A DNA stretch of 64,000 bases from Rhizophagus irregularis (taxonomy: Eukaryota > Glomeromycota > Glomeromycetes > Glomerales > Glomeraceae): contig NC_089442.1 in NCBI RefSeq assembly GCF_026210795.1, positions 3,314,501 through 3,378,500 of the forward strand. The letters are read 5' to 3'. Below, piece after piece: positions 1 to 64,000 of the stretch. The notes under the pieces were generated by a model, which worked only from the letters and a program-made list of their open reading frames with translations, was not told the origin of the DNA and did not search any database. How positions within the stretch are numbered: the first letter of the stretch is position 1; the number at the start of each line of letters is the position of its first letter. Made by a program: the position numbers and the translations under genes.

Positions 1-445
1 TCTATCATAAGCCATTTCAAGGTACATAATACCGAAATTCTTAACAAATATTGATTTAGTAACCTTTTCTGTACAAACAAGATCCAAAAGAGGGACTAAT
101 GGAAGTTTGATGTTTGTTTTAGGCCGAACACGTTTGTTAATGTGAGCTAAGATGCTCATTACCTAATCAAAGAAAGATATTGAGTATTTCTTTCTAATAA
201 CTCAATTAAAAAATTTCTCTAACCTTTGTTTTCACAACTTCGTGTGGACTTTCCAGCTTTAAAAGAACAGGGCTTAAAAAAATATTAAGAGTCTTTTCTA
301 ATTGCTGATCAGTTTCTGCAAGAGCAAATCGAAGCTCCACATTTTCGAGTAATTCTGAAATTATATTAATAAATTTTTTATTAATTTTAAAATTGAATCA
401 ATTACTTTTTCGGAAAAAAATCTAACCTATTTCTTTTTCTGCCAT
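1..445 (-). CDS. ECM29: ECM29, proteasome-associated HEAT-repeat protein, N-terminal part (runs off the left edge)
   Basis: Three exons are readable on the minus strand: 445-427 (ATG at 445), 354-224 and 162-1, joined by GT-AG introns that keep one frame. The start reads MAEKEI and continues into ELLENVELRFALAETDQQL, then SPVLLKLESPHEVVK and VMSILAHINKRVRPK. This matches the conserved N-terminus of ECM29, where a block of the type LALAETDEQL...LLKLSSP...KKVMELL.HLNKR is diagnostic. ECM29 is a large HEAT-repeat scaffold that binds the 26S proteasome, tethers core and regulatory particles and takes part in proteasome quality control. Only about 104 residues lie in the window; the rest is to the left. 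The gene is divergent from PGS1 with about 270 bp between the two start codons, so they probably share a promoter region. Family identity is recognised from the conserved block; introns are inferred from splice sites and frame. Confidence 0.85.
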
Positions 446-717
446 TCTATCTCTTACGTATAAGGAAAATAAGAAAATAAGCAGTAGTTTTTTAATATAT
501 TAATTAACAGTATGTAATTGATTAAATTTCGATGATCGTGAAATTTTTTGCCGTATTTATAAAAAAAAAAACCGTCGATCTGATTGACAAAATTGCGTAA
601 TTCATTTTGACGTTATAAATCTATATAACGCGTAATATCAGAAAATTTTTTTTCGTAATCACTATCGTAGGCAAATTACGCATCCCTATCCCTTGACGAA
701 ATCATTTTTTTTTTACG
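446..717. promoter_or_regulatory. Divergent intergenic region between ECM29 and PGS1
   Basis: A 272-bp gap separates the start codons of two divergently transcribed housekeeping genes, so it must hold both promoters. It contains several copies of a TTACGC/GCGTAA-like element (near 593, 630 and 675) and an A tract. No canonical TATA box is placed with confidence. Promoter function is inferred from position only. Confidence 0.5.
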
Positions 718-2877
718 ATGAAGATATCTACGATATCAGAATTAATTTTGAAATTTTCGCAGAAAAGAAATTTAAATAACTTTTCTCAATATTTTTCAAT
801 AAATAATATACGTTCTTCTGATAAACTTTTATCATTATTTAGAAGTAAACGTATTTTTACTCGTTTTGTTTCAAGCACAACCCATTCTTATAATCAAAAT
901 AAACAAAAACACAAATTGAAACCTCAACATGTTTTAATTTCTAATTATAGTTCTTTTATTAACGAATATATAGAAAAGCCACCATATAATAATTTTAAAG
1001 ATTTATTAAAGATATCTCCATATTTTTTGCTTAATGGAGAACAAATAAGGCTTCTTCAAGAGCCAAAGGAGTTATATGAAGAACTAAAGGTAATCAATTA
1101 TGCACAATTTTTTAATTTACAAATGTTTTCTAATTTAATTGTTTTCTTTATAGTCCCAAATACTTGTTGCTAAAGAGCGAATTTTTATAGCTGCATTGTA
1201 CATTGGCTATAGTGAAAAGGATTTGGTAAAATAATGTAATTTGGTTGTTGTTGTTATATTTTTAACCATAGTAAATTTTTCGCTTTTTTAGATTATTTGA
1301 CAATTATTTGTTTATTAATAGGTTAATACACTGAGAATAGCAATAAAGAAAACCAAGCAATTGAAAGTTCATATATTGCTTGATTGTTTGCGGTCTACAC
1401 GTACTGGTCAAACACCTTCAGATAAAAGTCCTGCATACCTTCTCTTACCACTTGTAAAAGAGTTTCCAGATCAAGTAACAGTATCTTTGTATCATACCCC
1501 AGATTTGACGGGGATTTTGAAAAAATTTATTCCTCCTAGATTCAATGAGGGGATCGGATTGATGCATATTAAATCTTTTATTTTTGACAACAATCTATTA
1601 TTAAGTGGGTAAGTGTAAATACTTTATTTTATTTTTTTTCTTAACACACGTTAATCAAAGTTTTGTTAAATGCTTTTAGCGCCAATTTGAATCATGATTA
1701 TTTTACCAACAGACAAGATAGATATATGTTATTTGAAAACACACCATCTTTGACAAATTATTTTGCAGATCTTGTAGAAACGGTAGCGTCTTTTTCATAT
1801 AGATTGAGCCCAACTAAACTTGTAGATGAGGATTCTTTTAAGTTGGTTTTAAAGAATTATCCAGATCCTGTAACACAAAGTACTTTATTTAGGGAAAATT
1901 CTTCTCTCATCATGAATAATTTTATTAAGAGATGGATAATACATAGCATTGAACAAGATCATAATTTATCTTTACAGAAGTATGATACGATTGTCTTTCC
2001 GATTATACAAATGAATCCTTTATACATTAGACAAGATGAGCTTGCAACATTTATTGTTTTGGACGCAATTTCAATGCATGGAAATAAAATTAATGTTAAT
2101 GAAAATAAGTTTTGCAGAGTATTTTTTACATCTGGATATTTTAATTTTACTCAAAGTTATAAAGAAAGGGTTCTGAATGCTAGAGCAAAATTTCAATTAT
2201 TGGCCGCTTCACCAGAGGTACTTTGTATGGGAACATCAAAATTATAATATATATATATTTATAATTCATTCATATTATGATTTTAACTTGATTATAATTT
2301 TCAAGGCAAATGGATTTTATAAATCTAAAGGTATCTCAAAATATATTCCACAAGCTTATACATTTTTAGAAAAACAATTTTATTCGGATATTTGCCATTA
2401 TGGAAAAGAACATTTAATTAAAATACAAGAATACAAGAGGCCAGGATGGACTTTTCATGCGAAAGGTGTGTTATTAACTACTCTTTTTTTTGATTTATTC
2501 ATTACGCCATTCTTATAATTATCTTGAACCAGGCTTGTGGTGTTATCTTGATGGAGAATCGTGGCCAAGTCTGACCATAATTGGATCCTCCAATTATGGA
2601 TATCGATCAACTGAAAGAGATCTTGAAGCACAGGCAATCTTGATAACAGAAAATACACAATTGAGAAAGACAATACATGATGTAATTATTAGTTTTTAAC
2701 CTTGATTTGTTGATAAGACAGTTTTATGATATTGCTAATAATTTAATGCATCCATAGGAATTGGAGAATATGTCTAAGTATACTGAAGAAGTAACGAAGG
2801 AAACTTTTCAGCAAATTGATAGAAAAGTTCCATATCTTGTTGGAGCTGCAACCAGATTAATTAGAACAATGTTATGA
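718..2877 (+). CDS. PGS1: PGS1, CDP-diacylglycerol-glycerol-3-phosphate 3-phosphatidyltransferase (mitochondrial)
   Basis: Seven exons (718-1089, 1154-1225, 1322-1608, 1680-2217, 2306-2465, 2533-2681, 2758-2877) splice in frame to 565 residues. The enzyme makes phosphatidylglycerophosphate from CDP-diacylglycerol and glycerol-3-phosphate, the committed step to cardiolipin, on the mitochondrial inner membrane. It belongs to the phospholipase D superfamily, and both HxK motifs are visible: HIKSFIFD at residues 230-237 followed by GANLNHDYF, and HAKGLWCYLD at 474-483 followed by IGSSNYGYRS. The second motif is interrupted exactly by an intron after the Lys codon. The N-terminus (MKISTISELILKFSQKRNL) is basic and Ser-rich, consistent with a mitochondrial presequence. 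Length and motif spacing fit PGS1 rather than cardiolipin synthase of bacterial PLD type. Start chosen as the first ATG of the open exon after an A/T-rich leader. Confidence 0.92.
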
Positions 2878-3411
2878 ACATGATTGTTTTGATTAGTTGC
2901 ATGAGAAATTGTTTTTGCAAACAAAATAAATATATCTTGAAGGTTAAAAGAATAAAAATGAATAATTATTATTACCGTTTTTTATTCTTTTCTCACTATG
3001 GTAGATATTTGAAAGTATATGTTCGAGCTATAAGGAAAAATAGATGTCTATTTACACGTATTCATACGAAATAACGAAAAGAAGAGATTATGGTTGATCT
3101 ATTTATTACCGATTTATATAATGCCGAATGACAAAAAAAAAAAGCTTTTCAACTTTTGTTATAACGTACTTTTAAATATTCTTAAGAGTATAGATTTATG
3201 AGTTTACGATTTCCAGAATATAATATTTGTCGTAACATTTGAATTGTTTGTAAAGATTTTTATTTGGAAATATACGTCGTAAATATTTTCCATTATTAGA
3301 ATAGAGATCTTGTTTAATGTAAATACGATATTTTTAGAGATCTACATTGAGTAATGTCAAAATGTCACGTGTTTTTACAATCACATCTTTTTTTTTTAAA
3401 AAAAATCTACG
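2878..3411. other. Intergenic, PGS1 to next gene
   Basis: About 530 bp, AT-rich. No supported coding sequence. It contains a CACGTG palindrome at 3366-3371, 41 bp upstream of the next start codon, a plausible bHLH/Cbf1-type site, and a T/A-rich leader just before the ATG. Confidence 0.5.
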
Positions 3412-4848
3412 TTGCCACGCTTAATTGATAGTATGCATACATTCCATCGTTCAATTTTTCTAGCTTCTACTTTTACAAAATGCAATAATTATCCATCTTT
3501 ACTTTTAAAAAAATATCAAAATAATCTAGTAAATATTTCTAAATTTACAACTTTTTCAATAGATACTCCTAATGAAATTTATAAACATACTAAGTTTAAA
3601 TTAAAATTTGATCCTAAAGAAGTAGAAGAAGAAACTCTATCAATTTTACTTGATCCTCAAGGACCTTATGCGGAATTACCAAAATATAAAAGAGCTCCAG
3701 CACCAAGAGGAGTTGATTTCAAAAAGCTAACAAGCTTGGAAAAATATGTTTTTTCTAATCCTTATGGTAAGAATAAATTTAAAATTTTTATAATTTTTTC
3801 TCATATATTCATTCATTTATCTATTTAAAATATTTATATATATATTTTTCTTTTTATCTAAATATAAGCTTCAATAATTGGATCACCAATTCGTCAATGT
3901 ATTTATCATCAAAGATGGTTTCCTCAAGGTATGTATCATTATAATAGTTATAATTTCATTCCAAAATCGTTAAATACATTAGATTTTAAACTTTCATTTA
4001 ATTTATAGATTTCTTGGTAAGGTTCATAAGAGCTTATGATAGTGAAACATCTTCAGTATGGATCGTACCAGATTTTAGGGAAGAAGGTGGTTCAAAAAGA
4101 CCTGGTAAAGGTTATTGGATAAGATGTAATGCTAAAATATTACAGGATTTTTTTATGGAAGGTAATTATATCAAGAAATTTTTCAAAAAAGAAATTTGAT
4201 TCTTGATTTATTAATTTATTTATTTAATGTATTTATTTATTTATTTATTTATTTTTTTTGAAAATAGGTAAATATAAATCAATTGATAATAGAGCATATT
4301 GGAGAGAAGATATGCATGAACATGTTTGGAATTTACTTGTTGAAGATTCTATATTAAGAATTGATAGGATTAATGAAAAGTTGGGTACAATTAAATTTCC
4401 TATGAAAAAAGAGGAAGCTTTTTTACCCATTATCAAAGATTCAGATCATTATTATGTAGATTATCATAAATCCATTAGAGGTTTACAATGTGTATTGGTG
4501 CTTGATGACCCTTCGGATAAGACGATTGAAGAAGAATCGGATAAGAGTGAAAATGAATATTATAATATAAAATCAACGAAATTAAAGAAATCAGAGGATT
4601 CTTATATACCCTTAAAAATACCTTCAAATCATATTTGTTCATTGAGAAAAGTAACTTACAATAATAACTATGTAACTCAACATATTCCATTTTATTATGT
4701 TAAAACTATCTGGGGTGATGAAGGAATTAGAAAAATCAAAGAATATGCTCAATTGAAAGAAAACCAAAATATGATTGGTATAATATGTATGCCGCATACT
4801 AAACAATTTGCTATATCCTTATGGAAATTGAGAAATTTTTGGCAATAA
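3412..4848 (+). CDS. Probable mitochondrial protein of unassigned function
   Basis: Four exons (3412-3766, 3869-3928, 4009-4161, 4268-4848) splice in frame to 382 residues; every junction is phase 1 GT-AG. The N-terminus is basic, Ser/Thr-rich and lacks acidic residues for about 50 positions (MPRLIDSMHTFHRSIFLAS...), as in mitochondrial presequences. A compact central block, LEKYVFSNPY followed by ASIIGSPIRQC and RWFPQDFLVRF, looks like a conserved core of fungal mitochondrial proteins. The middle (about 190-230) contains HEHVWNLLVEDSILRIDRI, a predicted helix. I do not recognise a named family with confidence; a mitoribosome-associated or respiratory-growth protein is possible but unproven. 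No membrane segment is evident. It lies downstream of PGS1 on the same strand with its own leader, so it is probably an independent transcript. Confidence 0.75.
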
Positions 4849-5824
4849 AAGAGTTTATTTGTATTATCGAATAGTTTTCTTATTATCAAGTAATGTTTTA
4901 ATAATAAAATAATTTTATTTTCCGATGTGAATACAGTATATTGTACGTAACCTAAAGACATCTTATAGTTAATCTTCTTTTTATATGATCAATATCTTCA
5001 AAATAAACGATCCCACTTTTCGTTAGAATTATGTTTAATATTTTAATATGCCTAGTTAAATTGACATCTTTATTGAATAAAATGACTTAGTATGATATTT
5101 TCATCAAATTAAGATTATCGGATAAATATGAATAACTCAATGGCCATTGATTCATAACGTATCTACCCGGTTTCGGATGACTTGTTGAATACTACTAATT
5201 TACAACAAGTCCGACCAATCACGTGCAAAATTATCACGTGACTGAACGGACTACGCTCTGGAGTCCGGACTAAGAAAATTTTCTTGTTTAGTATATTATC
5301 TCAATAAACGTATCAATTTTAAATTCACGTCAAAGGATGATTTAATTTTTTTTCAAATCTGCGAATGAAAAAAAGTATTCTAAAACCAATTGTGGATTGT
5401 TTTCATGTTTTCCGCATGAATCTTACTTTTTTTTTTGTACAGTGCATTAATCGGTGATTACTGTTAAGCATTTCATTTTTATAGCTACCATAAAAATCTG
5501 TGATCTCAATTCCCGAGAGATTTGCTGTAATCATAAAACGATCGATTCTAAAGTTTTATGAGAATAAACAAGACAAATGAAAGTGCATAATATATTCGGA
5601 TCAAGGTGCGAACGACACACTGCAGTAAAGGTAAAGAGATAAAGTTAAAATAATTCTTATATTTTAAAAAATATATATATCATGTATACGGTATAAATAG
5701 AAGGTACGAAATTTATTAAGGAAAATTAATATATTTTATTCATCTATTTATTTATTCTAAGTTTATTCCCAATATCGACATATTTTTGCTGAAATGGGTA
5801 ACTACTATCTATTAATATTTTATG
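4849..5824. other. Intergenic with a palindrome-rich core near 5205-5275
   Basis: Between convergent genes. No coding sequence seen. The core holds two CACGTG sites (5220-5225 and 5235-5240) set in an inverted repeat: an AGTCCG...TCACGTG arm faces a CACGTGA...CGGACT arm. A perfect AGTCCGGACT palindrome follows at about 5264. This may be a small hairpin element or a regulatory palindrome. Confidence 0.4.
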
Positions 5825-6628
5825 TTATTTATTCTGACTCTCCTCACTATCCGGAGAGATGACGTCAGTGTCGGTCGGAAGTGGTAAGTGCGAATATTTT
5901 TGATAATAATTTGGAATTGCTGCAGAATGTTCTGAAAGTGGAGGTTCATATGAATAATGTCTTGTATTATATGTCGAAGACGACATATATAAAGCTGTTG
6001 AAGGACTTTGTGGAGGATGTTGAGGTAAAGGACTTTGAGGTGGAGGATGCCGAGGTGGAGGAAGAGGAAATTGAGGGCGAAAATATATTAATGAACCTCT
6101 TTGATGATTATCATCTGGAATTCTTTCCGATAATTCTATGGCAGGAACCTCATTATGTACATTTTCATCTATTGAAGGACGTTGAGATTGATTTTTCTTA
6201 TCTTTTTTATTTTTTGAAAATTTCCTTTGTATCAATATTACTATACTACCACCAACGATAACAAAGCCAATCATGATGCCTAATATAATTGCGGCAATAT
6301 TAATAGTACTAGTATTTCTCTGGGTGTTTTTAGTTATAGTTGAGGTTTGTGTCGCAGCCCTTCTAGGTGTAACTGTTGAAAGAGCTGGTAAATTCTTATT
6401 ATGTTCAGTTATTGTAACTATTTCAGTTAATGTTATTGGAGAGGGAGCAATAAAAGGAGCTGTTGTAATAAAAGGACTAGCAGACGTCGGAATAACAGAA
6501 GGTATAGGCAAAGATGGATCAGGAATTTCTGGAGAATGAGAAGGTACGGAAGGAACTGGAATGAAAGGATCTATGATTATTCCTCGAGCCCTTATATCCC
6601 CTTCATTTTCTTCTCCTTTCCTTGACAT
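5825..6628 (-). CDS. Ser/Pro/Thr-rich single-pass membrane protein
   Basis: An open frame on the minus strand with ATG at 6628 and stop at 5825, 267 residues. Order: a short charged start (MSRKGEENEGDIRARG), a Pro/Ser/Thr-rich stretch likely to be O-glycosylated (residues about 25-105, repeated PSVP/SPxI runs), one hydrophobic segment IAAIILGIMIGFVIVGG, then a strongly basic stop-transfer run (QRKFSKNKKDKKNQ) and a cytoplasmic tail with Pro-rich runs (PLPPPRHPPPQSP) and several Tyr. The layout predicts a plasma-membrane protein with outside N-terminus. No signal peptide is encoded in this exon and an in-frame stop lies upstream of the start, so a 5' exon encoding one may be missing, or the TM acts as signal-anchor. 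It resembles the 47638-48899 protein in plan. No enzymatic domain recognised. Confidence 0.65.
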   Translation of the reverse strand: MSRKGEENEGDIRARGIIIDPFIPVPSVPSHSPEIPDPSLPIPSVIPTSASPFITTAPFIAPSPITLTEIVTITEHNKNLPALSTVTPRRAATQTSTITKNTQRNTSTINIAAIILGIMIGFVIVGGSIVILIQRKFSKNKKDKKNQSQRPSIDENVHNEVPAIELSERIPDDNHQRGSLIYFRPQFPLPPPRHPPPQSPLPQHPPQSPSTALYMSSSTYNTRHYSYEPPLSEHSAAIPNYYQKYSHLPLPTDTDVISPDSEESQNK

Positions 6629-7952
6629 TATTTTTTCTTCCAAAATGGTAGAAAGGAAAGGGAGAAGGTAATGATGAAAGGAATTTTAGTATTATATGTA
6701 AATTAATAGAACATAGAAAAATAAAATAAATGATTTCGATGATGAAGGATTTAAATATCATGAAAAAAGATCACCGTAAAGAATATAATATTTTATTTTT
6801 TGCCATATATGTAACTATTTAAATGAACCTAAGCGTTATTTTCTTACTACTATATGATCGCTTAATTACTAATTATTTTGATAAGCAAAGAAAATTGAAC
6901 GAATTTGGAAAGTAATCTATACCATACCAATAACAATCAGATTTGGTGACACGAGGCTAACCAAATTTATTACCAATATTTTACCCATTGAAGCATAACT
7001 GATAAGCATTGCTAAAATAAATTCATTATACTAATAATTAACGGCCAAGTTTAAGATGATCATGATTATACTAGTTCAATGCTTGTACCAAGGTTTTGAC
7101 ATTTTGTAACATGCTAATGGGTAAGGTAGGTCAATCCAATCACATTTTAAATTGTCTAATATTCTATTTTAAAATGATAACTGCCCATCCCACTTCGCAT
7201 GTTTCTGCGGAGTGGGTAACCTTATGGACTCTTCACTCGTTCAAACCACTGATCCTTGGAATGGACGTATCCTTTCTATCGACCTATATAACAAGTCCCT
7301 CAAATAATCATGATAGACTTACCCATGTCTTCACTTCTCTTTTACTATTTATTATAATAAAATAACGGCAAAATAAGTCGTATACTAGCCATATTGAAAA
7401 ATCGGACTAGTGGAACGAAAGATATCGATGAAAATTCTTTTTCCTTAATTGTAATCGTAATATTTCGTAATATTTCCATCACATATTTCATCCACACCAT
7501 AAATCCGCCTTATTCTTTATACCATTATCCAAATCTTGAATGTTAGTTCCGCTTCAATATCTTGGTATTACATCAGATACATCAGAAGGTACTAAACTAC
7601 GTTATATGCTTTCACTTCCGATTTGATGCCTTCTAAAGCATGGAAGATCAAATATAAAAACATTTACTTTAGTATATCGTTGCTTGATACATTGAATTTT
7701 GAACGCGCTAATCTTACATAAGCACAATGAGTAAATAAAACCATATATAGCGTGAGTGATTGATTAACTTTGAGATATTTAGTCTCCGAAAAAAAAGAAT
7801 TACATAAAAGAATTACTCAATTTTTAATAAGTTATCGTAACCCATAACCCATATAACAATAGCATGTTAAATGATTGGTAAATTACGCGTTCGCGTAATA
7901 TAAATTATAAAAAAATTTACGTGATAGTTGCGCCAAGCAAGATAAACGGTTA
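6629..7952. other. Intergenic, no supported gene
   Basis: AT-rich. A short open frame at 7096-7365 has no recognisable domain and no coding bias I can defend. A 13-bp near-palindrome (ATCCCACTTCGCA ... TGCGGAGTGGGT) lies at about 7187-7217. Confidence 0.35.
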
Positions 7953-8450
7953 TGATTTCCCGATCATTTCCCGAAGTCATTTTTCCGATTGCTCATTTTC
8001 CTGAACTGGATCATCTCCCGAAACTTCAATTTCACTAATATTAATATGGACATTTTTACTAGATTAATAAAAGATGTCTTTTTAACACATTTCATTTTGA
8101 CTTGGTCATACAGTGCATAAAAATGATTGAGATCATTTGATTACAAAATTTAAAATAAAATCACATTAATTAACAAAATATATACAGTATATATACGATT
8201 AATGCAATATATGAACCATAAAAAAAAATCACCTGACCTACTACGCAATAATTACTGAATTATTATTTAATAACTTTGATAAAATTCTTGACGTCATATA
8301 AATACATATATTATATAATAAACTAAAAAAAGTATAGTCTGGATATTGAAAATTGGGATTCTGGAAATTGGAGTTTCAGAAAATGATCCAGTTTGGGAAA
8401 TGAGCGTTCAAAACCGGAAAATGGTACATTTATACCAGCAAATGGAACTT
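7953..8450. mobile_element. Foldback-like element 1, arms built of degenerate CCGAA repeats
   Basis: The left arm (about 7953-8037) and right arm (about 8350-8450) are imperfect inverted copies of about 60-80 bp. Both share the core GCTCATTTTCCTGAACTGGATCA type sequence followed by a CCCGAAAC/TCTGAAAC unit and CAATTTC. Each arm is a run of 16-20-bp units of the form ATTTnCCnGAAnn. The intervening 300 bp is AT-rich without an ORF. Two similar structures occur at 43714-44190 and 44282-45018. No transposase is present, so it would be non-autonomous. Target-site duplication not identified. Confidence 0.5.
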
Positions 8451-8646
8451 TATACTAGACTCTGCTTTAATTACAGTATGAGAAATAAGCTTGTTGCAGA
8501 GATTGATTAAAAAATTATTATTTATAACGAAACATGACTTCACGACAAAAATGCTTTACGCTAAATCAAGAAATATTTTAGTTAATAAGATTATCCTACA
8601 AATTGAAATTCACATGATGCCAATATTCAAATCATATGATTTTTAA

Positions 8647-8771
8647 TTTTTTATTGTCGGGATTGTCGGTACTCGTCTACTCGGGTTACTCGGCTAGTCA
8701 GGTTATATTAGAAAAGATATATAAACGTGACATATATATATGAGTACCCGACAATCCCAACAATAAAAATT
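8647..8771. mobile_element. Small hairpin element (MITE-like)
   Basis: The left end TTATTGTCGGGATTGTCGG with following TACTC is repeated in inverted orientation at the right end (GAGTACCCGACAATCCC, then AACAATAA). The arms are about 27 bp and the whole element about 125 bp, so it can fold into a single hairpin. It has no coding capacity. Confidence 0.5.
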
Positions 8772-9583
8772 TTCAAGTGTCCACTATATTTCGAATTTTG
8801 CTGTAAAGGGAAGTTTTGAATTCAATATATGGTTGACCAGGTATAAAATGATCTTAAATACATTTCAATATTAAGCACAATATTAATTAGTAGAATTATA
8901 AAAATTTCGGTAGAGATTTTATTAAAGAATTTATTTTGAATATTGGATATAAAGCAATAAATCAAAGAGTAGTTAAATAAATTTTATTTGGGAAACCAAC
9001 TTAAATTCGAAAGGCGGAATTAAAAGATAAAAATAATACTGTAAATCATAAAATCACTATTATCAATTGTCACTTGAGATAATTATTTTATTTAAAGTTA
9101 AATAAATTTGATTTTGCTAAAGTAAAAATTTTTTCCGCTAAGCATGATACAAATTAATGTAATTCACCAGTATTATTCCATCCATCAATAGACGCGTCCT
9201 TTAAAATCCTATTTTTACTAAAATTCTACTTTGCGATAGAAATGTCAACTCATCATGATCTATCATTTGACATAAAAAAATAAAGTGAGTGAATACTGTA
9301 ACTTATGGCCGATAAATGTTATATAACATATAGTATATACTATTTTATTTTATGCAATTAATAACTTAATGTATTATACAATAAATAAATTGCTATGATA
9401 ATTAATGTTCTCTATAATGAAATATATATATATATATATATTTACAAATTGTTTATAAAAATTAAAAAAGTAACCGATAATATAATTAATATACTTAAAT
9501 TGGCGCGGCCTACTATTAAGTATACCTCATACAATAATACAGTGCATTGATTTCTGAAGTCTTATATAAGACTTTTTCGTCCT
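8772..9583. other. Intergenic, no supported gene
   Basis: AT-rich with a (TA)n microsatellite at about 9422-9441. No ORF of note. It is the 3' flank of the P450 gene. Confidence 0.35.
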
Positions 9584-10861
9584 TCAGGATTTCCTTGTTA
9601 AAGTAACTTCGAATTTATCAAATGCACGCCGGTTATTTTCAAAAGGAAGATTCGCTTTTAGAAATAACGATTCTTTTGTCTTCTGTCCAAGAATGATATC
9701 GTCCACACGATCTAAAATAGCTGATATAAGGATGGCAGCCAATGTTGGAGCAAATTTATCGGCAGCTACACATTTTAATTTACCATATGAAAATGGTATA
9801 TATGCCTTATTCATTTTATTGAAGAACCGCTTAGGTTTAAAAAAAGTCGCATCTTCTCCCCAATTTTCAGGATCACGATGAATTTTTTCCACATCAATGG
9901 TAACAGTATTATTTTTTTCGTCGACTCTATGAATATGTCGTGTTGGAGGATATAATCGCAAGGTTTCCTGAATAATACACCATAGTATAGAAGAATCATT
10001 CTTAAGTGTAGAGTGGTTCGGTTTCTTTAGAAAAGTTTTGACTGCGTCATCAATTTCTTTAAAGTTGAGTTCTTTGTTGTCATAATCTTTTTTCAATGAG
10101 GGGCGTACTTTAATCTCCAAAATGGAGTATAGGACAACTCTCCACATTGTTTCATACGCGGGAATTAAAACATTCAGAGGTGATTCTAAGTCATCAGCTA
10201 AAGAATTATTTGTAGCTTCTGAACAAAATACGTTTGGAAAATGCTTTCTAGCAATTTCTGAAATTTTCTTAATCACGTTGGGAGTTTCACTAGCTTCGGA
10301 TGCTACACTACGGAAAAGATTTTTGAGCTTGCTTTTGGTTTTCATTATTTTTTCAATATTTTCCTTTGTATGATTGAGTTCTTTGGATTTGAGCCAAAGG
10401 TCGTTGATTATACCCGGAGCAATATTAATAACTTTATCAACGTTTACATCCATCCCTAAATAACCACATAGTACAACATTTAACGTTATTTGTTGAATCC
10501 AGGGAACGATTTCAACAATACCACCCTTATCTAAATTAGAGTAATCGTTTACAGCTTTAAGAGTAATATTTTTAATCCTATTCCATCCTCCATCATTTAA
10601 ATCAATCGATTTAACAATAATTTTACGGAAGTCTTGGTGATATGGTCTATCCGAATTTGTAAAAGGATTTGAAATCCCAAAGGTAAGACCCAAATTCTGA
10701 TTTGATTTTACTCGAGAGTCAAGACTACTGGAATTAAGAATATCTTTAGCCTTTTGAACGTCACTAATTAAGATACGTTTAGAAGGATTCGCGAATAACT
10801 TTTTTTGTTTAAAAAGATAGCAAAGGATAACAACCACTGCAATAATAACTAGATAACTCAT
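9584..10861 (-). CDS. Cytochrome P450 monooxygenase (divergent fungal type)
   Basis: A single-exon frame of 425 residues with ATG at 10861. An N-terminal membrane anchor (residues 2-16, SYLVIIAVVVILCYL) is followed by a short basic linker, as in ER-bound P450s. Family motifs: I-helix-like PAYETMW at 234-240 (AxET form); the K-helix ExxR as ETLR at 299-302, followed by LYPPTRHIHR; PERF-like FFKPKRF at 341-347; and the heme loop PFSYGKLKCVAA, which fits FxxGxxxCxA with the thiolate ligand at Cys364. At 425 residues it is short for a fungal microsomal P450 (usually about 500), mainly in the B-G region, but all core motifs are present and the frame is intact. The substrate cannot be predicted. 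It needs a P450 reductase encoded elsewhere. No clustered biosynthetic genes are seen nearby. Confidence 0.88.
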   Translation of the reverse strand: MSYLVIIAVVVILCYLFKQKKLFANPSKRILISDVQKAKDILNSSSLDSRVKSNQNLGLTFGISNPFTNSDRPYHQDFRKIIVKSIDLNDGGWNRIKNITLKAVNDYSNLDKGGIVEIVPWIQQITLNVVLCGYLGMDVNVDKVINIAPGIINDLWLKSKELNHTKENIEKIMKTKSKLKNLFRSVASEASETPNVIKKISEIARKHFPNVFCSEATNNSLADDLESPLNVLIPAYETMWRVVLYSILEIKVRPSLKKDYDNKELNFKEIDDAVKTFLKKPNHSTLKNDSSILWCIIQETLRLYPPTRHIHRVDEKNNTVTIDVEKIHRDPENWGEDATFFKPKRFFNKMNKAYIPFSYGKLKCVAADKFAPTLAAILISAILDRVDDIILGQKTKESLFLKANLPFENNRRAFDKFEVTLTRKS

Positions 10862-11769
10862 GTTGAAGTAAGTGAAAATGTTAAAATCTTCATATTCACT
10901 TTTAGCTTATTTATATTTTTTCAAATAAAACCTAAAATGGTCAACTAAGAATCGTAATTGTTTCTCAATTTGGAAATTAAATTGAAGCATCGGAAACTTC
11001 TTAGGTGAACTCAATATTTAAGAACTTCTACGTGTAACTGGAAATCAATATGTTTTTGGGAACCAAAATGGATATATGAATATAAAAATGGAAATTCAAT
11101 GACAGTCGTGAAAGTTTCTCCGGGTAATTCGGTGAAAATGAAATAACATCCGTACTCCGAAACAATTATTATAGAATTCTGTTTGTTTTTATAATGCATA
11201 ATTAAATCATACGACCGGAGTAATGATTCATTCAAGTTATTAATTCGTACATATATAGGTTAGATTCGGCAAAACACAAAGAACAACTACTTTTTCTTTT
11301 GTTTTTTTTAATTTTGCCTTATTAGTGAACAAAAAACAAAAGTAAATTTAAGCGTAATAATTATGATTGTACAATAATAGAACGTTTATGAGCTGTTTTA
11401 AATACAAAAAACTCAAAACATTGATATTGTCGTGATTGATTATGTTGATAATGGCGGTAAAAATCTAAAACAAGAAACAAGAACAAAAAAAAAAAGATTT
11501 CTAATTATATTTTAGTTATTTATATTTATATATATCTGATATGTACAATAATTTAAAACTACATAAATGATTGCGTTATATCAAAGTTTATCGTAACATT
11601 ATCCATAATTAAAATCAGGTTCTTCGTGATGAATATGACGTATACCGACCGGGTCACCTGGACGTATTCAGTACAACTTCACAGGACCCGGAAATTTCCA
11701 GTTACATCAACTTCGTGTAACATGATTTTCATAAAAAAAAAAAAATATTTTTCTTTTGTAAAAATAATT
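10862..11769. other. Intergenic, P450 promoter side and IF-3 leader
   Basis: Divergent spacing between the P450 gene and the IF-3-like gene. A 74-codon minus-strand ORF at 11011-11235 has no recognisable features. Contains A/T tracts only. Confidence 0.35.
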
Positions 11770-12624
11770 ATGATAAAGAAACAAAAAATATTTAATTGTA
11801 TTTATCCTATATACTTTAAACAGCGAAAAAAAATATTTTTTAATCAAAATTCTATAACGAATTTTCGTCTATTATCATCAACAAAAATTTCTAATTTTAA
11901 TTTTACTTTATCACCATATAATAATAATAAATCTTCAAATCAACAAAGACCACAACAAAATCGTAAACCTCGTGATGAAGAAATTAAATCACAATATATC
12001 AAATATGTTAATTTAGAGGGTCAATTACAAGGGACGTACCCATTAAAAAAAATTTTATCATCCTTTGATAGAAAAAAATATTGGTTAGTTCAAGTTTCAC
12101 CAGATAACGCTGCTTTATCGTCAAAAAATCCTTTACAACAGCTTTCCCAAGAACGTCGTCATCAAGAACAAAAAGAAATACCAATATGTAAATTAGTTTC
12201 TAAACAAGAATTATATAAAAAAAGTAAACAAAAACAACAAACTACTCCCCATATATTGAAAAAAGAATTAAAATTAACGTGGAAAGTGTCACCAAATGAT
12301 CTTACACACAAATTATCTAGATCAAAAGAATGGTTGGAGAAAGGATATCAACTTCAGGTGGTTATTAGTGATAAAACTAAAAAAGATCGGTATAATCAAG
12401 CTAATAAAGATAAAACTATTTTAGACAAAATTTTAAATGAATTAAGCGAATTTGCTAAGGACATTAAAGAACCTAAATGGATTGATGGTAGTGTTACAGT
12501 ACAAATTCAAGGTAAGATTAACGTTCACAAAGATTTTCCTACCGGTGTTGATTGTGATGTTGATGATGTTGACGATAGTGCTATTGACACTAATTTTGCC
12601 TTGGAGGATGTTAAGGAAAAATAA
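11770..12624 (+). CDS. AIM23: Mitochondrial translation initiation factor IF-3-like protein
   Basis: A single-exon frame. I choose the ATG at 11770 because it begins a good mitochondrial presequence (MIKKQKIFNCIYPIYFKQRK...), although the frame is open back to an ATG at 11626. IF-3 hallmarks occur in order. The N-domain has EEIKSQYIKYVNLEGQLQG and YPLKKIL, then YWLVQVSPDN and IPICKLVSKQELYKKSK (the counterpart of the PVCKIMDYGKYKYE block). The C-domain has KELKLTWKVSPNDLTHKLSR and EWLEKGYQLQVVIS. IF-3 binds the small mitoribosomal subunit and prevents premature subunit joining. The tail is acidic (DCDVDDVDD). A Gln/Asn/Lys-rich insert follows the presequence. Fungal mtIF3 proteins (yeast Aim23) are divergent, which fits the modest similarity. 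Confidence 0.75.
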   Translation: MIKKQKIFNCIYPIYFKQRKKIFFNQNSITNFRLLSSTKISNFNFTLSPYNNNKSSNQQRPQQNRKPRDEEIKSQYIKYVNLEGQLQGTYPLKKILSSFDRKKYWLVQVSPDNAALSSKNPLQQLSQERRHQEQKEIPICKLVSKQELYKKSKQKQQTTPHILKKELKLTWKVSPNDLTHKLSRSKEWLEKGYQLQVVISDKTKKDRYNQANKDKTILDKILNELSEFAKDIKEPKWIDGSVTVQIQGKINVHKDFPTGVDCDVDDVDDSAIDTNFALEDVKEK

Positions 12625-13805
12625 ACCATTTATACCATCAAATATTTTAGGGATGTTTTTAATTAATAATTTTGCAAGAGAAAATTCACTAGAAAAAAGG
12701 ATCTAATATATTAGAATAAATAATTACTTGTTTTTAGATTTTAATTTAAACTCCAATTCTTGATAATAATAATTAAGATTTCATAAAATAATATATATAT
12801 TAACTAGTACTTAAATCTGAACATGATATAGATGATTAAACACTTTACATTGACTGTGATTGTATCGATCTAATGAGTTTTCATTAAAAATTATATGATG
12901 TATTAGTCCAATGTTTCAATTAACGGAGTTTTTGTAAGTTAATACAAGTGCCGTCTGTTATAACGACACTTTCGGGCCATGAGATTTTTATATAACGACA
13001 TCCAAAAAATGGTATGTCGTCATACAATAATATGTCGTTATAATGAGATGTCGTTATAACGGCGGTACTTATAACTATCATTGCTAATTTGTAATAAATC
13101 CTTTTTGTCATTGTTGTTACGAAATAAATATTTATCGTACTAGAATAATGTCCATAAATTGAGATTGACATTTATTTCAGCAATAGGCCTATTATTTTAG
13201 AAGATTTACGACCGATTTCAAGGGACCGGCTCTGAAACGAGTTGTCTTCAAAATTATTAGCCAATCAAAATCATTGATCATCATTCAATTCATTCATCAT
13301 CGTTTGTTTAAACTTGATGCATTTTATTTTATGAGAGCCAAAGTGAGCCGATGAAGAACCGAAATAGAATCGATGAACTGGTCTCTATCCCTAGTCCTAC
13401 TATACAAAAAATTGTACTTTGGATATCTGAGCTGGATATTCATTCTCTAAATCGATTACTGTGGCGTTATGAAAAATAATTTTGTCATTATGAATGAAAG
13501 TAATAGATAGGCATATATGGAGTAATTGGATGGAACTCCCATTTTATGGGTAATCACTCAAGATTTTTGCCACCCTTTAAAATTGCTCCTCCATTTTCTT
13601 TTCTTTATTTTTCAAATGATTTTTTAAATATGTATAAAATGAAACATTAATGTAATGAGTTGTTGACAAACAAATTAAATTATAAATCTTTAATCAATAA
13701 TAAAGTTATAACATTAATGCACTTTCTAATGAGATCTTAGTTCTAAATGACAAGTTTGGAGAAAAGAAACATGACGTAATAATTAATAGCATTAGTTAAT
13801 CGAGC
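12625..13805. other. Intergenic with a pogo-like hairpin at 12944-13070
   Basis: Convergent gene ends. The left arm AAGTGCCGTCTGTTATAACG and the right arm (read inverted, AAGTACCGCCGTTATAACG) bound about 127 bp and are flanked by TA-containing sequence. The sequence GTTATAACGACA recurs four times inside. This is typical of short Tc1/mariner- or pogo-related MITEs. The rest shows nothing coding. Confidence 0.45.
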
Positions 13806-15826
13806 TTATACTACAGAACTATCAGATGTTACACTTTCGACGGATATGGCCAATTTATCTTGAATAGTTTCATATGCTAAATGACAAAATAATTCTTGAT
13901 TAGTTTAGATATTTCTGCATATAAATTACAATAAAACTTTTTTTAAAAGAACTTACATGATTGTTGATTTGACCCCATATTACTTTTCGTGACATTGCAA
14001 TTACGAAGCAAATCACCAAAGTCATGAAGTTTACTACCTGAACTTTTTAATAACGGTTTTAGTTTCAAATTGCGCCTCACCACACTAGGATCAAAATCAC
14101 AATTATCAAAAGATAGTTTGTACTTTTCACTGAAATATTCGTGAAGTTTTGCAGAGGTTGGCCGGGCTTCCGGGTTGTTATCCCAGCACTGCTCCATTAA
14201 GTACTTTAAAGTGTCTGGAAGATCGGGTGGAATTGTCGGTCGAATACCGCTGACGATATCAATTGCCAAGTGGCAATCATGCACTCGGTCGTGAAAAGGT
14301 GGGAAACCAGTCAATATCTCGTACATTAACATACCCAAACTGTAAATGTCAGCTTTCGGGGTGAATCTATCAAGACGCAACACCTCTGGGGCAATATATG
14401 GTAGATTGCCATAGATGCTAGTCGGTGGCTTGTCCGCTGGCCCGCACAATCCCAAATCAGAAATGAACCATTTTGTATCAGAACGGCGCAACACGTTACC
14501 AGAATGAAGATCACGATGCACTAAATTATTATCGTGAATTTGGACAAGTGCTGAGCAGATACATCGGAGAATATTATAAACTTCTTTCGCTGTAATCGAG
14601 TACAAATTTTCCTGAATATAGTGATACAGATCACTCTCCATTTCCACCATGACTAACATAAAGTCATCGCTCTCAGGATCCCGTGTTACACCACAACAAT
14701 GAACCACCTGACATCCGTGTCCACGTAAGGTAAGATGCAACGTCAACTAATTATCATACTGTCGGTTAGCGTCGCACCTGCACCAAGTATAAAATTAAAA
14801 TTCGATTTCACTTGATAAAAACCTCTTTGAAATATTTCGTATCAGCTATGCTTGAACCCTCAAGTCGTTTCATGATGACTTTATAAGGACCACTTCGTCC
14901 AAAAGTACGCTTCTCGTTGTCAAATTCTTTCATATATCCTTTCGTCCAGATCGCAGTATAAATAGTCGCACAACCACCTCTGGTCTTGTATTTCATATTT
15001 TCGAGTTCTGAAAATGGAATCCATTCCTGTATCCAACCAGGTAACGGAAGAATCATTTGAGATTTCCTGATGGCTTCATCAATTACTTCATTCCCAGATG
15101 ACCAATTTACAAACTCGGATTTTAGTACATCACGCGAACAGTGCTCGCATGTATAATTTGTATATCCAGACCGTCCACACAGTGCACATTTATATTTTGG
15201 GCCCTTAAGAAAAAGCAAGTTCCGAAAATCCTTATCAAATGTAATTCGGCGTTTGGTTTCAACTTTCTCAGCAACAGTTAATTTCTCATGTTGATCGATG
15301 ATGTATAGCTGATGCTCATATTTTTCATTTAGATCATTGCCTCGTGCAGCGAATCTCGATTCATAAAAGACGGTTGTAATAAGTTCATGGCGTAGCTTGT
15401 TGAACTCTTTACAATATAATATTCGAACTTAGTATCAGATGATAAATGTACAAAGTACTTTTTTATTTAAAGAACATGTAATTATATTAATCACCTTCAT
15501 TTAGATTATTCTCATCGATTCCTATTCTCTTTTGTTGACGTACGGAGGTATTTTGGTCCTCTATGATTATTTTAACTTCTGCAATTTCATTTTGTTGCTT
15601 GCTTAACTTATTAATTGAATCTTTCACACACTTGGAATAAAAGACGATTAATAATACTGTAAGTAAAAGAATTGAGCCTGAAACGACAAAAACAATTATA
15701 ACGGATGTTAATATCATTGTATAAACGTCCAAACAAGTTTAATTTACATAAAAATGAGAGTCGACATTGGGAATTCTCACCAGATACAAACATATACGTG
15801 GTACCGCAAACAAAATTCAGTTCCAT
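13806..15826 (-). CDS. Membrane-anchored protein kinase, TKL-like
   Basis: Five exons reconstructed on the minus strand (15826-15781, 15677-15495, 15427-14823, 14746-13957, 13876-13806) splice in frame to 564 residues. Residues about 12-31 form one hydrophobic segment (MFVSGSILLLTVLLIVFYS), followed by a coiled, charged linker. A Cys cluster C157-C160-C170-C173 (YKCALCGRSGY...CEHC) then precedes the kinase. Kinase motifs: degenerate Gly loop RGGCATIY near 226; VIMK with Lys263; catalytic HRDLHSGNVL at 355-364; DLG instead of DFG at 375-377; and APE at 397-399 followed by DIYSLGMLMYEIL. HRDLHxxN and the overall plan fit the large TKL/Sel1-type kinase expansion of glomeromycete fungi. The kinase itself is certain. 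The two 5' exons rest on splice sites and frame only; without them the protein would be cytosolic. Exon 4 may begin a few codons differently. Confidence 0.8.
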
Positions 15827-18005
15827 CTGTTTTCTGCTTTTAAGTGTTGATCATGACTCATGAGATTGTATCACCAACCGGTAAATCGGTAATCTGAAAG
15901 ATTTTCATCAATTGTGGACGTAATTTGTTATCTCCAACAAATCCACGAATTTCAAGAATTTATTCGTTGTAAGATTGAGGAGACGGGAATTTTTGTAAGA
16001 TTGAGGGCTTACAGCCTTACAAAACATTGCAGCCAAACAGTTTAGAGCAACGCGTAAATGTCGTAAAAATTCTTCATGGGCAATACAAGAAAAGAATCAA
16101 AATTGCCGAAGTACGCTTTTGAACGCCTCCTGTACGTTTCGTTGTTGAATCATGCTATTAGAAAGCTAGAACCACTGGGATAAACAACACAAGGTTTCGT
16201 TCATAATGTCAAACAATTTGAAGGTCATATGAAACAAACAAGAGGGATGTGATGAATTTGACTATCTCCATGGTATAATATCTCAATATCGCGCGTCGTC
16301 TATCATTTTAATCATCTCAAAATCTATGGTCTTGATGAGAATAAATTACCGAATTTTCCAAAGATGCTTCAATAGAAATTTCGTAGATTGTCAAGCATTG
16401 TGTGATGATGTCAAAAATGTTTGAGCGTAGTAATAGGATAGGACATATGCAGATGTACTACTAGAGAGTAAGCGAAAAAAAACAATCGTGTGCAGAAACA
16501 TTATGATCATGGGTTAAGGTTAGTTTGCCTATTTTTGGAACTAAATTTTTTACTATTTTTTGTAATAATAATGGCGATATTGTTTACAGGAAAAATTTAA
16601 TTATTTTCCCGCAATATATGAGGAAGTTTTGTATGTTAACCGCTTTTATCTTTCTCGATCCGGCTGTGCCTCCCAGATGAAATTATTCAAATAGATTAAT
16701 AATAAGTTTGAAAGACCATCATGAGTCCAAAGATCTAGACTTACAAACAAGTGTATGGGTGACATCTGAGACATTTTGCTCTTATGAGATCGCAGAGGTC
16801 AAAGAAATCGATCGTTGAAAAGGTAGAAATCTCAACAATCATGCAGATACCTCTTTCTTGAGAATAACACGGAAAACAAACTTATCCGTTCCTGGATAAG
16901 CAGCCTCTCGAAAATCATATCTATGGATAGAATGGCAAATTTAGCACTTGGTAAATTATTCCTTCCCGAAAAATAATCAATTTTGGTAATTATTTCCGTG
17001 ACTGAAGACTCCGAAGACTTGACACCTAACTAAGCATTTGATTCCGAATATAGATATATAAGCCAGAATTTTAAATTTTATAATACAGATGGGACCTTGT
17101 ATATATATAAGGAATTAAGGATTTATTTCAATATATATATATATATATATATTAGTGAAAATGGGACATATTAAACCGAGGATTCTTAATAGTACGATTA
17201 TTTTATTAGGCGAGATTAACATTTAATTCTAACACAACATATGTTTAAATGAGGGTACAGATTAACATCTTTAGAAAATATTCTTGAACGGAAGCTATTA
17301 AACTAGGCGATGATTACGGATATGTAGAGATTATGTAGCAAGGAAAGATAGAAAGCAGGTCGATTAAGATTTAGTGTAACCGTGATTCTTATTAGTTACG
17401 GAGAAAAAAAAATGTAATTTTTTTATTAAAGAATGAGATATTAAAGAGTATTAATAGTAATCTTATTAGATCATTAAAATCGTGTATTAAACAATAAATA
17501 AATAAAAATACCCACTATTAAACTGTAAATTGAATTAGTTTTTAGTCAAAGAGATAAATAAATAAAATTTTATACTTTGGCAAAAAGTAAATAATATATT
17601 TAAATTTCAGATTAATAAGTTTTACAATTAATTTATACTTTATAGAAATTATAAATAAAATAATATAATAAATAAAAATAATTATTAAATTTTTTACTAC
17701 TGAATAGTTTAAAAACAAATAATTATTTAATAAATTATATAAAAATCCATAATTATTATACAGTTATTTTTTTATTTTATTTATATTTAATTTTTTTTAT
17801 AAATTAAAATATCAATAAAATTAATTCTATAATGTCTTTCAATATTATAGACAATTTTTTTAATTAATAATAATAAGATTTATTATTTTAATGAATTTAT
17901 TAAATATATAATAATTAATTATAATATTTGTTAATTTATATTATAAAGTCATCTAAAATAATATAACAGACTATATTTTAAATAAAAAATTTTAATATAT
18001 TAATT
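15827..18005. other. Intergenic, no supported gene
   Basis: The left half (15827-17000) is less AT-rich than the rest and may hold decayed coding sequence, but every frame is interrupted. A (TA)n microsatellite lies at about 17128-17152. The part from 17400 on is almost pure A/T. Confidence 0.35.
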
Positions 18006-18671
18006 GGTGATCCGCGAGTCAAGTAGCGAAAACGATAATAAAATTTGACGGAAATTTATTAATTAAAAGCCGCATTTCCGAATGTGGGGTTGTTCATGAA
18101 TTTCTCTAGCCAAATGTTTAAATAACGCCATTTTTCTTTAATGAAATAGTTTTCCACAGTTTTCCCACCAATCTCATGCAAAAAAAATCATAATGTAACA
18201 TTGGAAAAAAGTCCAATTTCTAAGAGATCTGAGATTCGAAAGACAAAAACTAGTTTTATCATACCATATCACTTGTATAATGAGTGTGAAAAAGTCTTGA
18301 ATTTGTCGAGTTAGAAGTTATTACAGCATAGTTTACTAATAAAATAAATCAAAAATAAAGCAATATGCATGAAAGTTTAGTGAAATATAAAAAAATTTCC
18401 ATAATTTGTACTTTTAAAACCTTAGTTTACCTAATAACATAGTAAATGCCGCGTGCTTCCAAGGTAAACTTCGTCAAAAAAAAGTTTTACACTTTGTAGC
18501 TTTGAAAAATAAAAGTGTGACATTTACTTTATTGTTTGTGTTATTTTTAGTAAACTATGCTTATAGTTTTTGTTACATCAGAAATCATTAAAGTCGGCGT
18601 ATTATGACAAATTAGTATATGATTTGCGTCAAATTTTATATGTAATTTCTCTAGTTGACTCGCGGATCGTC
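18006..18671. mobile_element. Non-autonomous TIR element with AATT target duplication
   Basis: The left end GGTGATCCGCGAGTCAAGTA is matched in inverted orientation by the right end (GACGATCCGCGAGTCAACTA when reverse-complemented). Homology continues through a second block (ATAAAATTTGACG) to about 50 bp. Both ends are flanked by AATT (18002-18005 and 18672-18675). Inside, a second inverted pair (CATAGTTTACTAATAAAATA near 18326 and TTATTTTTAGTAAACTATG near 18541) gives a nested fold. No ORF. The superfamily is not identified. Confidence 0.6.
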
Positions 18672-18675
18672 AATT

Positions 18676-19225
18676 AAAAAAAAAATATTTATTAGAATAA
18701 AAAAAAAAAATATTATTATAGAAATGAAAAACTTGGTTATTTAAATTGGTTTAATTAAATTTTTAATTATTTAACAAAAAATCCAAGCTTTTTTTTAAAA
18801 TTTTTTAGTAATAAATCTAATATATTAAATTAATTGATTTTTAATTTTATCCAATATCTGATTTTTTTTTTTATTTTAATATATTTAATATCAAGTATAC
18901 AGTTTGTTTAAAAGAACATTAATCATTTATATAAATAAAAATAGCAACTATTAAGAAATAAATATCTAATTAAATAAATATAATTAATTACTAAATAATT
19001 TTAAATAAATTTGATAATTAATCAACTTAGATTTTCTGCAAGTTATTTTTTAATTAGTTTGGAATTCTAAAATTACCAATAAAAAAAAATGCATTTATAT
19101 ACATCATTTTAAAAATTTACCAGAAGCAGTATCATTCTGTAAAATATACAATTATAGGTTTACAGTTAAAAAAAAAAATTTTTTTTTATAATAAATTTTT
19201 TATCATTATATTTCATTAAGATTAT
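18676..19225. other. Intergenic, extremely A/T-rich
   Basis: The 3' flank of the first BTB-TLDc gene; homopolymer A and T runs only, nothing coding seen. Confidence 0.35.
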
Positions 19226-20701
19226 TCATTTTTTGATTATTTGAAATACTTCATAATCATCTATTTTAAGTTGCTGATTTTTGGCTATAAAATTACCACA
19301 ATCAGGATAAGAATAAGGACCATAACTATAAATTAAATTATTATCTTGAATAGAAAAATCCCAACCACCACCAAAAGAAGGACCATAATTGATATTATAA
19401 CCTATTGCATAATCTGAAATATTACCACCATTTCCTATTCTAGCTATTTTTGGAGTAAAATTGTCATTTGAAGAAGGTTTTAATGGAAAAGAAAATAAAA
19501 AACTATCAAAAGTAGAATACCAACAACTATCACCTGATAAATAAGATAATTCTGAATGAGGTTTCCAATCCAATGGATTATAACCACCAATTAATTTACC
19601 ATTTGAACGAACTTTTGTTATAGTAACAGTTGAACCTTTATTATCACATAATTTATGAAATTTTTTTGCTGAAAAACCATCCCTACTCGCTCTATATAAT
19701 AATTTAAATGAATAAGGTAACCTTTTACGATCATAAAAATTGATTTCTTGTTTATCAATCCAACTTGAAATTATTGCAGCATGTTTTTGTTCAATTAATA
19801 AAGAATCCAATTTACCAGATTTTTGTGAAATTCTTGGGGGTAAAATAATAGTTTTAACCTCATATGAAGTATCTAAATTATAACATAAAATTTCATGAAA
19901 TAAATCTTTTGGTATAATTTTTTTATAAGGTAAAATATATTTCCTAAATTCACTTGAAGTAATTTGAAACCATCTAATTAAAGGAATAAAATCTTGAATT
20001 AAATCTCTTAAATTATTAATATTATCTTCATTCCAATTAGAAAATTTTTCATCCTTATTATTATTATTATTGATTTGTGATAAACTCCATTTAATTAAAT
20101 TATTCCAAAGATCAATTTCTTCTAAATTTATAACATCACGTTTAATTAATGATAATAATAATGATTTATCTAAAGTTAAAAATTCTTTTGATTTAAATAA
20201 TAGATTTGGATCCTCACATATTACTTCAAAACAATAATCCCTTAATATTGAACATACTTCATGTCTAAAAGTTATTTTAAGAATTTTAATTGGATCCTTT
20301 CTTATATAATCATATTGATTTTCTAATAAATATTGTTCAACATGAAAAATTAATTTTTGTAAATTTAATTCGTCAGCGGCGATCAAAATTTGAAGAAGGA
20401 TCGTAATTTCATGTTTAGATAATTCAATTTCAGCCGTATATAAATATTTAAGTAAAATTTCAAAAATTTTAGGAGAAATATTTGGTTTATTAAAATTAAT
20501 AATTCCACTTTCTCTATGAGCCCAATTATTTGAAAGTGCACTTCGAAAATAAGTACATCTCGCCCTCAAAATTAATGAATGAACTTTAAATTCTCGTGAA
20601 TCATTTCCTTCTCCGGCTTTTATGATTACATTATAATCATCTTCTTGATCCAATAATTTACCCATATCATTAGATAACTCGCTTAAAAGTTCGTTTGCCA
20701 T
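19226..20701 (-). CDS. BTB-BACK-TLDc domain protein 1
   Basis: An intronless frame of 491 residues, ATG at 20701. The N-terminal BTB/POZ domain spans about 20-125, with DYNVIIKAGEG, FKVHSLILRARCTYFRSAL and PNISPKIFEILLKYLYT (the BTB dimer core). A BACK-like helical region covers about 130-250, and the C-terminal TLDc domain about 305-491. TLDc landmarks are FKLLYRASRDGFSAKKFHKL, CDNKGSTVTI, LIGGYNPLDW, SFLFSF and the terminal FGGGWDFSI...YEVFQIIK. BTB-TLDc proteins are greatly expanded in glomeromycete fungi; BTB may recruit Cullin-3 and TLDc is linked to oxidation resistance and V-ATPase regulation in other eukaryotes. The exact role is unknown. A paralogue lies at 35419-36934 on the same strand. 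Length and motifs are complete. Confidence 0.9.
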   Translation of the reverse strand: MANELLSELSNDMGKLLDQEDDYNVIIKAGEGNDSREFKVHSLILRARCTYFRSALSNNWAHRESGIINFNKPNISPKIFEILLKYLYTAEIELSKHEITILLQILIAADELNLQKLIFHVEQYLLENQYDYIRKDPIKILKITFRHEVCSILRDYCFEVICEDPNLLFKSKEFLTLDKSLLLSLIKRDVINLEEIDLWNNLIKWSLSQINNNNNKDEKFSNWNEDNINNLRDLIQDFIPLIRWFQITSSEFRKYILPYKKIIPKDLFHEILCYNLDTSYEVKTIILPPRISQKSGKLDSLLIEQKHAAIISSWIDKQEINFYDRKRLPYSFKLLYRASRDGFSAKKFHKLCDNKGSTVTITKVRSNGKLIGGYNPLDWKPHSELSYLSGDSCWYSTFDSFLFSFPLKPSSNDNFTPKIARIGNGGNISDYAIGYNINYGPSFGGGWDFSIQDNNLIYSYGPYSYPDCGNFIAKNQQLKIDDYEVFQIIKK

Positions 20702-22464
20702 GATTTGAAATTTAGTAAGTCTTTTTTATAGAAAGAAAAAAAATAAAAATAAAAATTTTAAAATGGGGAAAAGGGGGGGATTTAATTTATAATCAATTTT
20801 TAATACATTATAAGTTAGCGTTAAAAATAGTTATAAAATTGGTTTTTTGTGTGGCGTAAAGTCAACGTGGCATTTTGCGATTCGATTTGCAGCTTGTTGT
20901 ACATATAAATAAATAGTACACCAATCAACGAAAATCAAAAACGAAGAAAAAATATTTCATTTCGTAGATTAAAAGTTTTCAATCATGAATAATGTTATTT
21001 GTACATAAATGTATTCATAGAAAGATCAGCCGCCGTCCGATTTGATCGGGGAATTTTTTATAAATAGTTTCACAATTCTTGCAATGTGTAAGTCAAATGT
21101 GTACTACATCACGGCACATATATGTATATATATCATAAGCCACGTTAAAATCATCGCAGGAACCACATGTATCTATTAACGACTAAAATATATACTGAAT
21201 CTAATAATTTTTGGGAGAAATTTATTATGGAACAAATATATAATTATAACGTGGAATGCGTCTATTTAAATTTAAAAGTCAAAAGTATAAACTTTGATTA
21301 TTTAGTCATCTGGTTTTTTTTTCAAGTTTTTCCTTCTACGAAAAATGGTAAAAAAATACTGTGTAATTTTATTATTGCAATTGTTATACAAAATGAATAA
21401 CGGGATTGTTTATTACCCATTTCGGTATAAGGTCAATTACAAGAAATTTTTAGCCGCAGTTTCCATAAAGAATGTGACTAAAAGGATCAGCATCAAAGCA
21501 GGTAGATCATTTTTCGCAAATCAATTTTCGAGAAACGGGAAATCGGTTGTGAAATTTATGGGAAATTAGTTATACAGGTTTTTCCATATTTAACTCAGAA
21601 AATATTACTGCGCAGTATGCTTTAATATGCAAAAAGGATATTTTTAAACTAAATATTCATGTTGATGCTGATGATTACGAGCATATGATTCAGCCATGAT
21701 TTTCATAATAAAGATTTATTGCCCTAGGTCCTAATGATAAAAGTAATCAATCCTAAAATCTCTTACTTTTTCTTTTCTTGGCACAGTTGGCGCGACGAAA
21801 ATGAGATGATCATTTTGGTAATTTACAATAAATACGCTAAAATTAGAAGTCGGACTATAATAGTAATGTGATACAGGTTAAAGAAGGTAAACTTTGTCCT
21901 AAAATAGGATTACAAAGAATATAGATCTACGTTGATCAATAAAACTAAGAGTCTTCCAAAAAGACCAAACATTTAGAAAATAATTCATTTTTAAGAAGAT
22001 ATTTACTTGAAGGATTTTGAAGTTATTCATAACAAACATTTTATTTTTTTTATGCATATGCTAAATTTATAATAATATAGAGTTATGTTTTATGTTTTCT
22101 TAAAATAAATATGTATCCATAATTTTCTAATAACAGAGTTCAGATGATTGGTTTTGATTTCATGTGAGAATAAGATATTGGATGATTAAACTAGTTCTAT
22201 TTAAGATTTTTAATGTTAATCATTTTTTGAATGAAATTACTATATATCATAATACGCCTAATATTTCGATCTACTTACTGCATGCATTTTTTACACACTC
22301 TTTTTTTTTATTGTACAATAAAATCATTGTTATTTATTGAATCGGACTTTTGAAATCTTTCTTTTTTTAAATAAAAATTGACAAACATATAAATTCTTCT
22401 TATTTTTAAAAATATATTATTATTCAAGAAAAAAAAAAATTTTTAAAACATTAAAACTTATATT
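20702..22464. other. Intergenic, BTB-TLDc and RING-TPR promoters
   Basis: A divergent region of about 1.8 kb. Short ORFs at 21167-21569 have no recognisable domain. A purine run (GGGGAAAAGGGGGGG-like) lies near 20763, just upstream of the BTB-TLDc start. Confidence 0.35.
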
Positions 22465-25400
22465 ATGGAAGGAAGTTCAAATTTAAGTCAGGTGAATTAT
22501 ATATATATTATTATATTATGTATACGTAAAAATTGACTAACCTATTCTTTTTATATATATAAAGTATAATTTATCCGATAATTTAGAAATTAACTATAAT
22601 GTTACGTCGTCGTCTAAATTAACTTTACGTGAAACCACGTTCAATAATCGTATCCTCCTTAAGTTAGAAGAGGATGAATTTATTACGCCTGACGAAAAAG
22701 CAAAAGTTCTTATTAAAGAAATATCAGAATTAGAATATTTATATTCTTTAAAATTACTTTTCGAAAATCCAATTAATCGATTTTCACCTAAAATTCTTCG
22801 AGATTCATTAGTTGCTTTATCAGATCCAGATTCTTTTGATTATTATGATGTACAAAGTGTCGCTAGATTGGAATTACATTTACGTACTTGGGTGGCGGTT
22901 TTAGAACAAATTTGTTTTACACAAATGCGTTTAAGTAAAGAACTTCGAGATAAAGTTTATAATTCTTTATCAAGATTTGCCGAAATTCATAGAAAAACTA
23001 CTCGTGTTATGCAAGAAGGAATTGATAATAAATATGCATCCGATTTTAATCAATTTAATCAACTTCAAGATAATAAGGATGATGATGAGATTATTAAAAA
23101 ACGAAATTATAATATTGATTTTTTATTAATTCATTTACGGGATACATTACATAGTTTACGTGATGATGAGACTTGGTTTCAAGAAATTATACGAAGAACT
23201 AAAGATTTACTTAAAGGTGCATTAAATATCGCACCAGGAATTTTATCTGCAACATCAGGTATTCCTATAAGAAGTAACGTTTCAACAATGTCAATGCTTA
23301 CTCAATTACGTCAAGGTTTAAGTTTTAAATATCCGGTGGCATCCTATTACGTAGATTGGAGAATAATGTTAATAATACAACGTAATCTTTTGATTTGGGC
23401 TGAAGATTCTGAAAATATTATAAGTAAAAAATTTGGAGAATTGGTATTAATAGAATATATTTGGAGTTTTTTAGAAAGAGAATGGAGTAATGTAATTAAT
23501 AAATCAATTTTAGATTCTCAAAATAAATTTGATGAAATATCAAATAAAGTTTCAAAAACTTTAAGAAGTACTGGAAGTTTATTAAATGATATTGCTGGAA
23601 ATGAACCTCTCGCTTTACCACATAATTTATGGTTTGGAATGTTGGATCTCGCACAAGATCTTATTCAAAAATCTAATCGAACTGCTACATATGGTCTTTG
23701 TTATTATTTAGCAATTGAATCACTTAATAAAGCTCCAAGTAGTTTTATTCAATTTAAAGCAATCGAATTATTATTACATTTACATAATATCGATAATCAA
23801 ATGTTTTCAATAATTGAAATTGATTTTGAACAATATTCAGAAAATTTAATTGAGAATAATTCAATAACAGATTCTTTAGAAAAATTTCAAAACTTGTTAA
23901 CATTTGTTAAAGAAAAATATTATGAAGATCTCAAGATTTTAAATGATGATATTGGAAAAGAAGGAGAGAGAGAAAATGGAAAAGGAAAAGGAAAAGGAAA
24001 AAGTTTTGATCTGAATACGCGTAATAATATTTTAGATATTATAGCGGATGAAATGACTTGTCCAATTAATAATGAACCAACAGATCAATTATGTATCTTA
24101 AAATGTCAACATATATTATCGTTAAATAGTTTAAATAAATTAAAAAAGAAAAAATGTCCTAAATGTCGAGAAAAAATTGAAGATAATGATATTAGATATT
24201 TATTACAAGATTCTATTTATAAAAATTTATATTCAAAATTTTTTGAAGCTGGATATATTTTACCTTCTATTGAATTAGAAGATTCAGGAGGTCAAATAAT
24301 TGAATATGATAGTGATGATTCCAATAATCCCGAAGTTGATCAGATATTAACTAAAAAAAAGAAAATTATGAACGCGATTAAATTAAATTCAAATGTATTA
24401 TTATCATCAATATTTCCAAAACTTTCAAGAAAACAACATCCGACATATCAAAATATTGTAAAGGAATTAAATGGAAACAATTATACAAAAGCTGAACATT
24501 GGTGTAACGAATTTCTAAAAACTTTTCCTAAAAGTTATTCCATGAGATGTATTTTAGCATATATTTATAGATGTCTTAATAAGTACGATAAAGCACATTC
24601 ATATTTAGATGAAGCTATTAAATTAAAAGAAAAAACTCCAATGGCTTATTTCCTTCGTGGAGAATTATTTTTTAGACAAAAAGAATATGAAAAAGCAATA
24701 GATCATTTAAATAGATCATTAAGTTATAAGGCAAAAATAAAAAATCTATATGTAATATCTGGGAATAGTTATCTTTTTACAAAAAAATATGAATCAGCCT
24801 CAATTCATTATAATATTGCATTAAAAAATGATCCGAATTATTATAGTTGTCTAAAGAATTGCGCATATAGTTATGAAAAGCAAGAAAATTATTATAGCGC
24901 TCTAGAAACATTAGATAGATTACTAAGTATTAATAAGGATGATTCTTTGATTTTATGCTATTATGGAGAAATTTTATGTAATATGGGAATGTATTATGAT
25001 TCTATACGATATTTTATAAAAGCGATTAATATAGATCCAGAAAATCGTCATATCCTATATAAAAGAGCTATTGCATTTTATGTTCTTCAAGATTATGGTT
25101 TAGTTTTATATGATCTTGATAAAATTATAGAATTGGATCCATTAAATAATTTAGCATATTATCATAAATGTATAACTTATCATACATCTAAAGATATTAA
25201 TAATGCTATAATAGCATATAACAAATATAAAGAATTATCATTATTAGATTCTGATGATGTTTTAGCAAAGATTAAATTATATCATTTAGAATATTTATTA
25301 AAAATTAATAATTCCGAAGATTTAAAATATGAAATTTTATCAAAATTAAGTGATGATATTATTGATGATAAATTTTTACTCTTTATTAGATGTAAAATAT

Positions 25401-26513
25401 ATGTCGAATTAAGAAAGTATAATGAAGCAAGATTAGATTTGGATGGATTATTTGAATTAAGTAATGATAAAGAAATTCCGTCGATTAATTCATTACAAGA
25501 ATATTCGGATTTTTGGTTATACTTGTGTGAATATTGTAAAATTGATGATTTAAATGATATTGGTATAGTTGATAATTTTTATAAATATATGTATAAAGGT
25601 AAGAATTTTTTTTTTTTTTCAATTAAAATAATAATAAATGCTAATTGACTTAATTATAGAACGAATGGTTTATTTCGTTTCATGCCTTACAAATTTGAAT
25701 AATAAATTAAGTCGATTTCAAGATGATGATACAAATGGGTAAGATTTATATATTTGTTCTTATATATAATGTAATTAATTTTTAGCTTATAATTAATTTT
25801 ATTTTTATAAATTTTTTAAGTTTTACGGGACGAATATTATCCCTTAAAAAAGAGAAAATGTTTGAATTGAATTTGCCAACATTTTATAATCTTTTTGAAT
25901 TTAATTCATTTGGTACAAATTATTATATTATATGGAAAATAAATGTTAGAAAAGTAATTTCAACGGATTGTATTTTAAAATTTGTAGTTGAACAAGGAGA
26001 AAAAGTAAGTTTGATTAAAACTTTTTTAATATAAATTACGAAATTACGATATTAATTAAAATTTTTGTTTATTTATAGAATTCAAATGAACTTCATGCTA
26101 GAGAGCATATAATGAGATATAAGGATATATTAAAGTTTGAAGGTTTAGGTTGGCTTGAATATATGCTTCCAAAATATATATGGAAACCGAAATGTCGACT
26201 TTCAATTGAAATCACCGGTTCTATTGATATGGTAATAATTTATATTATTCAATTTTCTTTTCAAAATAAATAAAATAAGAATAGAAATTTATTATAATTA
26301 ATATAATTATTTTTTAATTTATAGCAAATAGATTATGTTCGATTCACTAGAATTAATATTGGTAAGAGTAATAAGTTAATTCGTCTTCCTAATATGCGTT
26401 ATTTATTACCAAATCATCAAAATATTTGTCAAAATGTTCCCGAAACTTTTAAGGATAAGTATTTTTTAAGAAAAGAAATGGAAAATTTGATTGAATTAAA
26501 AGATATAATTTAA
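22465..26513 (+). CDS. RING-type zinc finger and TPR repeat protein
   Basis: Six exons (22465-22491, 22565-25598, 25660-25738, 25821-26004, 26079-26231, 26325-26513) splice in frame to 1221 residues. The N-terminal 500 residues are helical and unassigned. Residues about 505-555 carry a RING/U-box-like finger (MTCPINNEP, LKCQHILS, KKKKCPKCREKI) with Cys/His pairs at the expected spacing for a minimal zinc site. From about 645 to 910 there are at least seven TPR units, for example YDKAHSYLDEAIKL, YEKAIDHLNRSL and YYDSIRYFIKAINIDPEN. The C-terminal 190 residues, split over the last four exons, form a conserved block (FEGLGWLEYMLPK, CRLSIEITGSIDMQIDYVR). A RING plus TPR suggests an E3 ubiquitin ligase or chaperone adaptor, but this is inference. 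A degenerate copy of the last exons lies at 59925-60760. Confidence 0.82.
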
Positions 26514-27092
26514 TTCATGGTAATTGTATATCTTAAGAGAATTCATATTTCATAATTTGTAAAAAAAATTTTTTCTTAAATAAAACGAACGATTTTAAGG
26601 ATCGTGTATTTTCCACCTCAATTTTTCTTAATGATCAATCAGCGTCCATTGATAAATAATACAAATATAAGATCGTAACCTGCAGGACATTCAAAATCCC
26701 GACGCTCACAATCTTTTTTTTTTTTTAATTTTATATTGTTTTTTTTAAACGTTAAAATGTTTCGCTGTTTAATATATTGTAAAAATTAATACCGGTATTT
26801 TTTTTTATTAATGGGCTGCGTCGTAAAAATTAAATATTTTTATTAATATTTTTAAAATAATTTTAATAATACTTAAAATGAATTAATGTTATTAGTTAAT
26901 TAGAAAAAATAAATTGCTTTATATTAATTTTTTGCATATATTTCAAAATTTCAAAATTTTTGTATTCATGTGGATATTAGTGTCGGGATTAATGAATTCG
27001 AATTTTCGGGATTACGATTGTGAACGTCAGTATTATTATAACATTGTCGATAAATCCGAACGTCGCACAAATCGGATCACGTGATTGATAGT
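26514..27092. other. Intergenic with a possible short inverted-repeat element
   Basis: CCCGACGCTCACAATC near 26698 and GATTGTGAACGTC near 27018 form an imperfect inverted pair about 340 bp apart. The interior is AT-rich. A CACGTG site lies at 27078-27083. Nothing coding. Confidence 0.3.
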
Positions 27093-28598
27093 AACACTAT
27101 GAACTCGATATAACGAATTAAAAAACGAATTTCACGATCGAAGGTGCTAATATCCTTGATCCTATTATAGTAAACCCGAAATTTTTTGCGAACACCTCTT
27201 TAGGTTTCGTTAAATGGAACGATATTCACATAGTCGAACGGAACATTAGATAATGGAGTAATACTCCTATTCAAGCACGCATCTTCAACTCTCAGGTTAA
27301 CAATTCTTCACTTCTACCAATTGAAGAACATATTTCTCATGGCTCCATAGATTGGGATTACACTAAGTCATGGATGAAATACAATCCACTGGATTCACCT
27401 ACCAGCAAAGCCTTATCCCGCATTCAAGGCTCTAAAGTTAAAAGATCTAATTTCATATATCCCACGGCGGACAAATTATCCACGCCTTTATCCTACTGGC
27501 CTTATCAATTGTCCTGATTGCAACTTGGAAATGGATTCCAATTCCCACATTGGCTTATGTGAACGACATCATGATGACATTAAACAAGTTTTGACTAAAC
27601 ACAAAAATGTCTTGATAGACTTGCTTACAAAACACACGAACATGGCCACTTTTGACATTGCGGATCGCGTAACTGCGTCACCAATTTTTCGCCTTCTCGA
27701 CCATCTTGATGAAGGTCCCTTCCTTTATCACATCCAGGACTTTTATTGATTCACGATTTAATTCCTACTGATCTCACTTCATTATTTTACAACTACATAA
27801 GTCCACAATCCTCACGTGACCCTCTTCTGCTGAAATATGTCGCTGATTTCATTCGTGATTTACAGCTCGTGACTTGGAGAAAACGTACTAATCACTCCTT
27901 TAAACAATGGGAACGCTCGTTAAATATTACCAGAAAGGATAAACTTTACTATCGTTCACGGTTCCGAGATGCTGACACGCCTACATCGCGTCGCAATTCG
28001 CGTCGCGAAAATGAACGTTCTTCTACTCGCGCACCACGCTCGTACTTTCATGGCCTCCCCTACTCAAAAACCAACGTTAGATTGGATGATTCTGCCTGCA
28101 TTAGATGGACCTCTAGTAATTTTCTTCATGCCTGATCTTGGCAATCCCATCGGGATTCTTTACTTTTTAATGATATAGATTTTTATTCTTATATGTATAA
28201 TTCTTCTTATATAGTCATTCGAACTCCTGTACCTAGATCTTTGGTTCTTTTATTTTTTTTTATCCTTTTTTGCCTTTATACCTTAGTGCTTCGTGGGCGG
28301 GGTAGGTTAATTAGTGCCCCTCCACTGTTCTTTTTATTTCGACATCAGGGTCTTACATGGCGGTTTTGTTCTCGATTAGTTTAGAATTACTCCTGACCTA
28401 CGTCTAGTTTGTCCTTGTAATTTGTATCGTGAACGTGTTCACGTGGATTTAAAAATAAAAAAATAAAATAAAATAAAACGAATTCACGATAAAGCGATTT
28501 TTTAAGGGTTAATCTTTATATATGAACATATAAAAGTCGGTATATCAAACTTATAAATTTTTGGAACCGGAGGTTCGTTATATCGAGTTCTGACTGTA
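27093..28598. mobile_element. Pogo/Tigger-like terminal inverted repeats enclosing a LINE fragment
   Basis: The left terminus near 27093-27117 (GAACTCGATATAACGAA) is matched in inverted orientation near 28574-28597 (TTCGTTATATCGAGTTC followed by TGACTGT). These termini resemble pogo/Tigger DNA transposons. No pogo transposase is encoded. The interior instead carries a frameshifted 3' part of a LINE (27254-28135), so the element is either a DNA transposon disrupted by a retroelement or a chimera. Target duplication not resolved. Confidence 0.45.
27254..28135 (+). pseudogene. Broken LINE (non-LTR retrotransposon) C-terminal fragment
   Basis: Three overlapping frames carry one continuous similarity, so the gene is broken by at least two frameshifts. 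Frame one (27254-27514) contains SIDWDYTKSWMKYNPLD and PTSKALSRIQGSKVKRSNF, the RNase H-distal region common in fungal LINEs. Frame two (27455-27749) has the zinc-knuckle-like CPDCNLEMDSNSHIGLC. Frame three (27746-28135) has IPTDLTSLF, FIRDLQLVTWRKRTN and the C-terminal WERSLNITRKDKLYYRSRFR. No reverse transcriptase core or poly-A tail is present. Base composition is clearly less A/T-rich than the surroundings. Recognition is by pattern, not database search. Confidence 0.55.
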
Positions 28599-29540
28599 TT
28601 CGTATTTCTTGACTCAGGTCTCTCTTTCTGATTCGAGTACTTCTAGCATTTTTTTTGTTAGTGTAAATAAAAATAAAAATAAAATCGTTCTAACCGGCAT
28701 ATGAAGATTTACTGAAGATTTATTATTTATAAAATAGTCAGTATGCAACTTTAAATGTTTCCCAATTTAGACAACAAATTAAACGTGTATTTTAGAATAG
28801 AATTATAAAATAAAAAATAAACCCCGAATAATGTCGCAATTTTTCTTAACGAACTTTAAATTTATTTGCATCTTATAAACTTATGATTATACGCGCAGAA
28901 CGCACATTATTCGTAAAAGTTTTATGCGCAACCTATGAAGTCATATGCTCTCTTATATTTAAAATAAATTATAGTAAGCTCCATTATGAAATATCACGCC
29001 TAATCTACATTCCAATCACATGCGCGGAAATTTAACTTTTTACGCAGATCCAATTTCCATTACTGTCGATAAGTATTTTTAGATAGGAAGATTTTCTAAT
29101 TGAAGAAACGATCGTAGATGATTTTCGATATGAAAAATTACTCAAATAATATTTTTGATTTTTTAATTTGACAAAAGGACCAAATTTTTTTCATAAAATT
29201 ACTGATCTATGGATACCAGTACCATGAACTGATCCTTTATCTCTTTTATTTATATTAATGCTAAAATTTTTTTTTTCACATAATTTATTCAAGAAGGTCT
29301 ATGGGATGAACTAGTTATATCTATAAAGGTCTACAATTATAACTAATAGAATTTTTAACCTAAAAATTTTCCGAGCATTCATAAAAAAACTTTTTTGTGT
29401 TCATTTAATGAAAGCATAAAAAAAAATAAATAGTAAAAAAAAATAAAAAATGTCATATATTATTAGATTGTGATTTTTATTTTAAAACATGTGAAAAACG
29501 AATTGATCATCATTAAATAACTACAATTTTTATATTATTA
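28599..29540. other. Intergenic, no supported gene
   Basis: AT-rich sequence between the pogo-like element and the left inverted arm. Nothing coding is seen. Confidence 0.3.
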
Positions 29541-30070
29541 TATAGACCTATAGACCCCGAAATAAATGTCAACATTAAATTTTTTACTAATAGCTGTAAT
29601 AGCTGTATGCAGGGGTTTTGAATAAATACGCAAAAATTAGCACCCAACCCCAAAGTTGGAAACTAATCCCCTGACAGCCTGACTTTATCATAATGATCAT
29701 AATGATCGTTCCACAAAATGTAAAAAAGCTTACTAGTGTATTGTTTTGTATTGTTTTCAATACATTCTTATTAAGCATGGTGGTCAAGATAGTCTTTCCA
29801 ATTTTATTTTTTTTACCACAGCACACTACTTTTTTAGGATGTATAATACAAAACTGTCAATATGATATGTGTTCTGTGATATATTCTTTATTATGCGTAA
29901 ATATATATCTCTCCTTGACGAATTTGTATTAAAACAAACCCCTTACTTTAAAAGAATCAATTAAATACGCAAATTAATAACATGACTTCGCCACAACAAT
30001 TTATAGATTGCCCGTTATTCAAAATCCCTAACCCCATGACGACGCAAATAATGCACCCTGGGGAAGTTCG
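29541..30070. repeat. Left inverted arm of a dispersed repeat (partner at 33090-34020)
   Basis: Blocks TTTTTTACTAATAGCTGTA, TACGCAAAAATT.ACACCCAAC and CTGACTTTATCAT are found inverted at 33880-33990. The block CCTTACTTTAAAAGAATCAA with following TTAAATACGCAAATTAATAACA is found inverted at 33190-33250, and AATAATGCACCCT near 33110. Two short ORFs here (29587-29826 minus, 29693-29932 plus) overlap this repeat and are not treated as genes. Confidence 0.55.
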
Positions 30071-31299
30071 AAACGTCCAAATCTTACAATCCACTGATAT
30101 TAAGTATTCATTCTTTTCCTAATAAGTGAAATAAACTAAACACTATTAACTGATACTAGGTGTTTCTAAACGAAATACGTGATCACTTAATGACGAATGA
30201 TGTCATTTATCACAGTTCTACATTTGACAAATTTCAAATGATTTACAGTATGACCCTTTGGACAAATGACTCCCTAATTCGAAAAATGGCCAAATGACCA
30301 TTTCCTATCATATTATTGGTATAGGGGAAGGAAACGATCATATTATTAGTATATGACCTTTTTTTATCGTATTGTTGGTGTAGGCGATAAAATATTATTG
30401 ATAGGGGAGTATTTTAGTTTTAGTATAAGTCAATTGTATATACATGTATATTGACTATAAAACAGGATACAAATTATGTCACCAAACTCTATTCAATTGT
30501 AAAAAGTAATAGTTTTATTTATAGCGTTTTTTTTTTTGCCTTTTTATTAAAGCGAACGTTATTTTTTTAGTTATTCTTACTTTTAATTAGATGCATTATT
30601 TTCGAATGAATTCTTTTTTCTTCAGCCTTAGGTGTTTTTTAAAGGTAAGATTTAAATTACGGGCTAATAATTTTATGGTTTAAAGAAAAAATTTATTTTT
30701 ATCTTTAGAATCGCGATCAAAAAGATTAGTTTCCAAAATTCAATTAATAGGAATAAATAATTTATATTTGTATTTTGTTAAATATTATACTTATAAATAG
30801 CCTTAGTATGATATCATAAATTATAAATAAAAGTATATTCATATATACCTGATCGAAAATTACTGAATACTTTTAATACCATAATAATTTAAGGATAATG
30901 TGTTGGAAATAATTGAAATTGTGTAGCAAAAAATTTGTTTTATTGATTTCAAATAGCACTTTGACAAGATGTATTTATTTTTCAAAATTTCAATACACAT
31001 ACAACACAGCACATGCATAGAAGATGACGAGAAATGACGTTTATTTCTGGCAATCTTTTTTATCAAAAAAAAAAGTTCAAACCTGTGATTTGTAAATCTT
31101 TATTCCATACCCTTGTACAGATTAGGGGCAATTAGTATTGAATGTCGATTGTATTTGGACAATTATAATTGAATTTAATTACATAATAATTTCATATGAA
31201 TAAGGAACAAAATTTTAAAAAATTTAAAGATATAAAAATAGCCTCTTCATCCTTATTTCTTGTTGAATAAAAGATTTTCTTTTGCCTAATATTAAAACG
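30071..31299. other. Intergenic, methyltransferase upstream region
   Basis: No coding sequence supported. A degenerate direct repeat with the core ATCATATTATTGGTATAGG recurs at about 30306, 30338 and 30370. T-rich leader before the methyltransferase start. Confidence 0.35.
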
Positions 31300-32322
31300 A
31301 TGTCTCAAGTACAAAAATTACTATCAAAAAATGAAATTAGTGCTAAAGCTGGTAATTGTCTAACGAAAAGTAATGAAATGATGTTCAACCAATCAGGACT
31401 ATTACATGAAATGATGAAGCAATGCTGGGGAGCCAATTTTGTTTCTCCGATTGAACAAGAATTAAAAAGAGAAGACTTTAAAGTATTAGATGTAGGATGT
31501 GGTAGTTCAAGTATGTGGCTATTACAACTTTCAGAAGATTATCCGTCAGCAAAATTTGTTGGATTGGATAAAATTTCAAAATTTCCTAAGGACTTTTCAC
31601 AAAATAATTTGCAGTTTACTCAAGGTGATATTTTAGAGGGGTTACCTTTTGAAGATGATTCATTTGATTTTGTACATATGAGATTTGTTTTAATGGAATT
31701 CACCGAAGAACAATGGGAAGAAAAAGTTATTAAAGAATTAGTCAGAGTATGTAAACCAAATGGATGGATAGAACTTTTAGACATTGAAGAAACTAAACTT
31801 GTCAGTCCATCTTCTAAACGTTTATTAGCGTTATGTAAGTTAATTAAAAATATTTCTTTTTTTTTGTATTTATTTTTCTTTAAGAAATTAATTTTAAATT
31901 TATTTTCATTTCAAATAAAGTTGGTGAATATTTAGAATGTAAAGGAATTAGTAGTAGTGATAATATTATGACCGAAGGGATCTTTGACTTTTTGGATGCT
32001 ACCAATCTAATTGGTCGCATTTATTCAGATGAAAGACTTGTTCCCATCGGAAATTGGGGCGGAGATTTTGGAAAATTAGTAAGTTTTATATTAATATTTT
32101 TATTTTTTTTGTCGGTTGTAAATATCTTTTTAAATAACCTTCCCGTTCTTAATGTAGGCTTTAAAATGGAGTATTATGATGTTTTGTTCATTAAAAAAGG
32201 TGTTTGTCCCGTTAAGAATGAGTGAAGGGGAATACGAAAGATTATTAAATCAACATTCGATGGAAAATGATTATCATTCTTATCTTATTTTTCGTAGAAT
32301 TTACTGTCAGAAAAATTTTTAA
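31300..32322 (+). CDS. SAM-dependent class I methyltransferase
   Basis: Three exons (31300-31834, 31921-32078, 32158-32322) splice in frame to 285 residues. I start at the ATG at 31300 because the open frame upstream has only a TTG. The class I Rossmann core is clear. Motif I is KVLDVGCGSSSMWLLQL, followed by FVGLDKI at the end of strand 2 (acidic Asp for ribose). Then FTQGDILEGLPFEDDSFDFVHMRF carries motifs II/III, and ELVRVCKPNGWIELLDIEE is motif IV with the post-motif. It resembles methyltransferase type 11/25 proteins expanded in this fungal group; the substrate is unknown. The C-terminal half (FDFLDATNLIGRIY, NWGGDFGKL) is a variable cap. The gene sits alone between two inverted copies of a dispersed repeat. 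Confidence 0.85.
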
Positions 32323-33089
32323 ATCGTTACTGATTTATATTAAGAAGTATACGAATGAACATTATATACGAATGGACAATATGAAATTTCGTAAACTTTT
32401 TTTTTTTATTATTTATTTTATTTTTAATTTGTCAAATTATGTTGTAAATTTATGTGTAAAATATTACTTTAAATATTACTTTAAATATTACTTCAATTCG
32501 TACCTATTTAGTATTTTTAGTGTTTTTAGCACTAGCATATATGTACAGTATTTTATTAAATAGAGACGATATATATTACTTAATTTATTTATTACATATT
32601 TAAATTTTTCATCAATCTGTATTTTTTTTTTCAAATTTCACGCATATAAGGGGTATTGGAATATTTGGAATATTAAAACTTCATTTTTTTTAAAAAAAAA
32701 CCTAAAAATTCAAATTTCAGAATTTTTTCATTGTTCATCCAATCCTATACATATATGGAAATGACTGAAAAACCATGCGAAAAGCCATGCGTTAAGCCAT
32801 GTGTTTTATGAATGATATTTAACCCATAACTCCTTATTAATTGAATTTCCCCCCTTATCCCATAACTTCCTTATTAGTTATTCCCTTAACGACCTCCTTA
32901 TTTTAATTGCGGATTGTACAATTTTGTAAATATAAATGCGATTATTTTTGATTATTCCTTTTTAATTCAGTCAGTTGACAGGTTGACTAAAAATAATTAA
33001 ACGTGAATTTTGGATACTTATAATTTTATTAGAAGGATAATACTATGATTCTATGAACCTGAGATCATATGCAAATGAAGACCCCCGAA
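32323..33089. other. Intergenic, short tandem repeat at 32458-32495
   Basis: Downstream of the methyltransferase. Three copies of a 13-bp unit (ATTACTTTAAATA) lie at about 32461-32499. The motif CATGCG/CATGCGTTAAGCCATG is reiterated at 32775-32805. No ORF. Confidence 0.35.
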
Positions 33090-34020
33090 ATATAATATGG
33101 TAGAGGTAGGATGCACTATTACATCACCATCATAATAATTATTTACGGAGATATATTTTGATTTGCGTAACAATCTATGGATTTTTTAACTGAAGTCGTG
33201 TTATTTATTTGCGTATTTTAATTGGTATTTTTTAAATGTAAGGGTTTAAATTCGCGCATTTTTAATACAAATTTGGAATTATAGAAGGATGTAATATCAT
33301 CTCGCATTTATCATATTTGCCAACTAATGTATCAGCTATTGAGTAATGAAAATAGGGATGTTAAGTAGTTCGGAAACGATTTGAACAATTAAATACAGAT
33401 GAGTCGAACTACTTTACTACAATAAGTAACTTTACCTAAAAAATTGATGTCAATAAATTTAATTAATTGTCAATAAAGAAAAAAAATATGTAATTGCTTC
33501 GAACTACTTTAGAACCGAACCGGTTTCGAACCTGGTTCCTAACAACTAAAAATATTGATTTCTCATTATAGACAAGTTGAATTGCTTAGCTTCATTAATT
33601 AAACTTGGCTAAAAGATTATTATAAACGAGATTTACCAATATTATAGTAAGAGAAAATGATACTCATACCAAGCAATTTTCGATAAACTACTTCCGAGCT
33701 ACTTAAGCAATTTAACATCCCTAAATAAAAACCAGTATTATATGGTTATTTTTGATCCAAAAGATATCATTGAAAAATATAATAGCAGAAAGCAAAGTTT
33801 TTTTTTTGCATTTTATTAATATGTATAATATACGATAGTAAAACATAGTACATTTACAATTATATGTTTGCTCGACTATCACATGATGATAAAGTCAGAT
33901 TTGCCTAACTATTTTGGAGTTGGGTGTAAATTTTTGCGTACCGACCTTATTAAAAACCCTTGCGTACAGCTATTAGTAAAAAATTTCGACATCCCTTGAA
34001 CTATATATATATTTTGAGGG
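33090..34020. repeat. Right inverted arm of the dispersed repeat, interrupted by a MITE
   Basis: This is the inverted counterpart of 29541-30070, with matching blocks at 33105-33120, 33190-33260 and 33880-33990. It is longer than its partner because a 371-bp element (33353-33723) has inserted into it. Confidence 0.55.
33353..33723. mobile_element. hAT-like MITE with 8-bp target duplication
   Basis: Termini TAGGGATGTTAAGTAGTTCG and, inverted at the right, TAGGGATGTTAAATTGCTTA followed by AGTAGCTCGGAA. The flanks are AATGAAAA (33345-33352) and AATAAAAA (33724-33731), an 8-bp duplication with one mismatch, the length typical for hAT elements. The interior contains further GAACTACTT copies and no ORF, so it is non-autonomous. 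Confidence 0.7.
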
Positions 34021-34542
34021 TCCTTGCAAATGAATAAACGAATGTAGATTATCAATTTTTGTTAATTAAGAACGCAATAGAATGTGAAATTTAATGACAT
34101 TTAAGTCAAATTAATTTTTACAATCTCCTTAATTTTATTAACAATTATTAAGCTTTTTTAGGGGTTAAAAAAAATGCCAAGAGAATTCAACAAGAAATCA
34201 TTTTCGTGAACTTAGTTTTCAAACCCTTAATTTCGAATCCATCTAAAAACAGCATGGTTGTTATAATAAAAATCGGGGTGAATTTCAACGTTTCGCACGT
34301 AATTGGCAGACATTTAAATTGAAAAATTCGTTGATATGTTTGATAGGTAAATCACATATGCATAAAATTCAGGGAAACAGAATAAACTAAAAACATTATA
34401 CATTTTATTGTAAATAAAAAAGCCGATTTATATTGTAAGATCATAAATTTTATAATAGTGTCGTTCTTCGATAGGCGAAACTTCAAGCAACTTAATTAAC
34501 CGGTAATTTAATTAACCGGTTAATATTAAAAAAAAAACATTA
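34021..34542. other. Intergenic, AACCGGTT palindromes
   Basis: No gene. Two consecutive TTAATTAACCGGT(T)AAT units lie at about 34494-34525, just left of the next element. Confidence 0.3.
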
Positions 34543-34749
34543 CAGCTGATTTCATAATGCACGGGACACAGCAAAGTTAAAGAACTCGGAAATATTCGGT
34601 AAAGCTCAAAATAAGATAAAATTATATCACCATTCTCGGAATATTACTCCAAAATTAGCGTATAATTTTTATTTTATATCAAGCTTTACCGAATATTTCC
34701 GAGTTCTTTAAAATTTTGTTAAGTGTCCCGACCTTTTTGAAATCAGCTG
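34543..34749. mobile_element. Long-hairpin MITE (Tc1/mariner-like, TA flanks)
   Basis: The arms begin CAGCTGATTTCA and continue with CGGGACAC...AAAGAACTCGG, then AAATATTCGGTAAAGCT, found inverted and almost unchanged on the right (AGCTTTACCGAATATTTCCG ... GTGTCCCG ... TGAAATCAGCTG). Each arm is about 65 bp with about 75 bp between. Both ends abut TA. No coding capacity; a transcript would fold into a long hairpin. Confidence 0.65.
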
Positions 34750-34914
34750 TAAGACTACAATCTATATCGTTCACATTTTAACCCTGTATTAAAAAAAATA
34801 AAAGGGATTCAGTTATTAAAATTTCGAGTTTATATACACTGTCCAGTATTTGTTATCGTAACCGGTTATAGCGGTTTAAAAAAATCGATTCTATATCATG
34901 TAATAAATTTAAAT

Positions 34915-35165
34915 TTTAAGATAAATAATAAAATCATTTTTATATGTAATCATTTTTATATATCATTTTTAATCAATCATTTTTAATCAATTTTATTAAT
35001 CAATTTTATTAATCATTTTTATTAATCATTTTTATTAATCATTTTTAAATATCATTTTATGTGATCATTTTTAATCAATTTACATATAATCATTTTTAAT
35101 CAAATTTATATGTAATCATTTTTAATTGGCCATTTTTTATATGTAATAAATTTTTATATGTATGT
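34915..35165. repeat. Degenerate tandem ATCATTTTTAAT array
   Basis: About fifteen loosely spaced copies of an ATCATTTTTAAT/ATCAATTTTATT unit, 12-25 bp apart, strand-asymmetric (T-rich on plus). Likely a decayed minisatellite. Confidence 0.5.
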
Positions 35166-35418
35166 TAGGATTGGTTCATAGCTTAAATATTTGTAAAGGA
35201 GAACGTCCCAAATTATTCACAATGTTATGTAGATTTATATTATTAGTATACATATTTAAAAACATAACTATGCTTTATTAATAGTAAAATCCCTATATGA
35301 AAACAAATCACTTGGATCCATTTCATCAATCTTTTAAAAAAATTGTTCTCTTTAATAAGAAAATCTTTTCCCATAATATAATAAAAACTCAAAATCAAGA
35401 AATCTTTCCTCTATCAAT

Positions 35419-36934
35419 TTATTTTTTTCTTATAATTTGAAATACTTCGTAATTTTCCATCTTAGTTAATCCCGCGGAAATAAATGATTGTGAATCAGGA
35501 TAAGTACTATGACTTTTACAATATAATTGATTATTACTTAAAACTAAATCTGGACCACCACCAAAACCAGGACCGAATTGTTCATTATATAAAATCGCTT
35601 TATCAGATTTTAAAGAATTCACACGTGAAATACGACTAATTACACCTTTTGAAGTATTTTTTGTAAAAGAAAATAAAAAACTTTTAGAAGTTTTCCACCA
35701 ATTATTTCCATGTCTTTTATCAAATTTTGGTTTCCAATCAAGTGGATTATATCCTCCAATTAAATTTGATGAATTTGGTAAAGAAATAACTACAAATATT
35801 GCACCTTTATTATCACATAATTCATGAAATTTTTCATTATTAAATCCATCTCTTGTAGCTCTAAAAAGTAATTTAAATGTATAAGGTATCATTATACAAT
35901 CAATATCTTCGCTAACTTTATCATCAATCCAATTCGAAATGATTGAAAGATGTTTTTGATTAATAAGGATAGAATCAAGTGGTTCTTTTCTTGCAGGTAA
36001 ATTTGGTAAACTTAATTTAGGTTTAGAATTATTATAATAACATGTAATTTCTTCAATTAAATTTTCTGGAAGAATCTTTTTAAATGGAATAACATATTGA
36101 ATAAATTCTGTTGAAGATATACTTAACCATCTAATTAATGGAATAAATTCTGAAATAACTTCTTTTAATAGATTAAAATCATCTGAAGTCCAATTTGTTA
36201 AATTTTCAATATTATGAATTATAGATGTTTGTGCAATACTCCATTTAATTAAATAATTCCAAACTTCAATTTCATCCATGAATAAATCTTTTCTATCCAA
36301 TAAAGCCAAGAGTAAACTTTTATCTAAAGATAAATACTTTTCCGAATTAAATAATAAATTTGGTCTCTCACAAATATAATCAAGACAATATTCTCTTAAT
36401 TGTGAACATACTTCATGATGTAATATATTCTGTAATATATTTACGGGATCATTTTGTAAAATATTTTGATGATTATCAACTAAATATTGTAATAAGTATT
36501 TTACGATTCCTGTAATATTCATTTCATCGGCTGCGACTAAAATTAAAATCAAATCTATAGGTTTATAACCATTAAAATCAAGTTTTCCTGTATATAAATA
36601 TCTTGAAATAAAAAAAAAGAAATGATTAAATATTTTTATAATTTTAAAAAGTTGAACTTATTATTAAAAAAAAAACTTACTTTAATATATAGTTGAAAAT
36701 TTTTGGTGAAATATTTGGTTTTTTAAATTTAATAATCCCTCCTTCTCTGTTAACCCAATTTTTTGAAAGTGCCGTACGAAAATATGAAGAACGAGCATAT
36801 AAAATAAGCGAATGTACCTTAATTTCTTTTCTATTATTCCCATTACCAGTTTGAATTATCGTATCATAATTTTCTCCATTCTCAAAAAGTTTTCCAAAAT
36901 CATAAGAAAGTTGTGATAAACATTCATTTTCCAT
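35419..36934 (-). CDS. BTB-BACK-TLDc domain protein 2
   Basis: Two exons on the minus strand (36934-36681 and 36601-35419) splice in frame to 478 residues. The intron lies inside the BTB domain after NYILK and before YLYTGKLDF. Domain order is the same as in the 19226-20701 protein. BTB has YDTIIQTGNG, IKVHSLILYARSSYFRTAL and PNISPKIF. A BACK-like region follows, and TLDc has FKLLFRATRDGFNNEKFHEL, LIGGYNPLDW, FLFSF and FGPGFGGGPDLV...YEVFQIIRKK. All TLDc core elements are intact. It is a clear paralogue of the other BTB-TLDc gene but carries an intron that the first lacks. Role not known beyond family: possible Cullin-3 adaptor with a TLDc module. Confidence 0.9.
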
Positions 36935-36965
36935 TTTATTTTATTATATGTACATAAATATTATG

Positions 36966-36997
<32 letters not shown>

Positions 36998-39900
36998 ATA
37001 TGAATTTTTAATAAGTAAAAAAAAAAAAAAAAATTTTTTATGCGAAAATTTTTAACCCTGCTTTTTGTACATAATTTTTTTAATAAAGTTTGGAAAGATC
37101 TTCAATGCAAAACAGAATTACAATAACTGTACGAAAAAACAAAAATGGTAAAAAAATTTGCACGATTATTTTAATCTTCGTTATATATATATATAAAGTA
37201 TTTTCCTTTTCACAATTCCATTTTAATTCAAGCGATTGGTAATGATCAACGTATAATAAATTTCACTAACTTGATTGGTGTTCATAATATGGGATACCAA
37301 ATTCCTTTCTGAGTTCAGATTTAAATTTTTAAGAAAATCTTATCTTTAATCAGTTACTTTAGTTACTTTTAAAATTATTAATTAAAGAAATAGTAATTAT
37401 AATATTTATTATATCTCGTAATATAATTTAGATGTTTTCGTTGTAATGTTGTACTTACAGTTTATCTATATATGTTTGAAATACTTCAAAAGAATTTATC
37501 GTCAAATTAATCGTCGCACAAATGATCATACGACCATGTTACGCAAGTACCATCGAAACCACGACTCCTGTATCATAAACGTAAAACCTTAATATGGTAT
37601 AATATTATATTGATCATTATTATATCAGAATTATCATCTTTATATAGCAATTTATTTTATTAATTAATAATGTTATGCTATATCTTCTTATATGGGAAGG
37701 TAAATAATATGTCATTGCCTTTTATTAATAATGTATAATCAATCAAATTATCAGTAAATGTCACTTCCCTAACACAAATTCGAAACTTTTATGAATGTTG
37801 ATGAATCTTATTAACTAAAGAAAAGATGAATAGCCATACGTACATAATTTTAAAGTGGTTAATAAAGGTAAATTATAAAATCTTTTACACATGAAAATTG
37901 TGTACATGCTAATTTAAATTTTTGAGCGGATTCAATCTGATTTCGTATGTGAAGATCGTACGAAGGTCTCTTTACGAACCCCGGTAGAGATTCGCCCAAC
38001 GATATTATCGGGATGTTTTTTTTTCTGTAAGATTAATAAATGTTCGATGTCATTATCTTGTTATAATTTTATAATTTTTTGAGTGTCGACCTTTCAAAAA
38101 TGGTGTAAAATTATTTTACATATAATATAATTCGTAAATACATAAACTTTCAATTTTGTTGTTTATTAGAAAGATTTCATTGAAAGCTATTGAGTTATTC
38201 GGTAAAAATTAATTATCATTTCTGGTTGCGATTATGTAAAGAAGAGTAATAATCACTCACGCTATGAATTTTCTCTCTTCAATTAGTCGCCGAGAAAAAT
38301 AATTCACGTGATCTCTGGGTTACGAACAGGTTATATAAATTATTTGAATTGATAATTTTATTAATTACTTTGTGTCTCAGAAAGAAATGTTGACACGGCT
38401 TAGGAAATTTAAATCAAAAAAAATCTTCAATTATCAAAAAATAAACGTTAATTATTAGTTCCGCTTGCCATATTAGCTAGGTAACAAATTCACAACTGAA
38501 TTAGTCTATAAAATAAAAGAACGGATTTAATTTGTCGTGAAAATTAATGATACTATATATAGCATGGATGATAGTAAATTATCTATTGTACTAAATACCT
38601 ATAAATATTGTACAAAATGTGTAGAAATATTGAGGAAATTCCTAATATATTTAGGATTATGTCATTATGTACAAACGTCACATGTTCCTGATGAGCTTTT
38701 ATTTTTCAAGATATTTTGAGTCGTTTTAAACTACGTTTGAAAGTTATCTCTAGTAGGAATTCTATATTATACATATCACACGAATGATATTCTGAAAGGT
38801 TCAATTCTTGTTTATCTGATACTATTTATGACTAGAAACACAGCAGTTCATTATTATCATATGCAATAAATAATATATATTCTTTTTTATCGAAATTAAT
38901 AATTGAATTAATTAAGGGTTTTAATATGAATAATATTATAATAATTCTAAGTTCTCAGAATAAGCGGTGAAATGATGGAAAGTTGTGACGCATTGCGATT
39001 GCAAATTGTCTACTTGTGATGAGAGGAATGATAAAAAAAAATAAATCCTAAGATTCTTCAAACAAGCAATTATATTGGTTTTTATTATTATATTTTATTT
39101 TTTATATTATTAATATATCTACGCGTAAAAGTAAACCAGAAATTTCTGGTTTACTTTAAACAAAATTTAATCTGCTTTTCTTTCAATTAAAATTATTATT
39201 TCAAGATTTATGAATAAAAATAATAATGATTAATTAATGTGCAACTTTGTAAGCAAGTTGTTTACTCATCATTTCTGTCTTCAAAATAACAATGCGCATA
39301 TACATTCATTGCCGGTTTGACTTGATCTCCGGAGGGGAAATTTTGCGGGTTCAAAATTGTCGGTACGCGTGTAATCAATTGCTCCTTCATAAAATGTATT
39401 AAAAATAATATTCCCCAATGATCATTGGTCTCTGTTGCAAAACAACAAAGGGACATGACCAGGATTTGCTGACGATGTACGGCTATTATAACCTAATTGC
39501 TTCGTGTAAATTATTGCTAATGTCTTTTTATTACAATAAAATAACATTAAAGTAAAAAAAAATATAGACGGTTTATTAACATTTACTCTATCTGAACAAA
39601 TAAATAAAATCGTTCTTAGATTACTTGTACAATCATGATAATATTTCTAAAATAATACAATAAATACAATAACAAACACGATATATTTCAGTGACTGATG
39701 AAATCAAATGAATAATGTAACATTGTGATTTCTTCTAGTTATATTTATATATCAACAAAATTCAAATCAAACCTTACACTAATTAAATTTGGGAGTATTT
39801 TGATTTCAATTTTGGTATAATTTAATAAAATATAGTGTGGGTTATTAAATCTTTCAAAGAGTCCTGTTTGAAATATTACGGAAAATAAAAGCGGAATGCC

Positions 39901-40820
39901 ACCTACTGTTGCTTTATAAGAAAATATCGTGTGTACCGGCCATTATCCTTCAAGATTTCAACATAGTTTTGACTTTAACTTAATTTTGAAAAAAATTGGA
40001 TGGACATACTTAAATATTTAATATTTATTTTGAACGGAATAAGAAAAAAATAGATGAAGACGCCCAAAAATTTTGATCATCGTTATACAACCTTTTTGCG
40101 ACAGTATTTATAGCTTTAAAAAAAATTTTCGAATACTAGAAACAATAGAGAAGCAGAAGGCGATGCGCCCGAAGCGGTACAAAGCTGTTCAAGTGTTAGG
40201 ATCAAAGAGTTTATGACCCCGTTTTCGAAACTTTAATTTATTAGTAAAATCAAGTGATTTTAAATAATCTCTCGGGATTTAGAAGCTTCGGTAGTTTCAG
40301 GATATCCAATCTAAAAAAACTAGTAGAGTATTAATTACGAACTATTTACTTATTCATATGGTTTAACCTACAATCTGTCAATTAAATCGGTTATCAAAAA
40401 ATTAATCGTTTCATTCATTCATTCATTATTTCTTTATATACACACATTATAATTATTGCGGGACATTTAAAAAAATTTGTAGCCGATAACTCGTCGTATA
40501 AGAGTGTTTAAAGGATGTAAAATTGATTGGCTAAATGTCACGTGTTCAATTTGTCAACAAGTGCAACCGGCAAAAGATCGTAAATTTTTGTAATTTACAT
40601 TAGCGTGGAATTTTTCTTTATTTTTATTAATAATCATATTTAGCAAAAATCGAGCACATTTTAATAAATAAGTTTTATTAACGAATTTATGTGATGCAAT
40701 ACCAAATAATCCAATAACATCTTACTTATGAATATAACTATATAAAATACTTCAATTATCAATTGATGTCGAATCAATTGATGTCCATTGATAAATTATG
40801 GTAAAAGGCGTTCGAAAATG
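36935..40820. other. Gene-poor region
   Basis: A (TA)n-rich microsatellite lies at about 36965-37001, directly upstream of the BTB-TLDc start. The rest shows only short interrupted frames. A 64-codon minus-strand ORF at 39262-39456 is less A/T-rich and could be a relic exon, but I cannot assign it. CACGTG sites at 38305-38310 and 40539-40544. Confidence 0.35.
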
Positions 40821-41496
40821 ACAGACACTTACACTTGTGAATTTAAGAGTAGATTGACCTATAAAACTGAAAGAAAAAAATGGTTAACCTTGGTTAAGCA
40901 AGTAAGAATTATTATTATCTAATGACCAGAAGCCAACAATTAAGGATTAAAGCACGTAGAGATAGTATCCTCAGCATAGGGGTGTTCGGCGAAATTAATG
41001 GTAAAAGGCGTTCGAAATTAATGGTAATCCCTATTTCTCCTCACTAAACGCTGTAGGCCTCACCGGATACTATCATGTTCATGTATTGACCTCAAGAGGT
41101 ACTACCCGTGTATCCTATAATTGAAGACAACCAGGCATGAACAGATAAAAATAACAGATACTTACACTTGTGAATTTAAGAGTAGATTGACCTATAAAAC
41201 TGAAAGAAAAAAAATGGTTAACCTTGGTTAAGCAAGTAAAAATTATTATTATCTAATGACCAGAAGCCAACAATTAAGGATTAAAGCACGTAGAGATAGT
41301 ATCCTCAGCATAGGGGTGTTCGGCGAAATTAATGGTAAAAGGCGTTCGAAATTAATGGTAATCCCTATTTCTCCTCACTAAACGCTGTAGGCCTCACCGG
41401 ATACTATCATGTTCATGTATTGACCTCAGAGGTACTATGAGGTACTACCCGTGTATCCTATAATTGAAGACAACCAGGCATGAACAGATAAAAATA
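40821..41496. repeat. Tandem duplication (333- and 343-bp units) with a conserved 114-nt hairpin
   Basis: Two near-identical units start at ACAGACACTT (40821) and ACAGATACTT (41154), and a third start occurs at 41497. The second unit is longer by a duplicated GAGGTACTAT. Each unit contains GATAGTATCC paired with GGATACTATC (40961-41074 and 41295-41408, each 114 nt), with nested CAGC/GCTG and ATAGGG/CCCTAT pairs. Each hairpin contains two copies of a GTTCG..GAAATTAATGGTAA sequence. Near identity implies recent duplication or selection on structure. Confidence 0.8.
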
Positions 41497-43713
41497 ACAG
41501 ACACTCACTTGTGAAATTTAAGCTCAGTTTCTTACTTTATTCGCGTGATATACCACTTGATTTTCTATTCGGGTGAAAGATCTAATGAAATTTCATTACT
41601 TCTTTTTTTTCGCCAACTATTATCCTATGCACCATCACTAACGTTGAACAAGTACAACGTGAACGTTTTCGCTATCTCCAGTTTACTCCATTCAAACTAT
41701 TCCAGCCTCATTGTCAAACTGATCAATCCCTTGATTTCAGAAGTAAATGAGGCAGAGGATCTGCTTCGGTTCAGTCACGCCCACAACATCCGAAAGGACG
41801 TTTCCCCCTTGATCCAAGTGATACTATTGCCAGAAATCTATGAGCCCTGTTGTGAATATCTGAAAGAATCGTTGAATAATTTGTTGATCCTTAACCAGGT
41901 TAGATAAGTCATCACCGAAGACTCCCTTTTGATTGGTGGGACGTTTATAATTGGGGTGATAAGCTTTTAAGTGTAAATTCGCGTCGGATATCGTTGCCAA
42001 ATGATAGCGCGTCCAAAGCCAAGGTTCTTGAGTTGAGTTCGAGTTGAAGCCAAGCTTCATATCGTTCACCTGACTAATCAACAGGTTTAGTTGCGTTAAG
42101 TGTGTTATCGATAGGTCGGATAACTGAGGTCGGTCTCTTTATCTGATTTACATATTATTGAGCATCCGTTGTTCCATTTACGAAGGATATCTGTTTGTTA
42201 CGAGGTTCCGCTTGTAATATTTGCTTCCTAACGGGCGGTTCCAAAATGTTCCCACAGTATACTTCTGTGGGTAGTTAACCATAGGACCAGACCAGACGCG
42301 GTCAAAATTTTGTGTATATTTTCTTTGATGGTTTTTGTGTTTGTAAAATATTTTCTTTGATGTTTTTGTATTTATTGCGTTGTAAAATTTTGTAAGAAAA
42401 AAAAAAAGGAAATAAGATCATTTTATATATTTTATTGTTGTACAAATTATAACAATACCTGATTTATGCGATAGTATATTTTGTATATGAAATTTTACAA
42501 TGACTCATTACAGCACTACAGCACTGCGCCTTTAATTTCATGATCAATCTATCTAATCTATCTATATTTATCTATTTATCAATAATTGTCATCGCGTCAC
42601 GTAACATTTTAAGGAATTTCATTGATATGAATGATATCAATGATATCAACATCACGAAATGATCCAGCTTTTCCAAGTCTCCAACTTGTATATCAGAAAT
42701 ATATTATTTTTATGTTTAACAAATGTTTGGTCTATAAAAAATTTTTCGGAAAAATGATCACGTGTCTGAGTTTCTTCGGCATAAAAACTAGAAAAATGAT
42801 CATTTATTCAGAATTTTTTTTATAGGGCGAGTACAGCAGCGGTATGGTTTTTATTTTATTTATTTTAACCTTTACAGAGTTACTATTTCAATTTCTGCAG
42901 GTGCAGGATAACTGAGATAACTGAGATAACTGAGATAAAAACGCCTGTGTTTATTGTAATAATATAAATATATAATATAGTTAACTTAAGTTACTTATAT
43001 GTTTTAGGATCAATAATAAAACTCAGATAAAAGTTTGTTGATGAAATTGATGAAATACGATTATCTCTGTTTAAAATTTCTATTTTGTGATTTTATAAAA
43101 TTTATACTGTTTTTGTTCTGTTCTTATTTTATCTTAATATTCTACTTTTTCTTAATCTTTTATATTGTTCTCAAAAGTATCTTCTAATATTTGCTCTCGT
43201 TTAATCCCGTCGTTTAACTTGCTTATTACTGTAGTATCCTCTTTTTATGAATACTATGATCTTCTAGTAATGACGCAATTTTATCGATCGTAGAACTAAT
43301 TGCTTGTGGAGATAACTCTATTGTTATATCCATATCCGTCGTGTTACCTTTTTCAATTGATTCCCCTTTGGCCTTTACTGATACTTTATGCCGTTATCTA
43401 TTTCTTTATTTGCATCGCAAAATCGTTTATTTGGACGTTTTCTTTATTTTTTGACCTCTCTTAATTGTACCACAAATTTAAATACTGATTGTTTGTATAA
43501 AATTTCTCTACTCGTATTAATACCTTTTTAATTTTCTAACCATCTACTAATCTTTTGATTTTGTTGAACTTATAATGTACCCTTAATAATTGGGTCGTAT
43601 ATGATGATCTACTACGTTACCGAAGAACATTAGCTTTTATTATACAAGAGTGAATGAGTGATGGTCAGTCATGTGTCATTCAATATTAAATGCGTCATTT
43701 AAAATTACAACAC
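41497..43713. other. Gene-poor region with a less A/T-rich block at 41520-42300
   Basis: 41545-41907 is open on plus for 120 codons without a recognisable domain, and the minus strand is nearly open with in-frame stops. The composition differs from the flanks, so it may be a decayed gene or retroelement piece. A 10-bp tandem (GATAACTGAG) is repeated about three times at 42910-42940. Confidence 0.35.
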
Positions 43714-44190
43714 ACGGGTACCGAACTTTTCGCCGAAGTACCGTTTCGCCGAAATGCCGTTTCCCTGAATGGATATTTTACCGAATGGCTATTTGACGAA
43801 GGACATTTCGGCGAATCCATTTCGCCGAAGGGCATTTTGTCGAAGATATGGAACTTTTTAATTTTTCTTTTCCTTTTTTAAAGAAGACAAACGAATTATT
43901 TACACATTATATTAAGTTGCGATTTGTCTATTTTTTTTAATTAAAGGAAAATTGGTTTTATTTGACAAATTCATCGTACTCATCAATTTTCCGAACAAAT
44001 GAAAATAAAATGGTTTAAAGAAAATTATTTCTTTGAACATTTTTTATTTCTTTTGTATCGAATCGTCAATGATTAAGGAAATATCATGTTAATCAACAAC
44101 ATTTTCGGCGAAATGAAATGGACGATTTGGGAGAAATGATTCTGCGAAATGTCCATTCGACGAAAAAGACTTCGGTAAAACATACCGTAA
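43714..44190. mobile_element. Foldback-like element 2
   Basis: The left arm (43714-43852) has about seven units built on TTCGCCGAA/TTTACCGAATGG. The right arm (44100-44190) is the same type inverted, with TTCGGCGAAATG, GTCCATTCGACGAAAA and a terminal TACCGTAACG facing ACGGGTACCG at the left. About 250 bp of AT-rich interior. No ORF apart from a spurious 63-codon frame created by the repeats. Confidence 0.55.
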
Positions 44191-44281
44191 CGGCGTAACC
44201 CACCACATGATATTATATAATCATTTAAAAAAATATTAATTTTTGCAAAGTTATCAAAATTATTATGGTTACATACAGCAC

Positions 44282-45018
44282 GATTTTATGAATGGCATTT
44301 TCCCGAATATACCTTTTCCTGAAGTTAATTACCTGAATGCCAACTTTCCGAATTGGACATTTTCCTATTCCCGAATCCCATCCAATTTTTTGAAATCCAA
44401 TTTCCTGCTAATATCCTGAATTCCAATATCCCGAATGAATTTGCATGAATTGCTGTTTTTAAATTTTGTTAATTAAAGTTTATACAAAAATGCATTCACA
44501 AAAGAAACGTGGAATGAACAGTTATCATTCAACTAGAATGTCTCGATAAAATTTGGGAAGAAAAGTGATGTAATCATCTGAACAAAAAAAAAACATATCG
44601 ATATGTCAAAGAAAATTGATCATAACTGAAAAATTATACTGACCGAGAAATTTTTCTCGCGAAATACAACCTTTGATAACGAATAAAATATTTGTATTGT
44701 ATAGCGAAATTAGTCAAATCCTGGTTGGTGGTTTTGTAATAATAATTTTTCTTTTTTCTATATGATTTATTAATTACCATGTAATACAGTAAATTTTAAA
44801 AAAAATACATTTTATTGTTATGTGTTTCAGTCACTTTCAGGAATTGTCCATTCCGGATATCGGGATTCAGGATATTGATATTGGGATTCAAGATTCAGGA
44901 AATTGAACTTTAAGAAATTGGAATTCGAGAAACAGGGATTCAGGAAATTGAGTGGTTCAGGGTAATCAACTATAGGAAAAGGTATATTCAGGAAAATGGT
45001 GTTCGGGAAATGGTAGAC
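44282..45018. mobile_element. Foldback-like element 3
   Basis: The left arm 44282-44436 and right arm 44829-45018 are inverted copies of each other. The best block reads TTCCCGAATATACCTTTTCC on the left and TTCCTGAATATACCTTTTCC when the right arm is reverse-complemented. Units follow the CCnGAAT pattern of elements 1 and 2. The interior (about 390 bp) is non-coding. It lies less than 100 bp from element 2. Confidence 0.55.
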
Positions 45019-47637
45019 AAGGAATTATTATATATTAATAAAAAATATAAATAAAATAAATTTTTTGAAAATAAACTTTATAGCTTTGATTTGTTTTTAT
45101 TATTATTGTATCATAAACAATAAAAAATTAAAAAAGAATGATGTGTCAGGATAATGAGTAACAGGACAATGGGATATGATTTGTCAGGATAGTTAAACGA
45201 CGGGTTCGGGATTCTGATCGGCAAGATTTTGTCCCTATCAGCTATTCTCAAAATAAAGATAAGTTAAAAAAAACTCCGCATTTGTATATAATTAGTATAT
45301 TATTTTGCATTGTATTTTATTATTTGGTAGTGTTATTTATTAGTCAGCAAAATAAATATCATAATTGCATTAATTAGACTATTCGATATTAATATTTAAT
45401 CGTTTCAATTATAGATTCCGCGAGGAGGCCAGGAGGGAATAATTGGCAAATGTTTATTCGTTGGATTTAATTTTAGCTAGTATCATTTTGATTAATAAAA
45501 TGTTAAGAATCTTTTTTTATACAGGACTTAGATTTTCTTAAAGATAAATGGACATTTCATTTAAAAAAAAAAGACTATCGGAAACATTTTTATTACTAAA
45601 AAATTCTTTAAAAATATACTAACTTTCTTATTCTTAGAAATATGAACTTTCTTGAACTAATGAGCAGTTGAGGGAGAAGATGAGACCTTCAGGTATCGAT
45701 ATCGCATGACCAACAAGTTGGACTAAAGCACGTGATATTGGACCTTCCAAGTCACTGTGCCGCAAAAATTACCTTCCTTGCGTTATTTTTTTGACTCACA
45801 TACTGTATACTGTATTACATATAGGAGGGTCAAAAAAGGATGTCGTACAGGGTCAAAAAGATAATTTTTGCCAGTGTCCTTGAAGTTTCATTAAATCGCA
45901 TGCACTTATCCCATCTAGACATTATTATAACCATTTTGTTCAGTTCCACAAAAATTTCTTCATACATTTTAGGCGATAACTCGAAAAAGCTATCCTTTTT
46001 ATAAAGGAAAAGACTTCGATCAGCAAACAAATTTCTGTTACTATGAAATTGGGTACCGGTCAGGATATGAAGTACAAATACGGGTAAGCGTGTACATTAT
46101 GTTATACGAAGAATGATATTACGTAATGAATACCCACACTTACCAGTTACCCTACTCTTTACTCTTTAGATGATTATATTCTTTTCATAATTTACTTTTT
46201 TAAAAACATAAAACCTTCATTTTTCAAACCAAATCAGTTAATTTTTTTAAACATTGATGCCTGCAATTATTTATCCGCACTGTCTAAATAAAAAATGCAG
46301 GAGTTATTTTAAAAGTATCAACTTATTCTGATGTTTCAAAGTGGTTTATTGTAAGAAATAAATTTTATTATAATGTATCGATAAATCAAAATATTTGTAA
46401 GAACATAAGTGAAATCATCTGCATTAATAGGAATGGAGATACAATATATCCGTATAATCCGTATAATTATGTTAATTGTTAATCATAATCCACTACTGCA
46501 CTGATAATAAAATTATATTCCAAATTACTCATACGAAAATATATTATTTATATTATTTGTAAAGAAATAATAACACTCAATCTTTTTTTATATATTACAC
46601 GAAAAAGAAATCTAAAAATAAATATTAAATATTTATTTATAGTGATCGTATAAAGAATTTTTACTTGTATTTTACCGGATAATTATATGACTTAAAGAAG
46701 TATTCACATGATATGACGAAAAAAAATTCCCGAACCTTTCATAATTATCATATTTTTACTGCTAAAATTATTTTTAGTTAGTTTAGAATTACTACGCCAC
46801 GATTTTTTGTAAATCATTTTTTAATAATATAAATAAAATAATATTATGAATAATCATTGGTTAATAAATTATTCTTGTGCATATGTAATTAAACTAGCAT
46901 GCGTTTTAGGAATTTTCATTTTCCATTTTTTTTCAATTTTTATATGTTATTCATTATATGTATCGTTTGTTTATTTTCAATCATAACATTCACAACTTGT
47001 AAATGACAACATTGACAAAGGTCTTTACGAAAGAATTATGAATTAATAATATTTATAATTTCTTTATTTTTTTATTTTTTTTATTTTTTTTTTGTTACCA
47101 TAAAGTCCATGCGATTACCACAAATTTTTGTAAATCTTTACACCATTTTCTATTCGTTATGAAATATTACATTTTTGAAAATTTTTAACCAATAATAATT
47201 TATCGATCGATTATGTCATTTAGGATATAAAATTTCGTACCAGCTTTACCTAAACAAGGTAAATTAGAAAATTGTTGTTCCGCCCTAAGTTTAACAAAGC
47301 GAAAAATTATAATTGTTTGTATATTTAATTGATGTACACTTTTTTTTTTTGCGATGCAGAAATGTATTCAAATTATTGTGATACCATACGTTTCATCTTA
47401 GATATACTGTTTATAAAGTATAAAATTAATTTTTATCTAACTTTACCGCAATTTTTCACTCTCATTCCTTTTCTCTAATTCGAAACGAAAAAAAAAATCG
47501 TCCATATTTTTTTGGACTCCCTCCTTTACCGTGGCTTTAATATAGGAAATTTATTATAATTTCCTTTGTCAATCTTTTATTTTCAATATTGATTATTGTT
47601 TAAAGTTATCATCCGTTATTTCCCTCTTGTGGGTGTA
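45019..47637. other. Gene-poor region upstream of the charged-repeat membrane protein
   Basis: AT-rich. The 66-codon minus ORF at 45830-46030 has no recognisable features. Isolated GTCAGGATA/GGGTTCGGGATTC sequences at 45145-45210 resemble stray foldback units. A CACGTG site lies at 45729-45734. Confidence 0.35.
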
Positions 47638-48899
47638 ATGGGTATTCACTCACAAAACGATGAAATACCGGTAGAAATTATAAACCGGAATTTATTATTT
47701 AACAAGAGAAATTTGTATTATAATAAAGGTAAACCTTCGTATAAAAAAAGGGAGAAATATTGTAAAAAAAAATTATCATTATCAGATTTCATAAAATGTT
47801 CCCTTTCTAAGGCCGAGAAAGCCAAGAAGAAGGCTAGAGAAGAAAAAGCTAGGGAAGATAGAAAAAAAAACTTAAGAAAGAAAGAGAAGAGAAAGCTAAG
47901 AAAGAAAGAGAAGAAAAAGCTAAGAAAGAAAGAGAAGAAAAAGCTAAGAAGGCTAGAGAAGAGAAAGCTAAGAAAGATAGAGAAGAAAAAGCCAAGAAGG
48001 CTAGAGAAGAGAAAGCTAAGAAAGATAGAGAGAAGAATAAGAATAAAAATAAGGACAAAGTTGGTGATGATGATAATAATAATGATAACAATAATAACGA
48101 TAATAACAATAATAACAATAATAACAATGATAACAATGATAACAATGATGGCAATAATGGCAATAATGGCAATGGTGGCAATGATGGTAATGTCCCTCCT
48201 CCAAATCAAACGGGAGCTCCCGAATTAACAAATACTCCAACAAATCCAAACCAAATGACTCCTGCTGCTACTTTTGCTCCTACAAATACGTATATGTCAA
48301 ACGCGTCTTCATTACCTTCCGAAGATGGTAGACAAAAATTATCAATCGCAGGTATTTCGGTGATTTCCATGATTCTTGTTGGAGTGATTGTTTTGATTAT
48401 ACTTGCCGTTTACCGAAGGAGGAATAGTATGCGAAGAGGTGCTGTGCGCCTTTATGATGAACCGGGTCAAAATGATTCTTCAGTAATACCAAGATATCTT
48501 AGTATGAGGTCATTACGCATTCCAAGCATGCCCCCAAAAGTTCAATTAACTAGACTTTCTTCAGCTACGATTCTTCTTCCTTATAGAGAGAATAACCCAT
48601 CCCCATTAAATAATAATACCAATAATCCAGCTCCATCATTCAATAATCTTAATAATAATTATCTGTCTCCATATACAAAAGTTCATAATTTATCGAGTCC
48701 TAATTCTTCGTCTTCTGGTAGTTTAAGTGTTAATGTTAATAATAATCTTGAACAAAATAGCCAAAAAACTGATTCGGTGCAATCATATTCTTCTTTAGAA
48801 AGTTCTTTTCCGATTCCACCTCAAAGAGCTGTTAATGATAATTATAATACTACTCCAACAAGTGCTACTTTTGGAGATATGTATAAATTAAAAAAATAG
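47638..48899 (+). CDS. Single-pass membrane protein with charged helical repeat and poly-Asn tract (frameshifted)
   Basis: Two frames carry one protein. Frame A, first ATG at 47638, covers MGIHSQNDEIPVEI... to KAREEKAREDRKK. After a run of nine A (47866-47874) the sense continues in the next frame: LKKEREEKAKKEREEKAKK and so on, to the stop at 48899. Adding or losing bases in the A run would join them. Order: extracellular start, about eight 8-residue units of the form EEKAKKxR (a probable single alpha helix), an Asp/Asn run (GDDDNNNDNNNN...), a Pro/Thr linker, one TM segment (ISVISMILVGVIVLIILAVY), a basic stop-transfer YRRRNSMRRG, then a Ser/Asn-rich tail. No signal peptide is seen in this exon. 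The plan matches the membrane protein at 5825-6628. The highly hydrophobic reading of the other frames is a repeat artefact. Confidence 0.6.
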
Positions 48900-50106
48900 G
48901 TTAATTGTTAATAAACATTTTAGACAGGAACTTATTTATTTATACGCTGCAAAACAATAAAAAGAATAATTCCTAATAATTTTTTTTTTACTTTTTCTTG
49001 TTGTATTTTAGTCATCTTTTTCTTTTAATCGACATACTTTTCACAACGTTCCTTCCAAATCATAATATAAATACATAGTTATTTATTTATTATTATTATT
49101 TTTTTTTTGTATAAAGAAATTTATTTACATATTGACTATGTTTTTGTGATATTTCTTTTTTTTTAAAAAAAACAGTAAAATGTTAATAAAAATGATTTTG
49201 TTTGTATAAAAGTTAGTTTTTAAACCGATCTTCAATTGTAAAATGATTTTCTTAAAAAAGAACTTATACTGCGGGACTATTTAATATTTAATTATATTAA
49301 AAAAAAGAGATTCTAACTTTAATAATGTCAAAATCTACATTGTTATATTGTATGTACGTTTAAAATGTCAATAACATTTGACAAATTTCACATCACAATT
49401 AACCCTTAAATCAACAATAAGTCACGTGATTATACAATATTCGAGGCTTTTTTGCTAATAAAAAAAAACATAGTCTGTTGATATTTAAGTCACATGCTCA
49501 AACTTTTGTTCATGTACATCTGGTATGGCTTATTAGAGGCTAAGCCATACCATATTTTTATAAATATTAATAAATTATGTAAATTTGTTTTTATTATTTA
49601 ATTTAACTAATTAATGGATTTGAAATATTTTGAAATTTTATTTTTTTGAAATACGCGGAGTTAAAAAAATGAAACGTAAAAAAAATGTAATTTAATATTT
49701 ACCTAAAAATGAATAAAAAAAAAATAATTATTTACCTTAACAGTTAATTAATATGTTTTTGATTGGTATGATTGTCTATTTTTAGTAATATATACATACG
49801 CCTACGGGTTCGTTTTTTTTTTTAAGGGTATTTTTTTTTTTTTTTCAATTTAAGGTACATTGGACCATTAAAAAACTTCAAAAAAAAAAGGTTCAAATGA
49901 AAAAATTATATTTAATTTAAAAAAAAAACAATCCTTTTAAAAGATAAAGTAGAAATTATATATTTATTTATTTTCATTCTTACTTAAATAAACCTTTTTT
50001 TTTTATAAAAAAAACAAATAACTTTAATATTAGGTTGACCTATTAGATTTGCATTTATCTCTTGGACTGCCAAGAACATAGTATATTAACGGAGATTGTT
50101 TTTTAC
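48900..50106. other. Intergenic, intersectin-like gene upstream region
   Basis: Long A and T homopolymers, a TCACGTGAT site at 49422-49430 and an inverted pair GTATGGCTTATTAGAGGCTA ... AGCCATACC at about 49522-49552. No gene supported. Confidence 0.4.
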
Positions 50107-53100
50107 ATGTACAATAATTTGCAAATAACTTATGGGCAACCCCCTTCTTCACAACCACAGATAGTTGCTGGTGCAACATCGGGAAGTGAAGGTGGAGGTC
50201 CTAATATACCTAACGGTAAGATTAACAAAAAATATAGAATATTAATTATTCTTTTATTACTTTTATTACGTTCTATACGTTCTATCTGAACAATGTCACG
50301 TACTAATATATATATTTTTTTACTAATTCGATAGTTCGCCTTTCATTCATTACCGCGCCGGATCAAACAACATTTGAGAAATTATATGTACAAGGTTGTG
50401 TAGGTGGGAAGTATTTAACAGGTAAAAAAAAAGGAATTTAATATAAATTATTTTTTTTTTTTGGATAAAGAGCCCATGATCTGTTTGATTTATTTATTAT
50501 GTATCATTTAGGTGAAGGCGCAAAAGAAATCCTTGTAAAATCAAAATTAAGTGCCGAAACACTTGCTCAAATATGGTTTGTTTATTATTTGATCTATTTT
50601 TCTATTTTTATTTTTTTTTTAGAAAAAAAAATTTCTTATTTGTTAATTTATCTTTTTTTACTTTACTTTATTTTATTATTATAATTGTTGTTTAGGAAAT
50701 TATCTAACCTTACAAAGAATAATTATCTTACTTTTCCAGAATTTGCTCTTGCTATGTATTTAACTAATTTAAAACTCAAAAAACAAGATTTACCTAATAC
50801 AATACCTGATAATATTCGTAATGAAGTAATGGGTGTTATTGAACAAATTAGAGTTATTGAGCAAGAACTTCAAAAGCTACATCAAAAACAACAGTTGCAA
50901 CAACAAGCACCACAAATTCAAAGGACCATAAGTCCTTCTCATAATCAAATGATGTCACATCCACAACAGCAACAATATACAGGGATGCAAGTGGGCCCTA
51001 ATATAGTTCAATATTCTTCAAATCCATCAGGTATTCAAAATAGTTCCATGATTTCCGGTATGATGCCTAGTATGATGCCTTTTACGCAACGTATGTTGCC
51101 ACAACAAAATCCTCCACAACAGTATAGTACAACTGGAATAGTAGGAAATGCAGAAATTCCTTGGGCTGTAACACCCGAAGAAAAAATACAATATAGAGAA
51201 ATATTTAGACAATGGGATTCACAAGGATTTGGATATTTAACAGGTAAATTACATTATTAAAAGAAATATTTTTATTTATCACCACTTAACGAAAAATTTT
51301 TTGTTTTAATAGGTGAAAAGGCTAAAGAAATTCTGTCGCAATCTGGACTACCTCAAAGTGATTTAATGCAAATCTGGTGAGCATATGATGAAATTTTTTT
51401 TTTCGCACCTTCCCAAAAAAAATAATGTGTATATTTATTAATAACTAAAAGTATTTTATATTATAAGGGAATTGTCTGATCCTAATAATAACGGAAAATT
51501 AAACCAGGATGAGTTTGCTGTTGCTATGCATTTGATTTATAGAAAATTAAATGGATATGATGTACCTACTACACTTCCTCCTGAGCTTGTTCCTCCTTCT
51601 TCAAGAGAATTATCAGAAAGTGTAAATATGATTAAGAATATGCTCAAATCTGATTCAATCCATAATTCAAGTATTGGATTAGGTACACACACTTCAGGTG
51701 CTAATTATGCGAAATCAAGAAGTTTTAATGCTACACCTACAATTAACAGAAATGATGCAACGGGATACAAACATACGGATGATGAAAATGTATACGTTTC
51801 ATCTTCAAGGTATCGAGTTCCTTCTGTACCCCGTAGCCAGAATACTTCATCTTATTCTTCTTTGTCAAAATCATCATCAATATCATCCGTATCTGAAAAT
51901 ATTGGTGAAGATAGGTCTTCAAAAATTTCAGAATTAAAAAAGCAAATTCATGAAAAACAAATTATGTTGGAAGCTTATTCATATACTGCTGATACGGCAC
52001 CAATCTCATATAATAGTTCTTATTCAAGTGATGATGTCTACGAATTGAAAAATAAGATTAAAAATATTCAGAGAGAGATTAATGAAAAAGAACGTTCAAA
52101 TCCTGAATGGCTTAATAGAGAATTTACTCGAAATTCTGAAGAATTAGGTTCTTTACTTGAGCAACACAAAAATTTAGATGATGAATTGAATAATATGCTT
52201 GTAACTATCGTTCCTGAATTAATTAGTAAGATTCGTGAAACGAGTAATAAAATTCCTGATTCTAAATTAGAACTTTTTAAATTAAGAGAAGGTAGTGGCG
52301 GAGGATCTGATTTGAACATTATTGGTACTGGTCCTGGAGGGGAAATCACGGAATCTGATAGAATTAAAGCGAAAGCACAAGCTATGATTCAAGCTCGTAT
52401 GGCTGCGATTACTGGTAAATCAGTAAATTTTGGTGGTGGTGGTAGTAGTAGTAGTATAAATCCTAGATTACTTGAAGAAGAAACTGATAGAATTAATTCT
52501 GAAAAAGCCGAACGAGAATTCAAAGTAGCAGAAATTGAAAGAAGTATCTCAAAATTACAAGATTCTGTGATAAAAGCTTCAAGGGAAAGGGAAGAAATTG
52601 AAGATAAATATCGTAAGATTGAACGTAATAAAAGAGATCGGGAAAGTGAAATGCGAAAATGGGAGGATGGTATTGGTGTAGATGATGATGTTAGCAGGTT
52701 TATTCAAGATCTTAAAAGGGATAGTTCATCATCATCTCGTTATGATTATAATAGTGATACTTATTCTTCATCCCGTGATGTTTCATATAATAGAAGATCT
52801 TCCACTTCATCTACATCTAGTTCGGTTTATACTTCTGTAAGTAATACAACTAATACACCACCTAGTTCATTATCTAAGTCTAAATCACCTGAAGAACGTG
52901 AAGCTTTTATTAAAGCGGAAGCTGAACGTAGGATGCAAGAAAAATTGAAAGCTTTGGGTGTTAAGAAGACAAGTTATTCGAAATCAAGCCCATCATCAGA
53001 TCCTGATTCGCCTACTATATCAGACCGTTTAGCGCGTGAAAAAGCTGAGGCGGCTGAAAGAAAAGCTCGTGCAGAACGTGAAGCAGAGGAACGTGAACGT

Positions 53101-56100
53101 ATAAGGACCGAAAGGCTTTTAGCTGAGAAACAAAAGAAAGCAGAGCAAGACGCTGAAAAATTACGTAAAATGGAAGAATTTGAGAAAAAAGAAGAAGAAA
53201 GAAGAAATCAATGGTTAGCGGAAGCAAAAGAACTTGAAAAAGCTAAAGACAGAAAGGCTCGTGAAAAAGAAGCAGCTATGCGTGAAAAAGAATTAGAATT
53301 AGAACGTAAAAGGGTTGAAGCAGCTGAGAAAGAGAAGAAACTTGAAGAAGAAAGGTCGGCACGTATTAAGAGAGAAGAAGAGGAACGTGCTGCAGAAGAA
53401 GAACGTAGAAGGATAGAACAAGAAGCATTAGTAGAAAATGCTAAAGCGGCCAGAGAAAAAGCAAAAAAAATGGAGGAAGAGGCTAAACAACGTGAAGAAA
53501 CTGCTAAACGTGAAGCAGAGAGAATAAAGACTAAAAGGGAAGATTCCACGTTTTCAGTTAAATCTTTTGATAGTGGCTCACAAACACCAACATTCGTAGA
53601 TTCTTCTAGCAATAATCCATTTTTGAACTTAAGCTCTCAAGAACGAAAGGTGGTGGATGCCAATGAGAATGATACTATAGAGAGTACTAATCCGTTCTTT
53701 AAGTTCACTTCTGGCGCTGCTGCTCAATCTAACGTACAATCATCACAAAATGATAAACAAGATGATGATGATGATTGGAATGTTGTTAATAATGAAGAAA
53801 GTAGTGATGATGAATTTCCTCCAGGGAATACTAAGCAACTTGCATCTAAATTATTTGGTTCTGGTTATTCATTCGAACCTCCAAATTTTGAATCAGTTAA
53901 AACTACTCCACCCCAATCAAATTCTACCCCACCTCCTTCAAAAGTACCTACGTCTAATGTAACTGCAAAATCAAATTCTATCCCAATACCGCCACCGCTT
54001 CCCTCTAATTCAAACTCTATTCCAGTACCGCCACCACTTCCTAATTCGAATGATGTCCCAATACCACCACCACTTCCTAATTCTAATGATATCCCAATAC
54101 CACCACCACTTCCTAATTCTAATGATGTCCCAATACCACCGCCGCTTCCTAATTCTAATGATGTCCCAATACCACCGCCGCTTCCTTCTAATTCAAGTGT
54201 GCCACCTGCGCCACCATTACCTACTACTTCGACTGTTCCACCGCCACCACCGCAACCGCAACAGCCATTATCTTCCGGCAACAAATCGCAATCATTACCA
54301 CTACCTTCTGGTTCACGAAACGCTTTATTAAGCCAAATTCAACAAGGAGCAAAATTAAAGCCTACGAAGACCAATGATCGTTCTTCACCCTTAGTTGGAG
54401 GTAATTATCAATGTCGTTAATTATATCAACATAATACATACATTCGGTATTAATATTAATTTTTTTTTTTCCTACTACCATTACATTAGGTAAAACTAAT
54501 GATTCTAATTCTTCTACACAAAATTCTTCCGGTGGTGTATCTCAACCAGCTGCTGGTATGGGTGGATTATCTGGACTTGGTGCCTTGTTCGCGGGTGGAG
54601 TTCCTAAATTAAAGAATCGTGGAGGAGTTGAAACTGGGAGTTCTCCCACTGAGAATGTTGCCTCTAAATCCTCCCCTCCTACCCGTCAAAAAACCATGGG
54701 AAGAAGAGTATCTACGGATTGGTTTGGTAATTTATCATCGGATCAACTTGCAGGTGAAGAAACTCCAAAACCACAATCTATTAAAACCGAAACTCCTGTA
54801 AACGAAGGAAATAACATTTTGGGGCAGAGTGTTACATCTCCTACTTCAATATCGACGGATAATGATATTGACTATTCACAAGAATTTCGTGTCAAATCTT
54901 TATTTAATTATCCTGGAACTGGTGGAGCCGATGATCTTAAATTTGATGCCGGAATTGTTTTCGTGGCTCATCCATCTAAGAATCCAAATAATGCAGAATG
55001 GTGGCATGGTTCAATTGAAGAAACCGGTTCAAAAGGATGGTTTCCAAAGAATTTTGTTGAAATTTATAAAGAAGGTAATTATTTGATTTTTTTTTTTTCA
55101 TTTATATCGTAACATCATCTTCATTAATTGTTAAATTAATTTAAACCAAAATAATAGAAAAAGAGATTTGCAAAGCCAAAGCATTATACGATTATAAAGC
55201 TCAAAACTCTACGGAACTTGATATTAAATCCGGTAACATTGTTTCCATTCTCGACAAATCTTTGAATGATTGGTGGAAAGCAGAGTTTGAAGGCTCTAAA
55301 GGATATGTACCTGCGAATTATGTCGAAGAAATTACTAGTAGTAGCGGTTAGTGTTTGACTTTAATGTAAATTATGTTCAATTTTTTTTTATTAAGTAGTG
55401 GAATGTATGTGTTTTTATTACTTCCCATTACATATTTAATTATAAATTTCAAGAAAAAAATTTTTAGAGGCTTTATGCGATATATATATGTTAAATAAAA
55501 TCCAATGTAATACTATAATTTATTTTATTTTGTCGTGCCTTGATAAATAATGAAAATATTCTTTTACGTTTTTTATTTTCTTTATTATCATTTTTCTTAA
55601 TTTATTTCGCATATGACGGCTTACAACATAGTCCTTAACAAAACGAGTACAGATGAATCAAATGAGTCAGATGGAAGTGAAGATAAAACGGATGAAGATA
55701 ATTCCAGTCAGGATGAATCCAGTAAAGATGGATCCATTTCTAAATATCATAATATCACAGAGATTGACAATAATACTACGCAAGAAAATCTTATTGAATC
55801 TTCATCTAAAAAAATTACAAAGATTTTACCAATTGATATTCCAAAAGTCAATATTCAAGGTGTAAATTCACCGACTACAAGTTCATTTAAAAGACCAACA
55901 CTTAAGGTTAATATTAATACATTAACCCCTGGTAAATTAACTAGAAAACCGAGTCTTGAAGTTGCTAGAAGTCCGAGTCCTACAAGATTATTTGGAGCAA
56001 GTCCAATTATGTCTATTCCTTGGATGCAATTGGGTGATCCTCATAAAGATCACGATAATACACATCTGGGAGTATCTCCGCCTAATCATTCACAAATTGC

Positions 56101-58306
56101 TTCGAGACCGGAGAGTCCTGTGTCACCCGGACAAGTATGCAAAACATTCTTCATTGTATTTTTGTGAAAATATTAATTATATCCTAAAATACGACTTTAC
56201 TTATTATATATTTAAATTTTTTTTTAAGGGACCTTCTGTTGTATCATGGACAAGTATTATGGATCCTGAAACGATTAAAGGTATAACAAAAGAAGATCGT
56301 AAAAGACAAGAAGCTATTTTTGAATTAATATCAACTGAGCAAAGTTATCTTCGAGATCTTCAAATGATCATTGAAGTATTTTATGGACCTTTACAAAATA
56401 TTTTAATTGAAGACGAATTAAAAATAATATTCTCAAATATTGAGGATATATTACTCTGTAATACGGCTATATTAAGTGATTTAGAGCAAAGACAAAAAGA
56501 TGATAAGTTATTCGTTAAAAACGTTGGAGATATACTTTTAAAGCATTCAGATGATTTAGTGTGTTATGAAATATATTGTGGTAAACAATTAAATGCAAGT
56601 AAATTTTTACAAAATAAACGTAATGTAAATAAAACATTTTCGGAATTTCTTAAGGTAAAATTTTTTTTTTTTTTTTTACGAATATAACAATAATATTATG
56701 ATTATGTAATCATCAATGACTATTGTTTGTTACTAAATATGGTTAATTAATATATTATAGAAAGCCCAACAGGATCCACAATGCGGATCATTAGATTTAT
56801 CAAGCTTTTTATTAAAACCTATGCAGAGAATAACAAGATATCCCTTACTTATACGACAGGTATCAAAATTTGTATGTTTTCCTTTCATTACGAATTTTTC
56901 CATTAAATTGATTTTTTTTTTGTCCTTTATTTTTTAGATATTACATTATACGAATAAAAATGATTCAGATCAAGAGGATTTGATGAAAGCTTTACATAAA
57001 GCTGAAACTATTTTGGAGTCTACCAATGAGGCAGCACGTGAACAAGAAAATAAACTTAAATTAACAGAAATCTCAAAATTAGTGGATCTTGAAGATCTAG
57101 AAGAGGTGAGAATAATTATTATCTTATATTCTTTTTTTTAATAAATTGATAACTAATTAAATTTATTTATTTTTATAAAGAAATTGGATTTAACGAGTAC
57201 AACTCGATCCGTTGGAAAAAGACAATTTATTCTTGAAGGAGCACTTAAAAAAGCAAAGAGTGGTAGAAATTTATATGGTTATTTATTTAATGATTTATTA
57301 TTACTTACGCAACATAATAAAAAATCAGTTGCAAAAGGATATCAATATGCATTATATAAACCGGTAAGATCATATAAATTTTAATTATTATTATTATTCT
57401 TATCCTTATTCTATATATAATTATTATTAATTTATGAATTTTTCTTTTTTTTTTGTTATAGCCAATACTATTGAATGAAATAGTTGTAAAAAGAGGTCAA
57501 GGTTCGTATTTTTATGGAAATTCCATTCTTTCTACTTGATATTCTTTTTAATAATCTTTGGATTTTATGGATTTTGTAGATGAAACATTTCAGATTCTTC
57601 ATATCGGGGATGTTATCAATCTGAAAGCAATTAGTATTTCTGCAAAACAGCAGTGGGTCAATCAACTAGAAACTGCAAATGGATATTGTCTAGAAGTTGA
57701 AAATCAAAAACGAAAAAAAGGCACGTATTAAATATTGATATTTGTAATTTAACATAAATTATTTATTAATTATTATTTTGATCTTAATATATAACAGAAA
57801 ATTTGACACCAATTAACAGTATTGGTACTTTAAAAGTAACAGTATATGAAGCTGTAATACCAATTGATGCAAATGGTTAGTTTTTAAGTGTTTTGATTTT
57901 TGTATTCTTATTAATTGTAAAATTTAATTTTCGTAAAACTTTTATTTTCTATGATAAAGAAAAAAATAGCGTGAATACATATTGTCAAGTACAATTAAAT
58001 AGACAAATCTTCAAAACAAAAAACGTAAAAGCTGATATATTTCCTCATTGGAATCAGGTATTTAATAAAATTTTATAAAAGAATGTTTACAAAATTATTA
58101 AAATTTATTATATAAATAATTTAATTTTTTAAAAAAAAAAAAAATTTATATTTCTGTAGTATTTAATGTTTTCTGTTACAACTTTGGAAGATACGTTAAA
58201 ATTATCAGTATATCAATATGATAAGTATTCAGAAGATGGTAAGTAATTAAAATTAAATTATTATTATTTAATTTATAATTGAATGTTATTATATTCAACT
58301 TTATGA

Positions 58307-58337
<31 letters not shown>

Positions 58338-58501
58338 TTATTTTTAATATAGAATACTTGGGTAAAGCTGAAATAAAATTACATTTTCTTGAGCATTATG
58401 CAGGAAATGAAACCGATAAAATTAAATTACAATTACAAGAAGTTGAACCGGGAAGACCATTCGGATCTATATCTGTATATTTAAATTATAAACCATTTTA
58501 A
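50107..58501 (+). CDS. Pan1/intersectin-like endocytic scaffold with RhoGEF, PH and C2 domains
   Basis: Nineteen exons splice in frame to 2180 residues: 50107-50215, 50335-50421, 50512-50575, 50696-51243, 51313-51376, 51468-54400, 54490-55074, 55158-55346, 55632-56134, 56229-56654, 56761-56859, 56938-57105, 57181-57363, 57462-57501, 57580-57720, 57798-57875, 57960-58057, 58160-58238, 58353-58501. Domains: EH1 about 40-130; EH2 about 243-335 with EF loop [12 protein letters not shown]; coiled coils at about 640-685 and 763-982; NPF motifs at 1007 and 1032; an acidic DDDDDWN near 1057; repeated PIPPPLP about 1120-1220; WH2 ([14 protein letters not shown]) near 1250; [14 protein letters not shown] near 1310; SH3 about 1400-1462 and 1469-1522; DH about 1715-1895 with [17 protein letters not shown] about 1930-2045; C2 about 2050-2175. 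It should link endocytic coats to Arp2/3 actin assembly and Rho/Cdc42 activation at the plasma membrane. The alternative is two genes split at the long intron after exon 8. Confidence 0.85.
55347..55631 (+). other. Long intron 8 of the scaffold gene, with an in-frame stop at the donor
   Basis: The donor GTTAGT creates GGT TAG directly after the second SH3 domain, so an unspliced transcript would end there. At 285 bp it is the longest intron in the gene; the others are about 60-125 bp. An in-frame ATG (55613) precedes the acceptor, so the downstream RhoGEF half could also begin on its own. Confidence 0.5.
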
Positions 58502-59924
58502 TATTTAATTAATTAATTCATTTATTTAAATTAATTTATTATTATTATAAAATATATCATCATTATTATTTATTATTATTGCATAATTCTTTTCATTTTT
58601 GTTTTTTGTTGTTATTTATTTATTATGTTATTATTATAAATAGTTAATTATTGTAATTGTAGTTAGTAAAAATTTTTTTTTTATTTTATAGTTTAATTTA
58701 ACTATTCATAAATCTGATTAATTAATTTTTATAATAAATAATCATTGTCTCTACATAATCATGCTTTTATATGATACTAGAATTTCTAATTTTTTATGGA
58801 AAGAGTATTGGGAAAATAGTCAGGTGATAATATGCTGAAACAACTTGTGCCAAACTGTTAATCGGGCGCGTGTCCAATGAACACGTGATTTACATACAAA
58901 AAAACGATAAATACGTCTCTTTTATTCCTTAACCAGTGAGCTCTTTACCGTGAAATAGATTGATGAACTGATGATCGAATATGTAAATAAGCAAAAGTCA
59001 CTTTCAATTGCATTTCATTTTGATCCTAAATTAAAATTGTTAGATCATATATATCTTCAAGTTCTAATTTCTTCGAGGATTGAGTCAATTAGTACAGATG
59101 TTCATAAGTAAAGCAAGTTAGATTAAATTAGCTTAAGAATCAATATATATAAAGAAATTCAACCAGAATAAATTTATTATAGTATTGTGATCGATTTCTT
59201 TAATCATAAGCCATAACTCGAATAGAAAAACAATTACACAAGTTGGCATAATAATATCTTGCATCTGTCATAATGAGCCTATTATAATTAGTTCATTCCA
59301 TCCAAATGGCGGCTTCAATGTGATAAAGAATTTTATACAAGTTATCTTCCAGGTCTTATGAGCAATACATGTGAATCTTGCGCTCATCTAACTCAAAAAA
59401 ATAAATAAACGAAAATGATCTTTATTTTATTTAAATATTAAATTAACATTTACACAAGTTTGAATATAAGCTGGATTTCATATTCTGTTTTTACCACGAT
59501 ATCGGATTTTATTTATATAATATCCAAAGATTATTCGAGGAAATAAAGTCAAACTGATCGGAATTTACATAAGATGGTGCACTTTTTTGAATGGGATGTT
59601 GGAAATAGAATGCATTTTATTATGGTAAATGAGTAATTTTATTAATATTTTTCTTATAATAAATATAAATATATAAAAATATAGAAGGAACAAGTCAAGT
59701 AAGCTATAATTTAAGGTACTAATATAAAAAATTCAATCAATTAAATCGTTTAAAACTTATTTTAATTGCAAAATTTTGCTAAATTTATATTATGTTGTAG
59801 TCTCAATTCGTGAAACCACTTATTGATCTTTTCATTCATTCCTAGTTCTTAAATTTTTTTGAGACGATTAAAGATATCAGTTTCCTGTAATTTTTACATT
59901 GGTATATCAGGTACAAAGGTGATT
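58502..59924. other. Intergenic, contains a repeat related to 61090-61280
   Basis: 58740-58920 and 61090-61280 are degenerate direct copies. Shared features in the same order are AATCATGCT, a TTAGAAATT/CTAGAATTT block, an AAACAACT block and an ACACGTGATTT/TCACGTGATTTTA end. No gene supported. Confidence 0.4.
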
Positions 59925-60760
59925 AATTCTGATCATTTATATGAATCTTGTAAAATTAATGTGCATGATTTTTACCGAACTTGGAATTGTCAATGAATTT
60001 AGCAAATACTTGTATAAAGGTAAGAAAATACTTAAATTATTATTCAATTATTAATTATTACCACATTTAAATTAGAATAATTTATTTTAGAAAGAAAAGT
60101 TATTTTGTTTCAAACCTTATAAACTTAAATAATAAACTTTGTCAATTTCAAGAAAGTGATATAAGCAGGTAAAGTTTATTCATTATAATACTTAAATTAT
60201 CTTAAAATACATATTATGTAACCATAATTTTAAAATCAAAGCTTATCGGGGCTGGTAATGTCTTTATGCTAAAGAATACCAATTATGAGTTTTTGATGTT
60301 AAAAAAATATTATCTAAAAATTACTTTATATACTTTATATCTAACGGCGTAACTACGTAAGTTAATTATTTAAAATCTTTAATATTATTTTAATTATAGG
60401 ATTATCATGAAGAGCATATGCTAAAATATGAAGATGGGTCAATGCTTGGGGGATTAGGTTGGATCGAACATCAGCTTCCAATATGTGCGCAGGAACTTCA
60501 ACTTTCAATTAAAGTAAACTCTATTGATATGGTATATTTGCCATTTACTTATTATTTAAATTAATTTTCTTTCAGAATAAAATAAAGTTATAACGTTTAC
60601 TCTCAAATTTATTATAGCAAATAGATTAAGTTCGATATAGACGTCCTAACGCAAACACATTAACTCACATTCCCAACATGAATTTAATGAGTTATTGGTT
60701 ACCAGATTATCACAAAATTTGTTTCAGTAACTTTCAAAGACAAGATCACTGTTAAAAATT
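59925..60760 (+). pseudogene. Decayed 3' end of a RING-TPR paralogue
   Basis: It matches exons 2 (end) to 6 of the 22465-26513 gene, with introns still in place. The segment ELGIVNEFSKYLYKG ends at GTAAG, as in the functional gene. Exon 3 is recognisable but full of stops. Exon 4 is nearly lost. Exon 5 (60400-60531) is still open and reads EEHMLKYEDG...GGLGWIEHQLP, LSIKVNSIDM. Exon 6 (from 60618) reads QID then a stop where the functional copy has Tyr, then NMNLMSYWLPDYHKIC. Retained introns show it arose by DNA duplication, not retroposition. The 5' two thirds are absent. Confidence 0.8.
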
Positions 60761-61801
60761 TACTATCTAACCTTGGGAGAATAAACAAATTTGTATGGTA
60801 AAGAATATTTCATAAAAATGTTACTTTATAGTAAGAGACAAAATATAATGTAAAACATTTATTTGAGAGTTAATAAGTGTTTAACCACTATACCTTCAAC
60901 TTGATATCAATATCAATAACTTACATAACTTCAATAATTTATAACGTGTTTGCGGCACGGCAATTAAGTTTAAATTTTAAACAATTTGTTTATATTGAAA
61001 ATAATTTACATAATAAATACAAATAATAAATGCAAAATAAAAAAAAATAATATCAAATAAATTTAATCTTGATCAATTATAGTTTATAATGAATAATCCT
61101 TGCCTCTATTCTATGCTTGATTCAAACAATCATGCTCCTACTCAATATTAGAAATTCAACCTTCTCATGGGAAAAAAATATTAGGTAAATTCTTAAAACA
61201 GGTGAAATAGATGTTAAAACAACTGGACAACTGGTGCGTCCTAATGATCACGTGATTTTACAATTATTAAACAAAGTATGAAAAGTTGAAAACACACATG
61301 TCAATTATTAAAAAATATATTGTTTTTTTAATGAAATCCCTTGCAATACATTTATTTTCAATTTTATAGCGTGATTTCAGTGCTTTAGTTTGGTATGGAA
61401 TCACTCAAATAGTAATTTTTATTAAAAAAAACTTCAATATTCATAATTAATAATACTACTTTTATATGAATTACTGTTATTTTTTTTACTTTACAGCATA
61501 TTTTTAAACGAAACAAGCCTCTGGAAGTTAATTTACACTTATTTGTAACTATTTCATTAAAAATAATGCCTAATTATTTGCTATTAAAATTGATTTTATT
61601 GTATTAAAGTGTAAAAGCACTAATTTTTAAATGTTACTATTTAAAAGTAATAAAATAATTCATGCATCTAACATTGCAATTTTAACAATCTATTTTAAGT
61701 CTATTTTATACGGTTTAAGTATTTTTTTTTCATTGATTTGCTTAACTAACTGCACATAGGTTTTTTGATACCTAAACCAAATAGATAATTGTTTTACGAA
61801 A
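60761..61801. other. Intergenic after the pseudogene
   Basis: Holds the second copy of the direct repeat (61090-61280) with a CACGTG at 61249-61254. No coding sequence. Confidence 0.35.
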
Positions 61802-62381
61802 CACGTGATATTTTGGTGCGCTGTCAGCATAATAAAATTTACTATTGGAATATTTTTTATATTTGTCTATTAAACTATTTAATGAATTTTCTAATTTTCC
61901 GTTAAGATTGATATAATTCCCAACCTTACCGTAATAACTCTGGAATTTTTTCACTATTTTCTTTCAAAATTCTGCAAAAGTATCCCAAACAATTACATCT
62001 TTCATTGTAATAGAAAGCTTTTTTCAATAATAATAAAAAAGTATTTAAGTTTCGACAATAATAAGTATTTACTCTTGGATACATTTCCATAAGATAAAAT
62101 TTCTTTCTTTAATATTTTTCGAAGTATTGTATTATTCTTTAAGTTATTGAGTATTCTTTAAATTTTTAATATTTTTTATAATTTTTTGAATCCTAATTAA
62201 ATGCGAAGTTATTGAATTTTAAAACCTGGGAATTTTTCTAGTAAAAAACAAAGAAAATTCCCGAATTTGATATCATATTAATAATATTAATTGATCATAA
62301 AAAAATCTTTATCAATAAAATTTTATATAAGACTATACATAGTTTTGTTGAGTTAGTTGACAGCGCACCCCAACGTGACAT
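61802..62381. mobile_element. TIR element with GGTGCGCTGTCA termini
   Basis: The left end CACGTGATATTTTGGTGCGC continues with TGTCA. The right end near 62355-62381, read inverted, is CACGTTGGGGTGCGCTGTCA. The ends share CACGT and GGTGCGCTGTCA. The 540-bp interior has only a short minus ORF without recognisable features. No clear target duplication. Confidence 0.45.
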
Positions 62382-63224
62382 ATATAAAAAAACTCAAATT
62401 TCATCTTACGTTCCGTGCTTTATTAAGAAGAGAAACTTAATTATATTGTTTATATACCTTACATTACGCACTTAGCCAATCTACGTTACGCATTACGACT
62501 TTATAAGATAAATCAATAATTGTACTCAGAAAATAGTATATTTATTGATATTTGTTTGTTATCCCACGTTATGATAAATTTGGTTGGTTAATTTTATTTA
62601 TCACATGTGTTTGGTGTCATACATTCCCATCTACCATTTAAGCCTTTAAGGTGGTTCACGAAAAAATCAAATAAGCCAAAAGTGATATGCCAAACTAACT
62701 TTGTCACCTAAGTAAACTTGCTATTTTTATTATTGATTTTGGGGATAAGGTACTTAGTAAAATTTTACTAATAATTTGAATCTACTGCGCATAGAAATAA
62801 TTATAAATTCGAAGAATTGAATTTTTTTGATTTTTTGGGCTTATAGGAAAGTACCTTTTATATTTTAAGAAAATCTTTGAAAATTTGTCAAAAAAATACT
62901 TAATTGGTATATGTACTGTACACATACAGTAAAATGAATAAATAATTATATTAATTATATTTTAATATTTATGACTTACCTATATACGCAGCCCAGATTC
63001 CAAAATGATAAATGACGTTTATTATAGCGATAATGCCGATCTTATCCCGAATTGCCAATTAAGCAATTTTGTGATTTTTGCTGCGCCACAATGAGCGACA
63101 CACGTTACCGGATGTACAAAGTTTGTTTTTCATACATGCAGTGCGCACAATGCATTTTGTATACCTAAATAACTAATAAAAGCGTTTAATAAAAAAAACT
63201 CCATTTTCTTTTCAGTTAGGGAGA
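62382..63224. other. Intergenic and leader of the microexon gene
   Basis: No gene. Slightly less A/T-rich at 62990-63150, which may hold the promoter of the following transcript. A TTTTCAG at 63208-63214 could be the acceptor of a 5'UTR intron just before the ATG at 63225. Confidence 0.35.
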
Positions 63225-63948
63225 ATGGCTTACAGTAATGATAAAGGTAAAAAGCATGTAGCATAAATACTACTTAATACAAACTAGAATTATTCTAAAA
63301 TTTTTAAACAAATTGCAATAAGTTTCAAGTACTAGCATTAAGAAATATGAAGGTAATTTTAATATACTAAACAAGTTGAAATTAAAATTTTGTTTTAAAA
63401 ATGCTATCTATTATTTATACCTTACACATAATTTAAACTAATTATATTATACAAATGTTATATTAAATAATTTAGCTCGTAAGTTAATAGGTTACCTCAA
63501 TAATTGAATTTAATGAAATTACTTATTTTCGGTATATTCCATATAACTAAATAATAATTCATTTAATGATTAATAATACTATAGTCTGTAAGTTATCAGT
63601 TATTTCATTACTTTATTTATTTTACATAATATTAAAATAATTAAAATCATCTCTGTTTAAATAACTTATTTATAATTAATTATATTTACAGATGGTAAGT
63701 TACAATGCTTATAAAAATTATATTTGTTTGTTTTTGATGTTTTGTATAACTCAACTAATTATATTCTTTATTCAAATAACTAGATTGTAAGTGATGTATT
63801 TAATTTACAGTAAATACTTTATTATATTTATATTTAACTAATTAATAATTAATAATACTGCAGGGTGTAAGTTATGTGCTATCTATATTTCTACTATTTA
63901 TATAATTTAAGCTAACTAAACTAGATTATTTTGTAATTTCTTTAGTTA
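63225..63948 (+). CDS. Putative gene with an array of single-codon microexons (partial, runs off the right edge)
   Basis: Predicted exon 1 is 63225-63246 (MAYSNDK plus one base, donor GTAAAA). Exon 2 is 63336-63352 (17 nt, completing the codon and reading ALRNMK, donor GTAATT). Then come six 3-nt segments, each with AG immediately before and GTAAGT immediately after: CTC 63476-63478, TCT 63585-63587, ATG 63692-63694, ATT 63784-63786, GGT 63864-63866, TTA 63946-63948. Intervening gaps are 123, 106, 104, 89, 77 and 79 bp, the intron size range of this genome, and each contains a CTAAT/CTAAC/TAACT-like branch sequence 25-50 nt before its AG. All junctions keep frame, giving M-K-L-S-M-I-G-L from the second Met, which looks like the start of a signal peptide. 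No known family recognised. Alternatives: recursive splice sites within one long intron, or a tandem repeat that merely carries splice consensus. Confidence 0.55.
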
Positions 63949-64000
63949 GTAAGTTATAAGTTATTTATTTAATTCTATTATTACATATTTATATAACCAT
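63949..64000 (+). other. Start of the next intron in the microexon array
   Basis: Begins GTAAGTTATAAGTTATTTAT and runs to the window edge. It resembles the start of the intron after the TCT microexon, which supports origin of the units by tandem duplication. Confidence 0.5.

Follow-up and report, generated by a model that had tools for sequence, protein, structure and literature searches.

Arrays of putative three-nucleotide exons in protein kinase genes of Rhizophagus irregularis

At more than 100 protein kinase loci in the genome of Rhizophagus irregularis, one stretch of the protein appears to be encoded by dozens of exons of only three nucleotides each. The right edge of the window, as we call the whole stretch of 64,000 nucleotides that was analysed (G000:C14:3314501-3378500), very probably holds the start of such a gene, in which about 35 3-nt exons encode an arm and are followed by a 1-nt exon and then by the kinase exons. 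From the way these sequences have evolved we conclude that the 3-nt exons are spliced and translated, and that the arm is a hypervariable segment placed after a conserved N-terminus and before the kinase.

The gene at the right edge of the window

An earlier note on this DNA had pointed to six AG-NNN-GTAAGT sites, and these were found exactly as it had listed them, all on the + strand, at 63474, 63583, 63690, 63782, 63862 and 63944, with NNN = CTC, TCT, ATG, ATT, GGT and TTA. The intervals between the sites measure 80-109 bp, in agreement with the 80-110 bp it had given. Its statement that such sites are rare by chance also held: the 64-kb window contains eight matches of AGNNNGTAAGT, compared with a mean of 1.04 and a largest value of 4 in 100 dinucleotide shuffles. 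Comparison of the whole window with Rfam gave no family at gathering score, and Tandem Repeats Finder listed nothing for 63336-64000. The gene is laid out as follows, with L001:1 corresponding to window position 63001.

63225..63246, + strand: exon 1, coding part (ATG GCT TAC AGT AAT GAT AAA G), ending in phase 1, read from the sequence and paralogues
63247..63322, + strand: intron 1 (GTAAAA ... AG), borders set by eye from homology
63323..63352, + strand: exon 2, 30 nt, phase 1 at both ends
63353..64000, + strand: AT-rich introns with putative micro-exons 1-6; the array runs on past the window edge
63476..63478, + strand: putative micro-exon 1, CTC, 3 nt; CTC is also the first unit in many paralogues
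63585..63587, + strand: putative micro-exon 2, TCT, 3 nt
63692..63694, + strand: putative micro-exon 3, ATG, 3 nt
63784..63786, + strand: putative micro-exon 4, ATT, 3 nt
63864..63866, + strand: putative micro-exon 5, GGT, 3 nt
63946..63948, + strand: putative micro-exon 6, TTA, 3 nt
L001:1290-4875: MULE element of about 3.6 kb with a transposase frame, in one intron of the array
L001:7563 (G000:C14:3385063): putative 1-nt exon
L001:7658-7928 and 8001 to about 8867: kinase exons

The paralogues also possess exon 1 (MAxSNDK-G) and exon 2. The counterparts of exon 1 read MAHSNDK, MAQSNDK and MGQSNGK, each with a GTAA donor directly after it. Exon 2 of the window gene, (G)TT TCA AGT ACT AGC ATT AAG AAA TAT GAA G, is in the same frame, judged by eye, as its counterparts in L016 (VSSGTKESEG), L009 (VPSSTEESEG) and L026 (VSNSTKESEG), and the array is entered in phase 1. 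The two small exons with which the triplets had been said to be in frame thus exist by homology and the frame is kept, but exon 2 ends in phase 1 and the triplets are not whole codons. With the phase-1 G of exon 2, micro-exons 1-6 would read A L Y D W F, and ALxDWF recurs in the paralogues.

When the locus was extended to the right, as the earlier note had proposed, the array was found to go on for about 7 kb with about 29 further 3-nt exons, leading into the protein kinase. The two joined kinase exons match PK_Tyr_Ser-Thr (PF07714) at 1.9e-36 and 126.1 bits, with a gathering cut-off of 23.1, and are free of stops. The transposase of the MULE element in the array intron gave a match of 5.6e-22. 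At the edge of this element lies a GGG unit with the donor GTGAGT, which is probably transposon end sequence; it stayed in the unit list, and the phase is unaffected. With this unit omitted, the arm of the window gene reads MAYSNDKVSSTSIKKYE-ALYDWFNYERKKFQIDSVVQASRYQRFDHHDNYSF-E in phase 1. The conceptual peptide of N-terminus and arm matched no Pfam family.

Within the first kinase exon, L001:7740-7870 contains a duplication, with the glycine-rich loop GGFSTIYKAI present twice. More kinase-like and BTB/TLDc-like frames, named by eye, are located in the window at 13943-15428, 19226-20725 and 35419-36657.

Exon length, phase and stop codons

The arrangement was counted in all 32 contigs (146,748,485 bases) with a pattern consisting of GTAAGT, 68-98 bases, AG, exactly three bases and GTAAGT, and the reversed pattern was used as a control. 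The earlier note had suggested looking for other arrays in the genome, and 4,051 such neighbour pairs were present compared with 117 for the control. With 4-12 bases instead of three there was little excess genome-wide (953 versus 844 reversed). The first kinase exon has at least 151 matches genome-wide, with 150 of 4,031 candidates scored.

For closer analysis 27 loci were fetched, 20 by similarity to the 5' region (window 63131-63480) and seven by the window or the pattern; 12 later loci were picked by the 1-nt-exon pattern together with a kinase match. In the 27 loci, AG stands exactly 3 nt upstream of GTAAGT in 618/670 cases on the array strand and in 1/25 on the opposite strand, and in the later loci in 326/342. 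Intron length ranges from 77 to 111 nt (5-95%), with about 93 nt being typical; exon length is thus held and intron length is not. The content of G is 2.6% in intron interiors and 20-30% at exon positions. Measured by the generic criterion for micro-exon genes, the inferred exons have a length of 3 nt, in phase 1 in the kinase family and in phase 2 in a second family (L003, below). The proposal of a serial array of 3-nt exons in a fungal gene is therefore borne out at the level of sequence evolution.

In phase 1, each codon is split by an intron of about 93 nt, its first base being base 3 of one exon and the other two being bases 1-2 of the following exon. Joining and translation of the exons would require these split codons to avoid stops, and no DNA-level process is known to us that would couple bases 93 nt apart in such a manner. 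Junctions were counted in 21 of the 27 loci, leaving out L003 (the other family) and L009, L014, L016, L024 and L026 (decayed), and steps of more than 140 nt (120 nt in the strict-donor test and the test of the 12 later loci) were excluded. The splice-site matrix used to list the units had been trained on these same loci; the later loci were scored with this matrix of the old ones, and the unit finder itself demanded AG and GT or GC.

A single stop, located in L010, was found in 598 phase-1 junctions, compared with 36.6 ± 4.2 in within-locus shuffles, and 0/2000 shuffles were as low. Stops were not depleted in phase 2 (104 versus 79 expected). Base 3 and bases 1-2 of the following exon shared a mutual information of 0.206, a value reached in 0/500 shuffles (0.055 after shuffling). 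Smaller increases were seen for the phase-2 letters (0.124 versus 0.063) and between the third bases of successive exons (0.038 versus 0.016). When only strict donors were used and the conserved ends were excluded, 284 junctions contained no stop, versus 14.7. The same was true for the nine loci with stop-free aligned kinase exons (0/129 versus 6.1) and for the ten other loci (0/155 versus 8.7).

For the 12 later loci the avoidance of stops had been predicted before they were fetched, and no phase-1 stop was found in 331 junctions, versus 12.7 ± 2.7, with 50 versus 37.6 in phase 2. The predicted ALxDW-like start was present in 5/12, the first codon of these arms taking an assumed G from exon 2; the stretches of L030 and L033 begin inside the array, and in some of the remaining loci lacking such a start the first units were not found. 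A kinase exon was recognised behind the 1-nt exon in 11/12, a prediction partly built in by the choice of loci. The stop-free phase is the phase required by exons 1-2 upstream and by the 1-nt exon and the kinase exon downstream. Phases 0 and 2 were rejected for the kinase arrays by the stop tests and the frames of the flanking exons. Few arms are complete, because gaps of more than 140 nt without a unit are left in 17/21 and 8/12 arrays.

The earlier note had taken each 3-nt exon for one whole codon, that is phase 0, a reading which the near absence of stops from the split phase-1 codons makes extremely improbable. It could draw on the low number of stop triplets inside the exons, which is 2/659 and 3/363 units in the two locus sets and would be 18.4 and 7.5 from single-base composition. 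However, 1.6 and 2.3 are expected from exon bases 1 and 2 alone. Where base 1 is T, base 2 is mostly T as well (142/156 and 89/99), and the harmless triplets TGG, TGT and TAT are equally rare (4 and 6), so the pairing of bases 1 and 2 accounts for the low counts and phase 0 has no depletion of its own. The depletion relative to the shuffles lies across introns, in phase 1, and exons 1-2 and the kinase exon require phase 1. Moreover, five of the exons consist of TAA or TGA, and three of these sit in the arrays of L032, L034 and L035, which are free of phase-1 stops.

Splice signals, a putative 1-nt exon and a second array family

The donor GTAAGT is present in 567 of the 659 chained units. Branch-like CTAAC and CTAAT sequences had been noticed in the gaps of the window, and this observation extends to the other loci: CTRAY was detected in 425/598 introns (97 after shuffling), with a median distance of 36 nt from the downstream exon. 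The base directly before the donor is unconstrained (A 23, C 23, G 22, T 31%), hence donor recognition does not lean on it. NAG triplets, which place a second AG at the exon end, are found 6 times versus 17.5 expected.

At the end of the array, [CT]AG-N-GTAAG precedes a kinase-exon-like start in 14/27 loci, N being A in 13 of the 14 and T in L027. The kinase exon starts with AG/A TTT GG in 12 loci; L006 has AG/A GTT GT instead, and the exon of L005 deviates and is interrupted. The other 13 loci are decayed, belong to the other family, are cut before the kinase or were missed by the expression used. Adding a 1-nt exon to phase 1 gives phase 2, as the kinase exon requires. Genome-wide, TAG-A-GTAAGT occurs 124 times versus 6 in the reversed control, with at least one end counted twice. 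Isolated 1-nt exons have been shown experimentally in the single conserved plant genes APC11 and VPS55, the latter with a GTRAGT donor (PMC4674806, PMC8831610), whereas the 1-nt exon proposed here closes an array of 3-nt exons and recurs at about 120 places.

The introns may be recognised by intron definition, through the near-constant GUAAGU donor and the CTAAY-like branch site. Since two spliceosomes cannot occupy one 3-nt exon together, the introns would be removed one after another, and each ligation would leave the growing exon followed by the donor of the intron next in line. Such stepwise splicing, which we infer from exon size, has been proposed for the 1-nt exon of Arabidopsis APC11 (PMC4674806). 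Because each unit has 3 nt and is phase-symmetric, units could be gained, lost or skipped without a frameshift, and the array could serve as a variable linker, expandable codon by codon, between the conserved N-terminus and the kinase domain. At the zero-nucleotide (recursive) splice sites of Drosophila and vertebrates, too, an intron is taken out in steps and a donor is regenerated; these sites add no nucleotides to the mRNA, whereas each step proposed here would add three.

A second family of arrays is represented by L003.

G000:C1:1723001-1732500, 678-8440: L003 array of 69 putative 3-nt exons, phase 2

The introns of this array are unrelated to those of the kinase arrays, and it stands before a coiled-coil exon, which phase 2 joins via a 26-nt exon (borders by eye). 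Phase 2 contains no stop, phase 1 six and phase 0 three; phases 0 and 1 were rejected on account of these stops, leaving only phase 2 open. Taken alone, the junction-stop test is weak for L003, with 0 stops versus 0.77 expected. The predicted arm is proline-rich: PPPPPLPGRLPLG. Given this second family, the architecture would have arisen at least twice or moved between genes.

A non-coding satellite, meaning an AT-rich tandem repeat of about 95 bp that carries AG-NNN-GTAAGT by chance, would fit the likeness of introns within and between arrays, and such families stem from tandem duplication. It does not predict that bases about 93 nt apart avoid stops in one phase only, that the flanking exons match this phase, that a second array is built with unrelated introns or that a 1-nt exon recurs before the kinase, and we regard it as highly improbable.

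Some members of the kinase family are decayed. In L009, L014, L016, L024 and L026 few units are intact, and the matched kinase exons of L016 and L026 contain stops. In L024 (reverse strand, about 560-910), exon 2 has expanded into ESSVEESER-like repeats, as seen by eye. Degradation of the array beside broken kinases was compared in 18/27 loci, nine with and nine without kinase stops, frameshifts or interruption (the other nine loci have no usable kinase match). The difference, 0.85 versus 0.73 by a crude measure that is poor for short arrays such as that of L026, was not significant (p = 0.13).

The predicted arm and comparison with known small-exon genes

In the phase-1 reading, the arms of the first locus set mostly start with ALxDWF or a variant of it and end with PF, SF, AF or similar, and E-FGKSGN-like kinase sequence follows. 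The middle parts vary in length and character, being charged in L025, proline-rich in L008 and rich in D, H, N and W in L023 and L035.

L018 and L038 are paralogues that lie on the same contig. Their first 13 and last 12 triplets agree at all but one of 75 bases. This difference, GAA versus GGA, corresponds to CGA versus CGG in phase 1, both coding for arginine. In the 28 aligned introns 159 of 2,503 bases differ (6.4%), with 88 gap events, and the units between the shared ends have turned over. These data bear on the possibility that the array is always skipped, with exon 2 being joined to the 1-nt exon and the kinase exon and the array being a decayed or structural intron. Such skipping would preserve the frame for any number of units, each having 3 nt. 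Triplets that are never joined would nevertheless be expected to drift as introns do in L018 and L038, would not be held at a length of 3 and would not avoid stops in codons made only by splicing, and constant skipping is thus very unlikely overall, although single genes may be spliced in this way. Splicing and translation of the triplets remains our preferred reading.

Within arrays the reverse of the L018/L038 case is observed, with nearly identical introns adjoining different triplets. In same-locus intron pairs with 2-3 mismatches (91 overlapping pairs), the difference is 0.028 in the intron and 0.32 in the exon. In 39 disjoint pairs with an intron difference of 0.016, the exon positions differ by 0.26, 0.13 and 0.33 upstream and by 0.21, 0.21 and 0.44 downstream; in 31 of these pairs both members belong to L007, L017 or L025. 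The most variable exon base near such near-identical introns is position 3, the first codon position beside the donor, and this applies mainly to L007, L017 and L025. The triplet differences could be explained by diversifying selection, or by conversion of introns with the exons kept apart by selection. Judged by its position beside the kinase domain, the arm perhaps serves in the recognition of a partner. A more speculative and rather doubtful idea is a diversity system in which single residues of the arm are varied at two levels, in the DNA as units are duplicated, lost or rapidly changed, and in the transcript as units are skipped, giving many arms per gene.

Several known systems share features with these arrays. 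The micro-exon genes (MEGs) of schistosomes are described as having many small exons of 3-81 bp, variation in splicing and introns of up to 5 kb (PMC10526429). They resemble the present genes in their many small exons; their products are secreted, their exon lengths mixed and their introns long, in contrast to uniform 3-nt exons, mutually similar introns of about 93 nt and a kinase gene. In aphids, bicycle genes are reported to contain numerous small internal exons that almost all share one phase, with coding sequence that evolves fast, and one of these genes has more than 100 micro-exons; they encode insect effectors, and the covered parts of that paper do not mention uniform 3-nt exons (PMC9168663). 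The product of the present arrays would join a kinase domain. In human RPS24, three consecutive micro-exons of 3, 18 and 22 bp are combined in several ways (PMC11162997); one of them is 3 bp long, but there are three sizes, compared with dozens of exons of identical size here.

In the 32-chromosome assembly of R. irregularis DAOM197198, 2,533 kinases were counted, and the terms 'microexon' and 'short exons' do not occur in the main text of that paper (PMC10234402). By title and abstract, the architecture was not recognised in the open-access literature searched, partly among the best 15 of 731 and the best 15 of 34, a body that mostly leaves out subscription papers and preprints.

If transcripts confirm it, one genome would contain, at more than 100 loci, stretches in which almost no codon consists of three adjacent bases of DNA, to our knowledge the most extreme exon-intron architecture. 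The lower limit of exon size could then be tested on thousands of natural cases, a purely intron-defined, stepwise splicing would be favoured, and it would be seen how a coding region can grow by single codons while keeping its frame. Exons this small are difficult for gene predictors and RNA aligners, which suggests that, given such confirmation, these programs would misread the kinases concerned in a main mycorrhizal model fungus.

Short rows of exon-like units of 4-12 nt, with a spacing of about 110 bp and other intron sequences, were seen at five places (G000:C3:1903078-1903517, C1:3582212-3582658, C1:3919690-3920249, C1:5137090-5137428 and C2:4516227-4516452); they are perhaps another kind of small-exon array.
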